Positions 1 to 64,000 of a stretch of 64,000 nucleotides of DNA are shown piece by piece. The position numbers and the translations under genes are program-made. The stretch is from contig NZ_CP124747.1 in NCBI RefSeq assembly GCF_041860085.1, positions 3,906,001 through 3,970,000 on the forward strand. The letters are read 5' to 3'. The stretch's first letter is position 1, and the number at the start of each line of letters is the position of its first letter. A model generated the notes under the pieces. It did not search any database and had not been told where the DNA came from. It was given only the letters and a program-made list of their open reading frames with translations. The DNA is from Schlesneria sp. DSM 10557. Its GTDB lineage: Bacteria; Planctomycetota; Planctomycetia; Planctomycetales; Planctomycetaceae.

Positions 1-474
1 TTCATCGAAACATCATACCAAAAACTGACGAGAACTTCTTTCAGGAGCATTCAACGTCACGACTGGTACAATTCGCGAGAGAGTTCCTCCATGCCACACA
101 AAACGCGTGCCTAACACGATTATTTTTTTGAGCATTCAATTTCCGGAACGCGATCGCCGATAACTTTGGGTGTCGGGCAGATTCGGGCCGACTTGACGAT
201 CCATTTGACGGATCCCAACAGAACTTCAGCAGCAAGCGTTTACGAACCCGTTTCGTGACGCCGTACGCCGGGAAAGATGACGTTCCCCCAGACCGCCCGT
301 TCGTCCGGAACTCTGTTTCCGCACGCATCAATTTAGGGGAATGCAATGTCTCGTCGATCACAGTACCGGTTGAATCGTTTGGCATGCGTCAGTTATGATC
401 CTATCCAGCCGATTATCAGTTTTCCTGTCTTGCGGATTCGCTTTAATCGGCTCATCAAGGAGGGACAGACTAAC
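1..474. other. Left-edge region without a recognised gene
   Basis: No reading frame here resembles a known protein. The longest frames have no ribosome binding site and an odd composition. The last 60 bases are AT-richer and lead into the AAGGAGGG ribosome binding site of the FlgM-like gene, so the promoter of that gene probably lies here. I could not identify a convincing sigma-28 or sigma-54 box. Confidence 0.5.
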
Positions 475-771
475 ATGGACGTCTCAGGAGTCGGATCAGC
501 TTCCGGAGCGACACCCGCTCGTGCGGTAGCTCCTATCACCAATGTTCCACAGCCCACATCAGCGTCGCCTGTGCTGGCGCCGCAAGATGAACTTGAAATC
601 TCCTCGGCGGGTAAAATGTTGGATCGACTCAGCGAAAGCCCAGAGATCCGGGCACAACGTTTAGCGCAAATCCAGGAAGCGATCGAAAACGGTGCCTATG
701 ACACCGATGAAAAACTGGAAGCCGCGTTGTCAAAGATGTTTGATTCTCTCGGTCTCGACCTTGACGAGTGA
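475..771 (+). CDS. flgM: FlgM-like anti-sigma-28 factor
   Basis: A 98-residue protein whose C-terminal half matches the FlgM family. It has a polar, Ala/Pro/Thr-rich disordered N-terminus, then a segment starting near ISSAGKMLDRL and a helix RAQRLAQIQEAIENGAYDTD typical of the part of FlgM that binds FliA (sigma-28). In flagellated bacteria FlgM holds sigma-28 inactive until the hook-basal body is finished. The start at 475 is chosen because AAGGAGGG lies at 457-464; an in-frame upstream ATG has no such site. No other flagellar gene is in view, so this is an orphan copy. A double hairpin follows the stop. The family call is fairly safe; the sigma-factor partner is inferred. Confidence 0.85.
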   Translation: MDVSGVGSASGATPARAVAPITNVPQPTSASPVLAPQDELEISSAGKMLDRLSESPEIRAQRLAQIQEAIENGAYDTDEKLEAALSKMFDSLGLDLDE

Positions 772-777
772 CACCTC

Positions 778-812
778 TTCAGCCACTGGCTGAATCGCCC
801 CCTTCGGGCGTT
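778..812 (+). terminator. Two consecutive hairpins after flgM
   Basis: TTCAGCC (778-784) pairs with GGCTGAA (788-794) over a 3-base loop. CGCCC (796-800) pairs with GGGCG (806-810). There is no long T run, so termination is inferred from position right after the flgM stop. Confidence 0.5.
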
Positions 813-907
813 CGGTATCGCATTAGTCATTGATCTTGAAGAGAGGTCGATACAAAATAGAAATAGTGCGCTACTGAATTATCTCGTGTGAGATGGGAGA
901 GTGTTTC

Positions 908-1405
908 GTGTCGGATCTGGCCACGATGAACGTGACCGTTGCCCCGGTTGATAAGTTCCGTGAATTCCTTTTGACAAAGAAAATGCGGCTGACCCCCGAA
1001 CGGGAAGCTGTTGTGACCGCGATCTACTCCACGCACGACCATTTCGATGCCGATCAGTGGATTGACAGCCTTGCTGGCCGTAAAGGATCCATGCAAGCCA
1101 GCCGCAGCACCGTCTACCGGACGTTGAATCTTTTACAAGAGGCCGGTCTGATCCGAAAGGTGGCTCGCGCCAACGATCGGGAAGTTTACGAACACGACTA
1201 CGGCTACCCGCAACACGATCACCTCATCTGCAAAAAGTGCGGTGAGATGATCGAGTTTCCGAACGAGATGATCTCTGACGTACTCGAGACCGTGGCCGCC
1301 ACGCATGGTTTTCGCATGTCGGGACACCGCCTCGAAGTCGACGGCATCTGCGCCACCTGCTCCCGTCCACCTCAGCGATCCCATCGCAGGCTGGACATGA
1401 TCTAA
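908..1405 (+). CDS. Fur-family transcriptional regulator
   Basis: A protein of about 165 residues with the full Fur architecture. The N-terminal winged helix contains MRLTPEREAVV and the recognition-helix segment SRSTVYRTLNLLQEAGLI. The C-terminal metal-binding and dimer domain has the HDHLICKKCGEMIEF motif and a second Cys pair, ICATC, which together form the structural zinc site of many Fur/PerR/Zur proteins. It should repress metal-homeostasis or peroxide genes when bound to Fe, Zn or Mn; which metal cannot be read from the sequence. The GTG at 908 is preferred because GGAGAG lies a suitable distance upstream; ATG at 893 or 926 are alternatives. It stands alone between two terminators. The metal ABC genes near 46 kb are possible targets, but that is speculation. 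Confidence 0.92.
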   Translation: MSDLATMNVTVAPVDKFREFLLTKKMRLTPEREAVVTAIYSTHDHFDADQWIDSLAGRKGSMQASRSTVYRTLNLLQEAGLIRKVARANDREVYEHDYGYPQHDHLICKKCGEMIEFPNEMISDVLETVAATHGFRMSGHRLEVDGICATCSRPPQRSHRRLDMI

Positions 1406-1534
1406 ATTGCTATTTTTACAACCTTGCTCCACCCTGCAGGGTCTCAAGTGACCGCCAAACGAACAGCGGGGCTGATCTTACTCGCGTTTGTCGTCCCTCC
1501 TGGCCGCAAAAGTGACGCAGCCGATGATTCACCC

Positions 1535-1562
1535 GCCCTCATCGACCCAAGTCGATGAGGGC
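1535..1562. terminator. Bidirectional terminator hairpin
   Basis: A perfect 12-bp stem, GCCCTCATCGAC (1535-1546) with GTCGATGAGGGC (1551-1562), and a 4-base loop. It sits between the fur-type gene (+) and the end of the ccsA gene (-), where a shared terminator is expected. Confidence 0.8.
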
Positions 1563-1588
1563 TGTTTGCGGGAATCAACGCCACGCGG

Positions 1589-4500
1589 CTACTGCGTAAC
1601 GGACGGCTCTTTCCTTTCCCGCAGGCTCCACCATGCGGATTTCGGTAACATTCCAATCCCGATGATCACCAGGTTAAAGAGAATGAATAGCCCGAGGTTG
1701 CGGATCGTTCCCTGCTTGAATCCATAGGAATGCAGACCCGCTCCCAATGCGTTGACGCCCCACCATGACCAGCTCACAAAGATGTTGCCGGCAACGGCAA
1801 GCACCGCCAGACCACGTTCCTTCACCATCCCGCCCCAGCGAGCGTGCAGAGCGATCGCATTCCACAGCACGATGATCAGAGCGGCATTTTCTTTGGGATC
1901 CCATCCCCAGAAGCGTCCCCACGAGTCATCGGCCCAGAGACCTCCGAGCACCGTACCAACGAAACTGAAGAAGATCGAGAAGCACAGCGTTCCGTAGATC
2001 ATCCGGTGAATGTCGCGGCCTTCTTTGGCTGACAGCGACGGTGTGCAGACACCGCGAATGATGTAGGCAATCGCGAAAAGCCCCGCCAGATACGTCGTCG
2101 CATAGCCAAGTGTGATACAGGTCACGTGCGTTGCAAGCCAGAACTGCGTATCGAGCACCGCCTGCAACACAGTAAACGTATCACCGTCGGAAGCAAGACC
2201 GTCTGCAATCAACAATGTCGCGTACCCGGCCGCGGCAGCGACGAGATTACCAATCCCGATACGGTAGATCAGTTCGAAGATCAGCCCCATCACAACGCAT
2301 CCCCAGCCGATGAAGACGGCCGAAGAATAGAGATTGGTCACAGGCGGCCGACCCGAAATAATCAGTCGAGCAACGATGGCCGCAGTGTGCACCACCAGCG
2401 TCACCAGCAGTACATAGAAGGCAGCCCGGTTAAAGCCTCGTGGCCAGAACAACCAGCCGAGTGCGCTCAGCACGAACGCCAAAATGTAGATTCGACTGGC
2501 GTGCGTGAATGGCTGAGCGTAATTGAAGTACGACTCCAGTCGAATGATCGAAGGATTCACGTCGCTGGGACGGTCCTTCGACACCAGTTCGAGCACCCGA
2601 TCCACAGCCTGATTGAACATGGCTGGCTTCTCATCGGAATACGCTTTAAGAACCTGCTCCCAGGCGGCGACCACCTGATCTTCTTCACCGTTCTTTTTCA
2701 TCCGATTAGGAATATCGAGCAACCAGGCGCGCGACAGAATATGCCAATTGTCCTCGGCATCCTTCGGCCAGACAGAAAACACGGGCTGACCTTCTTCTTC
2801 CAGTGCCTCTGCAAACTGGCTGACCATCTGGAATGACCTGAGGACTTCCTGCTGTGTTTCACCACGAATGCGGTGCTGCAGCCCGAATGCAAATACCAGG
2901 TTATCAAACGTGGAAACCTTCTCAGCCAGTTCCAGGATCTTCTTCTGGTAGACGCTGATCTCTTTGCGTTCCTTGGCCTGGCTTCGAGCCAGCCGGACCT
3001 GCTTTTCAAACTCTTCGCCGTTCTTGCGAATGTCGCTGCGAGAGTACCGCATGCCTTCGCGTTTCTTGACACCAATCGTTTCCTGGACTTCCAGATTCTC
3101 GACACGGAAGATCTCGCGCTCATCGGCGACCTTGGCTTCCGAGATGACTTCCAGCAGCCATTGAATGGCGGGAATTCGTTGCTTGGCACCTTCCTCACCG
3201 ACGGTCACACGGGTTCGCCCCGAAATTGCCAGCAGCGCAGACGTCGCAGCCGTATCGAGCGGCTTCGTACGCCCCTCTGACAACACAGGGATCTGCCCGA
3301 ACCGATACAAATCCATCGAAAGTGTTTTTGGCTTCGGCGGTGCAGCCACGCTGCCGAAATAGGTGATTGCGCAGATTGCCAGAGCAGAAGCAAACAACCA
3401 CGACGCCCATTCTTTCGGTGCATCCGCCTCAGGACTTTCCGGCTGAGCGGAAACGGGAAGCGTCGGTTTCATCCCCAGCTTGCTGGCCAGCCGCGCTGCT
3501 CGCTCAGCCTCTTCCGCAGACAAGTTGACCGATTCACCTCGGGTGAGGAAGTTGATCAGCAATGTCATGAAATGGGTCAGCATTCCGATTCCGACGAGCA
3601 TGCAGCCGACGTAGGGCATCATCCAGCCCGTATTGGCCACCACCGAGAGAGTGGCATGCTCAATGCCCGAACTTGGCTCGCGGAAGTAACCACTCTGATA
3701 GAAGGTCTCATCCGCAAACCGCAGAGGATTGTTCATCCAGATCGTTTTGACCTCGTCCACGTTGCGATCTGAATCCTGGATATGGACGGTTGATGCGTAG
3801 CTGCGGGGCGTATTGGTGCCGAGGTAGTCTTTCTTGCTGACGTCCTTGAGCTCGAAGACGTAGCTTTTGTAGTAGCGTTTGGGACGAAGAGCGATCTGGT
3901 AAACCTTATCCCCGACGCGGACCTCATCGACTTCATCACTCATCGACAACGTCCAACTGACCAGATAGGTCCCCAGCGGTGTTCCGTCCGCCTTCGATTC
4001 CAGGGTCACGTACGCGGCGGGCGAATCGACTTTGCTGTCACTATCGGTTCCGGTGCTTGCCCTGATTTCGTCAGCCATCCAGACCAGCCCCGCGCCGGCC
4101 GTGGCGGGGTTTTTGTCCTTGGACGTGACACCACGAATCCTCGCGTTTTTCAGATATCCTGACACGGTCATCCGGAACGGCAAATCGGGGTGGTCGATTG
4201 GCTTGGTGTCCAGAACAAGTGATTTCGGAATCGCGATGACCTTATCCGCTTGCGGATCGGTGACATCGCTGACGGCAAGTTCGATCGTACGAATATCGTG
4301 TACGTAGTTTGTCCGCTCCCCTTCAACCAGATTCATCTGGGTTTCAACGGCCGTCAGTGCCACGTGCAATTCGTAGAACATCATGAGACCGATACCGCCA
4401 TGCAGCAGCACGATCCCGGCCCGTTTGCCGAAGACCGCCCAGCAGCCCCCGAGCAGAGCCAGCGACGCAACGGTCCCCTGAGTCAATTGCCACAGAATTC

Positions 4501-5224
4501 GGAGCGATGCATCCGTCGGCCGCCCTGCTTGACCGCGTGAAATGAACCAGAACATCAGCACCAGCAGGCCGATTCCCGTCCCCCCTGTCGTGACACGCAG
4601 GAACATCTGGCGACTCCAGACATCGCTGGCTTTTGACAACGGTTGTTGAAGCAGCATCCAGAATCCAAATCCCGCCGCGATCGCGGCCAGGCCCAGGAAC
4701 CCCTGATACCCGATCCATTGCGTCGAGTAAGGAACTAAAGGCTCACCCTGGATACCTCGGGAATTTCCACCGGCCGCGACGATCGCCCAGGTAACCAGAC
4801 AACCCAGCGCGATACTGACCAGCCCTGCAAACAGCCGCTGCCCCCGGGCGACGGCTTTGAACCGCACCAGATGTGCGGAAAGCAAGTTGACGGCCAACAG
4901 CAGACCGAGCAACTTTCCGCCGGGGAAGTAGATTCCGCCAGGAACAATCCAGGGATCTTCCGAAAAGAAGGACGCGGGGAAAAAGACCTGAAACGGCACC
5001 CAGGCAAACCAGCACCGGAAGTAAAGTCCGATGACTTCCCAGATATCCATGTCAACCTGAGCGAACGTCCCCGCCAGGATGAGAAAAATGGATAAAGCGA
5101 ACAGCACGACCGTCAACTTCAATGACGCCGCAGGCTCCAGAACCGTTTTGATTCCACGCCACAGCGTACTGCCAGTTGCTACCGAGCTCGATTTTTCACC
5201 GGTCAGCGTTCCATCTGTTGCCAT
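1589..5224 (-). CDS. ccsA: Fused ResB-CcsA cytochrome c biogenesis protein
   Basis: A 1211-residue polytopic membrane protein. The N-terminal half (about residues 20-590) is ResB-like: early membrane helices, a large extracytoplasmic domain and another helix near 560-585. The C-terminal third is CcsA-like, with multiple helices and the tryptophan-rich heme-handling signature WGRFWGWDPKENAA, followed by conserved histidines in the final helices. In System II cytochrome c maturation ResB/CcsB and CcsA form the heme exporter and synthase that attaches heme to CxxCH apocytochromes. Fusion into one chain is known from epsilonproteobacteria, Bacteroidetes and Planctomycetes. A charged linker of about 300 residues between the halves is periplasm-like. 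GAGGTG precedes the ATG. The lipoprotein gene upstream on the same strand may be cotranscribed. Confidence 0.93.
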   Translation of the reverse strand: MATDGTLTGEKSSSVATGSTLWRGIKTVLEPAASLKLTVVLFALSIFLILAGTFAQVDMDIWEVIGLYFRCWFAWVPFQVFFPASFFSEDPWIVPGGIYFPGGKLLGLLLAVNLLSAHLVRFKAVARGQRLFAGLVSIALGCLVTWAIVAAGGNSRGIQGEPLVPYSTQWIGYQGFLGLAAIAAGFGFWMLLQQPLSKASDVWSRQMFLRVTTGGTGIGLLVLMFWFISRGQAGRPTDASLRILWQLTQGTVASLALLGGCWAVFGKRAGIVLLHGGIGLMMFYELHVALTAVETQMNLVEGERTNYVHDIRTIELAVSDVTDPQADKVIAIPKSLVLDTKPIDHPDLPFRMTVSGYLKNARIRGVTSKDKNPATAGAGLVWMADEIRASTGTDSDSKVDSPAAYVTLESKADGTPLGTYLVSWTLSMSDEVDEVRVGDKVYQIALRPKRYYKSYVFELKDVSKKDYLGTNTPRSYASTVHIQDSDRNVDEVKTIWMNNPLRFADETFYQSGYFREPSSGIEHATLSVVANTGWMMPYVGCMLVGIGMLTHFMTLLINFLTRGESVNLSAEEAERAARLASKLGMKPTLPVSAQPESPEADAPKEWASWLFASALAICAITYFGSVAAPPKPKTLSMDLYRFGQIPVLSEGRTKPLDTAATSALLAISGRTRVTVGEEGAKQRIPAIQWLLEVISEAKVADEREIFRVENLEVQETIGVKKREGMRYSRSDIRKNGEEFEKQVRLARSQAKERKEISVYQKKILELAEKVSTFDNLVFAFGLQHRIRGETQQEVLRSFQMVSQFAEALEEEGQPVFSVWPKDAEDNWHILSRAWLLDIPNRMKKNGEEDQVVAAWEQVLKAYSDEKPAMFNQAVDRVLELVSKDRPSDVNPSIIRLESYFNYAQPFTHASRIYILAFVLSALGWLFWPRGFNRAAFYVLLVTLVVHTAAIVARLIISGRPPVTNLYSSAVFIGWGCVVMGLIFELIYRIGIGNLVAAAAGYATLLIADGLASDGDTFTVLQAVLDTQFWLATHVTCITLGYATTYLAGLFAIAYIIRGVCTPSLSAKEGRDIHRMIYGTLCFSIFFSFVGTVLGGLWADDSWGRFWGWDPKENAALIIVLWNAIALHARWGGMVKERGLAVLAVAGNIFVSWSWWGVNALGAGLHSYGFKQGTIRNLGLFILFNLVIIGIGMLPKSAWWSLRERKEPSVTQ

Positions 5225-5377
5225 TAAACACCTCGCCGTCAGCTACAGGACCATCTCGATCGAAGTCCGCAGTTAGTTATTGCAGTCACTCGTTTCGAGG
5301 TTTTCGAAACGAGCGTTAATCACAACTTGAGTCCACTTACCGCTGCGTCATTGCCCCGGCCCCGCAGACCAGAGGCT

Positions 5378-6430
5378 TCACGATCCACTTTTCAAATTGA
5401 GAGACTTCAGGAATTCCTCGAATTGAATCCGTTCCCGTTCGACGAGCGGTGCATCACCCATCAGCTTGATGAACCACATCTGTCCCTGCTCTTCGACGAT
5501 TACACCGAAAATCGACCGGTCCCCCTCGGTCATCTCGTACAGGCTTCCTTTGAGCCCCCCGACGCTTACCTGACGTGCTGATTGCGCCAGCTCCTCTTCT
5601 GTCAGCGGCCCCAGCCCAACCTGACCACGCCACCGGTTCACATTCAGCAGCGGATTTCCACCCGCACGCGTGACTGTCACCGAGGCCTTCTGCTCGCCAT
5701 CGGCAACCTGCAGCGAGACGACCGCAAACGCTGCAGGAGGTCCTTCAGTCCATCCTTCGGGTTTGTCGAACGGAAGCGACGGCTTGTCAGCCCCCCCTTC
5801 CGTGGCCGCGGGTTGGTTACGTGCCGTCTGGGCAGGAGGCAGACTCATACTCGCCGGCTTTGGTTGCGGGCGACCGACGATGTTGAGCCAGTAAGCGACT
5901 CCATCGCCGACGGGCAGCTTTTCGGCCTGCTGATCCAGATCCTCACTCTCAATCGGAGGAAGCGATAACTGGCCTCGCCAGCGGTTGATATTCATGACCA
6001 CCTGGTCTGTCACTGGAAGATCCTGCCGGGAAGCAAATTTCGTCACCGACATCTCGATCGGTGGTTCTCCGCTCAGCAGAATCGTCGCATGTCGCATCTC
6101 GTTCCCGGGCTGCTGGCGCCAACCTTCGGGAAGGGTCCACTGCAGATCGTCGGCAGGCCCGAACTTTAATCCCTTGAAGAACTCTCGAAGCTCGCTCTCC
6201 CGTGCCGCAATCGCGTCCATGTTTCCCTGCAGTTTGAAGAACCACAGCAGAGAGCTTCGCGGAATGACGAGACCAATCATCCGCTCGGGCTTGGGATGCG
6301 TCCGCTCATACTCTGCGAGAAACTCGGACGATTGCAGGGTTTCATGTTTGGGAACCGTATACTCCGAGATCGTCTCTGACTGTTCGCAACCTGTCAGAAA
6401 CAGAAAGCTCAGGGCACAGATGCCCACCAT
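5378..6430 (-). CDS. Lipoprotein with duplicated domain, function unknown
   Basis: About 350 residues. The N-terminus MVGICALSFLFLTGC is a lipoprotein signal with an LTGC lipobox, so the start is placed at 6430 (GGAG just upstream) rather than at an earlier in-frame codon that would add 59 residues ahead of the signal. The mature protein holds two copies of one module of about 120 residues. Each copy has a segment like P-E-G-W, an N-x-N-R-W-R-G-Q motif (NINRWRGQ and NVNRWRGQ), a run WFFKLQG or WFIKLMG, and a helix ending EFFKGLKFG or EFLKSLNLK. I do not recognise a named function. It lies 150 bp upstream of the ResB-CcsA gene in the same direction, which suggests but does not prove a role in respiration or cytochrome maturation. 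Confidence 0.8.
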   Translation of the reverse strand: MVGICALSFLFLTGCEQSETISEYTVPKHETLQSSEFLAEYERTHPKPERMIGLVIPRSSLLWFFKLQGNMDAIAARESELREFFKGLKFGPADDLQWTLPEGWRQQPGNEMRHATILLSGEPPIEMSVTKFASRQDLPVTDQVVMNINRWRGQLSLPPIESEDLDQQAEKLPVGDGVAYWLNIVGRPQPKPASMSLPPAQTARNQPAATEGGADKPSLPFDKPEGWTEGPPAAFAVVSLQVADGEQKASVTVTRAGGNPLLNVNRWRGQVGLGPLTEEELAQSARQVSVGGLKGSLYEMTEGDRSIFGVIVEEQGQMWFIKLMGDAPLVERERIQFEEFLKSLNLKSGS

Positions 6431-6843
6431 CCCGCTCCACAACTCTCCCCGAGTTGCCGACGTTTTCAGGCGGCATCCGTCAGGAGCGACGCCACGGCCT
6501 GCCGCAAGGGATCTCGAACTTGCCCAACAAACCGGAAGCGTTTCGGCCAGTCGCGAAACAAATACGGACGTTGATTTGATCACGTCAAACAGGTGAAGGT
6601 GGGACACAGCGATCCTCTGTCATGCGAGCGAGGTACGAACTGTTCTCGTACCGATGGGTTGATCAAGTCAGGCGGGCAAACGGGGCGGGACCATTCGGCG
6701 GCTCCGGTTTATTATAACCTTACAACTGGCAGAAAGCACCACAGTGCCCCGCCGCGACAGCCGGATGCGACAAAACGTCATCCCTCGCCCCTCGGAGGGA
6801 CCCGCGATTTCAAACAGGCGAATCCGCCCGACACACAGGGATT
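6431..6843. other. Intergenic region upstream of the lipoprotein gene
   Basis: No gene seen. On the minus strand a TATAAT hexamer (ATTATA at 6711-6716 on the plus strand) sits in an AT-rich patch and could be the -10 box for the lipoprotein/ccsA genes. The corresponding -35 position is poor, and the leader would be about 280 bases. Confidence 0.35.
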
Positions 6844-8116
6844 TCATGCCTGCGACCGGAACAGCTCTCCCGCTTTGATAATTCCCCCCTGCATCACGGC
6901 AATAAACCGCTTCCGGTCTTCGAGAAGCGAAATATTGCCAATCACATCGCCATCCACGATCAGGACATCGGCCAGTTTGCCCGCTTCCAGCGTGCCCAGT
7001 TCGTGTTCGCGGCCCAGGATTTCCGCACCCGTCTTCGTGGCGCACGTCAGCACTTCGAGGGGTGTCAGACCAACGTAGTTGACGAAAAAGGACAGTTCAC
7101 GGGCGTACTGGCCATGTGGGTTCCAACCAAAACCGTAATCCCCCCATCCCCGGGCGGCCCCTGCCCTCAGGATGCGCCGGGCACTCTCGGCCCCACCCTC
7201 CGTGGTCTCCCTGGTGACCGTCGATTACTCGTTGCGACAGGCCAAATTCCGGTCCACGTTCGATGCTGGCCAGCTCAAAGTACAAGGCGGGCACGACAGG
7301 GGTGTTTCGTTCCAGAATCATCTCGAGCGCCTCATCGTCGACGAAAGTGCCGTGTTCGAGAGTGTCGTAACCCGCTCGCAGGGCATTCTTAATCCCCTCG
7401 GTCGCGCGACAATGTCCCGTCACTTTGAGGCCATGGTTATGAGCCGTCGCGACAACAGCGTGCATCTCTTCGAATGTCATACACAAGGTGTGATGATCAT
7501 TGACATCCGGTGAGGCGGCGTCGCCGGTGGGGTAGGTCTTCACCCACTCCACACCATCTTTCACGAGTTTTCGCACGGCGGCACGTGCCTCATCCGGCCC
7601 ATTCACCAGCAGCACCAGCCCATCCATACCGATCTTGCGATAGTCGGGATTCCAATCCATCAGCCCCCCGACACCACAAATTTCCCGACCACTGGCGGCC
7701 AGTCGGGGCCCCTGCACCAGATCGCACTCCAGGGCCTTTTTCAGCCAGACGTCGATATTGAACAGACTGCCACCGCTGCGTGCTGAGGTGTAGCCACACT
7801 CCAGAGCCAGCTTGGCATTGCTCGCCGCCAGCAGCGTCACATATTCAACGGGATACTTGATATCGAGGTCTTCCAGTGCCTCGACGTTGAAGTACGTCGG
7901 ATGGAAGTGTGCTTCGATCAGACCGGGAAGAATCGTGCCTCCTCGTGCATCAATCACGGTCGCGTCCGGCTCAACCTCGGGGGCCTGCGCAACGGGTCCT
8001 GCGTAGGCAATTTTCCCATCGCGGATCACGATCGTGGCGTCCTTTATCGGCGCAGCGCCGGTTCCGATGACCGCGGTCCCGTTGGAAATGACAGTACAGC
8101 CGGTGGCGGTCTTCAT
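6844..8116 (-). pseudogene. Amidohydrolase, interrupted by a single-base frameshift
   Basis: An imidazolonepropionase-like metal-dependent amidohydrolase. The first frame (start 8116, GAGGGA upstream) carries the AHFH metal motif, the putative carboxylated lysine in VEWVKTY, and metal histidines in VTGHC and LEHGTF. It leaves the family pattern just after RVIDGHQ and stops at 7097. One base off, the minus strand continues without a break with a helix ETTEGGAESARRIL, the metal aspartate in GWGDYGF, GLTPLEVLTCATK and the usual C-terminal strand GTLEAGKLADVLIVDGD, ending at 6844. Removing one G from the GGG run at 7209-7211 would restore a 423-residue enzyme of normal length. All catalytic residues survive, so this is a very recent mutation, a programmed shift or a sequencing error. 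The substrate is unknown. Confidence 0.85.
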
Positions 8117-8332
8117 AGATGCAGTCCCTCAAAAACACCTGCGAGGCGTCGAAAAACGGGTGTCGTACTTTAGGAGAATGAGAGCCTTTGGTAAGAAAGA
8201 CTCGATCGCCGATCATAGCATATTAACAAGAACTGTCCGAACGTGGTTGCCAGCCTCAACCTGCATGAACTATAAGATCAATCCCATTTCCCGGCACACC
8301 CTTCAGTCAAGTCTGCAAGTGGAGATATCACA

Positions 8333-9694
8333 TTGGATTTTGGTGACCTGGTAAGCGCAATTCGGATTGTCGAGCTGACCGTGAAACAGCGGCCTGCCGC
8401 CATTCGAGCGCTCGTCCAGGCCGCCAACTGGGAAGATGAAGGGATCGCGCCGGACACCGTTCTCCAGGCTATCGAAGAACGAGAAGCGGCCGCACAAACT
8501 CTTGTTTCCAGCGACTTTGCCCTTCCACATGCCTTTGTCGACTGGGATGGTGATTTCCGAGTCGTGCTCGGCCGCAGCCGTACCGGTATCGATTATGGTG
8601 TCCCGAGCGGCCAAAGCGTCAAACTGGTGGTCCTGCTGGTCATCGGACGGAAACTGCTGCAAACGCACGTCGAGGTGCTGGCCGGTCTCGCCGAACTGCT
8701 GAAGCTGCCAGAGTTCCGGCAGCAGTTGATCGAAGCCAAAGACACGCGCACGATTGACGCGTTGCTACTGGCCAAAGCGGGGGTTCAACCCGACCAGCGC
8801 CCCGCCCGACTGCCGGGCATTCCGCGACTGACGCAACTCATCATCAAGCAGGCCATGCAACTGGTCGAATCACTCGGTGCTCAGGCACTTCTGATCGCGA
8901 TCGACCGCGTGGAAAGCGTCCCCTGGGACACCCTGTCCCAATGGAAGGGTCGGCTGCTGATCGTCACCACGGAACACAGCGAAGATTTCCACATTGAGCG
9001 AGAAGACACGCATGTCTTCGAAGGCCTGCATGCCTCGCTGTCACGGATGGACCGGGCGAATCTGGGTCAGCTGCTGGCCTCGTCCCAAAACCTGCTGCAC
9101 GAAAAGACCAGCGTCATCTGTGTGACCGGCCCCGACGGTCGACGCCTCGACAGCATCACGGTCACCAAACCCGAAGCCCACTTCCGGGCCATGCTGTCAG
9201 AAAAGAATCGCCGCGGCGTCGACGTCGTCCGCCCCGCCGTCATGCTCCGCATCCTCTCGCTTGCGGTTGAGATTGCCGCAGAAGGGCGTGAAGCACACCC
9301 GGTCGGTGCCATGTTCGTCGTCGGTGACGCCCGGAACGTGTTGAGGAATGCCCAACAACTGGTGCTCAACCCGTTCCACGGTTACTCGAAACAGCTCCGC
9401 AATGTCTTGGACCCCAGTCTTTCGGAGACGATGAAAGAGTACGCGCTGATCGACGGCGCCTTCATCATTCAGGGAGACGGAACCGTCCTGAGTGCCGGTA
9501 CCTACCTGATGCCCAAGTCATCTCCGCCTGGCCTGCCGCAGGGACTCGGCGCACGGCACCAGACCGCTGCCGCGATCTCTGCCCATACCCTTGCCATGGC
9601 CATTACGGTCAGTCAGTCCACCGGGACGGTCACACTCTTCCGAAACGGAACCGCCGTCTTCACACTGGAACGCGCAGCCACCACCAAGTGGTGA
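8333..9694 (+). CDS. PTS EIIA-like / diadenylate cyclase fusion
   Basis: A 453-residue protein starting at TTG (GGAG at 8321-8324). Residues about 40-150 resemble the fructose-type PTS EIIA domain, with the likely phospho-accepting histidine in ALPHAF (His66) and the following HVEVLAGLAELL helix. Residues about 155-270 form an alpha/beta segment that loosely resembles a pyruvate-kinase C-terminal domain. The last 180 residues are a DisA_N (DAC) domain: HPVGAMFVVGD, LNPFHGY, the DGA motif (374-376) and ARHQTAAA (Arg408-His409) in place of the usual RHR. DAC domains condense two ATP into cyclic di-AMP. The next gene, ruvA, begins 60 bp downstream, as if in one operon. Activity is likely but unproven because the RHR arginine is replaced by Gln. 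Confidence 0.82.
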   Translation: MDFGDLVSAIRIVELTVKQRPAAIRALVQAANWEDEGIAPDTVLQAIEEREAAAQTLVSSDFALPHAFVDWDGDFRVVLGRSRTGIDYGVPSGQSVKLVVLLVIGRKLLQTHVEVLAGLAELLKLPEFRQQLIEAKDTRTIDALLLAKAGVQPDQRPARLPGIPRLTQLIIKQAMQLVESLGAQALLIAIDRVESVPWDTLSQWKGRLLIVTTEHSEDFHIEREDTHVFEGLHASLSRMDRANLGQLLASSQNLLHEKTSVICVTGPDGRRLDSITVTKPEAHFRAMLSEKNRRGVDVVRPAVMLRILSLAVEIAAEGREAHPVGAMFVVGDARNVLRNAQQLVLNPFHGYSKQLRNVLDPSLSETMKEYALIDGAFIIQGDGTVLSAGTYLMPKSSPPGLPQGLGARHQTAAAISAHTLAMAITVSQSTGTVTLFRNGTAVFTLERAATTKW

Positions 9695-9754
9695 TGCCCG
9701 CCTGACGGATCCAGCACGCGGCCCCATCAAAGCCATCTCAAGGAGGGATTTCGG

Positions 9755-10378
9755 TTGATTACTCGCATTACAGGTAAACTCGTCCGCTTGGGCGAAGCCG
9801 AAGCCCGGATTGATGTCGGCCCCTTCGAATACGAAGTCTTCGTGCCCGAATTTGTTCGCCGCCAGCTCCAGTCGCTGCTGGGCGATACCGTCAGCCTGAA
9901 GACCATCGAATACCTGGAAGGAAATCCGCAGCAGGGGCGACTGACTCCCCGGCTGGTCGGCTTCCTCAGCGAAGCGGAACTCGAATTCTTCGAGCTGGTC
10001 TGCTCAGTCGACGGCATGGGAGTAAAAAAGACGCTCCGCTCGATGGTCCGGCCTGTCCGGGAAGTCGCCGAAGCCATTGAAGAACAGAATGTCAAAGAAC
10101 TGAGCCTGCTCCCGGGGATTGGTCCGGCGATGAGCGAGCGGATCGTGGCGAAACTCCGTCGGCGAATGGCCAAGTTCGCCCTGATGGTCGCCAAGGAATT
10201 TCCCGAAGCCAAGACCGCCGAAAAAGGTGTCCTGGGTGAGGCGATGGAAGCCCTGATCAGCCTCGGCTTCAATTCCGTCGAAGCCCGTGAAAAAATCGAC
10301 GCGGTCGCTGGCGGCAAAACGAAATTCAAAACGGTCGAAGACGTCATCCTGGCGATTTACCAGCAGGAAAAATCCTGA
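9755..10378 (+). CDS. ruvA: Holliday junction branch migration protein RuvA
   Basis: 207 residues, the usual RuvA length. Domain I (OB fold) starts [10 protein letters not shown]. Domain II has the helix-hairpin-helix signals [13 protein letters not shown] and [14 protein letters not shown]. Domain III, which contacts RuvB, is the C-terminal [17 protein letters not shown]. RuvA tetramers bind four-way junctions and load the RuvB motor. The TTG start has a strong AAGGAGGG at 9740-9747. The sequence is more divergent than typical RuvA: the first hairpin reads [10 protein letters not shown] instead of GVGPKxAL, and the tip of domain I differs. Cotranscription with the upstream DAC gene is plausible. 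ruvB and ruvC are not in the window. Confidence 0.88.
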
Positions 10379-10463
10379 CGGGCGTATCAGAGGATCCGCC
10401 CTCGCAAACCTTGTCGCCAACCCCGCGCCTGAATCGTCCCTGCACCTCCATCGTCCCCGCGCC

Positions 10464-10497
10464 CCGGGATCCGGGATCCGGGATCCGGGATCCGGGA
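10464..10497. repeat. 7-bp tandem repeat (CCGGGAT)
   Basis: Four complete head-to-tail copies of CCGGGAT and a fifth of six bases, without a mismatch. Each junction creates a GGATCC palindrome. It lies 86 bp after the ruvA stop. Confidence 0.9.
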
Positions 10498-10570
10498 ACG
10501 CTCCATACCCGGGGTGTTGGCCCGCCGCGGCGTCACTTTTCCGATCAACTGTCCTCGCAGAAAAAAATGT

Positions 10571-10675
10571 GTTGAGCAAGTTGAACAAGTTGAGCAACTT
10601 CGACTCAAACCCCTATTTTTCAGGCACCTGCCGCAGTGCTTGAAGTTGCTCAATTTGAGCAACATGAGCAACTTC
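10571..10675. repeat. Nested direct and inverted repeats, possible RNA switch
   Basis: Starts with three near-identical 9-mers, GTTGAGCAA, GTTGAACAA, GTTGAGCAA (10571-10597). The 11-mer TGAGCAACTTC occurs at 10591-10601 and again at 10665-10675. Its exact reverse complement GAAGTTGCTCA lies between them at 10642-10652, so the central arm can pair with either flank, giving two mutually exclusive hairpins. The arrangement is seen directly; a regulatory role is inferred. Confidence 0.75.
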
Positions 10676-11219
10676 CAAATATCGGAAACGAGCCGGAATC
10701 AACTTGGATCGGTCCCTCCTGTCGCCGTGAATCGTTCTCCTCAGACACAGGTCCCATTGCTCCAAAACGAAACGGATGTCCATCGTTCGTATTCGCGGCT
10801 GGTGATCATACGACACACGCAACAACACGTCAAGATTTTTTGTCGCAGAAACGCGTTTCCGGCTCTTCGGCGAGACCGGAGCCCCTGGCCTCACCAGTCT
10901 CCCCGTGAGACCTGGAACACTCGAGTCCCGGGCGAGGACAGCTTTGCCACAGGTTTCGTATCGCGTCCGTCGATCGACCCAGGTCGGTACGTCATTTGCC
11001 AACATATCCATCCTGACTGGGTCTCCGCGTGTCAGGCCGTGGCTGACGGTCTTTCATCGGAAATTTGGCTCAGCGACTGGGGCAGGCCCACTCGCTTGTA
11101 ACGCTTTTTCAGGGAAACCCGGTCTGACGCGGGCGTAAGCGCGCTGGCGTAAGCGGAGTTTCCGCTCTTTGATCAGGTTTCCACAGGTACCAAATTCCGC
11201 CGAAGGAGGAGAGATCAAA

Positions 11220-11750
11220 ATGAAAGCCGACTCGTGCCTCACAACGTCGTTACTCGAAGGAGCGATCTCTGGACTGATTGCGACGGCCCCGATGACCGGG
11301 GTCATGGTTGCTTGCAAGCAAATCCTCCCGCCGCAGGACCAGTACCCATTGCCGCCTCAGGAAATTGTTGAAGACGTCGCTCAAGTGGCGCAGGTCCGGG
11401 AGGTTCTCGAAACGGACTTGAAGCAACCGACAGTCTGGACAGCGCACTACGGCTACGGTTCGTTGATGGGGCTGCTCTATGGAGCGGTCACTCACGGAGA
11501 TCGAACGCGATCAATCCCCCGGGGAATGGCGTACGGGATGGCGGTTTGGGCGGCCAATTACCTTGCAGCGCTCCCGGCCGCCAACAGTAAGGCCAGCGCA
11601 CCGCAGGAATCGCTCGCACGAAACGCGATGATGATTGTCAGCCACCTCGCCTGGGGGGCTGCGCTGGATTACTGCTATTCCTATTCGTCGATGCAGCAGG
11701 ATCAGACCGCGGCTCGTCAGCACGGCAAGAATGAAACGGCTCTCGTGTGA
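11220..11750 (+). CDS. Small integral membrane protein, unknown function
   Basis: 176 residues starting at an ATG preceded by AAGGAGGAGA. Helix 1 contains GAISGLIATAPMTGVMVA; further hydrophobic segments are around YGSLMGLLYGAV, GMAYGMAVWAANYLAAL and MIVSHLAWGAALDY. The glycine-rich first helix with G-x-x-A-T-x-x-M is reminiscent of DUF1440/DUF6789-type membrane proteins, but I cannot assign it. The central soluble loop begins LPPQEIVEDVAQVAQV. It stands alone after a long repeat-bearing leader and faces the JmjC gene convergently across 23 bp. Confidence 0.8.
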   Translation: MKADSCLTTSLLEGAISGLIATAPMTGVMVACKQILPPQDQYPLPPQEIVEDVAQVAQVREVLETDLKQPTVWTAHYGYGSLMGLLYGAVTHGDRTRSIPRGMAYGMAVWAANYLAALPAANSKASAPQESLARNAMMIVSHLAWGAALDYCYSYSSMQQDQTAARQHGKNETALV

Positions 11751-11773
11751 AGAGTGATTGAGACGTAGCTGGC

Positions 11774-12616
11774 TTAGTGGCGCAGCGGATGATTCATCAA
11801 CGTCTGGATGAACTGCTCATTATGGAGCAATTCATAGAGATCCTGCGCCAAATCATCGACGATTGCCCCGTACTGTCGCCGCAGTCCCTCGGGATCCGCT
11901 GTCGAGCCGGGTAACGGGAGACGCTGACGCCACAAGAGGGATCGAGAGAGAAGAGGCCGCAGAAGTTCATAGACATCCATCGCCGTGGCGGCCCGGATTC
12001 CGACGGACAGGGAACAGGAATCGGTTTCAGCGTTCGTCCGATGCCAGTATCCACTCGGGATGTAAAGCCAGTCACCCTCATGAAGCTCGTATTTGACTGC
12101 CCCCATCACTTCCCGTTCGAATCGCTGATCTTGGGGAATCGCGTCCATTAAAGGCCACGGATTCACGGTGTTCTTTCTGAGCCACCAGGTTTTCGCACCA
12201 CCCGTCTGCAGCACGAAGACTTCTTCCGCGTCATAATGCCAATCAAACCCCGTGTTCCCGGCCGGGGTCGAATAGAAATGGATGTCGACGGGCCCCTTGA
12301 GAAGTTCTTCAAATCCCCTCGCCAGATTGGCCAGACCTGGATCATGCTGCTGGGCGTGGCGGACGCCCACCGTATAACCGTCCGCTCGCAGAGCTTCGTA
12401 ATCCGTGGAATGGGAGATGTGCCCCTGTCGGGTCGCAATGACGTCCGCCCCTGCGGTGGCCAGCAACCGAGCGAGAACGGTTGTACTCCCCAGTGGACCA
12501 AGCGAGAAACATCCCTCTCGTTTCAAAAAGGGAAGCCGCAGATAGAAGTCTTGAAGAAAGGAAAGATCCAGTCCCAATGGGAGTGCACACGCCGCGACCG
12601 GTGAGTTCTCAAGCAT
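11774..12616 (-). CDS. JmjC/cupin-like 2-oxoglutarate oxygenase
   Basis: About 280 residues. The cupin-4/JmjC fold is indicated by the HxD metal pair in FDWHYDAEEVF, the strand GGAKTWWLRKN, LHEGDWLYIPSGYWH with the distal metal histidine, and a C-terminal helical part. Related bacterial proteins such as YcfD are Fe(II)/2-oxoglutarate ribosomal-protein hydroxylases; others have unknown targets. The ATG at 12616 is preferred (AAGGGA upstream) over a TTG 54 bases earlier. No ribosomal gene is next to it, so the substrate cannot be guessed from context. Confidence 0.82.
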   Translation of the reverse strand: MLENSPVAACALPLGLDLSFLQDFYLRLPFLKREGCFSLGPLGSTTVLARLLATAGADVIATRQGHISHSTDYEALRADGYTVGVRHAQQHDPGLANLARGFEELLKGPVDIHFYSTPAGNTGFDWHYDAEEVFVLQTGGAKTWWLRKNTVNPWPLMDAIPQDQRFEREVMGAVKYELHEGDWLYIPSGYWHRTNAETDSCSLSVGIRAATAMDVYELLRPLLSRSLLWRQRLPLPGSTADPEGLRRQYGAIVDDLAQDLYELLHNEQFIQTLMNHPLRH

Positions 12617-12752
12617 GGCGGTCCCTTGGAATGAAACAGGGCACTTCCGAGTGATGACGCCAGGCGTCAAACAGAGAGACTCTTCTGAAGCAACATGACG
12701 GAAACAGGCCCGGGCCGGGTCTTCGATCTCGTTTCCCGCGGGAACGATAGAA

Positions 12753-12784
12753 AGAGCGGGATCGACAGTCGCCGATCCCGCTCT
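12753..12784 (-). terminator. Rho-independent-like terminator
   Basis: A perfect 12-bp stem, AGAGCGGGATCG (12753-12764) with CGATCCCGCTCT (12773-12784), and an 8-base loop. On the minus strand it lies 9 bases past the zinc-peptidase stop and is followed by TTTC. Confidence 0.85.
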
Positions 12785-12793
12785 GTGTTAAGA

Positions 12794-13498
12794 CTATCGA
12801 TCGTCACGAGACCCGCCCAACAGGCCTGAGCGGAAAAGATAGTAGAGGATCACAGACAGCGTACTCACGGCAGCAGCAACATAGGTGAGCGCAGCGGCAT
12901 CAAGAACCTTATCCATCCCTTCGCGCTCTTGCGGCATGATGATGCCGGCATCGACGACCAGTTGTTTCGCTCGAGCAGACGCATCAAACTCCACGGGCAG
13001 CGTCACGATCTGAAACAAGAGCGTCATGGAAAAGATGGCGACGCCGATCAGAAAAACCCACGGATGCACGAACAGGCCGATTGCCATGACCATGTAACCC
13101 AGGCTCGACCCGATGCCGGCGACCGGGACCAGCATCGACCGGAGTCCGAGCGGCCCGTAATTGGTCGCGTGCTGAATGGCATGTCCCGCTTCGTGCGTCG
13201 CCACACCGATCGACGCAACTGACCGGCCATGGTAGACCTCGTGTGACAGCGCCAGACGCCGCAGTTGGGGGTCATAGTGATCCGAAAGCTGACCTTCTGT
13301 CTCCACAATCCCGACGGAGTTCAGACCGGCATCGTTCAGCAGTTGCCGCGCAGCCTCAGCCCCCGACAGCCCCCGTGCTGTACCGACCTGCGAATAGTGT
13401 CCAAAGGCAGTTCGCACCCGGTAACTGGCCCACAAGGATAGGAGAAACCCCGGGGCGATGAACAGGAAGTACATTGGATCAAACATCGGCATATGCAT
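12794..13498 (-). CDS. YugP-like membrane zinc metallopeptidase
   Basis: About 234 residues. N-terminal membrane helix (YFLFIAPGFLLSLWASY), the family motif LSDHYDPQLRRLALS, and the metallopeptidase site ATHEAGHAIQHA (HExxH type), followed by two to three more helices and VEFDASARA. This is the pattern of the Zn_peptidase_2 (YugP, PF04298) family of integral membrane peptidases with unknown substrates. The ATG at 13498 is preferred because AAGGGG precedes it at good spacing; a TTG nine bases earlier is possible. It is followed by a strong terminator and lies downstream of polX on the same strand. Confidence 0.88.
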   Translation of the reverse strand: MHMPMFDPMYFLFIAPGFLLSLWASYRVRTAFGHYSQVGTARGLSGAEAARQLLNDAGLNSVGIVETEGQLSDHYDPQLRRLALSHEVYHGRSVASIGVATHEAGHAIQHATNYGPLGLRSMLVPVAGIGSSLGYMVMAIGLFVHPWVFLIGVAIFSMTLLFQIVTLPVEFDASARAKQLVVDAGIIMPQEREGMDKVLDAAALTYVAAAVSTLSVILYYLFRSGLLGGSRDDR

Positions 13499-13513
13499 TG
13501 TCTTCAAATCCCC

Positions 13514-13705
13514 TTACGCAAACATCTTCAGCAAGCTGGCCAATCTCGGTGAACGAATGAAGGCGGCAACTGGATCACAGAATTGCTTTCTGAAGCTGAC
13601 AAAGTGACTGTCAAAACACTCCCAAAGCAATTCCCGTTCCAAACCGTTGGGGAGAAGTGCGATCTGGGTGTGAGGCCAATCCTGGCAGCGATCGAGAACA
13701 GGCAA
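13514..13705 (-). CDS. Possible 63-residue protein between polX and the zinc peptidase
   Basis: A TTG-started frame that fits almost exactly between the polX stop and the zinc-peptidase start, with gaps of about 26 and 15 bp. This is the only argument for it. The sequence (Trp, Leu and Arg-rich, ending RSPRLASLLKMFA) resembles nothing I know and the ribosome binding site is poor. Confidence 0.2.
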   Translation of the reverse strand: MPVLDRCQDWPHTQIALLPNGLERELLWECFDSHFVSFRKQFCDPVAAFIRSPRLASLLKMFA

Positions 13706-13731
13706 TCCCCGAACGGCTGACTCGGTTCTCG

Positions 13732-15450
13732 TCAGGCGTTTCGGAGAACGCTTCTGAAGTCATCGATCGACCGGGTATTCGCGACGTCATCCCTGGTCAA
13801 CCCCGCCCGCCGGGCTTGATCCACGCCATATCGCAAAGTCGCAAATCCGCTGGGGCTATGCGAGTCCGTGTTGATGATGATCTTGATTCCGTGCGTTTTG
13901 GCGGCGGCTGCTTGAACATCGTCCAGATCAAGGCGGTAGGGGCTGGCATTGATCTCTAACAGGACACCGTGATCGGCAGCGGCCTGAAAGAAGGTCGTAT
14001 AATCGATATCCGCCCCGGCCCGATTCACCACCATGCGCCCCGAGGGATGTCCGATCGCATCCACATGGGGATTGCGAATTGCGGTCAGCAGGCGCTTCAT
14101 GATCATTTCACGGGGTTGCTTCAGACCATAGTGCAGGACGGCAATGACCCAGTCGGCCTCCGACAGAACCTCGTCATCCAGATCGAGCGTTGCGTCTTCC
14201 AGAATATCACATTCGATCCCGCACAGGATTTCGATTCCCTCCACGTCCTCGCGAACCTTGCGAATCTCGGCCCAGTGTTCACGCAGTCGAGTCGCATCCA
14301 GTCCGTTGGCCATACTGACGCGCTTTGAGTGGTCGGTGATGGCGATATATTTCAGGCCGCGGGCCTTCGCCGCTTCGGCCATCTCGCGAATGGTTGCTGT
14401 ACCGTCGGACGCCGTCGTGTGCATGTGCAGATCGCCCTGAATATCGTCCAGTTCGATCAGGCGAGGCAACTGACCCGCCTCGGCCAGTTCGATCTCGCCT
14501 CGATTTTCTCGCAGCTCTGGAGGAATGAACGGCAAGTCGAGCGCCGCATAGACCTCTTCTTCTGTTCGCCCGGCGACGTAGGTGTCATCCCGGAACAGGC
14601 CGTATTCGTTCAACTTGAATCCACGTTCAATCGCCCGTCGGCGAATGACGATGTTGTGCTCTTTCGACCCGGTAAAATACTGCATCGCGGCACCGTACGA
14701 TTCGTCCGGCACGACACGCAGATCCAGCTCTATTCCCGAGCGAAGACGAACACGTTGCTTGGTCTCCCCGCGCGCCAGGACCTTTTCGACCAGCGGATGC
14801 ACGGCCAGTCGATCCATCGCAGCGGCAGAATCATCGGATGTCGCCAGAATGTCCAGATCGCCGCAGGTTTCCTTCCGACGGCGACACGACCCCGCCACGG
14901 AAACCTGCCGGATTGAGGGGAGCTGCTTCAAATCGGCAACGATCTCTTCGGCGGATTCTCTCGCAACGCTGATCAGGAACCGCTTGCCGGCCTCCAGAGC
15001 CAGCGGAATCCCTTCAAGAATGGCCTGTTCGGTTTTCTTGCCGAATCCTTTTCGTTCGGAAATCTTTCCCGCCTCGCACGCTTCCTTGAGCTGTTCGAGA
15101 GAGATAATGCCGAGTTCACTGAACAGGACCGCCACTTTCTTGGGGCCTAGCCCCGGAATGCGCAGCATATCGACGACGCCACGCGGAACCTGCTGTCTCA
15201 ATTCCTCGAGTTGGGGAAGCGCGCCGGTTTCGATGACGACTTTAATCTTGGCAGCCAGATCCTTCCCGATTCCATCCAGTCGCTCAAGACCTCCCCCCGG
15301 CAGATGCACCAGATCAGCGACCGACTCAGACAGATTCTCCAGCGTTCGAGCTCCATTCCGGTAAGCACGGACGCGAAACGAGTTTGCCCCCTGAAGCTCA
15401 AGCAGGTCCGCAAGCTCGGTGAACATCTCGGCGATCTGTTGATTCTGCAT
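13732..15450 (-). CDS. polX: DNA polymerase/3'-5' exonuclease PolX
   Basis: 572 residues, almost the length of Bacillus subtilis PolX (570). The N-terminal 8-kDa-like domain has helix-hairpin-helix motifs ([25 protein letters not shown]). The polymerase X palm contains [16 protein letters not shown] with the catalytic aspartates. The C-terminal PHP domain (from about 335) carries metal-ligand motifs [34 protein letters not shown] and INTDSHS and supplies the Mn-dependent exonuclease. PolX takes part in base excision and gap-filling repair. The start at 15450 gives a family-standard N-terminus ([10 protein letters not shown]); an earlier in-frame ATG would add 21 unrelated residues. Confidence 0.95.
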
Positions 15451-15585
15451 GCAGGGTCGCGGACCTCGGATCCGCCCTCGTGAGTACCGTGTGAATACAG
15501 TTGTCCGTGACAAACGACGGTGCCACGGTCATCGGATCACGGGCCGGGGCACCACAGTCCATTCAGCCGGACGAAACGTCGAGCC

Positions 15586-18500
15586 TCACTCAAACTTCAG
15601 CAGCCCGAACGAAGAGGGCTGAATCCGTGCCGTGGCGGGCTGCGTCCAGCTTTGCAGGCCGACCGAGGGGGTCGTCCGCAACACGGACAACCCATAGATC
15701 GTACTGCGCTGCGGGGGCGTCGGGGAGAGATCCTTCCAGGGGATCGCGGCTTCGATTCTCCAGTCAGTCTCGTCCATCTCAGCAGCGACATACCAGGTCG
15801 GATTCCAATTGCGGTCTTCCCAGCAGCTTTCCGCCGTCCAGCCCCGCTGGTCGATCTGGAACTCGTACCACGTGGAATAGTCGCGGTCGATATCCAGTCG
15901 CACGCTCACCCGGTCATGTCGTGAAAGATCTGCATCATGATAGCGTCCGTTGGTCTGTGGGCGATCCTGAGGAGCGGCCGCTTCACGCGGTACACGCAAA
16001 GCGATAAAGAGGAACTGGGTATCATAGGCCAGCATCATCATCGACCGTCTTCGAGCACCCGTCTCCTCGACATCGTCACCCGCTGTCGGCGAATCAGTGA
16101 GGAAGATTTCCTGTGCCTCGACCCAGCAGGGATCTGACAGCAACCCGTCAAGTACAGGTCGTTCGAGGACTCGCTCACAATGAGCCAGCCACGTCGGAGT
16201 TTCGGGAGTGGCAAACGAGGCCCACAGATCTCGTTCTGCCAATTGCCTGATCTCGGGATTGATCGCGTTCGTAACGAAGTTTCGCATGATGGCATCACCC
16301 GCACGCACGGTTCCTTCGCTGCGTCGCAAGGCCGCCAGTGGAAACTGAATCTCGGGCGATCCATAGAGGGTCGGGGAAGCCGTTTGCAGCTTTTTCGCCA
16401 GGGCTCCTGCACGGGAACGCCATTCCGCCACGGCGCCCGTCCTCCAATCAACGTCAGGATCGATCTTCAGTCGTCCTGGCTGCGTGGACTTGTTATCTCG
16501 CGAGTGCGTCGCATCGAGATCGAGTTTCGTATTCAGACGAATCGGACTGCCGATATTGGACTGGGTCACGGCATCCAGACTTCCATCGACCAGATTTGCA
16601 TTTCGCGTTCTCTGGGTTCCGTCATCGACTTGTGCGCCGACCTGCTGGATGACGCTCCCTCGAAGCGGATTCGACTGCGCGACTGAACTGCCCGATTTCA
16701 TGGCCTGTGTCCGCTGCCATGCGGTTTCACTGCTTGACCAGAACTGCAACAGCCACCGCATGGCGTCGAGCGAGCCAGGCTCGTTGGGGTATCGACGAAT
16801 CAACTCAACATAAGTCGACTCGACCAGTTCAAACTGAGACCGCTTGCGATACTCGTTAGCGAGATCCCTCAGCAGCCCCACCCCCTGCTCCGGCGTCATT
16901 CCGTCCACGATGCCGTTGAGCTGGCCAATCAACTGATTTGCCACACGCGGGTCATCGAGCGATCGTTGAAAGAGACCTGTGTAGTTTCGTTGCTTCTGAA
17001 CGAGTTTCTGGTTTCGTTCCAGATTCTCTTCATCCAGCGGACTTGAATCACGCCGCCCCGCCGATCCGGGTGTGAGGGACAACCCCACGAAAAAATCGCG
17101 CGAAGTGACTCCGCGAACGCTCGTCCCGTCTGCTGGCTTGCCATCCAATCCGATCCAGCGGTACGCGATTCGGGGAGCTTCGACCGTATCGATGGAAGGA
17201 ACCCTTTCCCCCTGCAGCAGTGATATCGCGGGCCCCGCTGCCGTGCGAGTCGACGACTTCAAATGAGGCAGAAACTCGTCCAGTTCCACATGGGCATCGC
17301 CTGAGGCACCGGGCGCCAGTCGCATGTAAACCCGGTCCACCCGCCAAGACTCGAGGCCCGTCACTTCCGTCTGCTCCTGATACCGATTGGTATCTGCGGC
17401 GAGCTTCACCGCTTTCAGGGTCGCATTGAATAACAGTTGTCCGACGGCATCGTCAGCGGGAGGCTGGTCGACCACCAGAATGTTGGGACGCCATGTCCGA
17501 ATCTGTCGCACGATCGTGCCCATGAGTGTCTGCGGCAACCGGCCTTCTGTCTGCTTCTGCCATTCTGCGAGAAGTTGCTGGGCCGAGAATTCGATCCCCG
17601 GCAGCGTAAGGGGCAGTTGCCAATGAACATCAGCCGCGTTGCCACCGCACAACTGAACGGCCGACCGGAGCACGGATTCGCTTTCGGTCATCAAGGCCAT
17701 CGGGCCGAGATCATCCCGTTGCGCAATCCAGACGGCACTGCGATAGCCCTGTTCACCCGACAGCTTTGTCAGCAGCGCAGGACTCGTTCCCCCCGGTCGG
17801 GCATGAACCGAGAGCACGGCCGCTCGACGACCACCCCCGCGTACCGACTGCCACGACTGGCCCCCGTCTTCCGTTCGCAGGATGACCCCGAAAGCGCCGA
17901 CGGCCACGCCGAGCTGGTCCTTCGTGAAGCGAATTGCCGACAGCGGAGCGGTATGTCCGGTCAACTGCTTCTTCCACTCGCGGCCACCATCAGAACTATG
18001 CCACACGGCCGATCCCGGAGAGCCAGCCAGCCAGACGTTCTGTCCCCGAACCTCGACCGCCCGAAAGTCCATGACGTCGCGCATTTCCTCCGGCAGTGAA
18101 CCTTCGGGAACTTCCCAGGCAACCCCTTCGGTCGTTGTTTTCAGCACCAGACCGCCATCTCCCGCGAGCCAGCCCACGTTATCGGCAGCGAGTGTGATGG
18201 CGCGGACCGATCGAAATCCCTGGGGCTGCAATTTGGACGGAAAAAGCTGCTCTCCCCCCATAATGTTGACGCGGCCTTCGGCCCCACCAACGAGACCCAT
18301 TTCCGGCTCCAGAAAACACATGGCTTTCCAGCTATGCGGCGCCTCACCCTGCACGCCTCGCCACGTCTTGCCGCCGTCGCTGGTTTTATAGATACCGGTG
18401 GGGGACTGCTGAGTGGGCCGACCGACGACAATACCGTCATCCATCCCGAAGAAGCGGACGTAATTGAGCCCCGGAAGCTGCTCACAATCAAGAGGTTGCC

Positions 18501-18975
18501 AGGTGGCCCCGCCGTCCTGTGTGGACAGCACCACACCTTTCTCTGTCCCGGAATAGGCTGACTGCTGATGGCCGGCAATCCACCCGGTTTGATCATCGAA
18601 GAAGCAAAGACTTCGCAGCGAAACGTTTTGTCCCAGGTGCGCAGCAGTCCAGGTGCGCCCCCCGTCAGACGATTTCCAGATGGCGCCATGTTCCCCGACA
18701 GCCATCGCGAACTGAGTTCCCACGATTCTCACGTCGTGTAACTGCGCATCGTCGACCCACGGTGGTGGGATCTCGGCGGCGTCACACAGCCCGCAGATCG
18801 CCAGCAGCGGAACGAGCCACAGTCGCAGCACCCAACCAGCCGAGTGCTCGATCGAGCGTTCGCCCTCACCGGTGCCGGAGCAGGGTAAGCAGCCTTCCGC
18901 GTGTGCGGATCGCCATCGTCGGGTACCGCTTGCACACAGTGATTTCGCTTTGAATCGCGGTAAGCTTCCTTGCAT
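15586..18975 (-). CDS. Large secreted YCF48-type beta-propeller with C-terminal CBM9-like domain
   Basis: About 1129 residues. The start at 18975 has AAGGAGG six bases upstream. A hydrophobic segment near residue 50 (LRLWLVPLLAICGLCDA) looks like a late signal peptide or anchor. Residues about 75-400 hold repeated BNR/YCF48 blades (WKSSDGGRTW, STQDGGATW, YKTSDGGKTW, WHSSDGGREW, RTEDGGQSW). The middle region (about 410-870) has no clear family; it contains possible PIG-L-like or sugar-domain text and a TPR-like stretch. The last 190 residues start RPVLDGLLSDPCW and match the CBM9-like fold (DG-x-L-x-D-x-x-W, EFQIDQRGW, IPWKDL). A cell-surface or periplasmic binding role is inferred; no catalytic site is evident. 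Confidence 0.85.
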   Translation of the reverse strand: MQGSLPRFKAKSLCASGTRRWRSAHAEGCLPCSGTGEGERSIEHSAGWVLRLWLVPLLAICGLCDAAEIPPPWVDDAQLHDVRIVGTQFAMAVGEHGAIWKSSDGGRTWTAAHLGQNVSLRSLCFFDDQTGWIAGHQQSAYSGTEKGVVLSTQDGGATWQPLDCEQLPGLNYVRFFGMDDGIVVGRPTQQSPTGIYKTSDGGKTWRGVQGEAPHSWKAMCFLEPEMGLVGGAEGRVNIMGGEQLFPSKLQPQGFRSVRAITLAADNVGWLAGDGGLVLKTTTEGVAWEVPEGSLPEEMRDVMDFRAVEVRGQNVWLAGSPGSAVWHSSDGGREWKKQLTGHTAPLSAIRFTKDQLGVAVGAFGVILRTEDGGQSWQSVRGGGRRAAVLSVHARPGGTSPALLTKLSGEQGYRSAVWIAQRDDLGPMALMTESESVLRSAVQLCGGNAADVHWQLPLTLPGIEFSAQQLLAEWQKQTEGRLPQTLMGTIVRQIRTWRPNILVVDQPPADDAVGQLLFNATLKAVKLAADTNRYQEQTEVTGLESWRVDRVYMRLAPGASGDAHVELDEFLPHLKSSTRTAAGPAISLLQGERVPSIDTVEAPRIAYRWIGLDGKPADGTSVRGVTSRDFFVGLSLTPGSAGRRDSSPLDEENLERNQKLVQKQRNYTGLFQRSLDDPRVANQLIGQLNGIVDGMTPEQGVGLLRDLANEYRKRSQFELVESTYVELIRRYPNEPGSLDAMRWLLQFWSSSETAWQRTQAMKSGSSVAQSNPLRGSVIQQVGAQVDDGTQRTRNANLVDGSLDAVTQSNIGSPIRLNTKLDLDATHSRDNKSTQPGRLKIDPDVDWRTGAVAEWRSRAGALAKKLQTASPTLYGSPEIQFPLAALRRSEGTVRAGDAIMRNFVTNAINPEIRQLAERDLWASFATPETPTWLAHCERVLERPVLDGLLSDPCWVEAQEIFLTDSPTAGDDVEETGARRRSMMMLAYDTQFLFIALRVPREAAAPQDRPQTNGRYHDADLSRHDRVSVRLDIDRDYSTWYEFQIDQRGWTAESCWEDRNWNPTWYVAAEMDETDWRIEAAIPWKDLSPTPPQRSTIYGLSVLRTTPSVGLQSWTQPATARIQPSSFGLLKFE

Positions 18976-19191
18976 CCCCGCCTCCTTATCCATCGGTCGC
19001 ACTCAAGGCCTGACCGCGAATTCTAGGACTTTTCCCAATTCACAGAAGGCCGAGTTGGCGTTGTCACAGTTAAGCTCGCAAAGAGGGGGCTCCTGGAACG
19101 ACGGCGGGGGCCACAAAATGGGGAACGAAGGGGAGGCCGAATCTCTGCATCTCTTGACCGAACCACCCGTTCCGCAGCATCGCCGATGAGG

Positions 19192-21351
19192 TCAGTCCTT
19201 TTCTTCCAGGCGAATCAATCGCGTTCCCGTTTCGGACTCTTCGACAAGATAAAGCTCGATATACATTTCATTCGGATCCTCAGTATCCGACGCCGTAGTT
19301 CCGGGACTGAAAAGCTGAAACTCATGCTGATCAAATTCCCGCCAGGATGTCCGGCCGGAATCGACGATCACGCCATTAATGGCCAGAACCACGTCGGTCG
19401 GCACCGCGGGCAAGTCGCCTGACCTGACCAGGCCACTCACTAACCGGGACACCAGAAGTTGCGAATCGGCCGTCTGCAGCGTCGGATTGGGATCACTCAG
19501 ATCACGTAGCGTGACAGCAATCGTCTCGTCATCAACCCGGAACTGCTCAACCCTCAAACCGTGCCACTCGGGATGAGTGGTCGCCGACAGCGGCAGGTGG
19601 TCAAGTCCCGACGGGTCCGTGTCGGACCTGGCCTTTGTTGGCCATTTCCTCACCAGCAGGTCTGGCTCACACACGGTCATGTCCGACTTGTAAAAGAAAG
19701 ATTTTCGCGGTTGCCGACGCGATTCTGAGAGCGGTATCCCCTCCACTGACTCAGGAATGGTGATGCCCACCGTCTGCAGAATCGTCGGCATGAGATCGAC
19801 AGACTCGACATTCTGGTCGTTGATCGCCCCCTGCAACTGGCCCGGCAATTTGACGAACAGCGGTACGGACAGGATGTCGGGCAATGTTTCCGCATCCGGA
19901 AGTCGTCGCGAGTGCCCCGGACGAAACGAAACGCCGTGATCGGCGGTCACAATCAAGAGACAGGATTCCAGCAAATGGTTCTCTTCCAGTCGGTCGAGTA
20001 CCTGACCAATGAAGCGATCGACATAGCCCACCTGCAAACGGTAGCGGTATTCGTTCCGCGCCACGGTGATCGGATCATCGTCCCAGAACTCACCCAGTTC
20101 CCCACGGGCGCCGAACGGTTGGTCGAACGATTGAAGCTCGGACTCGTACTGGTCCCCAGAGGGAAGAAACGTCCACGGAAAATGGGGCAAAACGACGTGC
20201 AGAAAGCGGAAGCCAGGTAACGCCGAAGGGGTCAGACATCGCAGGAAGTGCTCCAGTTGCCGTCCACGGTATTCGCCTCCGCCGTAATGGAACTGCCCCG
20301 TCGTGGCATCCCTGGACATCCCCTCCTGGCCAACGGGAATGGCAGGCAGACCAAACCAGGGACGGGGAATCAGCGGAAACACGACGGGAGTATCCGTCGT
20401 AAAGATCAACCGGGGGTAGACCGCCCCGAGAGTCACCAGCAGATGGGTGCACTTCTCATTGGGCGTCAGAGAGACAGGGCGATCCCGACGAATCGAGGGG
20501 GGACTCAAGCGTGAAATGGGCTCGAAGACCGTCATCTCAAACGACTTTGAACCCGCGATCAATTCAAACAGATTGCCGGGGTATTCGTCGGCAAGGGGAG
20601 ACCGATCGACCACCGGATACTGACCTGAAAGGATTGCGGGGACAGCAATGTCGGTGCGAGGACTGACGGTCGAAGCGTTACGATACCAGGTCGAGATGTC
20701 CGCCAGTCGTGCAAACTGCGGAAAACAGTGCCGATCCACTTGCATGTCACCGTTCAGCAGCGTTCTGCCACTAAACTCGTCAAACACAATTAAGACGACA
20801 GGCAATGGAGATTCCGCGGTCACCCCCTTCGACGCAGTGGTTCTCGTGACCGAATAGGGTTCGAAGTTCCAGGCAAAAGAGAGTGGAAAAACCACGATCC
20901 CCACAGACATCCACGAGATCCAGGATCGTAGCAACGGTCGCTTTTCATATTGTGCGATGAAATACCACGCCGCAGTCATGGCGAGGGGCGGCATGAACAA
21001 CCCCACGGGAAGCATCAGAAAGTGCTGGGCGTAAACCAGATAAGGCCTCAGCAGTGACAGTACGACGACTGTCAGCAAGAGGATCGGAATCAGGTTCTGC
21101 CCGTAACATCCTATCTGTATCGATAGGCCCCGAACGACGACATCGAGCAGCACAAAGCCCAACGGCAGCACGATGACGAGCAACAGCAGCAGGACTGCGA
21201 CTTCACGCCATTCGACCTGTTGATCGTGCAAATAGATGGTTTGCTTTGCCAGTGCCGTCAACAGTGGTTGTGTAATCCCGAACGCGCAGAGCGTGCAGAG
21301 ATCGACAGCACGTTTCATCGTCACGACGGACTTGATTTCGATTCGAGCCAT
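19192..21351 (-). CDS. Membrane-anchored sulfatase/phosphotransferase-fold protein
   Basis: 719 residues. About five membrane helices in the first 170 residues, then a sulfatase/alkaline-phosphatase-fold domain: VVLIVFDEFSGRTLLNG (metal site), NASTVSPRTDIAVPAILSG (candidate nucleophile Thr/Ser region), LPHFPWTFLPSG, and LIVTADHGVSFRPG with the metal Asp-His pair. There is no Cys/Ser-x-Pro-x-Arg sulfatase formylglycine motif. That, with the membrane part, points to an LtaS/EptA-like phosphotransferase rather than a true sulfatase. The C-terminal 150 residues form a beta-rich extension. It is the last of three same-strand genes, 160 bp after the methyltransferase, and probably acts on a surface glycan or lipid. 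Confidence 0.85.
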   Translation of the reverse strand: MARIEIKSVVTMKRAVDLCTLCAFGITQPLLTALAKQTIYLHDQQVEWREVAVLLLLLVIVLPLGFVLLDVVVRGLSIQIGCYGQNLIPILLLTVVVLSLLRPYLVYAQHFLMLPVGLFMPPLAMTAAWYFIAQYEKRPLLRSWISWMSVGIVVFPLSFAWNFEPYSVTRTTASKGVTAESPLPVVLIVFDEFSGRTLLNGDMQVDRHCFPQFARLADISTWYRNASTVSPRTDIAVPAILSGQYPVVDRSPLADEYPGNLFELIAGSKSFEMTVFEPISRLSPPSIRRDRPVSLTPNEKCTHLLVTLGAVYPRLIFTTDTPVVFPLIPRPWFGLPAIPVGQEGMSRDATTGQFHYGGGEYRGRQLEHFLRCLTPSALPGFRFLHVVLPHFPWTFLPSGDQYESELQSFDQPFGARGELGEFWDDDPITVARNEYRYRLQVGYVDRFIGQVLDRLEENHLLESCLLIVTADHGVSFRPGHSRRLPDAETLPDILSVPLFVKLPGQLQGAINDQNVESVDLMPTILQTVGITIPESVEGIPLSESRRQPRKSFFYKSDMTVCEPDLLVRKWPTKARSDTDPSGLDHLPLSATTHPEWHGLRVEQFRVDDETIAVTLRDLSDPNPTLQTADSQLLVSRLVSGLVRSGDLPAVPTDVVLAINGVIVDSGRTSWREFDQHEFQLFSPGTTASDTEDPNEMYIELYLVEESETGTRLIRLEEKD

Positions 21352-21510
21352 GAATGCAGACCTCGACCTTGGATGTCACAGCCGCAGCGTCGTCCTCGGG
21401 TAGCGCCGCGGATTGATCGGGGAATCCTTGTCACGAACCACTTCCGGCCAGCAGATTTCTTCCACGACGACCCTGCTCTGGTGAAACGATCCCCTTTGTC
21501 ACATCCTGTG

Positions 21511-22923
21511 TCACCCACTTGAAACATCGAGGCCTTTCAAGGGAATGGCGTGGTAGAGCGTCCTCTCACCGGATGGCAGCTTTACACGCTGCTCTAACTG
21601 GAAGTGTCGACAGAGCTCAGCCTCCAGGCACTCAACAGAATAGTCGGTGTACTGATCTCGCTTGTTACGCAGGAGCGCACGGACCATGGCGTCCTGTTTG
21701 GAAGGAAACTCCAGTACGAGTTCGGCCTGGAAGCTGGCCAGCCAGTCGACCACATCCGGTAGCGGAACATTGGCGGCAATCACCAGATGATGGATGAGTC
21801 CCAGGCACAACAAAAGATCCGGACGGCCTCGATCTTCCAGGCGTGTTCTCTCACGCCCCCGCCAGCCTTGTGAAGGTGACGGATTCGCCAGATCGACCCG
21901 CAGTGGCAGGACCGTCGTCTGGCGCGCATCGAGAGACCTGAAAAGATTCTCAACACAGGCGTGATCCTGGTCCATGGCCACGACCGTCGAAGCGAACTCG
22001 GCGGCGATTTTTGAGTAACGCCCGTCGTTGCAGCCGAGGTCCCAGACCAGCGTCCGCTGCTTCTGCTGACAGATGGCGTGGACAAACTCCGATTTTGAAC
22101 GCAAGTCGTCTGCTACGTGCGGCAAGGAAGAATCGTATTGGGTCCACTGCGTCCGCTGGGGCACCCAGCGGAGACCGCTCACCAGTTTCTGCAGCTTCTG
22201 CAGCAGCTTCGTGATGAGTTTCGAATCAAATCCGCTCGACTGCAGATCACGCACCGTGCTCGTCGAGGTCGCCTGCGCGTTTCTTTCTAATAAGGCATGG
22301 AGCCACCCGTGCGAGAAAACTCCCGGTCGGAACAGATCCCAACCACGCATCCACTGTAAAAACTGGGCAGCAGAGATCCCTTCCAGTTGAGAACGCAACA
22401 ACGGCTGAAAATCGACGCCACGATAAGACTGCAGCAGCAGCGGAAACAGCATCAATTCACAGAATTGCCGATAGGCCAGCCAGGGTTCACCGGGATGCAG
22501 CCTTGTGAATGAACCGATGTCAATCAACATGGCCTGTGAACCGTGGAACTGAATGTTATACGGAGATGCATCCTTGAGAGTCAGTCCACTATTTACGGCC
22601 TCGAACATCAGCTCCAGATGCAGCAATGCCGCCTGTTGCAGCATCACGAATGGCCACTCATAAGCATAGCTGATAAAGGGGACTCGCTGATGCTGGAGTA
22701 TTGCCGCGGCAAGTTCCGGACGAGAAAACGACAACGCTTCTGTCGGAAGAATTTCGCGGGTGGGAACAATCTGTCCCTGTTGCATCCGCCGCTGGAAGAA
22801 CGGAACCTCCGAAACAAGTTTCCAGTCTTTATATGCGTCTGCTGTCAGTGCCCGAAAGACATCATCACCCGAATAGAAGACGCGTGCAGAACGATCCCTG
22901 AAAGAACTCGTCTCGTAATTCAC
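21511..22923 (-). CDS. Kinase-like domain fused to class I SAM methyltransferase
   Basis: 470 residues from a GTG whose first bases overlap the stop of the upstream small gene (GTGA), so translation is coupled. Residues 1-230 have SFRDRSARVF, PFISYAYEWPF, LKDASPYNIQF (117-127), LIDIGSF (133-139) and PWLAYRQFCELMLFPLLL. The KDAxxYN and DIG pair resembles the catalytic loop and DFG of aminoglycoside-kinase-fold proteins. Residues about 285-470 are a Rossmann methyltransferase: VWDLGCNDGRYS (SAM loop), VAMDQDHACVENL and a helix-rich tail. Similar proteins are often labelled NoeA-related methyltransferases; their function is unknown to me. Kinase activity is my inference. Confidence 0.85.
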   Translation of the reverse strand: MNYETSSFRDRSARVFYSGDDVFRALTADAYKDWKLVSEVPFFQRRMQQGQIVPTREILPTEALSFSRPELAAAILQHQRVPFISYAYEWPFVMLQQAALLHLELMFEAVNSGLTLKDASPYNIQFHGSQAMLIDIGSFTRLHPGEPWLAYRQFCELMLFPLLLQSYRGVDFQPLLRSQLEGISAAQFLQWMRGWDLFRPGVFSHGWLHALLERNAQATSTSTVRDLQSSGFDSKLITKLLQKLQKLVSGLRWVPQRTQWTQYDSSLPHVADDLRSKSEFVHAICQQKQRTLVWDLGCNDGRYSKIAAEFASTVVAMDQDHACVENLFRSLDARQTTVLPLRVDLANPSPSQGWRGRERTRLEDRGRPDLLLCLGLIHHLVIAANVPLPDVVDWLASFQAELVLEFPSKQDAMVRALLRNKRDQYTDYSVECLEAELCRHFQLEQRVKLPSGERTLYHAIPLKGLDVSSG

Positions 22924-23111
22924 TGTGCTTCGACCTGGGCCGAACTCGACAACTCCTGTGAATCGGTGAACAGCAGTTGCTCTTCGTGTCTTCCGCGAAC
23001 CTGCATCCACAGGTATCGCCCCACGACAGCGATCCCGCCAAACCCACCGACGAGGGCCTGCAATAACAGACTTCCCGCACTGGGATCGAAATAGGCAATT
23101 AGATAACTCAT
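22920..23111 (-). CDS. Small YFDPxxGSLLLQ membrane protein
   Basis: 63 residues. The N-terminus reads YLIAYFDPSAGSLLLQALVGG, split here as an aromatic-Asp-Pro-x-x-Gly-Ser motif running into one membrane helix, then a basic-to-acidic cytoplasmic tail. Small proteins of the type Y(L/F)DPGTGS-(M/L)-(L/I)-(L/I)-Q recur beside surface-polysaccharide and sulfatase genes in several phyla, from memory. The stop overlaps the GTG of the methyltransferase gene, which supports both being real. Probable role: membrane scaffold or partner for the other two products. Confidence 0.8.
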   Translation of the reverse strand: MSYLIAYFDPSAGSLLLQALVGGFGGIAVVGRYLWMQVRGRHEEQLLFTDSQELSSSAQVEAQ

Positions 23112-23671
23112 CGACGATCTACTCGAGAAAAAGGATTAGTAACCAGCCTTCACTAGTTGATCACATACAGAACACACACATCCGCATGTACACGAACATT
23201 CACTTCCTACGACCCTTCTCATCCTCCGGCAGGCCCCTCACTCGGAGTGAGCACGCAGGTCCGAGCATGGTAGTTCAGGAACATTAAGAGAACCTTGAAG
23301 TGTCTCGTATTTCACCCCGATTTCAGCAAGCCGCCTGCACGGCCGCGTAGAGGTTCGCAACTCTCATACCTCCGCATCACATTCAACTCCCGTCGATGAA
23401 AATGAGGCCCAATTTCACTCACATTGGTCAGATGCTCGTGGATGCCACATCAGAAACGCTCAGTCGATCAACAGCAACATTCCCCTCGCCTATTGCGGTC
23501 GCCAGTGCGTGAAGTGGTTTCCACGAGCGCTCATCTCGTGCGGGGAAAGTGCGTTGGCGAGTCCGCGCTCGACACGAGGCGATGTCTCTTGCGAATCCGC
23601 TTGAGGGCCAGGGACGCCGCTGAGTCAGTCCCTTTCGGGGGGCCAGTGCGCGAATTCTGTCCTTCCCTGGC
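23112..23671. other. Intergenic region between divergent genes
   Basis: About 560 bases with no credible gene. It must contain the promoter of the leftward three-gene cassette, but I found no clear -35/-10 pair on that strand. The right end leads into the promoter-like site of the HEAVH peptidase gene. Confidence 0.5.
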
Positions 23672-23697
23672 TATAATTTGGAAAACATTTTTTCCAA
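23672..23697 (+). promoter_or_regulatory. -10 box with overlapping 8-bp inverted repeat
   Basis: TATAAT at 23672-23677 is directly followed by TTGGAAAA (23678-23685) and its exact inverse TTTTCCAA (23690-23697), 4 bases apart. The repeat would cover the transcription start of the HEAVH peptidase gene, as an operator would. No good -35 box is visible. Confidence 0.45.
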
Positions 23698-23710
23698 TCG
23701 AGATTTCGTG

Positions 23711-24979
23711 ATGCGGCGCATGTGCTCTTTAATGGCCCTGGTCGGCCTGGCGGCGGCCATCGTTCCGGCTGATGGTCTGGCTCAATCCGCGAAAGGTTCG
23801 GCGAAGAAAATCAAACCGAAGACCAGCGTGGCTGCCACCGCGACCTATGCCGGGGTGAGTGAGTACACCTCGGACAACTTTCTGTTGCGAACTGACATGC
23901 CCGCCGAGGAAGCGGGTGAGTTGCTGGATCGACTCGAAAAAATGCTCCTGCTGGTGGCCCGATACTATGGTCGCCCGAACACCAGAACCATTGAGATGAA
24001 TGTCGTACGCGACCGGGATCGGTGGCCTGCGGGATCCATTCCCGCAACGGCTCTTCCGAGCATTGAAAGCAGTGGCGGGATCACGCTCAATGTCACCAGT
24101 TCTCTGCAAAACGAACTGGGAGAACGGCAGATCACGGCTGCGAAATCCGTGGTCTGGGCCGTTCCCCAGCGAGGGATTCCCCAGCACGAGGCCGTCCATG
24201 CATACTGTCATCAGACGTTCGGCACGACCGGTCCCACCTGGTACGCGGAAGGGATGGCAGAACTCGGTGCACATTGGCGAGAAAACGATGACAGCTTGCG
24301 AATTTCTGACGAGATGATGGCCTATCTCAAACAGAGTGAACCCAAAAGTCTGACAGAAATTACGGCCCCCGGACAGAAAACCGGAGACAGTTGGCAGAAC
24401 TACACCTGGCGCTGGGCTCTGTGCCATCTTCTCTCAACCAACCCCAACTATGCACCCCGGTTCAAACCACTCGGAATGGCCCTGATGAGTCAGCGACGGA
24501 CGAGTTTCGAGGATGTCTATGGTTCAATGTCGAGAGAAATCGAGTTCGAATATCTGTTGTTCCTGAAGCACATGGACCAGGGTTACCGGAATGATCTTTG
24601 TGCCTGGGATTGGAAGACAAAATTTCAGCGAAGCCGGGGCCCTGCGGGGGTTCAGGTCAAAGTGGCGGCGAATCGCGGCTGGCAGGCATCGCGCCTTCAG
24701 GTCAAAAAGGGAGACACCGTTTCCTATGTGGCGACCGGCCAGTGGCAGCTTGGTAAAAGTGAGTCCGCAGTCAGTGCCGATGGAGGACCTGACGGGCTGG
24801 GACGACTGACAGCGGTGATTTTTGCCGATTATGAACTTTCGGAAGAGGTGGAACTGGGGGCCGAAGGAGGGTTTGAAGCAAAAATCGACGGAAATTTATT
24901 CGTTCGATGTCGTGATGCCTGGTGTGAAATTGCCGATAATTCTGGTGTTGTCTCCGCGAAATTCAAAATCGCACCTTGA
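23711..24979 (+). CDS. Secreted HEAVH-type zinc peptidase-like protein
   Basis: About 422 residues. Signal peptide CSLMALVGLAAAIVPADGLAQ. Residues about 40-200 resemble the N-terminal part of DUF1570-like proteins. The zinc site is HEAVHAYCHQTF (HExxH) with the third ligand probably in WYAEGMAELGAHW 22 residues later, a gluzincin arrangement. The last 130 residues are a beta-rich domain (VKKGDTVSYVATGQWQLG, ADYELSEEVELG, LFVRCRDAW) that resembles a PA-IL/lectin-like sandwich. The start is taken as ATG 23711 at the signal peptide; an upstream in-frame TTG lies inside the operator-like repeat. Peptidase activity is inferred from the motif. Confidence 0.82.
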   Translation: MRRMCSLMALVGLAAAIVPADGLAQSAKGSAKKIKPKTSVAATATYAGVSEYTSDNFLLRTDMPAEEAGELLDRLEKMLLLVARYYGRPNTRTIEMNVVRDRDRWPAGSIPATALPSIESSGGITLNVTSSLQNELGERQITAAKSVVWAVPQRGIPQHEAVHAYCHQTFGTTGPTWYAEGMAELGAHWRENDDSLRISDEMMAYLKQSEPKSLTEITAPGQKTGDSWQNYTWRWALCHLLSTNPNYAPRFKPLGMALMSQRRTSFEDVYGSMSREIEFEYLLFLKHMDQGYRNDLCAWDWKTKFQRSRGPAGVQVKVAANRGWQASRLQVKKGDTVSYVATGQWQLGKSESAVSADGGPDGLGRLTAVIFADYELSEEVELGAEGGFEAKIDGNLFVRCRDAWCEIADNSGVVSAKFKIAP

Positions 24980-25189
24980 AGTTCAGAGCAATCGAAGGGG
25001 AGAAAGGCCACGGACCACCGTGCGTCACCTCCTGCAGGTTGCCTGAAAGGAGCGTCATCCCGATCCCGGAGGACGTTTCCGGCTTGAGGCGCGTGCCATT
25101 GAATGGCGCATCGCATTGATCCCCTGACCGCATTCGTCCCCGGCCCGTGAACCGTTACGAGGGTGCCGAAAGTAACAAGGAACTCACTT

Positions 25190-25636
25190 TTGGCACGATC
25201 GTGGCTAGCTCGACTGAACCCTTTCGCCTGGATCCAACGCTGGTTCACGACCGCCGTGATCTTGTGGCTGGCAGGGACGTCGATTCTGCTGGTATTGGCC
25301 CTGGCTCGCGAAGGAGCAAAGGTCACCCCGTTCGTGGCCATCTACCTGTTGCTGACAGTGGCCTGCAGCGTGGCTGCGTTCGTGCTGTATGGAATTGATA
25401 AGCGAAGGTCGATCAAAAACCTGCCGCGCGTTTCGGAAAACACTCTCCACCTGCTCAGCATTCTCGGTGGTTGGCCCGGCGCCCATCTGGCTCAACAAAT
25501 ATTCCGTCATAAGACGCTGAAAGTCAGTTTCCGCGTGATCTTCTGGCTGACCGTTCTCGTTCATCTCACCGTCATTGGCCTGGGAATCTGGGCCGGATGG
25601 CCCTTTACGGCGGTCCGCAATCTGATCGGGATCTGA
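25190..25636 (+). CDS. DUF1294 membrane protein
   Basis: About 148 residues. Two N-terminal membrane helices, then the DUF1294 signature: VLYGIDKRRSIKNLPRVSE, LHLLSILGGWPGAHLAQ and FRHKTLKVSF, followed by a last helix. The family is common and functionally uncharacterised; some members carry an N-terminal cold-shock domain, absent here. The TTG at 25190 is chosen because AAGGAA lies 7 bases upstream. An earlier GTG (25163) has only a GAGG touching the codon. Confidence 0.85.
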   Translation: MARSWLARLNPFAWIQRWFTTAVILWLAGTSILLVLALAREGAKVTPFVAIYLLLTVACSVAAFVLYGIDKRRSIKNLPRVSENTLHLLSILGGWPGAHLAQQIFRHKTLKVSFRVIFWLTVLVHLTVIGLGIWAGWPFTAVRNLIGI

Positions 25637-25927
25637 GTTCCGCAAGGCGGTGTGTTCACGGCATCCTTCCAGAGAGTCAAGGAAGACGCCTGTGGACGGC
25701 TCTGATACACTTGAGAAGTGGCGGAACGTCCTCTGCAGGTGTCGCTACGCCGCTGTTCGTATGGTGCTATTCCGAAAGATTGGCCACAATCCAAGGGAGG
25801 TCCCGCCGACGGATAAATCTCTCATGCCCTGTTTGGACCGGAGACAAGGGTAACAGGGGCGTTGGCTCCCCGGCGGCCCAACGGGCGTCGCCGCCTCGGG
25901 TGCTTCACTCAACGGAAGTCATTGACC

Positions 25928-27400
25928 ATGGCCGAACCTGAACATGATGAGGTTTCACACGCTCGTGACGCGAACGAGAATGCGCCATCATCGAATTCGT
26001 CGAGCGTTCTTCCCCGCCAACTGGGTGAATTCAAACTGCTCAGAAAGCTTGGCAAAGGGGGAATGGCAGAGGTCTATCTGGCAGAACAGACATCCCTTCG
26101 TCGGCAGGTGGCCGTCAAGATATTGCTCCCCGAGTTTGTCACGGACGAGCGATACGTTCAGCGATTTCGGCACGAAGCGGCGGCAGCAGGTACGCTCAAC
26201 CACCCCAACATCGTCCAGGTTTACATGGTGGGCGAGGATCAAGGGGTCAACTTCATCGCGCAGGAGTACGTTCAGGGTCGCACACTGAAAGACTATATCA
26301 ATCGCAAGGGGGCCATGGAGACGAAGGTCGCTCTGCACATTCTGCGACAAGTCGCATCCGCCCTGCTCGTGGCCAGCGAGAATGGAATCGTTCATCGCGA
26401 CATCAAGCCGGAAAATATCCTGCTGACGAGCAAGCTTGAGGCAAAGGTCGCAGACTTCGGCCTGGCACAACTCACTCTGCAAGGCGAACGACTTTCGCTC
26501 ACCCAACCGGGAATGACGCTGGGAACGCCGCTTTACATGAGTCCCGAACAGGTCAATGGCCAACCGTTGGATTCACGTAGCGACATCTATTCTTTTGGCA
26601 TCATGGCCTGGCACATGCTGGTCGGAAAGCCCCCCTTCCGTGGCGAAACAGCGATCTCGGTGGCAATGAAGCACTTGAATGACAAGGCTCCTTCGCTTTC
26701 AGCCACCCGTGCAGACTTGCCTTTTCAACTGAAGGAACTGATCGAAAAGCTGATCAGCAAAAAGAAAGAAGACCGGCCCCCCTCGTTCCGGCTGGTGGTG
26801 AATGAGCTGAAACAAATCATCCGCCAGCTCTCGGGGCGAGAAGAACCGACCGTCGCCCTGAAATCCCCCTCCAAACCCCCGTTGATCTTTGACAGACCGA
26901 TTCGAAAGCAGCTTGGCTGGCTGACATTCTTGTGCCTGATTGCCATGGCGATCTCCAGTGGCGTGGGATGGAGCATGCGCACCCCGGATCTCTTGATGGT
27001 CGAATCAGCAGGCGACGTCAGGAATCAGGCGATGCAGACTGCCGATGCGCAGCTCTACTGGGCCATGTCGAATCCACACGACGAGCGTGCCTGGGTGACA
27101 CTGAAGACCTTTCCGGGTGTCTCCGACGAGATGATCGCCCGCGCGAACGCCGCACTGGGACTGATCTATCTCAAATCCAACCGCATGGCACTGGCTCAGA
27201 CAACTTTTAATGACTTGGCGTCACAATCCGGCTATAAGGCGAATGGACTGGTGGGACAGGCGCTTTATGCCAAGTTAACGGGAGACACTCAGCTCGCCAG
27301 AACACTCGTCGCACAGATCGACGAGGATCACCCAAAACTGTTTCCCGAAATGAGCGGGGCATTGAACGACCTTCGTAAGCGACTCGACGCAGCGAAGTGA
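25928..27400 (+). CDS. Serine/threonine protein kinase with membrane helix and TPR-like C-terminus
   Basis: 490 residues. The PknB-type kinase domain (about 35-310) has the glycine loop LGKGGMAEVYLAEQ, VAIK-like lysine in VAVKILLP, catalytic loop HRDIKPENILL, DFG, and the GTPLYMSPEQ activation segment. A single membrane helix follows (LTFLCLIAMAISSGVGW, about 345-362), then about 125 residues of paired helices similar to TPR repeats that would lie outside the cytoplasm. This is the standard Hanks-type kinase plan of planctomycetes. It sits 68 bp upstream of sthA in the same direction, which may link it to redox control, although no direct evidence exists. Confidence 0.93.
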   Translation: MAEPEHDEVSHARDANENAPSSNSSSVLPRQLGEFKLLRKLGKGGMAEVYLAEQTSLRRQVAVKILLPEFVTDERYVQRFRHEAAAAGTLNHPNIVQVYMVGEDQGVNFIAQEYVQGRTLKDYINRKGAMETKVALHILRQVASALLVASENGIVHRDIKPENILLTSKLEAKVADFGLAQLTLQGERLSLTQPGMTLGTPLYMSPEQVNGQPLDSRSDIYSFGIMAWHMLVGKPPFRGETAISVAMKHLNDKAPSLSATRADLPFQLKELIEKLISKKKEDRPPSFRLVVNELKQIIRQLSGREEPTVALKSPSKPPLIFDRPIRKQLGWLTFLCLIAMAISSGVGWSMRTPDLLMVESAGDVRNQAMQTADAQLYWAMSNPHDERAWVTLKTFPGVSDEMIARANAALGLIYLKSNRMALAQTTFNDLASQSGYKANGLVGQALYAKLTGDTQLARTLVAQIDEDHPKLFPEMSGALNDLRKRLDAAK

Positions 27401-27468
27401 TGGCGTGAACCAGGTCGCCCATCGGCCTGATTCCGAGAATAGAGAGAATTGAAAAGAAGAGGATCTCA

Positions 27469-28887
27469 ATGACCGAGTCGATTCAGGAATATGATGTCGT
27501 TGTGATCGGAACCGGGCCGGGCGGCGAAGGGGCTGCCATGCAAGCGATCAAGAATGGACGAAGCGTGGTCGTCGTCGAGCGAGAAATCTCGGTCGGCGGC
27601 AACTGTACTCATCAAGGCACCATCCCCAGCAAGGCCCTGCGATTCGCCATCTTTCAGATGACCGAAGTCAACAACAACATCCTGTTCCGTGAACATGGTG
27701 TCACCGCCAACTTCATGCTGCCCGCATTAAGGCGTCGTGCCAAGACCGTGATCGAAGCTCAGGTCAAGATGCGGACCGCATTCTATGACCGCAACGACAT
27801 TCCCATCGTGCGCGGCCAGGCCCGGTTTCTCGACCCGCATACCATTGAAGCGGTGGAAGAGGATGGATCGCGGGCCACTGTTCGGGGCAAGTACATCGTC
27901 ATTGCGACCGGTGCCCGTCCTTACCGACCTGCAGACGTCGACTTCGATCACCCTCGTATTTTTGACAGCGACACGATCCTGAAGGCCGATCTTCACTTCA
28001 AGTCGATCACCATTTTTGGAGCGGGTGTCATCGGGTGTGAATACGCTTCGATGTTTCGGAACCTTGAAATCAAAGTCAATCTGATCAACAACCGTGATCG
28101 ACTGCTGGATTTCCTGGACGAAGAAATCGTCGATGCACTCAGTTATCACCTGCGAGAACGCGGGGTCATCGTCCGACACAGGGAAATTTGTGACCGGGTC
28201 GAGGCCTGCGACGATGGTGTGATCCTGCATTTGAAATCTGGAAAGCAGCTCAAGACAGACGTGCTGCTCTGGGCGGCGGGACGGACCGGCAATTCCGATC
28301 ACCTTGGCCTCGAAGAAGTCGGCATAATCCCTGATCAGCGAGGGAACATCCCGGTCAACGGAAATCTGCAAACCATCGTCCCGCATATTTACGCAGTGGG
28401 TGATGTCATCGGCCCCCCGGCCCTCGCCAGTGCCGCCTACAATCAGGGACGCTTTGCCGCCAGCCACCTGCTTTGTGAGTCCGGCAGCAAAGAGTCTTGT
28501 GGCCCCGCTCCGTCACTGGACATCCCCGCCGGGATCTACACCAGCCCGGAAATCAGTGCCATAGGGAAGACGGAGCGAGAGCTAACGGAGGCGTCGGTCC
28601 CCTATGAAGTCGGGCATGCTCATTTCAAGAGTATCGCCCGTGCACAAATCACGGGGCAGACCACCGGGATGCTCAAGATCCTGTTCCACCGCGAATCGCT
28701 GGAAGTTCTGGGGGTCCATTGCTTCGGCGCGAACGCCGCGGAAATCATTCACATCGGCCAGGCGATCATGTCTCAGCCCAAGCCGAACAATAGCCTGATG
28801 TACTTCATCAACACTACGTTCAACTACCCCACCATGGCAGAAGCCTACCGGGTCGCAGCTCTGAACGGATACAACAGGTTGTTCTGA
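27469..28887 (+). CDS. sthA: Soluble pyridine nucleotide transhydrogenase (Si-specific)
   Basis: 472 residues, close to the 466 of E. coli SthA. The FAD-binding motif is [16 protein letters not shown] and the second dinucleotide motif is [15 protein letters not shown]. The site that in lipoamide dehydrogenase is Cys-x4-Cys reads [16 protein letters not shown]. The second Cys is replaced by Thr, the hallmark that separates STH from disulfide reductases. The C-terminal dimer domain ends [20 protein letters not shown]. The enzyme moves reducing power between NADPH and NAD+. It has an AGAGGA site and probably shares transcription with the kinase gene. A strong convergent hairpin follows. Confidence 0.95.
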
Positions 28888-28968
28888 ACGCGAAATCTCG
28901 AACCGCCTCTCGTCGCACCGGCCTCTGGCGAAGGATGAGAAGCCGAATTTCGCCGGGGTCTCCCAATC

Positions 28969-29000
28969 GATTTCCGCGTCTGGTCCGGGACGCGGAAATC
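28969..29000. terminator. Bidirectional terminator hairpin
   Basis: A perfect 12-bp stem, GATTTCCGCGTC (28969-28980) with GACGCGGAAATC (28989-29000), and an 8-base loop, between convergent sthA and the DUF6384-like gene. Confidence 0.75.
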
Positions 29001-29016
29001 ACAGGGCTCCCGCCGG

Positions 29017-29982
29017 TCACCAATCGGTAATCTGGGCCTTCCGCTCGATCGGCTGACCACCGGCCCCCCGTAGCTGCACCTCTTCTTTGCGATAGCCTCG
29101 TTTCTTTACAGAGAACAAGGTTTCGCTGAGCACGCCATCCGCTTTTTTGTCCTCTTTAAGCCGTTCATAGACGTCCTTGGGAACCTGTTCAGCCCACCGC
29201 TCGACGACGGAAGTTTGCCGGGTTTCTGCGTTCTCGATTTTCCGCCGGATGCTTTGCCCCTGTTCATTTTGTGCGTAGACGATCACGTAATACGCGGTTG
29301 GCCGATTGTCAGCCTCTTCAAAGAAGCGGTCAAATCCGCTCTTCGCCTTAGGATCCGCGAGTATCCTCACCTCGTATGCTTCATTCAATTCGCTGATCAA
29401 TTCCGAGAGCTTCTTGCCCAAGGTGTCGAGCGTCTGCACATCCTGCTGGTCTCGCGCCACAGCCAATTCCTGCTGCCATTGTTTGAGCTCTTCCTGAACC
29501 TCGGGTTCACGAGCCAATGCCTGGGCTCGAACCAGGTTCGCGGAGACGGAGGTATTGAGCCGACTGACCTGACGCGTCAGTCGCGCTGCTGGCGAGAATC
29601 GATCGGAGGCGATCCGCATGGCCAACCACCCCGTCACGAGTAGAACGACGGCCAGCAACCCGACGATCATCACATGTCCACGGCGGACGTAGAACCGGGC
29701 CAGCGTCACAGCGAGGCCACTCGACGGTTCCTGGAACGTATAGAGCGTGCGGAAGTAGGACTCGATTGCCGCATCAACTTCGGCTTCGGTCACACGTTCA
29801 CCTGTGATCGCCGTCGTCTGAAGCAGTTTCTCGCGCAGGATTCGTTTCGTGTCGTCGATCGCGAACTCTTTCTCGACGGTCTCACGCCGCGAACGCATTT
29901 CGGTTGCGACATCCATAATGCGCAGCATTTCCGCCAGGCTGAGCGATTCGGTTTGTGCGCGAGCAGGAGGCGTTTCCGACAT
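29017..29982 (-). CDS. DUF6384-like single-pass membrane protein
   Basis: About 321 residues, start placed at MSETPP (29982). Residues 15-90 are soluble helices (LSLAEMLRIMDVATEMRSRRETVEKEF). A membrane helix is near 118-140 (VMIVGLLAVVLLVTGWLAM). Next comes a coiled-coil stretch rich in Gln/Glu, then a C-terminal beta-containing domain (AYYVIVYAQ, RWAEQVPKDVYERL, VLSETLFSVKKRGY). The N-terminal pattern MDV-x-x-x-(M/L)-R-x-R-x-x-x-V-E-x-E resembles what I remember of DUF6384; that call is tentative. Related genes elsewhere often sit with AAA-type or von Willebrand-type genes, but none are present here. Confidence 0.75.
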   Translation of the reverse strand: MSETPPARAQTESLSLAEMLRIMDVATEMRSRRETVEKEFAIDDTKRILREKLLQTTAITGERVTEAEVDAAIESYFRTLYTFQEPSSGLAVTLARFYVRRGHVMIVGLLAVVLLVTGWLAMRIASDRFSPAARLTRQVSRLNTSVSANLVRAQALAREPEVQEELKQWQQELAVARDQQDVQTLDTLGKKLSELISELNEAYEVRILADPKAKSGFDRFFEEADNRPTAYYVIVYAQNEQGQSIRRKIENAETRQTSVVERWAEQVPKDVYERLKEDKKADGVLSETLFSVKKRGYRKEEVQLRGAGGQPIERKAQITDW

Positions 29983-30211
29983 AGTGCCGATCCAGCAAGT
30001 TTTTGTGAAACGACCGAGCCAAGCAAGAATCACATCGGGGCATCCCGTCCCATGCACCGAGCTGGCAGTGTACTTGACGCCGAGCGACATTTCCTGATGC
30101 AATCCCACCCATCAGTCGATTTTCATCAGAGACGGGACCGGTAATCGATCGGTCAGTCCCTCTGGCCGTGTGCTGCCCTCCCATTTGTGACGCCTCTTGC
30201 TGGAATGATCC

Positions 30212-30943
30212 ATGAAACTGCTGGAAAATCAGGTCGCGGTTATCACCGGGGCCAACCGGGGAATCGGAAAGGCGATTGCATCCGCCTTCGCGGCTCAGGG
30301 CGCATCCGTGGCACTGTGCGCCCGCAATGGTGATTCGCTGCAACAGACCGCCACCGAATTGCAGGCGACGGGAGCTGACGTACTCGCACGCGTCTGCGAC
30401 GTCTCTCAGGAAAGTCAGGTCGAACAACTTTTCGCCGCCGTGACTGAGCGATTCGGGCGGGTCGATATCCTCGTCAATAACGCAGGGGCATTCGACGGCG
30501 GCCCGCTGGACGAGTTGTCGCTCGAAGCATGGAACAATGTCATCGATTCCTGCCTGACCGGAACATTTCTCTGCAGCCGGGCCGCGTTTCGCCTGATGAA
30601 GCCACGCCGGTCAGGACGGATCCTGAATATTGGTTCCATCAGCGCGCAGAGGCCCCGCGAGGGAAGTTGTCCCTATGCGGCAGCCAAGTTCGGCGTGTGG
30701 GGTTTAACACAGGCCACCGCACTGGACGGCCGCCCCTATGGCATCACCTGTTCGTGCCTGCACCCCGGAAACGTCCTGGTGGAACGCCGGATCGAGTCGG
30801 GATTGAAATCCGATGACGAACCGATGATGCAGCCCGAGTCCATCGCACGCGCAGCATTGGCGATGGTGACACTTCCCGCCGACGTCAATTTTCTGGAGGC
30901 AATCGTGCTGCCTCGTGATCAGGCCTATCTGGGACGGGGCTAA
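30212..30943 (+). CDS. Short-chain dehydrogenase/reductase (SDR)
   Basis: 243 residues of classical SDR type: cofactor motif ITGANRGIGKAIASAF, NNAG structural motif, Ser of GSISAQ, and catalytic Tyr-x-x-x-Lys in YAAAKFG. An arginine after strand 2 (LCARNGDS) suggests NADPH preference. The substrate cannot be told. It is transcribed away from the DUF6384-like gene, so their promoters share a spacer of about 230 bp. Confidence 0.92.
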   Translation: MKLLENQVAVITGANRGIGKAIASAFAAQGASVALCARNGDSLQQTATELQATGADVLARVCDVSQESQVEQLFAAVTERFGRVDILVNNAGAFDGGPLDELSLEAWNNVIDSCLTGTFLCSRAAFRLMKPRRSGRILNIGSISAQRPREGSCPYAAAKFGVWGLTQATALDGRPYGITCSCLHPGNVLVERRIESGLKSDDEPMMQPESIARAALAMVTLPADVNFLEAIVLPRDQAYLGRG

Positions 30944-31088
30944 GTATTCGATCGTCTGCACCGGCCCCCGCTTCCATGGACATTCGGTCGAATACTGGCC
31001 GCACCCGGTTATCACGACGGACACGTCGTGCAGTATGAACGGTCAGTGGGGCGGTGGCTGAGCTGCGCACCGACACTGCTGTGGCAAG

Positions 31089-31880
31089 TTACTGAGAGGT
31101 GACTTCTGCATCCCAGGGTGTGGAGAGTTTTGGAACCACTTTCGAAATGCCAAAGCGATTGAGATCGGCAATGAGGGGAGGCTGAATCAGGTTTGCCAGA
31201 GCGATGAACTCTGCTTGCGGATGTCGCGTTCTCAGTTCCGTAAGAGCTGCGGTACGGACTGCCCCCCATGGATCGACATCGAATAAAACCATTGTCGGTT
31301 GATCCGTGTCGACAATCTGGTTGCCATCTCGGAGTCGTTCAATCAGGTACTGCACGTACCACGGATCGGGTGAATCGATCAGAATCCTTTGCGGTTCGGA
31401 CGCGTTCAGGAATGGAGGATGGTCTGCGGCAAAGATTTCTTCTCGCGAAGCCGACCAGGGAAGCGGATCGACTTCCCCCGAGGACTCAATCAGTTGCCAT
31501 TCTCGGCGGATTCGTGAAACCGCCCCCCAAAGGGGAATACGGACGGAAAGAGGCCAGATCGAATGATTCCGACCATCCGATTCGCACCACGCTCCGCAAC
31601 ACACCACAATGCGTGCCAATGGTGCGAATGCGAAGAGGTCATGCACATCCGCGCGCGAAAATTCTTCCGGCCAGCTTTGCAGCACGACGATCAGATCGGG
31701 AAACTGATCGTGGTCAAAAACGGTTCTCGCTGCAGCTACATCCGTCTGGATCATGAACCGACAAGTCCTGCCGATCGACTCGGTGAGCCAGCGCAGCAGC
31801 GGCTGGAACTCGTGTCGGTCGGACTGCCCCAGAACGAGAACCGTTTTGGGTGTGAGCGATACCGGGTGATCAATCACCAT
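31089..31880 (-). CDS. Unknown protein translationally coupled to thioredoxin-like gene
   Basis: 263 residues. Two alpha/beta stretches: TVLVLGQSDRHEFQPLLRWL with DLIVVLQSW, and QRILIDSPDPWYVQYLIERL with PTMVLFDVDPWG. Both resemble degenerate response-regulator receiver folds (strand-helix with a central hydrophobic strand ending in Asp). There is no clear output domain. Its ATG lies inside the last codons of the thioredoxin-like gene (overlap of 11 bases), so the two are expressed together. I cannot name a function. Confidence 0.75.
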   Translation of the reverse strand: MVIDHPVSLTPKTVLVLGQSDRHEFQPLLRWLTESIGRTCRFMIQTDVAAARTVFDHDQFPDLIVVLQSWPEEFSRADVHDLFAFAPLARIVVCCGAWCESDGRNHSIWPLSVRIPLWGAVSRIRREWQLIESSGEVDPLPWSASREEIFAADHPPFLNASEPQRILIDSPDPWYVQYLIERLRDGNQIVDTDQPTMVLFDVDPWGAVRTAALTELRTRHPQAEFIALANLIQPPLIADLNRFGISKVVPKLSTPWDAEVTSQ

Positions 31881-32550
31881 GTTTCTGACGAAGCCGAGGT
31901 GAAAGTCGGAGCATCAACTGCACACGTTCAAATTGCTCGAGCCATTCCTGAATCACGGCGGCCTGAAGATTCGATTCCACAGCAACCAGGCCGGTTGGGC
32001 ACGCCGCGCCTGTCAGGGATGAAGCGGCATCACGGTACTTGGCCAGGGTCCGATCGCCATAGCGACCGCACGGTGCTCCATCTTCCGACATGAACAGGAC
32101 CGAAGGAACCCGACGACCGCCACAAATGGACAGCTCGTCGGCGAGATCGCTGTGGTCATCACGATCGAAATAGCGAATCTTCAATCGTCCTGTCTGCTGA
32201 GCGAAGGCCTCGAAAATGGGGCACTGCTGGACGCAATCACCACACCAGGCCCCTGACACGACAGCGACACACATGTCCCGCTGGAACCCTTGCAGCAGGC
32301 TCACCTGCGCAGGCGTCAGCTTGATCTCCTGAAAGGTCGCATTCCAGCGCCGTAGCTGGTCCGGCGAGGCATATTTTTTCAGGAACTCGTCGTAGCTCAG
32401 CCCCGCGTTCCATTTTGTTGTGAAGTCCATGCCGTTCCGTTTTCCGTTGAGATGTGCTTGTAAGACATCGTCTGATGTCGTGAGAGGACTTTCTTGTGAT
32501 GACACCTCGGTAGAAGCTTCGTCCCGGCGGTTTTCAAAAGAGTTGCTCAC
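31870..32550 (-). CDS. Thioredoxin-family protein (WCGDC)
   Basis: 226 residues. The thioredoxin fold is in the centre: VAVVSGAWCGDCVQQCPIF with active site Cys-Gly-Asp-Cys (not the usual CGPC), IRYFDRDDH and the cis-proline region GGRRVPSVLFMSEDG. The N-terminal 80 residues are helical with a LSYDEFLKKYA element; the tail is basic. There is no signal peptide, so it is cytoplasmic. A CGDC site suggests a different redox potential from thioredoxin 1. It overlaps the following unknown gene and runs divergently from the GAF-HlyD gene. Confidence 0.88.
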   Translation of the reverse strand: MSNSFENRRDEASTEVSSQESPLTTSDDVLQAHLNGKRNGMDFTTKWNAGLSYDEFLKKYASPDQLRRWNATFQEIKLTPAQVSLLQGFQRDMCVAVVSGAWCGDCVQQCPIFEAFAQQTGRLKIRYFDRDDHSDLADELSICGGRRVPSVLFMSEDGAPCGRYGDRTLAKYRDAASSLTGAACPTGLVAVESNLQAAVIQEWLEQFERVQLMLRLSPRLRQKHGD

Positions 32551-32657
32551 TCAAGTAAGTTAAAGCATGCCGCCGCGATGAGCAATTCTCTCGTCTCTCT
32601 TCACTGCTCGGCACGGTTTACTATGGGAATCAGCCTGAAAATGGGTATACAGATCGC

Positions 32658-34658
32658 ATGTCCAAGCATGCCCCCCCTTCCTCAACTGGCCCCGCCTCCG
32701 TTGAAACACGACGACGGATGGAAGAGTGCATCGATCATCTGGCCGAACTGGCACGGGGAGAAATCGATGGGGGCCAGTTCATCGCCGAAGTCCTGACGAG
32801 ACTCACCGAGGTGACGCACTCCTTGCGTACTCGATGCTGGAGGAAGTCATCACAGAATCAATGGGAAGTCGCTGGGGAACGCCCCCAACCGACGACTGTG
32901 ACGAAGCCTTCCAGCGATGACGAAGCACAACTCAATCAAACTGCGGAGTCGCGTCAGCTTTCGACACACGCATCGGCGGTCAGCGGTGAGACGACGACGC
33001 AGACCGCGGTGCGGACTTGCTGCCCTGTCGTTTATGGGGGACAGACCGTCGCGGTGCTGGACGTGCTTCACGCAGCGGAAACCGAGGACGGTCGTACAAC
33101 CGATCTGGCACCGTTTCTCCATGCGATTGCCGAAATCACCGCAGACTTTCTTTCTCAGCTTGAACTGAGGCAATTGAGACGGGCTCGCAGTGAGTGGCAG
33201 CAGTGGGATCAGCTCAACCTGAATCTGATGAAGTCGCACGATCTTCCTGCACTTGCCGCAACGATCGTCAACGACGGTCGGATTGTCGCCGGGTGTGACA
33301 GGCTGACGCTGATGCGCCGACGGGGCTCACGGTATATCGCCGTCGCCGTTTCTGGAGCCGACCGAATCGAACCCCGGGCCAACACGGTTCACTCACTGGA
33401 AGCCGTAGCATCCATCGCAGCCCGAAATGGCCATGCCATTTGGTTTCACCTGGCATCCGCCGACGCCAACACGCCTGACGCACTCGCTCAGCACGCGAAG
33501 CTGACAAGAGCCCACTCCGTCGGGCTGATCCCGATCCCCGGCCAGAGTTCCCGCACAGAAGCCTCAGTGAACTCGCCCTCCCCCTCTTCCCGTTATCGGC
33601 CCGACGCGATTCTGGTGGTCGAACAGTTTGACAATGTGGCAGATTCTGCAACGTGGCAGTCACGCGGAGAACACTTGGCGAACCGGCTTGAACCGACGCT
33701 GCTCGCAACACTGGAGCAAGAGTCCATTCCCTTCGCGAGGACGCTGCGGACATTACAGCGGTTGCCCGAATGGCTGCGACGCCCCGGTCCCCTCATGGCA
33801 CTGCTCGCACTCTTGGTAGCAGTTGGTTTCCTCACGTTCTATCCGGCCGAGTTTACGGTGACCGGTCCGGCCGAGCTGGTTCCCGTCAACCGCCGCGAAG
33901 TCTTCGCCAGCAGTTCCGGCATTATTGAAAAGCTGCTCGTATCGCACGGGGAAGAAGTCACTGCTGAACAGCCCTTAGTTGTCTTGCACGATCCGCAGCT
34001 TGCCCTGGAACTTCCACGGGTGATGGGCGAAATCGAAGTTGTGCGCGAGCGTTTGAAAGGTGTCCTCGCCGCGAGGCTTTCGGGAGGGGCCACTGCCGAC
34101 GCTGCCAACCGGGCCCGCCAGCTTGCCTCCGAGGAAGAAGAGCTCAAAGAACGGCAACAGTCACTGATCCGGCAAAAGGAACTGATCGAGCGACAACAGG
34201 AAGCACTCACCCTGCGAAGCCCCATCCGCGGACGGATTCTGACCTGGGATGTCGCCACAACACTCGCAGCCCGCCCTGTGGAACGTGGACAGGCACTGCT
34301 GACCGTGGGAGAGACTGACGGCCCCTGGATGATCGAGATGCGCGTCGCTGACAAGGAGTTTGGACACATTCGACGGGCACAATCACAGCTTGGCCCGAAT
34401 CTGGCGGTCCATTTTCTGCTCCCCTCAGACCCCACCCAGACACGCCGTGGCGCCATTCGCGACGTCGCGGGAACGACTCAGTGGGATGAACAACATGGCA
34501 GCTACGTCCTGGTGACCATCGACGTTGAGCCAGGTCAGGTATCGCAACCCCGTTCCGGCATGACTGCAGTGCCTCGTATCCTGTGTGGAAAGTATCCGAT
34601 TGGGTACGTCTGGCTACACGATCTGATTGATACCGTCCGCCTGAGGTGGATGCTGTAA
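32658..34658 (+). CDS. GAF-domain protein fused to HlyD-like membrane adaptor
   Basis: 666 residues. The N-terminal 350 contain a GAF-like sensory region (cytoplasmic). A membrane helix follows near 378-400 (LMALLALLVAVGFLTFYP), then a biotinyl-lipoyl half-motif (GPAELVPVNRREVFASSSGIIEKLLVSHGEEV), a long coiled-coil hairpin of Glu/Gln/Arg (EEEELKERQQ) and the returning lipoyl half (LRSPIRGRILTW) and beta-barrel (EMRVADKEFGHI). This is the membrane-fusion (periplasmic adaptor) plan. Such planctomycete proteins usually sit beside an M50-type peptidase or second adaptor; none is seen here. The next gene, the EutB-EutC fusion, starts 108 bp downstream. Confidence 0.88.
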   Translation: MSKHAPPSSTGPASVETRRRMEECIDHLAELARGEIDGGQFIAEVLTRLTEVTHSLRTRCWRKSSQNQWEVAGERPQPTTVTKPSSDDEAQLNQTAESRQLSTHASAVSGETTTQTAVRTCCPVVYGGQTVAVLDVLHAAETEDGRTTDLAPFLHAIAEITADFLSQLELRQLRRARSEWQQWDQLNLNLMKSHDLPALAATIVNDGRIVAGCDRLTLMRRRGSRYIAVAVSGADRIEPRANTVHSLEAVASIAARNGHAIWFHLASADANTPDALAQHAKLTRAHSVGLIPIPGQSSRTEASVNSPSPSSRYRPDAILVVEQFDNVADSATWQSRGEHLANRLEPTLLATLEQESIPFARTLRTLQRLPEWLRRPGPLMALLALLVAVGFLTFYPAEFTVTGPAELVPVNRREVFASSSGIIEKLLVSHGEEVTAEQPLVVLHDPQLALELPRVMGEIEVVRERLKGVLAARLSGGATADAANRARQLASEEEELKERQQSLIRQKELIERQQEALTLRSPIRGRILTWDVATTLAARPVERGQALLTVGETDGPWMIEMRVADKEFGHIRRAQSQLGPNLAVHFLLPSDPTQTRRGAIRDVAGTTQWDEQHGSYVLVTIDVEPGQVSQPRSGMTAVPRILCGKYPIGYVWLHDLIDTVRLRWML

Positions 34659-34766
34659 CCAGTCCGTTCGTGCATCCGAAACGGGCCAAAACGAGATAGC
34701 CGTCGGCGGCCCCTGTCGGATATGCTGAGGGCGTTCAAACTCGTAGACACAATCGTGGAAGAGACC

Positions 34767-37049
34767 ATGCTGAATCGACGTCGATTTCTAGCCGCCCTCT
34801 CTGTGCCGATGCTGATGGGAACCGAGTGGAACACCCGCCGCGCCTGGGCCAACCCACAGGTCCACGGTGTCGAGGTGGAAGCTCCCGTCGGTCAGGAAGA
34901 TCTGTTTGCCTATATCCAGCGGCAGAATGGTCGCTTCGACACCGACCTCTACAGGAAACTCCTGGGTGCCGCGAACGAGTTCAAAGAAGGGGACGCCATC
35001 GTTGGTGTCGCCGCTGCCAACGAGCCCTCGCGAGCCCATGCACGGCAACTGCTGGCCAACACGCGGATCGCTGATCTTCTGGCGAACCCACCCTGGCGCG
35101 ACCGTCTCCTGGTCTGGAACGACACGTTCATCAATCGGGACCGCCTGCGAGACTGGGAACAGCGGACCGTGGGTGAGCTGAAGGATCACCTGCTTGCGTC
35201 CAGTGCGGCCGACATCCATCAACTGATGCCGGGACTATCGAGCGACCTGATCGCGTGTCTGGTGCGGCTGATGTCGAACGCCGAACTGATCCGAATCGGC
35301 CAGACGGTGTTTAACCCTCTCGCGGGATCTCATCTGGGTGATCAAGGGTATCTGGGAGCCCGAATCCAGCCCAACTCGCCCACGGATCACGTTGACGACA
35401 TCCGTTTTCAGGTATTCGACGCATTTGCTTACGCCGTGGGGGACGTGCTGCTGGGGACCAACCCCGTCTCGAGCGACCCTCAATCCGTCGCCGCCGTCGA
35501 GCTCGCTCTCCAAGACATCCTGAAAACATTCGAGTTGGATCACATCATCCCCCACTGCGTCCTGTCACACATCGACGTGCAGGTGGAAGTGGAACAGCTT
35601 CATCCCGGCTCAACGGAATTCTGGTTTCAAAGTATCGCAGGCAACGATCAGGCCAACGCGACATTCGACATCAGCGTGGAGAAGATGGCCCGCTATGCAG
35701 CAGAGCGGACCGGCCCCTTCGGGCTCTACCTGGAAACCGGCCAGGGGGCTGATTTCACGAATGGACATGGCCACGGATGTGACATGGTCCTGCATGAGTC
35801 ACGCAAGTACGGGTTCGCACGCGGAATGTCGCACACGATTGCTGCGGCGAAGAACATCCCCCCCGAACAGGCATGGCTGCACCTGAACGACGTCGCCGGC
35901 TTTATTGGCCCCGAAGTCTTCCGAACGCGCGAGCAACTCGTTCGGTGCTGCCTCGAAGACATCGCCATGGGGAAACTGCATGGGCTCATGATCGGGCTCG
36001 ATGTCTGTTCGACGCTGCATATGGAGGTCTCTCTGGATGATCTCGACTGGTGCTTGGAGCAAATTGCCCCCGCCAACCCCGGATACCTGATGGCGCTTCC
36101 GACCAAGATCGACCCCATGCTCGGGTATCTCACCACGGGCTATCAGGACCATGTCCGGCTGCGTGAGAAGTTCGGCTACCGCGTCGATGATCGAATGTGG
36201 TCCTTCTTCAAGAAATTAGGCGTCATCGACGATCAGGGGAAGCCGACAGAGCACTTTGGCGACCCTCATTGGGTCTATCTGCAGTACCGGCGATGCAAAC
36301 AGGACCCGCGAACCGATCAGCAGATTCTTGCCGAGTCGGCACAAATCGTGACGGAAGTTCGACAGCGCGGCGTCTTTATCGCGGAAGGCTATGGTCGGCG
36401 TCCGTCGGAACTGGCACCTCAGCTTCGCTCCGAAATTCAGACCGTCTATGAAGATGCCAAGAAGTGCATCTGGAAAGAATGGGACCCGGATTTCATCAAA
36501 CGGATTCCGAACGCCCTGCCCCTGACGACACGTTCGTCGGACAGAAACGACTACATTCTGCATCCCACCACGGGTGAGCACCTTTCTGATGAATCGTTGA
36601 TCAAAGTCCAGGAGGTCCGGACTCGGGATCAGGGAAAGTCCGACACAGCGCTGGTGATCTCGGAAGGCTTGAATGCCTATGCCATGCTCGACGACGGGAA
36701 CCTGCTGCCATTGCTGGACGCCCTTTATCCCCTGCTGGAAAAATCTGGCTACCACGTCGCGTCAGCACCCTTCGTCGTGAACAGCGGCAGGGTTCGCGCG
36801 GGATACCGCATCGGTGAAATCCTGTTCGGCGGGCTCACGGGTTCACGCACGATTGTCCATCTGATCGGCGAACGCCCTGGCACGGGTCACCACACGATGT
36901 CGGCCTATCTCACCACAGCAGACGGAGCGACATGGAGATCCCCGAACAAAGTGGATCACAACATCACGAAAGTCGTATCGGGAATCGGGGTGACCGCACT
37001 CACCCCCGATCGAGCAGCGCAAGCCATTATTGCCGCCCTGTCCCGTTAG
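34767..37049 (+). CDS. eutBC: Ethanolamine ammonia-lyase EutB-EutC fusion with Tat signal
   Basis: 760 residues. The N-terminus MLNRRRFLAALSVPMLMG is a twin-arginine signal (R-R-x-F-L), with a likely cleavage at AWA near residue 28. Residues about 50-460 match EutB: VGVAAANEPSRAHARQLL, GSHLGDQGYLGARIQPNSPTD (split here; the Arg/Gln substrate and cobalamin contacts), LGTNPVS, YLETGQGADF with the key Glu, IGLDVCSTLHM with the key Asp, and VRQRGVFIAEG. Residues about 590-755 match the C-terminal part of EutC: RSSDRNDYILHP, VISEGLNAYA, LIGERPGTGHH and SAYLTT. The enzyme uses adenosylcobalamin to turn ethanolamine into acetaldehyde and ammonia. EutC's N-terminal arm and its CISNIR-like end are shortened or changed (VDHNITKV). 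No eut neighbours are visible. Confidence 0.9.
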   Translation: MLNRRRFLAALSVPMLMGTEWNTRRAWANPQVHGVEVEAPVGQEDLFAYIQRQNGRFDTDLYRKLLGAANEFKEGDAIVGVAAANEPSRAHARQLLANTRIADLLANPPWRDRLLVWNDTFINRDRLRDWEQRTVGELKDHLLASSAADIHQLMPGLSSDLIACLVRLMSNAELIRIGQTVFNPLAGSHLGDQGYLGARIQPNSPTDHVDDIRFQVFDAFAYAVGDVLLGTNPVSSDPQSVAAVELALQDILKTFELDHIIPHCVLSHIDVQVEVEQLHPGSTEFWFQSIAGNDQANATFDISVEKMARYAAERTGPFGLYLETGQGADFTNGHGHGCDMVLHESRKYGFARGMSHTIAAAKNIPPEQAWLHLNDVAGFIGPEVFRTREQLVRCCLEDIAMGKLHGLMIGLDVCSTLHMEVSLDDLDWCLEQIAPANPGYLMALPTKIDPMLGYLTTGYQDHVRLREKFGYRVDDRMWSFFKKLGVIDDQGKPTEHFGDPHWVYLQYRRCKQDPRTDQQILAESAQIVTEVRQRGVFIAEGYGRRPSELAPQLRSEIQTVYEDAKKCIWKEWDPDFIKRIPNALPLTTRSSDRNDYILHPTTGEHLSDESLIKVQEVRTRDQGKSDTALVISEGLNAYAMLDDGNLLPLLDALYPLLEKSGYHVASAPFVVNSGRVRAGYRIGEILFGGLTGSRTIVHLIGERPGTGHHTMSAYLTTADGATWRSPNKVDHNITKVVSGIGVTALTPDRAAQAIIAALSR

Positions 37050-37093
37050 TGTGAACCGCTCGGAGCGACCCGGCTCTGAACGCTGTGAGGGTC

Positions 37094-38377
37094 CTACCGC
37101 GAATACCAGTAACACAATCGTGTGAGGTCCCCCAGTTCGACGAGGGATCGGACACGCCTGCGGGCGGCGTACTGAGCCAGCGCCGGCGAATAACCGTGAT
37201 GATGATCGGCCATCGCCAGTCCCCTGGAGATATCCGCGGCGGTAATCCGGTCGCGTCCGTCACTCACGGCATGCCACCGTGCCAGCCACAGCGTCACCGG
37301 CAACATGAGTGCCAGACTGTGAAAGCCCTCGGCAAAGGGAATGTCGTAATAGGCGGATCCAAAGAAGTGCATCCCCGTCGTTTTGACCCGGAAATAACGG
37401 GTCAGGATTTCTTCCGCCTCGGCGTCGATCGGACCGAAGGAAGGTTCCAGAGCACTGAAAGGGACCTCTTTCAGGCCTGTCTGTAACGAGGGGATATTTC
37501 CGCTTCCCTTGGTGAAACGAACGATGGCGCGCAATAACCGCCAACGCCCCCAGACGCCGGACGAGAGGTCTGCGACTGTGTCTTTCCGCGCGTATTGGGC
37601 AACGAGCGTTCGAAAGTAGAGGCGGCCAACACGACTGGGTTCTTCTGGCGATTCGGGTACGTGGGGATTCTCGAGCCGGGCCGCTTCCATCAGCAGGGCG
37701 ATCAGTTCACGAATCCGCGGACCTCGAATCTTCTCGAACGAAGCCTGCCCTATCAGGGTGGTCCAGGCGATGGCACGGACAACTTTGACGACGATCGGCG
37801 TAGAGGGATCCGCCAGCGTGTGATCCAGGGCCTCGACAAAGGGTTGCAGGTCCGTCCAGTCAACCCGGTCGTTGGGTGTCAGCAAGGGGGCAGGTGAATT
37901 GATGGCGCTGGCGGGAATGACTTCCTCTGCCATTCGGCGAAGTTCATTCGATCGCTTGCTGGTCGGTGTACCGAGATTCGCCACAACGGAGGGGCAACTG
38001 TACCGCAGGCTGACGGTGAACGATTTTCCGGAGGGATGGAAGGCGAAAGGATAGATGCGGCAAGGGAGAGGCTTCGCGGCTTCACCGAACTTGGCATGGA
38101 TGCGGCACAGCCCTTTGTCATCCAGAAAAACGCACCCGCCGTCGGACCTGTGAGCGAGCCGGTAACGCTTCTTCCACGGAGGCCCCGCATGCCAGGCGAG
38201 CACGGGTTGATCGACCCCGTCTGCTGCAGTCCAGTTTTGTCCGATGATCCGCTGTCGCTCGGCTTCAGTCACCTCAATCAGATGCTGGCGGCAACAGCCA
38301 CCGCAATTGTGACAGCTCCAGTTTTGCAGTACCGGCAGTTCCAGTCGCAGGTTGGCCATTCTGTTCTTTAGACCCAT
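37094..38377 (-). CDS. YkgJ-type cysteine-cluster protein
   Basis: About 427 residues. The N-terminal region has WSCHNCGGCCRQHLIEV (Cys-x2-Cys-x2-CC), then CVFLDDKGLCRIHAKFG and PLPCRIYPFAF, and a further Cys in RYSCPSV. This is the cysteine pattern of the YkgJ/FliB-like zinc- or iron-binding cluster family. The remaining 280 residues are helical and not recognised. The ATG at 38377 starts one base after the stop of the glycosyltransferase gene, so they form an operon. The role is unknown; a link with surface glycan assembly is only by position. Confidence 0.82.
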   Translation of the reverse strand: MGLKNRMANLRLELPVLQNWSCHNCGGCCRQHLIEVTEAERQRIIGQNWTAADGVDQPVLAWHAGPPWKKRYRLAHRSDGGCVFLDDKGLCRIHAKFGEAAKPLPCRIYPFAFHPSGKSFTVSLRYSCPSVVANLGTPTSKRSNELRRMAEEVIPASAINSPAPLLTPNDRVDWTDLQPFVEALDHTLADPSTPIVVKVVRAIAWTTLIGQASFEKIRGPRIRELIALLMEAARLENPHVPESPEEPSRVGRLYFRTLVAQYARKDTVADLSSGVWGRWRLLRAIVRFTKGSGNIPSLQTGLKEVPFSALEPSFGPIDAEAEEILTRYFRVKTTGMHFFGSAYYDIPFAEGFHSLALMLPVTLWLARWHAVSDGRDRITAADISRGLAMADHHHGYSPALAQYAARRRVRSLVELGDLTRLCYWYSR

Positions 38378-38378
38378 C

Positions 38379-39476
38379 TCAGGCGACACGTCGCGCGGTC
38401 CCTGATTTGTGAACGAGTCGCTGGAGACCGGCCCAGACACGTTCCACATCCAGTTCGTTCAGACACGCAAGATGATTCTCGCCACGGTGTGGACATATTT
38501 TATGGTAACCGGCCGCGCAGGAAACGGCGGTCGAGATCATTTCATGCTGGTCCCCGGGGGGCCCGGAGCGCAAGGCCGACGTGCAGGTGAAAATTCCCAG
38601 CGTAGGAATCCCCAGTCCGGCAGCCAGATGCATCGGCCCCGAGTCGTTACTGATTGCGAAATCCACGCGACTAAGCAAGGCGGACAGTTGTTTCAGTGTG
38701 GATTGTCCCGCCAGATTTCTGACGGTGGGGGTGTGCCCCGGCATGGTCAATTCCTGAAGTCGCTGATGCACACGGTCAGCGTCGGGCCGTTCGGCCTTGC
38801 TCCCCAGGATCAGCAGGGTCCCCCCCCACAGATGATCGGCACGCCGCATCAGCTCGGCAAATTTCTCGACCGGCCAGCGCTTTGTTTCCCAGCGGGCCCC
38901 CGGATGAACAGCGATGATGGGACGGGGAAGATCCTTCAGTTGAAGCTCGGCCCAGTCGCTGTCCGCTGCGGAAGTCGCGATCAACGTCTCACGCGACATC
39001 TGGCCCAGTCCCAGGCATTCCGCGACGCGCCAGTAGCGCGCATGAGCGGCCATCTGACGGGACGTTTCCGGCAGCAGACAGTTCAACGTCAGATGCGATC
39101 CTTCTCTCGCAGTCTCCAGCCCCACACGGACGGGAGCACCCGTCGCCAGCGTCATGACGCCCGTACGGAGTAACCCCTGAAGATCGATCACCAGATCAAA
39201 TCGCCGTTTGCGCAGCGTCCCGAGCAAGTTGCCCCAGGCGGACCAGCCTCCCCGGCGTTCGAAGGGGATGGCATCCGACAAAGCGGGATGCCCTTCCACG
39301 AGATCCCGCAATTCCCGATTCACCACCCAACTGATTTCAGCCCCCGGATAGCGTTGCTTCAGCACGGGAAGTAAGGGCAACGTCTGCACGACATCGCCGA
39401 GTGCGCTCGGCTTGATGAGACAAATGCGCCGTGGCTGAAGCTGAACGAGTTCGGAAACTGGAATCCGCCGGAACAT
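38379..39476 (-). CDS. Glycosyltransferase family 9 (heptosyltransferase-like)
   Basis: 365 residues in two Rossmann halves. Residues 17-60 read [19 protein letters not shown], the N-terminal GT9 signature (S-A-L-G-D). The C-terminal half has [13 protein letters not shown] (nucleotide-sugar binding), [14 protein letters not shown] and [22 protein letters not shown], typical of ADP-heptose:LPS heptosyltransferases. The enzyme adds heptose-like sugars to lipid A core or another surface glycan. It is the first gene of the two-gene operon with the cysteine-cluster gene. Confidence 0.93.
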
Positions 39477-39620
39477 CCGTTTTCCTGCGTCAAATTGTTT
39501 GAAGGAATTCTCTCGCCTGAGTTTAGTGCGATTTCCGGAAATTCAACAAGAGGAATGGCGTTCGTCCCCGGCGCAATCGCCTCGGAGGGGGGGACATGGG
39601 CGAGCAGGTCGGGGCCGATC

Positions 39621-39647
39621 AGCAGGTGACCCTGACGGTCACTTGCT
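39621..39647. promoter_or_regulatory. Hairpin in the divergent GT9/POT spacer
   Basis: AGCAGGTGACC (39621-39631) and GGTCACTTGCT (39637-39647) pair with one mismatch over a 5-base loop, 74 bp upstream of the POT transporter start. It could be an operator or a leader hairpin. Confidence 0.35.
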
Positions 39648-39720
39648 CGAACCTGCCTTGCAATTCGTTTATTCTCCTGTTCACGTGAACGATGACTTTC
39701 TCTCCGAAAGAACACGAAAA

Positions 39721-41550
39721 ATGCCCGAACCCAAGGCAACTGAATTGAGCGAATCCTCTCCGTCCAATCGCATGCCTCCGGGAATTCCCTACATCGTCGG
39801 TAATGAGGCAGCCGAACGGTTCAGTTTCTACGGGATGAAGGCGATTCTCTTCGTCTACATGACGAAGTATCTGCTCGATGGGGCGGGACAACCCGATCCG
39901 ATGTCGACGGAAGATGCCCGCGCCGCGGTTCACTGGTTCGTTGCTTCCGCTTACTTTTTCCCGATTGCGGGGGCCATTCTTTCCGACTGGTTGCTCGGGA
40001 AATACCGCACCATCTTCTGGTTGTCGCTAGTGTACTGTCTGGGACATCTGGCCCTTGCCGCGATCCCCGGCCGCTGGGGTCTCCTGTCGGGTCTCACACT
40101 GATTGCAATCGGATCTGGAGGAATAAAACCGTGCGTTTCGGCACACGTTGGTGATCAGTTCACGGAGCAAAACCAGCACCTGTTGCCGCGTGTCTTCAGC
40201 TGGTTTTACTTTTCGATCAATTTCGGAGCCTTCATCTCGACGATCATCACTCCGATTCTCCTGCAACGATTCGGGCCACACTGGGGGCCCCATCTTGCCT
40301 TCGGCCTGCCCGGCTTGCTGATGTTCTTCGCGACCTTTGTCTTCTGGTTGGGCCGGAAGAAGTTCGTCCACGTCAAACCGGGGGGTGCGGCGTTTATCCG
40401 TGAGATATTCAGCATCGAAGGCTTACGTGCCGTGGGGCGGCTGATCCCCCTTTACCTGTTCGTCGCAGTCTTCTGGGCACTCTACGACCAGACGGCGTCG
40501 GCCTGGGTGGAACAAGCCGAGGGAATGGACCGCAACTGGTTGGGCGTTGAGTGGCTGCCATCCCAGATTCAAGCCATCAATCCGATTCTGGTTCTCGTGC
40601 TGATTCCGCTCTGCACTTACGGTCTCTACCCGCTTCTTAACAAACTGTTTCCCCTGACTTCGCTCGGCAAGATTGCGATCGGATTCTTTCTCACATCTCT
40701 GGCATTCGGGGTGAGTGGATGGATCGAGTCGCAGATCGTCGGCGGCAAAGTCGTCCGCAGCGCCAATGTGGAAACAGCCCCTGCTACGGGAATCCTGGCG
40801 GAACGAGAACTGATCATCCGCCTGCGCGAAAATCGTGCCTGGAACATCAAGTCCGTCAGTTGGCAGCAGCGCGATGCCCAGGCGAATTCCGCGTCTACCG
40901 GTGAACCGACAGTTCCTTTCACTCTGCGAGTCGACGTCGGCCCCACACCAAAAGGCCCCTGGACCGAGGCGGCATCGCAACAATTCGAAGCCGACCCGTC
41001 CCAGGCTCAAGTGGTCAACCTGAACGAACCGGTCTCGACTCCCTATATCCGTCTGGCAATCGCGATTCCTTCAACCTTCACAGGAGATGTGAAGAATCAC
41101 ATCGACTGGAGCAAGTCGCACGTGGAAGTGCATGCAGCAGAATCCCAGCCTCCAGCGGACGCGCATTCCCTGGCATCACCGGTGTGGCCGGATGTCGCCG
41201 CCGAAGGCTACAAGCCCCATATCGTCTGGCAGTTAGTCGCTTACCTGATCCTCACGCTCGGCGAGATTCTGGTTTCAATCACGTTCCTTGAGTTCTCATA
41301 TACGCAGGCGCCCAACAAGCTGAAATCACTCGTCATGTCTTTGTACTTGCTGTCGGTTTCGCTGGGGAATGCCTTAACGGCACTGGTCAACGTCTTCATT
41401 CAAAACGCAGACGGTTCGAGCAAGCTGCCCGGGGCCAGTTATTACTGGTTCTTCACGGGACTCATGCTGGTGGCCGCTTTAGGGTTCCTCGTGGTCGTGG
41501 CCACGTTCCGCGAGAAAACCTACCTGCAGTCAGAGGCCGATGTCGAATAG
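39721..41550 (+). CDS. POT/PTR2-family peptide transporter with inserted soluble domain
   Basis: About 609 residues. The N-terminus [10 protein letters not shown] leads to the POT signature [25 protein letters not shown] and conserved helices with [23 protein letters not shown] (ExxERFxYY-like region and PTR2 motif). These proton-coupled symporters take up di- and tripeptides. Between about residues 340 and 497 a hydrophilic block ([59 protein letters not shown]) breaks the helical core. It reads as a beta-sandwich-like insert outside the membrane. The final helices ([21 protein letters not shown]) are conserved. The start is ATG 39721; an upstream extension lacks support. Confidence 0.88.
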
Positions 41551-41585
41551 TCCTGCCGGAACGTGTTGTCAGGCGGTCGATCATG

Positions 41586-41611
41586 CGCCCCCCTGCGATA
41601 CGGGGGGGGCG
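41586..41611. terminator. GC hairpin between convergent genes
   Basis: CGCCCCCC (41586-41593) pairs with GGGGGGCG (41604-41611) over a 10-base loop, between the POT transporter (+) and the exonuclease (-). A terminator role is inferred from position. Confidence 0.5.
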
Positions 41612-41637
41612 GACGCAGGAACTCGTCGGACCAGGCT

Positions 41638-42465
41638 TCAATCGACAGGAGGCTGCCAGTCACCCCAGTGTGACAGATAGTGCTTGTAGACCGGAATCGA
41701 TTCGCTCTTCTCTTCCAGCCAGGCCTTTGCCTCGGCGACGAGACGATGTTCGTCTTCGACAGTCAGCTTTCCGAGCAAGACACGTGTGCGAAGGAACACA
41801 AAATACGTATCCAGTACGTCGCAACGGCAATAGTCGTTGATCGCCGCGACTTCACCGGCCTCATACATTCCCTGGACCTGAGAGCCATCAACGCCGGATT
41901 TCCCCGGCTTGCCGATCATATTGGCCAGCAGGTTCAGCCCGCCGCTGATCCGGAACGCTCCGAAATTTGAGAGCAGGTCGAGCAGATCCAGATGCGACTG
42001 CGAGTTATACCGATTGCGGGACTGTTCATAGGTGCGGGCTTCGACGTTGAACCATGCCGGCACGGTGTAACCGTAGCGATAGGCAGCCAGTTCCAGCACC
42101 GGGATGTCGTAGGTGCGGCCGTTAAAGCTGACCAGTGTCGGCCGACCGTACGCGTTCCACCCCTGCCAGAAGTGGCGTGTAATGACATGCGGACGAAAAT
42201 TCGGAGCGTCCAGCACGGCGACATCCAGCAGCCGATAGTCCGCATCCACCTTCGCCACCGCCACAGAAATCGGCAGCACGAACGTCACCGGCAGGACATC
42301 TCTTCCCGTTTCTTCCATCAATTGTGCGCGGTACCGGGTAAGTGCCTCGGCCGGACTGAGATTTTCCTTCGGGTAGCGAATCTTGGAAACGAGATCTCCG
42401 TCAGCGATGGTTTCGATGTCAAAAATGAAATAGCTTACGTGCTGCTTGCTCTCACTTGTTGACAT
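41638..42465 (-). CDS. DEDD-type 3'-5' exonuclease, PolB-exonuclease-like
   Basis: 275 residues. Exonuclease motif I is [13 protein letters not shown] (Asp and Glu), motif II is in [16 protein letters not shown] (S-F-N-G-R-x-x-D), and motif III sits near [15 protein letters not shown] (Y-x-x-x-D). This matches the stand-alone family related to the exonuclease domain of PolB (PF10108). It likely trims nucleic acid 3' ends in repair or RNA turnover. It is divergent from the small S4-domain gene, with about 150 bp between them. Confidence 0.9.
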
Positions 42466-42620
42466 TCAGAAATTTCCTTCACGAAGTGCGACGGCTTGTT
42501 GTCTCGTGATGTCGTCCTCAAGAAGGCATCACGGTTGTGCAACTTGGGCGAAATCGAATGCCACACGATATCCCACCGACTCAAATCCCGAAATCCAATC
42601 CTCACCTTTTGAGAACTGAC

Positions 42621-42821
42621 GTGTCCGAACAGAATCCTTCCCCCATCACACTCGATCAATTTCTCAAGCAGTCCGGCATCGTTGTGACCGGGGGTCAGGC
42701 AAAAATTCTGATTCAGACGGGTGAAGTCCGTCTGAATGGAGTCGTTGAAACGCGAAGAGGGAAAAAGCTATCGCCCGGAGACATCGTCGAGATCGGGGAT
42801 GAGCGACTGATCGTTTCGTGA
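42621..42821 (+). CDS. S4-domain RNA-binding protein (YaaA-like)
   Basis: 66 residues from a GTG start, the size of the YaaA/RNA-binding S4 family. The fold is read from ITLDQFLKQSGIVVTGGQAKILIQ, GEVRLNGVVETRRGKKLSPGD and VEIG. It binds structured RNA, probably rRNA; partners are unknown. Earlier in-frame ATGs at 42537 and 42558 would add 20-28 residues of no clear fold and are not supported by a ribosome binding site. Confidence 0.8.
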   Translation: MSEQNPSPITLDQFLKQSGIVVTGGQAKILIQTGEVRLNGVVETRRGKKLSPGDIVEIGDERLIVS

Positions 42822-43302
42822 TCGATCCCAAATCCAACGCGACGATTCCCACCTCAGCCGATTCCGAAATGGCTGAACAGACCAGCACATCCTTTGCGGG
42901 ACAGCACAGACCGCGCAGAGAATTGCTGTAACGGACTCCCACGTCGGCAACTCCCCCCATTTCAGGCTTGTTCCGAGGGCCGCTGACACCAGGGCTCCTC
43001 GCCTACTTCTCGCGCCAGAACCCTCCTCCTCTCTCTTCCCTTCAGTAGCCTCAACAGCAAACTCAGAGGGACGTGCATCACCCGGGACGTGACCCCAACG
43101 AACATTTCGATGCGTCTGGATCGCATGATTTCATCGGTAGCAAGAGTGCAAATTTTCTTAGCAGCAAGAACACCAGGACCAATGAACCTCCCGTCCTGCG
43201 ACAGGAATTTCCGCTGTTTCTTTGCTGCTTTTCAGCAACATTGGCGTTCACTGGGCGAGAAACAGTCGATTGGAACGCCGGTTGCTTAATGCTGTTTTTA
43301 TT
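42822..43302. other. Intergenic region upstream of the FixJ-like regulator
   Basis: 480 bases without a supported gene; short frames lack starts and family likeness. A pyrimidine-rich stretch lies near 43020-43050. The promoter of the FixJ-like gene should be here, but no clear box was found. Confidence 0.5.
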
Positions 43303-43755
43303 ATGATCGCACTCAACGACTACACTACCGATGTTGCTCCTTTGTCTTCGCGACACCCTTCACTGCATGTGATTGGTGGAGATGCGACGACCAGGGGCTA
43401 TGTTCTTAATCAACTGTCACGCGTGGGCCTGGTCGCCCAGGAAGCCGCCACGCCTGCAGCATTGCTGGTGCACGAATCAGAGCAAGAGCTGCATCGTCGG
43501 CGGGTTTACTGGGCCGACGTTGAGCAACGAGTTGCAAAGCTCACGACGAAAGACCGCGAGGTTCTCGATCTGTTGATGGAGTGCCTGCCGAACAAGGTTC
43601 TGGCAATGCGTCTTGGCATTACCGAACGTGCTGTCGAAATGCGGCGAGCTTCGCTGATGAAGAAGCTGGAAGTCCGCTCGCTGACAGAACTTGTTCGCTT
43701 GGTCACTCGATTCGCCATCGTACAGCAGTACGGGATTTTGCTCTCGATCTATTAA
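43303..43755 (+). CDS. FixJ/LuxR-type regulator with degenerate receiver
   Basis: 150 residues. The C-terminal 65 form a LuxR-type helix-turn-helix: LTTKDREVLDLLMECLPNK, ITERAVEMRRASLMKKLEV and SLTELVRLVTRFA, closest to FixJ-like proteins. The N-terminal 80 residues (LHVIGGDATTRGYVLNQL) look like the first strand and helix of a receiver, but the phospho-acceptor Asp and Lys regions are missing, so it is not a normal response regulator. The ATG at 43303 has no Shine-Dalgarno site. No histidine kinase is near. Confidence 0.82.
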   Translation: MIALNDYTTDVAPLSSRHPSLHVIGGDATTRGYVLNQLSRVGLVAQEAATPAALLVHESEQELHRRRVYWADVEQRVAKLTTKDREVLDLLMECLPNKVLAMRLGITERAVEMRRASLMKKLEVRSLTELVRLVTRFAIVQQYGILLSIY

Positions 43756-43816
43756 TTCCTGCGGCATGGGGTCGGATCACTTCAGAAATGGGGTGACGTT
43801 CGGTTAATGTCGAGGG

Positions 43817-45439
43817 ATGAGAGACCACTTGAACCCTCAGCGATTTCGGGTGCCGCGTGAGAACAACTCACTGCTGAGCATCCCCGATTTAGACGAAGCC
43901 GATCGCCTCGTCGATGAGAATCGCCGCCTCTTCCGTGAGACGCGAACGACACTGAACGGCCGCCCGTTAACTGAACTACGGGCGGCTGCCCGACGTGAAG
44001 CCGTCGCACAGGGACTCGACTACACCCAGTCCCTGCTGCAGCGAGAAATTCCTGCCCCGCCCTTCGAGTCCTGTGTGGTCAGTGGCCACCAGCCAGAGCT
44101 ATTCCACGTGGGAGTGTGGGCCAAGAACTTTGCACTGGCCGGGATTGCGCGACGCAACCAGGCAACCGCAATTAATCTGGTCATCGACAATGACACCCTC
44201 AACTCCACGACGTTGAGAATCCCCACTGGAGATCGCGCGAAACTCTCCATCGACCGTTTGCCGTTCGATACTCCACGGCCCACTCTTCCCTGGGAAGAGG
44301 CAACGGTGCTGGACGCTGACCTGTATCGCGAGTTCGGTCCGCTTGTCGACAAGCAACTCCGCGCCAACTGGGGCTTTCGGCCGTTGATCGGGTCTGCGTG
44401 GGACGCCGCTGTCCGTTCGCTATCGGTCTCTCAGCGACTTTGCGACGGATTGACCGCGTTGCGAGCCCATGTAGAGCGGGACTGGGGACTGCAGAATCTT
44501 GAACTCCCCATGTCGCGACTTTGCCAGACAGATTCGTTCCTGTGGTTCTTCGCGCACCTGCTGACCCGACTGCCGGAACTGCACCAGGCTTACAACGAAG
44601 TCGTGGGAGACTATCGTCGCGCCCATCGACTGCGGAATCTCATGCAGCCGATCCCCGATCTCGAATCGACTGACGGCTGGCTCGAAGCCCCGTTCTGGAT
44701 CTGGCGTGCAGGGGAAACGCAACGAGGCCGATTGTTCGCTCGTCGTATCGGCGCTGAATGTGAGCTGAGACACCAGAACGAAGTCGTGGCCCAATTCCCT
44801 GTTTCCGACAACGAATCGCTTCAGGAAGCGGTGGAACTGCTGAAGACGCTCCCCGCGCGCGGAATTCGCATCCGGACGCGTGCCCTGACGACGACCTTAT
44901 TCTCGCGCATGTGCCTGGCAGATTTGTTCGTTCACGGAATCGGCGGCGCCAAGTACGATGCCATGACAGACCAACTTTGCGCCCGACTGTTTGGCATGGT
45001 CGCCCCGGAGTTCCTGACGGTTTCTGCCACGCTCTACCTGCCTCTCGGTGAGCCATTTCCAGCAACCCAGTCAGACTTGATCGACATCAATCACCGGCTG
45101 AGGGACTTGAACTACAATCCAGACCGGCATCTCGAACACTCTGCCCAGGTCGACCCTTTGATTGCCGAGAAAACGGTAATCCTGGAGGAAGCACGGCGTC
45201 TGCGCGAGCAGAACCAGCTACGGGGGCATCTCACACCCGCGCAGCACCAGCGATTAGCAGAAATCCGGTCACAGCTACTGCTTCAGGCAGAGCAAGCCCG
45301 GGCTGCATACGACGAGACACGGGCGAAACTCCGCTCACAACTCGCCACGAACGCACTCGTCCGAAATCGCGAATATGCCTTCGTCCTGTCACCCGAAGAT
45401 CAGCTACGCCAGTTCCTGATTCCCCTGGCGACCCGATAA
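43817..45439 (+). CDS. BshC-like protein (possible bacillithiol cysteine-adding enzyme)
   Basis: 540 residues, nearly the length of B. subtilis BshC (539). The Rossmann-like core has VVSGHQPELFHVGVWAKNF, similar to the G-(H/Q)-Q-x-(G/E)-L-F motif of BshC, and INLVIDNDTLNS. The C-terminal third is a coiled coil (EARRLREQNQLRGHL, AYDETRAKLRSQ) as in BshC. The known BshC WIATEDHD segment is not recognisable, so the call is distant. If right, it would add cysteine to GlcN-malate. bshA and bshB are not in the window. It follows the FixJ-like gene by 62 bp. Confidence 0.75.
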   Translation: MRDHLNPQRFRVPRENNSLLSIPDLDEADRLVDENRRLFRETRTTLNGRPLTELRAAARREAVAQGLDYTQSLLQREIPAPPFESCVVSGHQPELFHVGVWAKNFALAGIARRNQATAINLVIDNDTLNSTTLRIPTGDRAKLSIDRLPFDTPRPTLPWEEATVLDADLYREFGPLVDKQLRANWGFRPLIGSAWDAAVRSLSVSQRLCDGLTALRAHVERDWGLQNLELPMSRLCQTDSFLWFFAHLLTRLPELHQAYNEVVGDYRRAHRLRNLMQPIPDLESTDGWLEAPFWIWRAGETQRGRLFARRIGAECELRHQNEVVAQFPVSDNESLQEAVELLKTLPARGIRIRTRALTTTLFSRMCLADLFVHGIGGAKYDAMTDQLCARLFGMVAPEFLTVSATLYLPLGEPFPATQSDLIDINHRLRDLNYNPDRHLEHSAQVDPLIAEKTVILEEARRLREQNQLRGHLTPAQHQRLAEIRSQLLLQAEQARAAYDETRAKLRSQLATNALVRNREYAFVLSPEDQLRQFLIPLATR

Positions 45440-45532
45440 GCAGAAATCCGCCCCCTCGGGGAGGGCTGGGGAAGGGAATCAGCGGCGCATTGTGAGACGA
45501 ACTGCCGGACCAATGAGCCGTATCAAAAACCG

Positions 45533-46318
45533 TTACGGCAGCGTCACATTGGAATGGCGCATGCGATGACCGACCTGATCGAGCAGGGCCAGTTTTCCAC
45601 CGTAGGTTCGCCGAAGGTTTTCTGTCGTAAAGGCCTGTTCCACGGGGCCGCTCGCCACCAGCCGCATGTTCAGCAGCAACACTTCATCAAAGTACTCTGC
45701 AACGGTTTGAAGGTCGTGGTGCACCACGAGAGCCGTCTTCCCCGCCGATCGCAGTTCTCGCAACAGTTCCACGATGGCCCGTTCGGTCGCCGCATCGACC
45801 CCCGCAAACGGTTCGTCCATCAGGTACAGATCGGCATTCTGGACGAGGGCCCGCGCCAGAAACACACGCTGCTGCTGACCGCCGGACAGTTCGCTGATCT
45901 GTCGCCCCGCGAACTCAGCCAGCCCGACTCGCTCTAACGCAGCGAGTGCCTGCTGCCGAAACGCCTTGCTCACGGGACGAAACCACCCGATCTGACGATA
46001 CAGTCCCATCACGACCACATCGAGGGCATTCACCGGGAAGTCCCAGTCGACGCTTGTCCGTTGCGGCACATACCCGATGCGCCCACGCTGTTGCTGGTAG
46101 GTCTTTCCGAAGAAGCGCACTTCCCCGTCCGTTCGCGGAATCAGTTCGAGAACCGCCTTAATCAAGGTGCTTTTGCCGGCACCATTGGGTCCTACAATGG
46201 CCACCAGCTTCCCGGGAGGAGCGTCGTAGTCAATATCCCATAAGACCGGCCGCCCCTGATAGGCAACGGTCATATCATGGATCGAGAGTGGCGATGTCGT
46301 CGGATGAATGGCAGACAT
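45533..46318 (-). CDS. Zinc/manganese ABC transporter ATP-binding protein
   Basis: 261 residues. Walker [15 protein letters not shown]-loop [14 protein letters not shown], signature [15 protein letters not shown], Walker [13 protein letters not shown], and H-loop VVHHDL. The Q-loop text VPQRTxVDWDFPVxxxDVVxMG is typical of the MntB/ZnuC/SitB metal-transport group. The start at 46318 is 27 bp after the stop of the solute-binding gene, so they form an operon. No permease gene of this family follows or precedes within the window. Confidence 0.93.
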
Positions 46319-46344
46319 GGGAACTTCAAATGGAGGGAATACTT

Positions 46345-47514
46345 TTACTCTAGCGGGCAGACACCCCGAAGTGGGAACGGGGAAAAACAAGTGACAAAAG
46401 AGACCGACAGACGTCCAGATCCCCTACGGCAGGCGACGTGCAAAGAAAAAAGCAGGACAGCCAGCAGGCCCGGCGTAATTGCTCCTGAGAGGACTAGCCA
46501 CATCCCACCCCCTCGTTTCGCGTCGTCGGACTCAGGGGCCAGCCGCCCATTCAGCCCTGTCTCGGGAGCCGTCCCACCCAGGGCTCGCGCGATCCGGGTC
46601 GCATTATGGTCGATCATCCCAATGTACGTTCCCTCATACGTCCCTTCTGCCCCCATCGCGTCAGAGAAGAGTTCCGCCCCGATCCGGACAGCGACGTTTC
46701 GGGACTGCGTCCCTTCGATGACGGCTCGAATGTTTTTCTCGTTGACGCTGCTTTCCACGAAGATCGCCGGGATCTTTCGTTCCGCCAGGAAATCGACGAG
46801 CCGATTCACATCATGCACTCCCGCCTCGGATTCCGTCGTGACTCCTTGCACTGAACGGACTTCAATTCCGTAAGCACGACCGAAATAGCCGAATGCATCA
46901 TGCGCCGTTACCAGCACTCGCTGTGATTCCGGGATCGAAGCCACCACCTCCCGAACGTAGCGATCGAGCTTTTCCAACTCGGCCTGATAGTTTCTGGCGT
47001 TCTGTTGAAACTCGTCTGCGTGAGCAGGATCGCGTTTCGACAGGGTCTCGACAATCACATCGAGGCACTGGCTCCACGCGGTCACATCCATCCAGACATG
47101 GGGATCAAAATGCCCTTCGAATTCGGGGGGTGATCGCAAGTAACTTTTGTCGAGCGACGAAGTAATCGCCACCACAGGCCGGTTTGCCCGATCCACCTGC
47201 TGCAAGGCGTCCTGCATCCGCCCTTCGAGCAACAGGCCTGAGTAAAAGACGACGTCCGCTTCCTGTAACTGCTTGACGTCACGACGAGTGGCCCGAAACA
47301 GATGAGGATCGACCCCGGAACCGATCAGCTTCACTACGTCGGCGTGCGAACCCGCAACTTGTTGAGCCAGATCAGCGACCATTCCTGTAGTGGCCACAAT
47401 CTTGATACGCTGGCCCTGCGGAGTCGTCTCCGTCGAAGTTCCAAGACACCCCGAGCAAATCAGAAGTCCAAGGCAAGCAAGCGTCTTCAATGGCAAACGA
47501 ACAAACAGAGACAA
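46345..47514 (-). CDS. Metal ABC transporter substrate-binding lipoprotein with extra C-terminal helix
   Basis: About 389 residues. The lipoprotein signal [15 protein letters not shown] leads to a cluster A-I (ZnuA/PsaA/MntC type) fold: [66 protein letters not shown] and ELFSDAMG. His in DPH, HVW and AHD and the late Asp are the metal ligands. After the end of the known family (about residue 335) comes a hydrophobic segment ([19 protein letters not shown]) and a basic tail, not usual here. The TTG at 47514 has GGGGGAG upstream; an earlier ATG would extend the N-terminus before the signal. Confidence 0.85.
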
Positions 47515-47672
47515 AGTGAATCTTCTCCCCCGATGGCTGTTTACCCGGATGCGTGTGCGAATCCCGTAATCCTGAATTCCCAACAGGATCAGAGGTCACT
47601 TCGCGATTTCGGCGAGCAATCTCTTTCCGCGCGCCCGTGAGCTGCCATCCGTTCCAACTTCAAAGCAGAAGG

Positions 47673-47719
47673 ATCTTACTCTGAGGAAGCTGGAAAGTAA
47701 AGTTTTGACACCTCAAAAC
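47673..47719 (-). promoter_or_regulatory. Candidate promoter and operator for the metal ABC operon
   Basis: On the minus strand, TTTACT (47701-47696) and TAAGAT (47678-47673) are spaced 17 bases, a fair sigma-70 pair. Right upstream lies the inverted repeat GTTTTGA-CACC-TCAAAAC (47702-47719), which could bind a metalloregulator. It could also be a weak hairpin after the RluA-type gene. Confidence 0.45.
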
Positions 47720-47893
47720 ACGGCCGCAAATCGACGCCGTAACACGGATCCAGTCGTTTCAACCTGCTGCAGTCGCGTCTTGCGTCACATGCCACCGCGC
47801 CCCATTCGCACACACCAATCGCTTAGAACCGTTGCGGCAATAGGACTGCGCACCAGCCTGTCGGTCGGAACCGACGGACGCCCGCGACCAGTA

Positions 47894-48964
47894 TCAGTGA
47901 TGCTTGGAGACGCGGCGGGGGGGCTTGGTTCGGTACTGCCGAATGGCTTCCAGCGCCTTCGTGAAATCGTCCGGCAGCGGCGCTTCAAACTCCATCCGCT
48001 TCCCTGTGACCGGATGATCGAACCCCAGCTTCAGCGCGTGCAGCGCCTGACGGCTGATCAGCACTGCATCCTCGGCTTCCGGCAAGTCTTCCACCAGATC
48101 AGAACGCTTCAGCGAGGCGTGACCTTCATAAAGTCGATCGGCGACGATCGGGTTCCCCAGATGGTGCATATGCACGCGTAACTGGTGAGTTCGCCCCGTC
48201 TGCGGACAAAGGCGAACGAACGTAAAACCCTGGAACCGCTCCAGCACTTCGTAGAACGTCGCGGCATGACGCGAATTGCCTCCCTCAGGGCAAACCATCA
48301 TTCGTTCACGATTACGATTGCTGACGCGTACGTGCGTTTCGATGTAGTCACGATCAAACGCAATCTCACCCCAGGTGATCGCGCGATACTCTTTCTCAAC
48401 GGTCCGTTCTTCGAACTGCCGACTGAGATGGTGATGGACCGTATTGTCCTTAGCGACCACCAGCACACCGCTCGTATCACGATCGAGACGATGCACGATC
48501 CCGGCTCGCAGTTTACCCGCCACGTCGCTCAGCTTGTCAAAATGAAACTGCAGCGCTCCGGCCAGCGTACCGAGATAGTGCCCTCGACCGGGGTGAACGA
48601 TCATATTGGCTGATTTATTGATCACGATCAGCGAATCGTCGTCATACAGGATATCGAGAGGAATATCTTCGGCAGGAAGAGTTCGATCGGGAATCTGCGG
48701 CAGGTGGAACTCGACGCAGTCGTTGACGCGCAGTCGGCGGGCCCCCTTCACCGGCAGTCCGTTGATCAGGACACCGTTGTCCTCGAGCACGCGTTGAAAC
48801 GCTGCACGGCTGAAATTCGAGTAGACTCGTGCCAGATAATGATCGACGCGCCAGCCATGAGCCCGCGCTTCGACAATCAACTTGATCGGGGCCCCGGGAA
48901 TCTCGACAGGAACGTCTTCGTTGTGATCCAGTTCCTGCTCGGCTTCGAACTCGTTGTCGCTCAT
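47894..48964 (-). CDS. RluA-family 23S rRNA pseudouridine synthase (RluD-like)
   Basis: 356 residues. N-terminal S4 domain (WRVDHYLARVYSNFSRAAFQRVLEDNGVLING, read in pieces), then the catalytic domain with IVHRLDRDTSGVLVVAKD, where the Asp of HRLDRDTSG is the catalytic residue, and PQTGRTHQLRVHMHHLGNPI. RluD-type enzymes make pseudouridines in helix 69 of 23S rRNA; which position this one modifies is unknown. It lies 120 bp after the TPR-like gene on the same strand. Confidence 0.93.
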   Translation of the reverse strand: MSDNEFEAEQELDHNEDVPVEIPGAPIKLIVEARAHGWRVDHYLARVYSNFSRAAFQRVLEDNGVLINGLPVKGARRLRVNDCVEFHLPQIPDRTLPAEDIPLDILYDDDSLIVINKSANMIVHPGRGHYLGTLAGALQFHFDKLSDVAGKLRAGIVHRLDRDTSGVLVVAKDNTVHHHLSRQFEERTVEKEYRAITWGEIAFDRDYIETHVRVSNRNRERMMVCPEGGNSRHAATFYEVLERFQGFTFVRLCPQTGRTHQLRVHMHHLGNPIVADRLYEGHASLKRSDLVEDLPEAEDAVLISRQALHALKLGFDHPVTGKRMEFEAPLPDDFTKALEAIRQYRTKPPRRVSKHH

Positions 48965-49085
48965 GATGCAAATCAGGGTCAGGGCTCTCTACAATTCTGC
49001 CTGGCAAGACCGGTCCGGAGATCCGATTGGCTCCATGCCGATCGCGAAATTCAAACGCCTGACCCAGACTGTTGCAGACCCGAAC

Positions 49086-50048
49086 TCACTCTTTCTCGGT
49101 TGGCTTCTCTTCTTCAGAAGAAGGTGCGGGATCGGTCGGCGTTTCGTCAGTCTTTTCAGGTGCGGCAGGTGCATCGGGAACCGCTGGCGTTTCGGGCGCG
49201 GCGGGCGTCTCGGCAGACTTTTCCTCGGTCGTGGCTTCGGTCTTTTCACTCGCGGCTTCCGGAGTGATTACGGGATCTGCGGCCGCGTCTTTGAACAGGT
49301 CTTTATCTTTGCTGAGACCTTTGAAAATCGCCCCCGAATCGTCCGACCCCCTGATCAGGAAGTCGTCAGGCTCTGCGGTTGACGATTCACTGCCCGACTT
49401 TTCATTCTTGAAATCGCGAGGACGTGCGTCGGGTGGTTTGGGATTTTCGCGACTGAACCACGTGTAGAATTCCTTGGCGTTGTCACGCTTCAGTGATGCA
49501 GCACGATCTTCTGCAACAGCCTTGAAAATCGATTCGGGGAACTCCTGAACCAGCTTTTCGTAGGCTTCGACCGCCTTGGAGGTATTGCCGTCGGAAGCGG
49601 CTTCCAGACAAATGGCATAGCCCCACAATGCCCGTTCACGAATCGTCGGAGCGACGCCGTTCTGCTGCAGCAGTGACTCGAAGCCTTCCCGGGCTGACTT
49701 CAGGTCAACAAGAGCGATTTCACGGTTCGTAAACATCAAAGGGAGAGCGGTCTTCAGGTTTGTCTCGGCAACAAACAGCTCTGCCCACTGGCCCGGTGGC
49801 TTCCCCTTGAACTTATCAACAACGTCGCCAAATTCTTCCAGGTTCTGAGCCGAATCCAATAAGGTCCAGCCGGTCGCAGCCTCGGAATCATTCGTCCGCG
49901 TCCACCAGAAGATTCCACCCGCCAGCAGCGCGAGTAGAGCGATGCCACCAATGACCGTTCCGATATGACGCTCAAGAACTCCGACGGTTCGCGTGGTCAC
50001 AACGCCGAGATCGTTCGTCAGAAGTTGATGTCGTTCTTCGCTTTTCAT
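49086..50048 (-). CDS. Single-pass membrane protein with TPR-like domain and acidic tail
   Basis: 320 residues. Cytoplasmic N-terminus, a membrane helix near 28-50 (HIGTVIGGIALLALLAGGIFW), then about 150 residues of paired helices similar to YfgM/TPR proteins (ALWGYAICLEAASDGNTSKAVEAYEKLVQEFPESIF). The last 110 residues are low complexity, rich in Glu, Pro, Ala and Thr. The layout resembles YfgM, a SecYEG-associated ancillary protein, but the match is loose. The C-terminal tail would be outside the cytoplasm. Confidence 0.8.
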   Translation of the reverse strand: MKSEERHQLLTNDLGVVTTRTVGVLERHIGTVIGGIALLALLAGGIFWWTRTNDSEAATGWTLLDSAQNLEEFGDVVDKFKGKPPGQWAELFVAETNLKTALPLMFTNREIALVDLKSAREGFESLLQQNGVAPTIRERALWGYAICLEAASDGNTSKAVEAYEKLVQEFPESIFKAVAEDRAASLKRDNAKEFYTWFSRENPKPPDARPRDFKNEKSGSESSTAEPDDFLIRGSDDSGAIFKGLSKDKDLFKDAAADPVITPEAASEKTEATTEEKSAETPAAPETPAVPDAPAAPEKTDETPTDPAPSSEEEKPTEKE

Positions 50049-50554
50049 GCTGGAATTTCATTCAATTTGGCGGGCAATCTTGATCGCAAGGAATCGAGTG
50101 TAGGTCGACCTCGAAAGAGCGTCAAGGAAGGTATCCGATCAGCAAGTGCAGACGACGACGCCACAAACGCCGTTTTTACCTGGAAAGGAAACGTCCGGTC
50201 TGTCACGCGTTGCGATGGGCTAACACCTCCTGTGCGCTTGGATAGGATGAACGAAACTCGCTCTTCTGCCAAGTTCAAACAGCCGTCAAAACGGCAAATC
50301 ATCGAGCACGCACAGAGACGAATCACGCTTCCCGCGAGGTTTTGGGCCCCTCGCCGGGTCAGGCCCAACGAACTCACTTCGCCCGGGCGAAATTTCCCGC
50401 GACTGCGGCAGTCGACCCAGGGACAAGACCCGGGACAAGAAGTCGCTTCGGATTCATCTCTACCTTTTTAAGTGTATTCAGATCATAAATGTGGGAAGTC
50501 GGTCCGCACGATTAACCCACCTTTTGAGACCCACCTGTTCGAAAGCAAACCTGA
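50049..50554. other. Intergenic region between divergent genes
   Basis: 506 bases with no supported gene. It contains the 14-bp perfect palindrome TTCGCCCGGGCGAA at 50378-50391 and the direct repeat GGGACAAGA near 50422-50438. These may be operator sites for the dipeptidase or the TPR-like gene; nothing else stands out. Confidence 0.5.
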
Positions 50555-51628
50555 ATGCTCATCTTTGACGCTCACCTGGACATGGCCTGGAATGCACTGG
50601 AGTGGAACCGTGATCTGATGCTTCCCGTGGCGAAGATCCGCGAGTTTGAGCAGCACTTCGACAAGATCATCCCGGGCCCCTGTACCGTTTCCTGGGACGA
50701 GCTTCGCCGGGGTCGTGTCGGGCTGATGATCGCCACCCTGCTTCCCCGGTTTCACCGAAAAGACAAGCCACTCACCTTCCCCCAGTCGCGAGAAGCCGCC
50801 TACGGAATGTCGATGGGCCAGCTCGCCTACTACCGGGCCATGGTGGAACGGGGCGTTCTGCGGGAAATCTCTGATAAAGCAGCTCTCGACGCGCACGTCG
50901 CAGAATGGAATTCACTTCCCGCCGGCACCCCTGCAGTGGGACAACCGCCGCTCGGATTCATCCTCAGCATGGAGGGCAGCCCCCCCATCCTGTATCCAGA
51001 ACAGATTGAACACTGGTACAAGGCAGGACTTCGCCTTTTGGGCCCCGCCCACTATGGACCCAGCCCCTACTGTTTTGGAACTGGCAGCCAGGGGGGCTTT
51101 AACGAAGACGGCAAGAAGCTGCTGCGTGAAATGGACCGCGTGGGGATGCTGCTCGACGTGACTCACCTCGCCGACGAGTCCTTCTGGGATGCAATGGAGA
51201 TCTATCAGGGGCCCTGCATCGCCAGCCACCACAACTGCCGGTCGCTGGTTCCCGCCGATCGCCAACTGACCGATGAGCAGATCCAGGAACTGATTCGCAG
51301 AGGTTCTGTGATCGGTGCCGCGTTTGATAACTGGATGCTCAAACCGGGTTGGGTCATTGGAGTCTCAGACCCAGCAACCGTGAAGCTGGATGACGTCATC
51401 AACCATATCGACCACATCTGTCAATTGGCCGGTAACGCCAACCATTGCGGCATGGGCACCGACCTGGACGGCGGCTTCGGTAAAGAGCAGTCCCCGTCTG
51501 ACCTGGACACGATCGCCGACCTGGGACGCGTGGGAGAACTGCTCTCCAAGCGGGGCTATTCTTCCGATGACGTTGAACGGATTATGTGGCGGAACTTCGT
51601 GGAATTCTTCCAGCGGGCATGGGCTTGA
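50555..51628 (+). CDS. Membrane dipeptidase (peptidase family M19)
   Basis: 357 residues with the amidohydrolase-fold M19 plan: FDAHLDMAW (first zinc His-x-Asp), LSMEGSPP with the bridging Glu, LLDVTHLADESFWD (His), GPCIASHHNCRSL (His) and MGTDLDGGFG (Asp). These enzymes cleave dipeptides, including D-amino acid ones. There is no signal peptide, so the bacterial form is cytoplasmic. A clear hairpin terminator follows 27 bp after the stop. Confidence 0.92.
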   Translation: MLIFDAHLDMAWNALEWNRDLMLPVAKIREFEQHFDKIIPGPCTVSWDELRRGRVGLMIATLLPRFHRKDKPLTFPQSREAAYGMSMGQLAYYRAMVERGVLREISDKAALDAHVAEWNSLPAGTPAVGQPPLGFILSMEGSPPILYPEQIEHWYKAGLRLLGPAHYGPSPYCFGTGSQGGFNEDGKKLLREMDRVGMLLDVTHLADESFWDAMEIYQGPCIASHHNCRSLVPADRQLTDEQIQELIRRGSVIGAAFDNWMLKPGWVIGVSDPATVKLDDVINHIDHICQLAGNANHCGMGTDLDGGFGKEQSPSDLDTIADLGRVGELLSKRGYSSDDVERIMWRNFVEFFQRAWA

Positions 51629-51654
51629 TCCACTCCCCGGCTTGAACCTGAAGA

Positions 51655-51676
51655 GGGGAACCAATCATGGTTCCCC
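51655..51676 (+). terminator. Terminator hairpin after the dipeptidase gene
   Basis: GGGGAACCA (51655-51663) pairs exactly with TGGTTCCCC (51668-51676) over a 4-base loop, followed by a pyrimidine-rich stretch. Confidence 0.75.
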
Positions 51677-52019
51677 CTTCTCTCTGTTCACGGAAACCAT
51701 TCGTTTCCCACGGGAACCCGGAACGCTTCGATCCGCCCCTTCACCGCGAATCGACATTTTCGTGGATTGGTGTATAACCCTTCCCTGGCGAGTTGGCCGA
51801 ACCGGGAACCCCTTGCAACCGTAACCTTGCGGGCAAACGGGTTTTCCGTTCCGCAGAGCGCTGACGGGGTATGAGGATCGATCTCTCAGGCTTCGGGTTC
51901 CCCGCGGAAAACGAGCCTTTACTTGCTCCGTCAGGCCGCCCACGCCATCATCAGCCCTTCGCAGCCTCTGGAAACGACGTCTTTTGTTACTCATACCTGG
52001 ATGATTTAAGGATTCCCAT
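51677..52019 (+). promoter_or_regulatory. Promoter and long leader of the nucleoside transporter gene
   Basis: TCGACA at 51751-51756 and TATAAC at 51773-51778 are 16 bases apart, a good sigma-70 pair (5/6 matches each). A start near 51785 would give a leader of about 235 bases before the ATG at 52020. AAGGAT precedes the ATG. I did not recognise a riboswitch in the leader. Confidence 0.5.
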
Positions 52020-53357
52020 ATGCAGCGGTCTGTTTTCCTGAAACTCAGCGTGATGATGTTTCTCCAGTTTTTCATCTGGGGAGCATGGTTACCGTCGAGC
52101 TTCGGATTCTTCGGTGACGGGGCGCTTGGCTTCGACGCGTGGCAGCAATTCGGCCTCAATATCGCCTTCCCGATTTCGGCGATCATCGGCATGTTCTTCG
52201 GAAATCAGTTCGTCGACCGAAACTTCGCTGCGGAAAAGTTTCTCGCCGTCAGCCATTTCATCGGTGGAACGGCCATGCTTGTCTTCGGTTACATGGCCTG
52301 GAAACACTTCCAGGGAGAGCCCGCGGCAGCACCGAACTACTGGATCTACTTCGCCTGTATGGCCATCCACTGCTTCTTCTATGTCCCGACGATCTCGGTG
52401 ACCAACGCGATTGCTTTCTCGAACATCACCGATCCGCAGAAAGATTTCGGCCCCGTTCGCCTGTGGGGGACGATTGGCTGGATCGCGGCAAGTTGGCCAT
52501 TCATTTTCATCCTGGCAGACTGGTCCAAGATTCCTGCTTTAAGTGAAGTCGGATTCGTGACATGGCTTGGGAAGGCGTTGGGAACGCCACTCACAGGACA
52601 GCCACTGAACCAGGGCAAAAGCTGGGCATTCATTACCGCCGGAATTGCCTCGCTAATCCTTGCCGCATTCAGCCTGACACTTCCTCACACCCCACCCAAG
52701 CCCTCAACCGACGAGAAGAAATCCCTGGCGTGGCTGGAAGCGATGCGGTTGCTCAAGCACCCATTCCTGCTGGTGCTGTTTGTCGTCACCTTCATCGATG
52801 CCACCGTGCACGACGGCTTCTTCTTCTTCGCATTTACGTACCTTGAGAAAGTGGGCGTTCCTTCCAACTGGATTCAGCCCGCCATGAGCGTTGGTCAAAT
52901 TGCGGAAATCGGGACGATGGCCGTCCTTGGCTATGTCCTGAAGAGCCTCGGCTGGCGCTGGACCATGATTATTGGTGTTCTCGGCCATACCGTGCGATTC
53001 GGTGTCTGGGCTCTGGCACCGGACCCCTACTTTGCCGTTGCGGTCAACGTCCTGCACGGCGTCTGCTACGCCTTCTTCTTTGCCACGCTCTACATTCTGG
53101 TCGACGAAGTCTTCCCGAAAGACGCCCGAACCAGTGCACAGGGGTTGTTCAACTTCCTGATTCTGGGACTCGGCCCCATCACAGCACGTTATCTCTGGCC
53201 GGAACTCCAAAAGGCCTACACCGTCGACAATGGGGTTCAATACCGCCAGTTGCTACTGTATCCAGCCGGTGCGGGCTTGCTCGCTGCAATCCTGCTGCTG
53301 CTGTTCTTCCACCCGCCGAAGACGGGGACTGAAAAAACAGAGCCCGCCAGCGCCTGA
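52020..53357 (+). CDS. Nucleoside:proton symporter, NupG-like MFS transporter
   Basis: 445 residues with about twelve membrane helices. The start VFLKLSVMMFLQFFIWGAW is typical of the NHS (NupG/XapB) family, with GTIGWIAASWPFIF and GVCYAFFFATLYILVDE also family-like. The likely substrate is nucleosides, taken up with protons. An additional periplasm-side loop around residues 185-205 is present. A textbook terminator follows. Neighbouring genes do not show a nucleoside pathway. Confidence 0.88.
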   Translation: MQRSVFLKLSVMMFLQFFIWGAWLPSSFGFFGDGALGFDAWQQFGLNIAFPISAIIGMFFGNQFVDRNFAAEKFLAVSHFIGGTAMLVFGYMAWKHFQGEPAAAPNYWIYFACMAIHCFFYVPTISVTNAIAFSNITDPQKDFGPVRLWGTIGWIAASWPFIFILADWSKIPALSEVGFVTWLGKALGTPLTGQPLNQGKSWAFITAGIASLILAAFSLTLPHTPPKPSTDEKKSLAWLEAMRLLKHPFLLVLFVVTFIDATVHDGFFFFAFTYLEKVGVPSNWIQPAMSVGQIAEIGTMAVLGYVLKSLGWRWTMIIGVLGHTVRFGVWALAPDPYFAVAVNVLHGVCYAFFFATLYILVDEVFPKDARTSAQGLFNFLILGLGPITARYLWPELQKAYTVDNGVQYRQLLLYPAGAGLLAAILLLLFFHPPKTGTEKTEPASA

Positions 53358-53380
53358 TCGGCCTGACGATGAAAACCGAG

Positions 53381-53417
53381 CGACCACGGACATCCTTGCC
53401 CGTGGTCGTTTTTGTTT
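53381..53417 (+). terminator. Rho-independent terminator
   Basis: CGACCACGG (53381-53389) pairs exactly with CCGTGGTCG (53400-53408), followed at once by TTTTTGTTT. A classical terminator for the nucleoside transporter gene. Confidence 0.93.
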
Positions 53418-53737
53418 CCGACGTTCGTAGACCACGTCTCTGCCTAAAGGGGACCGGCACTGCGCAACGACACACCACCGCCCGTAGCGGCGAGACTTCT
53501 CGGCTTTCACAGACCTGATCAGCTTGATTTTTGTAGTGAGAAATTCTGGTGGAACCACCAGCTCTTTGAATTGCTCTGCAGCCCGCAACGAGACTGCTTC
53601 GAGAGGACGGACGGTAGTAATCCCTATTCGAGTTGCCGGTGAACAGGGCTCGCCCGCAGAATGACTTGCGACATCCTGCGGCGAGCTGATTAACGATATG
53701 GGTGGCCGGTTCGACGTTACACAGGTGTTACAGACCC
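53418..53737. other. Intergenic region between convergent genes
   Basis: About 320 bases after the terminator and before the BI-1 gene stop. No frame with family likeness was found and I see no RNA gene signature. Confidence 0.5.
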
Positions 53738-54493
53738 TCAGTCGTTGCGGCTTGACGCCGCCAGCATCGCCAGGAGTCGCAGGATTTCGATGTAAAGCCA
53801 CACGATCGTGACCATCAGGCCAAAGGCCGAATACCATTCGTAGTACTTGGGGGCCCCTTGCTCGGCGGCCTGCTGGATGGCTGCGAAATCGATAATCAGG
53901 TTCAGCGCGGCGACGATCACGATGACAGCGCTGATTCCAATCCCCAGCATGGTGGGCTGGTAGAGGAAGGACATCCGGATGCCGAACATCGACAGCACCA
54001 TTGCTGCGAGGTACATCAATGCGATCCCGCCGGTCGCCGCTCCGACCCCCATCACAAACCCGCGCGTGGCCTTGATGAGTCCCGTTTTGTAGGCGAACAG
54101 CATGGCGGCCATTGTTCCCAACGTCGCCAGAGCGGCCTGAGGCACAATCCCGTTAAACATCCGTTCGTAGCCACCCGAGATTGCCCCCAGCAGCAATCCT
54201 TCCGCCAACGCATAAAGGGGAGCTGTCACGGGTGCCCAGTTTGGCTTGAAGCTGGTCGCGATCGAGAACACCAGTGCACCGACGAACCCCCCGATCATCC
54301 ACGGCATGGCCGCAGCGGAATTCCCGCCGTGGGTCATCGCGAATGTCATTGACGCGGTTCCAAAGCAAAGCCCCAGCAGGATGAGTGCCTTCGTGGCAGC
54401 ACCTTGAATCGTCATGCTCTGACTGGCGGAGAAAAACTCGCCCTGGAACGAGTCCATTGACGCGGCGCTCAGTACAGGATTGCTACTTCTCAT
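53738..54493 (-). CDS. Bax inhibitor-1 / YccA-family membrane protein
   Basis: 251 residues, seven membrane helices. The segments VTAPLYALAEGLLLGAIS, TLGTMAAMLFAYKTGLI, LIIDFAAIQQAAEQGAPKYYEWYSAFGLMVTIVWLYIEILRLL (in part) fit the BI-1/YetJ family in the Actinobacteria and Planctomycetes subgroup, where the conserved di-Asp sensor pair appears as D and E residues in the last helices. YetJ is a pH-sensitive calcium leak channel. An AAAGGAT site precedes the ATG. Confidence 0.9.
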   Translation of the reverse strand: MRSSNPVLSAASMDSFQGEFFSASQSMTIQGAATKALILLGLCFGTASMTFAMTHGGNSAAAMPWMIGGFVGALVFSIATSFKPNWAPVTAPLYALAEGLLLGAISGGYERMFNGIVPQAALATLGTMAAMLFAYKTGLIKATRGFVMGVGAATGGIALMYLAAMVLSMFGIRMSFLYQPTMLGIGISAVIVIVAALNLIIDFAAIQQAAEQGAPKYYEWYSAFGLMVTIVWLYIEILRLLAMLAASSRND

Positions 54494-54918
54494 ATTGTCT
54501 ATCCTTTGGAATCTCTCAAAAGCGGACTAGCGGCTCCGGCTTAAACTTCCCGGTATGGCGGAGGTGATCCGCAACAAGCATACGCGAAAACGTGCGATAC
54601 GGATCAAAATCCGAACGACCAGAGATGTCGTTTTTCGTCAGAGGTTTCCAGAAAAGTATATGCAGAATACGGGTTCAGGGCGAGACGTCCTCCGGAATGT
54701 GCTTTTCAACCGCTTTCGGATCGATTCACAAAACGCTACGATCCTGAAGGTGTTGCTGAAGGATTTGTTTGGTCTGTCGTCATTCTGCCAATGCGTCTGG
54801 CTCGGTTTGTGACGGTATCGAGGTCTCTCTTCTTGCTGCCATCGCATTGGCACGAAGACACAGTGGCACACTACGCTTTCTTAAGAGCAGACGCACTCAT
54901 GTTTTACGAATCGCGGAA
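54494..54918. other. Divergent promoter region, BI-1 / RlmL-like
   Basis: 425 bases with no supported gene. An in-frame extension of the RlmL-like gene reaches back to 54769 but adds a region without the family pattern and without a ribosome binding site. Promoters for both neighbours should be here. Confidence 0.5.
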
Positions 54919-56112
54919 ATGACTCGACGGCTGGAATTGATTGCGACGGCGGCGTTTGGGCTCGAGGCAGTTGTTGCGCGCGAACTGCACGACCTGGGAT
55001 ACACTGAGCAGCAGATTGAAGACGGACGTGTCACGTTCATTGGAGATGAACTGGCCATCTGCCGCTGCAACATGTGGCTGCGCTCTGCCGATCGAGTGCT
55101 CGTCAAGATCGGCCAGTTTCCAGCTTATGATTTCGGTCAATTCTTTGATCAGATCGAAGCCCTTCCGTGGCACGAGTGGCTGCCTGTCGATGCCAAGTTC
55201 CCCGTCTCCGGAAAATCGGTTCGTTCGCAACTCCACAACGAACCAACGATTCAAGCCGTCACCAAGAAAGCCATCGTCGAGAGCTTGAAGCGGAGCTATG
55301 ACCGCCACTGGTTCCAGGAAACCGGAACGGAATACCAGGTCGAAGTCTCGATCCTGAAAGATCAGGTACTGCTCGCCCTCGACACATCCGGGCCGGGGCT
55401 GCACAAGCGCGGATATCGCGCGAATTCGGGGGTTGCCCCGTTGCGTGAGACGACTGCGGCTGCGCTGGTGCTGCTGAGCTACTGGAACCGCGACCGGCCA
55501 TTCCTCGATCCGTTCTGCGGATCCGGAACGATCGCCATCGAAGCAGCCATGATCGGACGCAACCGCGCTCCTGGCCTCAGTCGAAACTTCCTGTGCGAAC
55601 AGTGGCCCCAACTGACACGCCAGCACTGGAAGCAGGCCCGCGAAGAAGCACGCGACAAAGTCAGTGTCAAACCAAAGTTCTCACTGCAAGCCAGCGATAT
55701 CGACGATCGTGTGCTGCGAGTTGCTCAGAACAATGCCATCCAGTCCGGAGTCGGTGGTGACATCGAGTTCAAACAAATGGACGTTCTGGAGCTGAAGACA
55801 TCCCTCGAATATGGCGTCATCATCACGAACCCCCCTTACGGAGAACGAATCGGGGACAGCGAATCGGCCGCCGATATCTATGACGACATGGCAGACGCGT
55901 TCGAGCCGCTGAATACCTGGTCGATCTACGTCCTGACATCACACCCGGGCTTTGAACGCCTCTTCCGACGCCGGGCGACACGTCGTCGAAAGCTCTATAA
56001 CGGTCGGATTGAGTGTCACTACTATCAGTATCTCGGCCCACGTCCGCCGTGGGAAATTCCGGCCGGCCCGGCAGATTCTGACCAGGACCAACAGTCCAGC
56101 CCAGATCACTAA
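54919..56112 (+). CDS. THUMP-domain class I SAM-dependent rRNA methyltransferase, RlmL-like
   Basis: 397 residues. An N-terminal ferredoxin-like and THUMP region (MTRRLELIATAAFGLEAVV, with GRVTFIGD), then the Rossmann methyltransferase: LLSYWNRDRPFLDPFCGSGTIAIEAAMIGRN (SAM loop GSGT, in part) and the catalytic NPPYGER motif. This matches the N-terminal methyltransferase of RlmKL that makes m2G2445 in 23S rRNA; the RlmK half is absent, as in many non-enteric bacteria. A short polar tail (about 20 residues) ends the protein. Confidence 0.92.
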   Translation: MTRRLELIATAAFGLEAVVARELHDLGYTEQQIEDGRVTFIGDELAICRCNMWLRSADRVLVKIGQFPAYDFGQFFDQIEALPWHEWLPVDAKFPVSGKSVRSQLHNEPTIQAVTKKAIVESLKRSYDRHWFQETGTEYQVEVSILKDQVLLALDTSGPGLHKRGYRANSGVAPLRETTAAALVLLSYWNRDRPFLDPFCGSGTIAIEAAMIGRNRAPGLSRNFLCEQWPQLTRQHWKQAREEARDKVSVKPKFSLQASDIDDRVLRVAQNNAIQSGVGGDIEFKQMDVLELKTSLEYGVIITNPPYGERIGDSESAADIYDDMADAFEPLNTWSIYVLTSHPGFERLFRRRATRRRKLYNGRIECHYYQYLGPRPPWEIPAGPADSDQDQQSSPDH

Positions 56113-56346
56113 CTGTCGCCTACAGAGCTAAGCACCCCACTCTTCTTAGCCTGTCGACAGGGCAGGCAGATCCCATGTGGAACCTGCTGAAGTGAAATTG
56201 ACTGGCTTGCCATTCTGACCCGAGCACAGAAGAATTTCTCACCCCCAATTCTCAATCATGCCCGTATACCCCCTCATGTGACGCATTGGAGGGGATGGAG
56301 TTCGATACCGCACCAGACGCATCTCGGATGCCAGCGGGGCCTTCCC

Positions 56347-56772
56347 ATGCGCCAGCGGGCCTACCAGATCAGCACTCTTCTCAGCCTGACCGCCGTCAGT
56401 TTTGTCGTCATCGGGTGGATCACGGCACTCGTGCGGCACACGGAGTTTTCACGGTTCGGCACCGTGACTGGACTCACGCTCGCCTGGCTCTTCGCCTTGT
56501 GCCACTGCTTGACGAGGCCCATTACTGAAACAATTCATCCGCCCCGGACAAGGATAAAGCCCATTCTTCATCGCGTGAGCTTCGTGCTGGGGCTCGTCTG
56601 CATCACGATGATTCCCGTTGGCTTGATCATCCGAGGAACCGAACGTGGTGATTTACCCGAACACTTCTACAGCGGTTACGGTGGTTGGGCAGTTCACTTT
56701 TTCTTGATCCACTACTTCACGCAGCCTGCATTAGACAATAAAAAACGCAGACCCGACGGCAACCGTCATTAG
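56347..56772 (+). CDS. Small membrane protein, unknown
   Basis: 141 residues from an ATG at MRQRAYQIS. Four hydrophobic segments: ISTLLSLTAVSFVVIGWITAL, FGTVTGLTLAWLFALCHCL, VSFVLGLVCITMIPVGLII and GWAVHFFLIHYF. There is a short polar tail. No family recognised. It runs in the same direction as the carbonic anhydrase gene 105 bp downstream. The frame is plausible but the start is uncertain. Confidence 0.65.
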   Translation: MRQRAYQISTLLSLTAVSFVVIGWITALVRHTEFSRFGTVTGLTLAWLFALCHCLTRPITETIHPPRTRIKPILHRVSFVLGLVCITMIPVGLIIRGTERGDLPEHFYSGYGGWAVHFFLIHYFTQPALDNKKRRPDGNRH

Positions 56773-56877
56773 CGTCAAAGATTGCCAGTCACGTATTGCA
56801 GTTGGCTGCTTCGACGAACACAATGCCCTTCCATTTCTCGCCGCGCTGACTGAATTGCACACAAATGAAAGTTTAAG

Positions 56878-57774
56878 ATGGACGTCATTTACCGATACGA
56901 TCCGTTTGCGCCGATTGTGGCTCGACAGATCCCCGATGCGGATGCCGCGATCAGCGAACTGGTGCAAGGTAATGATCGCTTCAAAAGTATCGTCGATCGA
57001 ATGCAGCAGCATACGCTGGGAGAATCGACGGGCGAGCCCATGATTCTTCCGATGAGTCCCATGACCTGGGGCCTCCCGCTGTTCCCCGGTGCCGTCCCGA
57101 CGCAGGCCCCCTTCGCCGCCGTCCTTGGCTGCTCTGACGCGCGTGTGCCGACCGAAGCGGTATTTGATCAAACCTTTAACAATCTCTTCGTCCTGCGTAT
57201 CGCCGGTAATGTCCTCGGGTCCGAATGTCTTGGCTCGCTGCACTACGCACTCAGGAACCTGAAGGAAAGCTTGAAGCTGGTTGTCGTGCTGGGTCATGCC
57301 AAGTGCGGTGCCGTGACAGCCGCAGTCGACACGAATCTGTCACCGGACGCCTATGCCAACATCGCCTGCACCTTCCCTCTGCGTTCACTCGTGGATCAGA
57401 TCCAGATCGCCGTCAGAGGCGCCACGCACGCCCTGGAAACATACCTGGGTTCGCCGATCACGGACAAAGCCGCATTCCGATCGACTCTGGTTGCAGTCAC
57501 CTCCTACGTCAACGCCGCCGTCTCGGCACTGGAACTCCAGCGTGAACTGGACCTTTATGACAAAGAGGGACCTCGCGTCGTCTTCGGCGTCTACGAATTC
57601 GAATCCCTGCGCGTCCAAAGCAGCCCCGAGTTCCGCCCCGAGGAGCCACGCCTGCGCTCCGCCCCCAGGAACGCCAAAGAGCTGGCCGACTATGCCTTCG
57701 AAGTCGTAACGGAAGTGATGTCGCTGAATAACCAGGACCATGAGTCCGGATCTCTGATGGCCTCACAAAGTTAG
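56878..57774 (+). CDS. Beta-class carbonic anhydrase
   Basis: 298 residues, longer than the usual 200-230. The zinc site is CSDARVP (Cys and Asp-Arg pair) with HAKCGAV (His-x2-Cys), and NLFVLRIAGNV follows the first cysteine motif. The enzyme interconverts carbon dioxide and bicarbonate. The N-terminal 75 residues contain an extra Met/Pro-rich segment (MILPMSPMTWGLPLFPG), and the C-terminal 60 are also extended. The next gene, the alpha/beta hydrolase, starts 87 bp downstream in the same direction. Confidence 0.92.
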   Translation: MDVIYRYDPFAPIVARQIPDADAAISELVQGNDRFKSIVDRMQQHTLGESTGEPMILPMSPMTWGLPLFPGAVPTQAPFAAVLGCSDARVPTEAVFDQTFNNLFVLRIAGNVLGSECLGSLHYALRNLKESLKLVVVLGHAKCGAVTAAVDTNLSPDAYANIACTFPLRSLVDQIQIAVRGATHALETYLGSPITDKAAFRSTLVAVTSYVNAAVSALELQRELDLYDKEGPRVVFGVYEFESLRVQSSPEFRPEEPRLRSAPRNAKELADYAFEVVTEVMSLNNQDHESGSLMASQS

Positions 57775-57860
57775 TTCAATCACTCTGGCAACGGGCACCC
57801 CCAATCGATGCTCGTCGAGGGCTTGCGCACTGGGTCAACTCTGCTGATTGGGAAAGGCAC

Positions 57861-58991
57861 ATGCGCATGGCCGAACGACTGGTCATTCTGGCGATCCAGG
57901 TCTATCTGACATGCCTGATTCCACTGGTGTTCTTTCAGCGATCACTGATTTACCACCCCTCACGTTCAGCCAGCCTTCCTGCCGCACAGGCAATTTCGCG
58001 GACATCAGTGATCGACATCCGGGTGAAGTCTCACGACGGTTTGACTCTGAATGGCTGGTTACTGATCGCCGGGAATCGGACCGGAAAGAATGAGAGCGAG
58101 GCCCTGAACCTGCTGGAGAAGGAAGGCAACCCGGTCATCCTCTATTTTCCGGGGAATGCTGGACAACGTTCCCGGCGGCTTGTGCCGATGGAGGTGCTGA
58201 CATCCCTGAATGCGCATGTAGTGCTCGTTGACTACCGCGGTTACGGGGACAATCCCGGCACCCCCTCCGAAGCCAGCTTTGCGAATGACGCCCGATCGGT
58301 CTGGAATTATCTGACCGCAGAGCTGAACGTCTCACCCCGCCGGATTGTGATCTACGGTGAATCGCTGGGGGGTGGGGTCGCGACGCGATTAGCGGGCGAA
58401 CTCTGCAAATCGGGGATCGAGCCTGGAGGTCTGATTGTGCAATCCACCTTCAACTCGCTGGTCGCGGTCGCTCAAAAGCACTTCCCGGTGCTTCCCATCT
58501 CCCTGCTGCTCGTGGACCGCTATCCCTCGGATCGCAGGATTAACTCGGTGACGTGTCCGATTCTTCAGATTCACGGCCAGCAAGACCAGATCGTTCCGCT
58601 CGAGAACGGGCAGAGATTGTTCGATGCCGCTCCCGCCGCATCAACGTCGGGGATCGCCAAGCAGCAGATCGTCATGCCTACCACCGATCATAACGATGTG
58701 TACGACTCGCAGAGAGATTCGGCACTACTGCAGGAAGGGTTACGAGACTTCCTCGAACAGGTCCAATCTCTTTCTACCCGGCCTCCTGATCCCTCGGCTG
58801 AGAAGGAACCTGATTCGCCTCTGTCTAATGTCACGTCCCCTGCTCAAGCGGGCCAGAGCGTAAATCTTCTTGACCGACGAGTTGTCATGGCGGGTCTGTT
58901 GCTCGCCTTTGTGGCTGCCCTCGAATTACTGAAGCGGCAACGCAGCCCACGTACACCGACTGGCGGCGATCATGGACCCCCGACAAAGTAA
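57861..58991 (+). CDS. Membrane-anchored alpha/beta hydrolase (BEM46/ABHD13-like)
   Basis: 376 residues. An N-terminal helix (LVILAIQVYLTCLIPLVFF) anchors it. The hydrolase core has YFPGNAGQRSRR (oxyanion region), VDYRGYGDNPG, nucleophile elbow GESLGGG, the acid in IHGQQDQIVP and His in TDHNDVYD. This is the S9-like family near BEM46/ABHD13. A Ser/Pro-rich region and a second hydrophobic helix (VVMAGLLLAFVAALELL) end the protein, so it is anchored at both ends. The substrate is unknown. Confidence 0.88.
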   Translation: MRMAERLVILAIQVYLTCLIPLVFFQRSLIYHPSRSASLPAAQAISRTSVIDIRVKSHDGLTLNGWLLIAGNRTGKNESEALNLLEKEGNPVILYFPGNAGQRSRRLVPMEVLTSLNAHVVLVDYRGYGDNPGTPSEASFANDARSVWNYLTAELNVSPRRIVIYGESLGGGVATRLAGELCKSGIEPGGLIVQSTFNSLVAVAQKHFPVLPISLLLVDRYPSDRRINSVTCPILQIHGQQDQIVPLENGQRLFDAAPAASTSGIAKQQIVMPTTDHNDVYDSQRDSALLQEGLRDFLEQVQSLSTRPPDPSAEKEPDSPLSNVTSPAQAGQSVNLLDRRVVMAGLLLAFVAALELLKRQRSPRTPTGGDHGPPTK

Positions 58992-59066
58992 TCCCTCACG
59001 ACCCTTCTTGTGTGCGGTAGGCCCGTCCCCTGACCGCAATTAGGCGAGCCGTGATAGGCAGCCTCG

Positions 59067-61784
59067 TTATTGCTTCAATTGGGAGTGCAGACGATGAAGC
59101 TCCTGCAGAGCGGCCATCGGAGTCATCTCGTCGACATTTAACTGGCGCAGTTTATCGATGATGGGATGTTCCTCTTCTTCAAACAGCGCGAGCTGACGTT
59201 CCATCTTCCGTTTTGTTCGACGTTCCGGAACCCGGGTTCGCCCCGATTCGTCGACGTGGTCACTTTCCAGTGTCTTGAGAATCACTCGCGCCCGATCCAG
59301 AACCAGGCGGGGAACGCCGGCCAACTGAGCGACGTGGATTCCGTAGCTTTTATCTGCGGAACCCGGAACGATCTTATGCAGGAAGATGACATCATCGGCG
59401 TCTTCGCGGACAGCGACGTTCCAGTTGACGCATTCCTTCATTGACTGGGCCAGTTGAGTCAATTCGTGGTAGTGCGTCGCAAACATGGTGCGACACCCCG
59501 TGACGTCATGCAGGTATTCCGTGATCGCCCATGCGAGCGAGATGCCATCGTAGGTGCTGGTTCCACGGCCAATCTCGTCGAGGATCACCAGGCTCTGCTT
59601 CGTTGCGGCGTTGAGAATTCTTGCCGTTTCCGTCATCTCGACCATGAAGGTACTTTGCCCCTTGCCCAGTTCATCACTGGCGCCAACACGGGCAAAGACA
59701 CGATCTGCGATCCCGATCCGGGCGGAACTCGCGGGAACGAAACTGCCCATTTGAGCCAGAATCGTGATCAGGGCCGCCTGTCGAATATAAGTACTCTTTC
59801 CCGCCATGTTCGGACCGGTAATGAGCTGGACAAGTCCCTCAGGAAGTGGGTCGGCCGGTGCATCGGGTGGTGCGGACTGCGTTTCGGACGCCTCTGCTTC
59901 CCCGCTGGAATCGGAGGCCGGAATCGACCGGGTCAAACTTCCTTTTTTGCCCATGCGGACATCATTCGGCACGAATTCGCCACTTGGCTTCAATCGATCA
60001 AGGACAGGATGTCGCCCTTCCCGGATATCCAGTACGGGGTCCAGCGTGATCTCTGGCCGGCAATAGCGGGCACTGATCGCGAGCGTGGCAAGTCCCGCCA
60101 GAGTGTCGATCTCTGCCAGAATTTCGGCAATCTCTTTCAGCCGGGCGGATTGCTGAGCGACACGTTCCCGCAGTGCGTTAAACAGTTCCTGCTCGAGCTG
60201 GATCGCCTGGCCTTCTGCCCGCAGAACCTTGTCTTCGTACTCTTTGAGCTGCGGGGTAATAAACCGCTCATAGTTTTTGAGCGTCTGTTTACGGATGTAA
60301 TCCGCAGGGACCTTATCCGACTGAGCCGCCGTACATTCGAGGTAGTACCCGAAGACGCGATTGAAACCGACTTTCAGATTCGGGATTCCTGTCCGCTCAA
60401 TTTCTTCGGCCTGGTAGCGCGTGATCCAGTCTTTGCCGCCACGGGCCAGGTCCCGCCATTCGTCCAGTTGCGCGTTGTAGCCCTCCCGTATCATCCCCCC
60501 ATCACTCGTCAGCATCGGGGGTTCGTCGACCAGAGAGGCCTCGATATCCGCCCGCAGTTCCGGACAAAGGTCCAGACGGCCTTCGAGTTCCATCAGCCGA
60601 CGAGACTTTCGACCCGACAACTTGGCTTTCAGCCGGGGCAACAGTGCGAGTGTTCTCGCCAGGCAAGACAAATCACGCGGAGAACAGCGGCCCGTTGCCA
60701 CGCGGGCAGTCAAACGCTGGAGGTCATACGCTTCCTGAAGCTGCTCACGCAGTTCACGGCAGAAAACCGGTTCTGCCATCAGTTCTTCAATCGCATCCAG
60801 ACGCAGATTGATGCGGGCAACATCGGTGAGGGGATTCGACAACCATTCCCCCAGCAAACGGGCTCCCATCGGCGTCACCGTCTCATCGATGACCGCCAGC
60901 AGACTTCCTTCCCGCTGTCCTTCCCGCAATGTCCGCGTCAGTTCCAGGCTGCGTCGTGTCGCTTCATCGATCAGCAGACAGGTCCCTCGCCGGTAAGGCT
61001 CCAGGCGCGTGATATGCCCCAGTCCACTTTTCTGAGTTTCTCTGACATATTCAAGCAGTGCACCGGCCGCCGTGACGCCGGGCGTATCCTCGTCGATATC
61101 GAACCCGGACAATGTGCGCGTCTGGAAATGTTCCAGCAAAGTTCGCTTGCACTGATCAGCGGCGAACGACCAGGGGGCCCGATCACTGAGCAGCATTCCA
61201 TTCATCTGGTTCAGCATCTGGACCAGGGGGAGTGTCTCAGACTTTTCGGGGATGAGGCATTCTGCAGGCCGGATTCGAGCGATCTCGTCGACGACGTGTT
61301 CCGGCGCCAGATCCGCCATCACGAACCGCCCGGTCGAGACCTCAAGCCATGCCAGCCCGCAGAGATCTTTCGCGGGGAAGACACAGGCCAGGAAATTGCT
61401 TTCCCGGGGGTCAAGCATGGAATCTTCAGTCAGGGTCCCGGGAGTGACAACGCGGGTCACATCTCGTTTAACCGGCCCCTTGGCCTGCTTGGGATCTTCC
61501 ATCTGTTCGCAGATCGCCGCCCGGAAACCTCCGCGTACGAGTTTCTGCAGATAGCCGTCAAGTTGATGGTAAGGGAATCCCGCCATCGGAATGGGGTTGG
61601 TTGAACCTTTATCGCGACTGGTCAGCGTCAGCCCGATCACTTTCGAAGCAACCACGGCGTCTTCGTAGAACAGCTCGTAAAAATCCCCCATGCGAAAAAG
61701 CAGAATGGCATTGGGATGCTGCGCCTTCACCTCAAGATACCGTTGCATGGCAGGGGTGGGGGCACGTTCGGGAGTTGTCGTCAT
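59067..61784 (-). CDS. mutS: DNA mismatch repair protein MutS
   Basis: 905 residues. The mismatch-reading N-terminus holds the Phe-x-Glu motif in [16 protein letters not shown]. The clamp and lever domains follow, then the ATPase domain with Walker [11 protein letters not shown] (about 656-665), [18 protein letters not shown], Walker [14 protein letters not shown] and ATHYHEL. MutS recognises mispairs and recruits MutL. An insert of about 40 residues, low complexity and rich in Ser, Ala, Glu and Pro, lies between PNDV (about 605) and LITGPNM, where most MutS proteins have only a few residues. mutL is not in the window. Confidence 0.96.
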
Positions 61785-62033
61785 GGATGGATCAGGTTGA
61801 ATCGATAGAGGAAAGCCGGTAATTCCCCTGCACTCTAACGAGCGGCGGGGGCCTCGCCCACCTCAGCACCCCTTCCGCGACCGGATGGTCAGCTTCGTCG
61901 AACGGATTTTCGGTCAGAAGCGATCGTGCCACCAACTGTGCGACGTCCTCAAGTCGGGGATTGCCTGTTGAACTTTCGCACAGGTACAATCGGAGTCCCT
62001 TCTTCGCTCGTGGTTTCTCTCAAGGAAACTCCC

Positions 62034-62924
62034 ATGGTTCGCCAATCTGTCTGCTCGCTTGCTGCAATTCTTGTGACTGCTGCTTCACTGGGACTCATGA
62101 TCGCCTCTCCGACCGAGGTCGTCGGCGCGGAGAAGAATAAAACAACGTTCCGGAAGCCGATCAAGAACCCTTCCTTCAATCCTGACGCTACGCAGGTAAA
62201 CCTCTTCGAAGCGGTCGATTCCGGCAAAGTCACCGTCCGCCTGATCCCCAAGAATGCCCGGGGTGGCAAAGTGCTGATCGAGAACAAACTGGACCAGCCC
62301 CTGACCGTCAAAATCCCGGAGGCGGTCGCCGCCGTATCGATTCACTCGCAATTCGCAAACGCGCAAATGGACAACAACGCACAGGGGGCTTTCGGGTTCG
62401 GCAAAGCTGCCGGCGGCGATCAAGCCGGTCCGCAGAACCTCGGGGGCGGCATCATGCCGCTCCTGCAAAATAAGCAGGCTGCCGGAAATGAACCGGGGAA
62501 GCCCAATGTCGACGAGCTGGGACAAGGCCTGTTCTCGATTCCTGCCGAATCCGTCATCTCGCTTCCGTTCAGCTCGGTCTGCCTGGAACATGGCAAGCCC
62601 GAACCGACCACGGGCAGTAAATATACCCTCGTTCCCATCAACAGAATCAGCCGCGATCCGGTGCTGCATCAATTGATCGCCACCGTGGGTCGGGGGGGTG
62701 TCGACCAGCAAGCTGCCCAGGCGGCGGCATGGCACGTCGCAAACGGAAAAAGCTTTCAGGAATTGAGCGAACTAATCACAACTCCGATCGATCTGCTCAC
62801 CCAGACACCTCACTTCAGCGTGGACCAGATCATCAAAGCCGAACAACTTGTGGCGCGCGCTCGTGAACGATCGGAAGAGTTATCCGTTATCGAGGCAACT
62901 GCGAAGGTGACATCCAACAAGTAG
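62034..62924 (+). CDS. Secreted hypothetical protein
   Basis: 296 residues. AAGGAA precedes the ATG, and VCSLAAILVTAASLGLMIASPTEVVGA is a signal peptide. The mature part has a small beta domain (LFEAVDSGKVTVRLIP, VLIENKLDQPLTVKIP), a Gly/Gln/Ala/Asn-rich loop, and then LPFSSVCLEHGKPEP and a helical C-terminus (ALHQLIATV-like and QAAQAAAWHVANG). No family recognised by name. A tandem of beta strand plus low complexity is common in planctomycete exported proteins. Confidence 0.75.
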   Translation: MVRQSVCSLAAILVTAASLGLMIASPTEVVGAEKNKTTFRKPIKNPSFNPDATQVNLFEAVDSGKVTVRLIPKNARGGKVLIENKLDQPLTVKIPEAVAAVSIHSQFANAQMDNNAQGAFGFGKAAGGDQAGPQNLGGGIMPLLQNKQAAGNEPGKPNVDELGQGLFSIPAESVISLPFSSVCLEHGKPEPTTGSKYTLVPINRISRDPVLHQLIATVGRGGVDQQAAQAAAWHVANGKSFQELSELITTPIDLLTQTPHFSVDQIIKAEQLVARARERSEELSVIEATAKVTSNK

Positions 62925-63146
62925 TGACAGCGAGCCCGATGTGTTGATGTCGTCCCCGGCCCGTTTTCACACGACGCGTCAGTCCACTCTCTCAGTCCCG
63001 GTTTGCGGAAGTGAGCTTCTGCTGCCGTTCATCGTCTCGCTGTGCTGCAGAAGAGGGCTCGACGAATACTCGTTGCAGACTTTTCGGGGGGGATGTAGGG
63101 TATCTTTCTCCAGAGGGTAAGTCCGTAACGTCCGAGGAATGACCAG

Positions 63147-64000
63147 ATGCGAATGGCCAGGGATTGTGTGCGCTGGGTCGACAGCATTCTGGCATTCACC
63201 TGGCTATTGCTGACCTTGGGATCGAGTGTTGCTGCCGAGACGCAGCCAACCGAGTCGATTCGGTCGCTCCTCATTCAGAAATGTATCGCCTGCCATAGCG
63301 GCGACGAACCCCAGGGAGGGCTCGATCTCACCACGCGGGAACACCTGCTGATGGGTGGTGAATCCGGTTCTGCATTCGACGAATCGCAGCCACTTTCCAG
63401 CCTGATCTGGCAACGGGTCGAGCAAGGGGATATGCCCCCCAAACACCCGCTGTCAGACGAGGAAAAACAAACGGTCAGACTCTGGCTCGAAGGGGGAGCG
63501 ACGTGGTCCGGCGGGGCACTCGATCCGCTGGCAGTCACCACCCCACATCGCGCAGGCTTCGACTGGTGGTCCCTGCGCCCCCTGAGACAAGTCACGATTC
63601 CCTCAAACAGCATGACGGAAATCCGTACGCAGCCGATTGACGATTTCGTACTGGACGAATTAGCCAGGCATCAGCTTTCGATGTCCGCTGCGGCGGACGC
63701 TTCGACACTCATTCGGCGAATCTCCTATGACCTGCTCGGGTTGCCCCCTCTGCCCCAAGAGGTGGCCGAGTTCGCTGCGGACTCGCGTCCCGATGCCATC
63801 GAACGACTGATTGACCGGTTGCTCGCATCCCCCCATTACGGTGAGCGGTGGGCACGACACTGGCTGGATGTCGTCCGATTCGGCGAGAGCAATGGATTCG
63901 AGCGAGATCTGCCACGACCGAACGCCTGGCATTACCGGGACTGGGTCATCAGTGCACTCAATCGAGACCTGGCGTACGACGATTTTGTCCGCTGGCAACT
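63147..64000 (+). CDS. Planctomycete cytochrome c / DUF1549 protein (N-terminal part, cut by the window)
   Basis: The start at 63147 has GAGGA eight bases upstream. A signal segment (SILAFTWLLLTLGSSVAA) is followed by a Planctomycete-type cytochrome c domain with QKCIACHSGDEPQGGLDL (heme site CxxCH) and GDMPPKHPLS. DUF1549 begins at about residue 150 with PIDDFVLDELARH, LIRRISYDLLGLPPLP and SPHYGERWARHWLDVVRFGES. The frame is open to the right edge. Such PSCyt1-PSCyt2-PSD1 proteins normally reach about 900 residues with DUF1553 at the end, and usually precede a DUF1501 gene. They are exported and may support degradation of complex substrates. Confidence 0.95.
   Translation, partial: MRMARDCVRWVDSILAFTWLLLTLGSSVAAETQPTESIRSLLIQKCIACHSGDEPQGGLDLTTREHLLMGGESGSAFDESQPLSSLIWQRVEQGDMPPKHPLSDEEKQTVRLWLEGGATWSGGALDPLAVTTPHRAGFDWWSLRPLRQVTIPSNSMTEIRTQPIDDFVLDELARHQLSMSAAADASTLIRRISYDLLGLPPLPQEVAEFAADSRPDAIERLIDRLLASPHYGERWARHWLDVVRFGESNGFERDLPRPNAWHYRDWVISALNRDLAYDDFVRWQ

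Follow-up and report, generated by a model that had tools for sequence, protein, structure and literature searches.

The window, a 64,000-nucleotide stretch of Schlesneria sp. DSM 10557, contains a gene in which the EutB and EutC parts of ethanolamine ammonia-lyase (EAL) are fused in one chain behind a twin-arginine (Tat) type signal. Comparison of the sequences collected supports the recurrence of this combination, a fused chain with a Tat-type signal and kept catalytic residues, in several planctomycete families and in rhizobia. The product is probably an adenosylcobalamin (AdoCbl)-dependent lyase of ethanolamine, or of a close amino alcohol, that is exported by Tat in the folded state as a single chain and acts outside the cytoplasm. 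The fusion, the conservation of the signal, the kept active-site residues and the presence of TatC and adenosyltransferase genes can be read directly from the genomes. The features of the gene in the window are as follows.

34755..34766, plus strand: possible ribosome-binding stretch GTGGAAGAGACC directly 5' of the ATG at 34767 (sequence reading)
34767..37049, plus strand: fused, putatively exported EutBC gene, 760 aa
34767..34856, plus strand: putative Tat signal region MLNRRRFLAALSVPMLMGTEWNTRRAWANP, with AWA as possible cleavage site (sequence; twin arginines and hydrophobic core conserved)
34950..36251, plus strand: EutB domain, residues 62–495 (Pfam PF06751, E 1.8e-128; NCBIfam NF011649)
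36252..36416, plus strand: interval separating the Pfam matches to EutB and EutC, residues 496–550 (gap)
36417..37040, plus strand: EutC domain, residues 551–758 (Pfam PF05985, E 3.3e-30)

The fused frame and its N-terminus

The EutBC frame runs from the ATG at 34767 to the stop codon at 37047–37049 and encodes 760 residues with no internal stops. The longest open reading frame at this location opens earlier, at an ATG at 34722. The start at 34767 is preferred because most of the homologues begin with M-x-x-RR and because a purine-rich stretch lies upstream of it. The PF06751 match spans positions 6–434 of the 435 in the profile, and the EutB part scores 565 bits against NF011649, just above the curated cut-off of 554. 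PF05985 is matched at 105.6 bits (cut-off 25.8), with positions 26–221 of its 235 covered. Against the NCBIfam equivalog NF003971 the EutC part scores 79.3 bits, far under the cut-off of 230, which is too low to call it an EutC equivalog. Among solved structures, those closest to the window protein are the EutB and EutC chains of ethanolamine ammonia-lyase (2qez, 3abo, 3any). Rather than the two subunits by which this enzyme is recognized, a single open frame carries both parts in the window. The window genome has no second match to the fused protein at E ≤ 0.001. A structure prediction made from four sequences (mean pLDDT 51.8, pTM 0.35) was set aside.

An earlier, sequence-only reading of this DNA had proposed EutB and EutC in one chain, and the PF06751 and PF05985 searches confirm it. 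Its description of EutB as nearly complete also stands. The EutC portion had been described as a C-terminal part, which is too little, as most of the EutC domain is present; the match at 551–758 continues past residue 590, beyond which a lack of EutC similarity would have spoken against the fusion.

The N-terminus of the window protein, MLNRRRFLAALSVPMLMG...AWANP, is plausibly a Tat signal, and the twin-arginine motif, hydrophobic core and AWA that had been pointed out there are all present. A Tat-type signal was found in 95 of the 97 distinct loci with complete N-termini, the window included, with four of the 95 (L101, L124, L133 and L140) scored by eye; many of the 97 are near-copies, and these figures count loci rather than independent events. 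The first set has 75 loci, the window and four rhizobial ones among them; RRx[FLAMI] followed by a hydrophobic core is present in 70, or 69 distinct loci given that L003 and L011 are one contig. L101 has twin arginines by eye, though it falls outside this anchor pattern. Contig ends truncate L060 and L095 of the first set. L018 and L019, from other planctomycete families, have no signal and start straight at EutB. The second set, drawn from four further families of the class, f2, f5, f106 and f110, has twin arginines in 24 out of 24 loci, L124 and L133 being counted by eye as RRxC. Of four family matches with a late-starting alignment, L140 (G398) has a signal by eye, MHRRRFLESSLAALCAG..., and L141–L143, where the contig ends before the N-terminus, are outside the 97.

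None of the 14 control EutB loci (L020–L033) has such an N-terminus; RR strings do occur in the 5' frame of two of them, ahead of the probable start. Shuffling the N-termini puts RRx[FL] within residues 1–20 in 2.9% of trials (401/14000). Base differences in the signal region, counted as pairwise sums at codon positions 1/2/3, are 139/36/353 in genus g3 (8 loci, 22 codons) and 212/137/356 in genus g1 (7 loci, 32 codons). The conservation across loci, the rarity of the motif in shuffles and the third-position bias together indicate that the signal is a real, conserved and translated feature. The AxA site is AWA in the window, and several members of genus g3 have no clear AxA. The concern that all homologues might start after residue 30 without a signal can be put aside in view of the 95 loci, and the same N-terminus, for which a search in other planctomycetes had been suggested, occurs in several of their families and also in rhizobia.

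Active-site residues, distribution and phylogeny

Residues R160, Q162, N193, E287 and D362 (E. coli EutB numbering), which we take to be the substrate contacts, are all found in the window protein and do not vary among the 21 aligned clade sequences from planctomycetes and rhizobia, two of which are from one contig. The two residues that had been named as kept, Glu in YLETGQG and Asp in GLDVCST, indeed align with E. coli EutB E287 and D362. S247, F258, V326 and L402 are likewise invariant in the clade. Among the columns that are invariant in these 21 sequences, 88 of 150 aligned with EutB and 25 of 47 aligned with EutC are identical to E. coli. A passage of PMC4413051 places Glu287 in contact with the coenzyme ribose, and the title of a cited reference names arginine 160 as critical.

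Other positions differ from the E. coli protein. E257 is replaced by T in planctomycetes and by I in rhizobia, where M392 is also replaced by I. The end of EutC reads RVVSGI..TAL.P..AA in the window, versus CISNIHQGGTPPVEAA in E. coli. This change had been noted correctly in the sequence-only reading, where it was taken as a possible pointer to another substrate. The changed end is common to the aligned relatives, with small variations, and is on this alignment a mark of the clade. Since the presumed substrate contacts are invariant in the clade, it is by itself no argument for another substrate.

With sampling centred on the window's own phylum, 31 of the 392 genomes in the phylum sample have a match at E ≤ 0.001, and in 16 of these it is the close fused form; one contig scan gave three loci. 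At E ≤ 1e-100 the fused EAL is found in 70 of 170 genomes of the family of the window genome, and 80 of 397 genomes of the class match. Among plasmid records, a protein search found 148 with a match, and the best 20 are Sinorhizobium and Pararhizobium megaplasmids with 50–53% identity across 94–100% of the protein. Below the Sinorhizobium records identity is about 27–35%, and the named places there are ordinary ethanolamine ammonia-lyase genes. The rhizobial signal is read from four of the plasmid records (H1, H2, H3 and H18), which have ...LSRRELL, LSRRDLL or LTRRDLL and then a hydrophobic stretch. In S. meliloti ml56 the fused gene is on pSymA and is annotated only as EutB. Recognition of the fused form would sharpen the database names, the S. 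meliloti gene being called simply EutB where it is named (H18–H20).

The plasmid of Sinorhizobium sp. BG8 (L051) has a conventional EutB at 561051–562349 beside the exported-type fused form, and a TonB-dependent receptor is located approximately 2.5 kb downstream of its fused gene. In S. fredii SMH12 (L052) the fused gene is broken, with a first frame of 255 residues and the remainder in another frame.

A tree of 51 rows, a subset of the sequences collected, was made by a quick method with support by SH-aLRT only. It contains 36 fused-family sequences (31 planctomycete Tat forms, 2 signal-less forms and 3 rhizobial forms) and 15 others. The fused family is one side of a very long branch (SH-aLRT 100); conventional EutBs and another fusion branch (L021 and L022) are on the opposite side. 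As a group, the planctomycete Tat forms have only 66% support. The signal-less L018 and L019 cluster together (SH-aLRT 96), therefore one loss of the signal, or an ancestral lack of it, is sufficient to account for both. Deep placement is unsure because long branches meet in the tree. L020 (G321) was considered as a distant fusion and rejected, having a stop inside the matched stretch with EutB and EutC as separate open reading frames; it places among the separate EutBs.

Genomic context and cobalamin genes

Ten neighbours of the fused gene, between 25862 and 41550 of the window, were scanned. These are a kinase, a pyridine-nucleotide oxidoreductase, a DUF6384 protein, a short-chain dehydrogenase, a thioredoxin, an HlyD-like protein, a CxxCxxCC protein, a GT9 glycosyltransferase, a POT transporter and one gene without a match; no ethanolamine genes are among them. 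No pathway partner is kept across genera in the neighbourhoods compared. The HlyD-like-domain protein (666 aa, 32658–34658, same strand) ends approximately 0.1 kb upstream of the EAL start and has no homologue in the 17 other neighbourhoods compared, all of them from genera other than the window's. In genus g3 the fused gene is near DUF1501, PSD1 and IclR genes, as found by Pfam scan in L035, and some or all of the same BLAST clusters are present around it in L036, L037, L040 and L043. In G257 a PSD1 gene adjoins the fused gene, with DUF1501 beyond. The PSD1/DUF1501 pair is common in planctomycetes, and its vicinity may reflect no more than this commonness. The fused EAL of L034 (G216, a planctomycete) adjoins a gene at 3576–6056 whose product combines M66 peptidase, StcE beta-sandwich and TagA domains. 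The rhizobial neighbours differ again. There are no Rfam matches, and therefore no cobalamin riboswitch, in the window, L050, L051 or L053.

A Eut microcompartment cargo enzyme is recognized by a eut locus with shell genes; the ten neighbours include neither shell genes nor EutA. This agrees with the earlier statement that no EutA is nearby, and EutA is absent from all 16 genomes with a close fused gene. Of the 31 genomes that match EutB or EutC at all, G061 and G081 alone have an EutA that passes the cut-off, and G105 has a weak match under it; EutA is missing too from most genomes with separate EutB and EutC. The absence of shell genes had also been reported, which is correct for the ten neighbours and not for the genome. 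Shell proteins (PF00936) are encoded in 16 of 16 genomes with a close fused gene, and in the window genome they are found only near 320 kb and 3624 kb, the fused gene being at 3941 kb and thus about 316 kb or farther away. We infer that these belong to the planctomycete fucose/rhamnose compartment outlined in PMC4207490.

TatC and a PF01923 cobalamin adenosyltransferase are each encoded in 16 of 16 tested genomes with a close fused gene. As specific support the co-occurrence of the adenosyltransferase was discarded, as it is found in 156 of 170 genomes of the family, compared with 70 of 170 for the fused EAL. Methylmalonyl-CoA mutase is present in 3 of the 16 genomes. All nine tested genomes of genus g3 are without this mutase, yet the adenosyltransferase is kept, a pattern that is weakly supportive. 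Their PF01923 protein is of a kind with clearly lower scores, 111–125 bits, versus 196–214 bits for the remaining genera examined. A class II ribonucleotide reductase (TIGR02504) passes the cut-off in 8 of the 16 genomes, including the window's own. In genus g3 it is above the cut-off of 400 bits in two of nine genomes and scores 367–377 bits in the other seven; the score in G274 is 159. The idea that the fused EAL is the sole user of AdoCbl in genus g3 was rejected on account of this near-cut-off reductase. There may be other AdoCbl users in these genomes, with class II ribonucleotide reductase among the candidates, and it is only a suggestion that the fused lyase is a main one in genus g3.

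Proposed function and known systems

In ethanolamine ammonia-lyase, cobalamin sits between the two subunits. We infer the loading of the cofactor before export, the translocation, the substrate and the physiological role as follows. The fused chain would fold in the cytoplasm, where its EutB and EutC halves would probably enclose cobalamin, and Tat would move the folded holoenzyme across the inner membrane. Outside the cytoplasm, ethanolamine, for example from phospholipid turnover, would be converted to acetaldehyde and ammonia. Because there is one chain, a single Tat signal would export both halves 1:1, holding the cofactor between them; with separate subunits, each would have to carry a signal, or one would have to be exported piggy-back on the other. 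Export would also put acetaldehyde formation outside the cytosol without a shell. Microcompartments are thought to keep acetaldehyde from the cytoplasm, one advantage among those listed in PMC5821096, and export could bring the same separation.

Several points speak against an exported lyase. There is no EutA reactivase, and renewal of AdoCbl outside the cytosol would be hard. L018 and L019 have no signal, the EutC score is low, and the position of E257 is changed, as is that of M392 in rhizobia. The possible other AdoCbl users, the lack of a neighbour kept across genera and the lack of a cobalamin riboswitch at the loci scanned also count against it. The long branch between the clade and classical EutB, the changes at E257 and the EutC end, the EutC score under the equivalog cut-off and the lack of ethanolamine genes among the scanned neighbours would suit an exported protein of the same fold that binds cobalamin or acts on another vicinal amino alcohol. 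This is rather unlikely, as the five presumed contacts and many barrel residues are invariant in the 21 planctomycete and rhizobial sequences, and such residues would be superfluous in a mere binding protein.

It is less likely still that the enzyme is cytosolic or on the inner face of the membrane, with an N-terminus that is a remnant of a targeting or anchoring segment or is used as one in some other way. The signal-less relatives L018 and L019 illustrate that the fusion does not need a signal, and the g3 signals without a clear AxA site would fit such a location. However, twin arginines and a hydrophobic core are retained across two phyla in nearly all of the loci with complete N-termini, and the codon-position pattern in the signal region is one of constraint. 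An artefact, in which two genes were joined by a sequencing or assembly error or the start is wrong, has next to no probability. It has no direct support, although the broken copy of S. fredii SMH12 illustrates that errors or decay occur in single records, and the same open fused frame recurs in dozens of further genomes, many of which are single-contig.

The preferred reading is that of an exported, fused lyase. The fused chain, the Tat-type signal and the catalytic residues of the original proposal stand and are conserved; the novelty of the fusion does not, as discussed below. We lean slightly towards the broader view that these are conserved AdoCbl radical enzymes of planctomycetes and symbiotic rhizobia that may be loaded with B12 inside the cell and exported by Tat, with the periplasm replacing the microcompartment. 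If this is true, the passage of a holoenzyme bearing coenzyme B12 through Tat, its survival without a reactivase and the periplasm as a stand-in for a microcompartment become testable questions. To our knowledge, the locations so far assigned to AdoCbl-dependent radical enzymes are the cytosol, microcompartments and mitochondria.

The fusion of EutB and EutC is already known; no report of an exported ethanolamine ammonia-lyase was found in the open-licence literature searched. The window protein has both domains and the presumed substrate contacts in common with E. coli EutB/EutC (3abo, 2qez, 3any). It differs from these in being one far diverged chain with a Tat-type signal, in having no surrounding eut operon and no EutA in the genome, and in the changed EutC end and E257. 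L021 and L022 (G081 and G061) are also fused EutBC proteins, with approximately 30% identity to the window protein, but have no signal, have EutA in the genome and are on a separate branch of the tree. Where E. coli has D362 these two have A, followed by P at 363, which suggests that their active site is changed.

In Pelobacter carbinolicus, as described in PMC3543383, the large and small subunits are likewise fused (Pcar_0491 and Pcar_0467) and there is no eutA gene. This precedent removes the novelty of the single chain as a fusion. The likeness to the window is one of description only, in which the P. carbinolicus proteins are presented without an export signal and, unlike the window gene, their genes are in a cluster with cobalamin-synthesis and transport genes. 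A precedent for B12 enzymes with Tat signals is provided by the reductive dehalogenases, which are introduced in PMC4771760 as corrinoid enzymes with such signals. These differ from the window protein in belonging to another family, in having Fe-S clusters and in performing reductive chemistry rather than an AdoCbl radical elimination.
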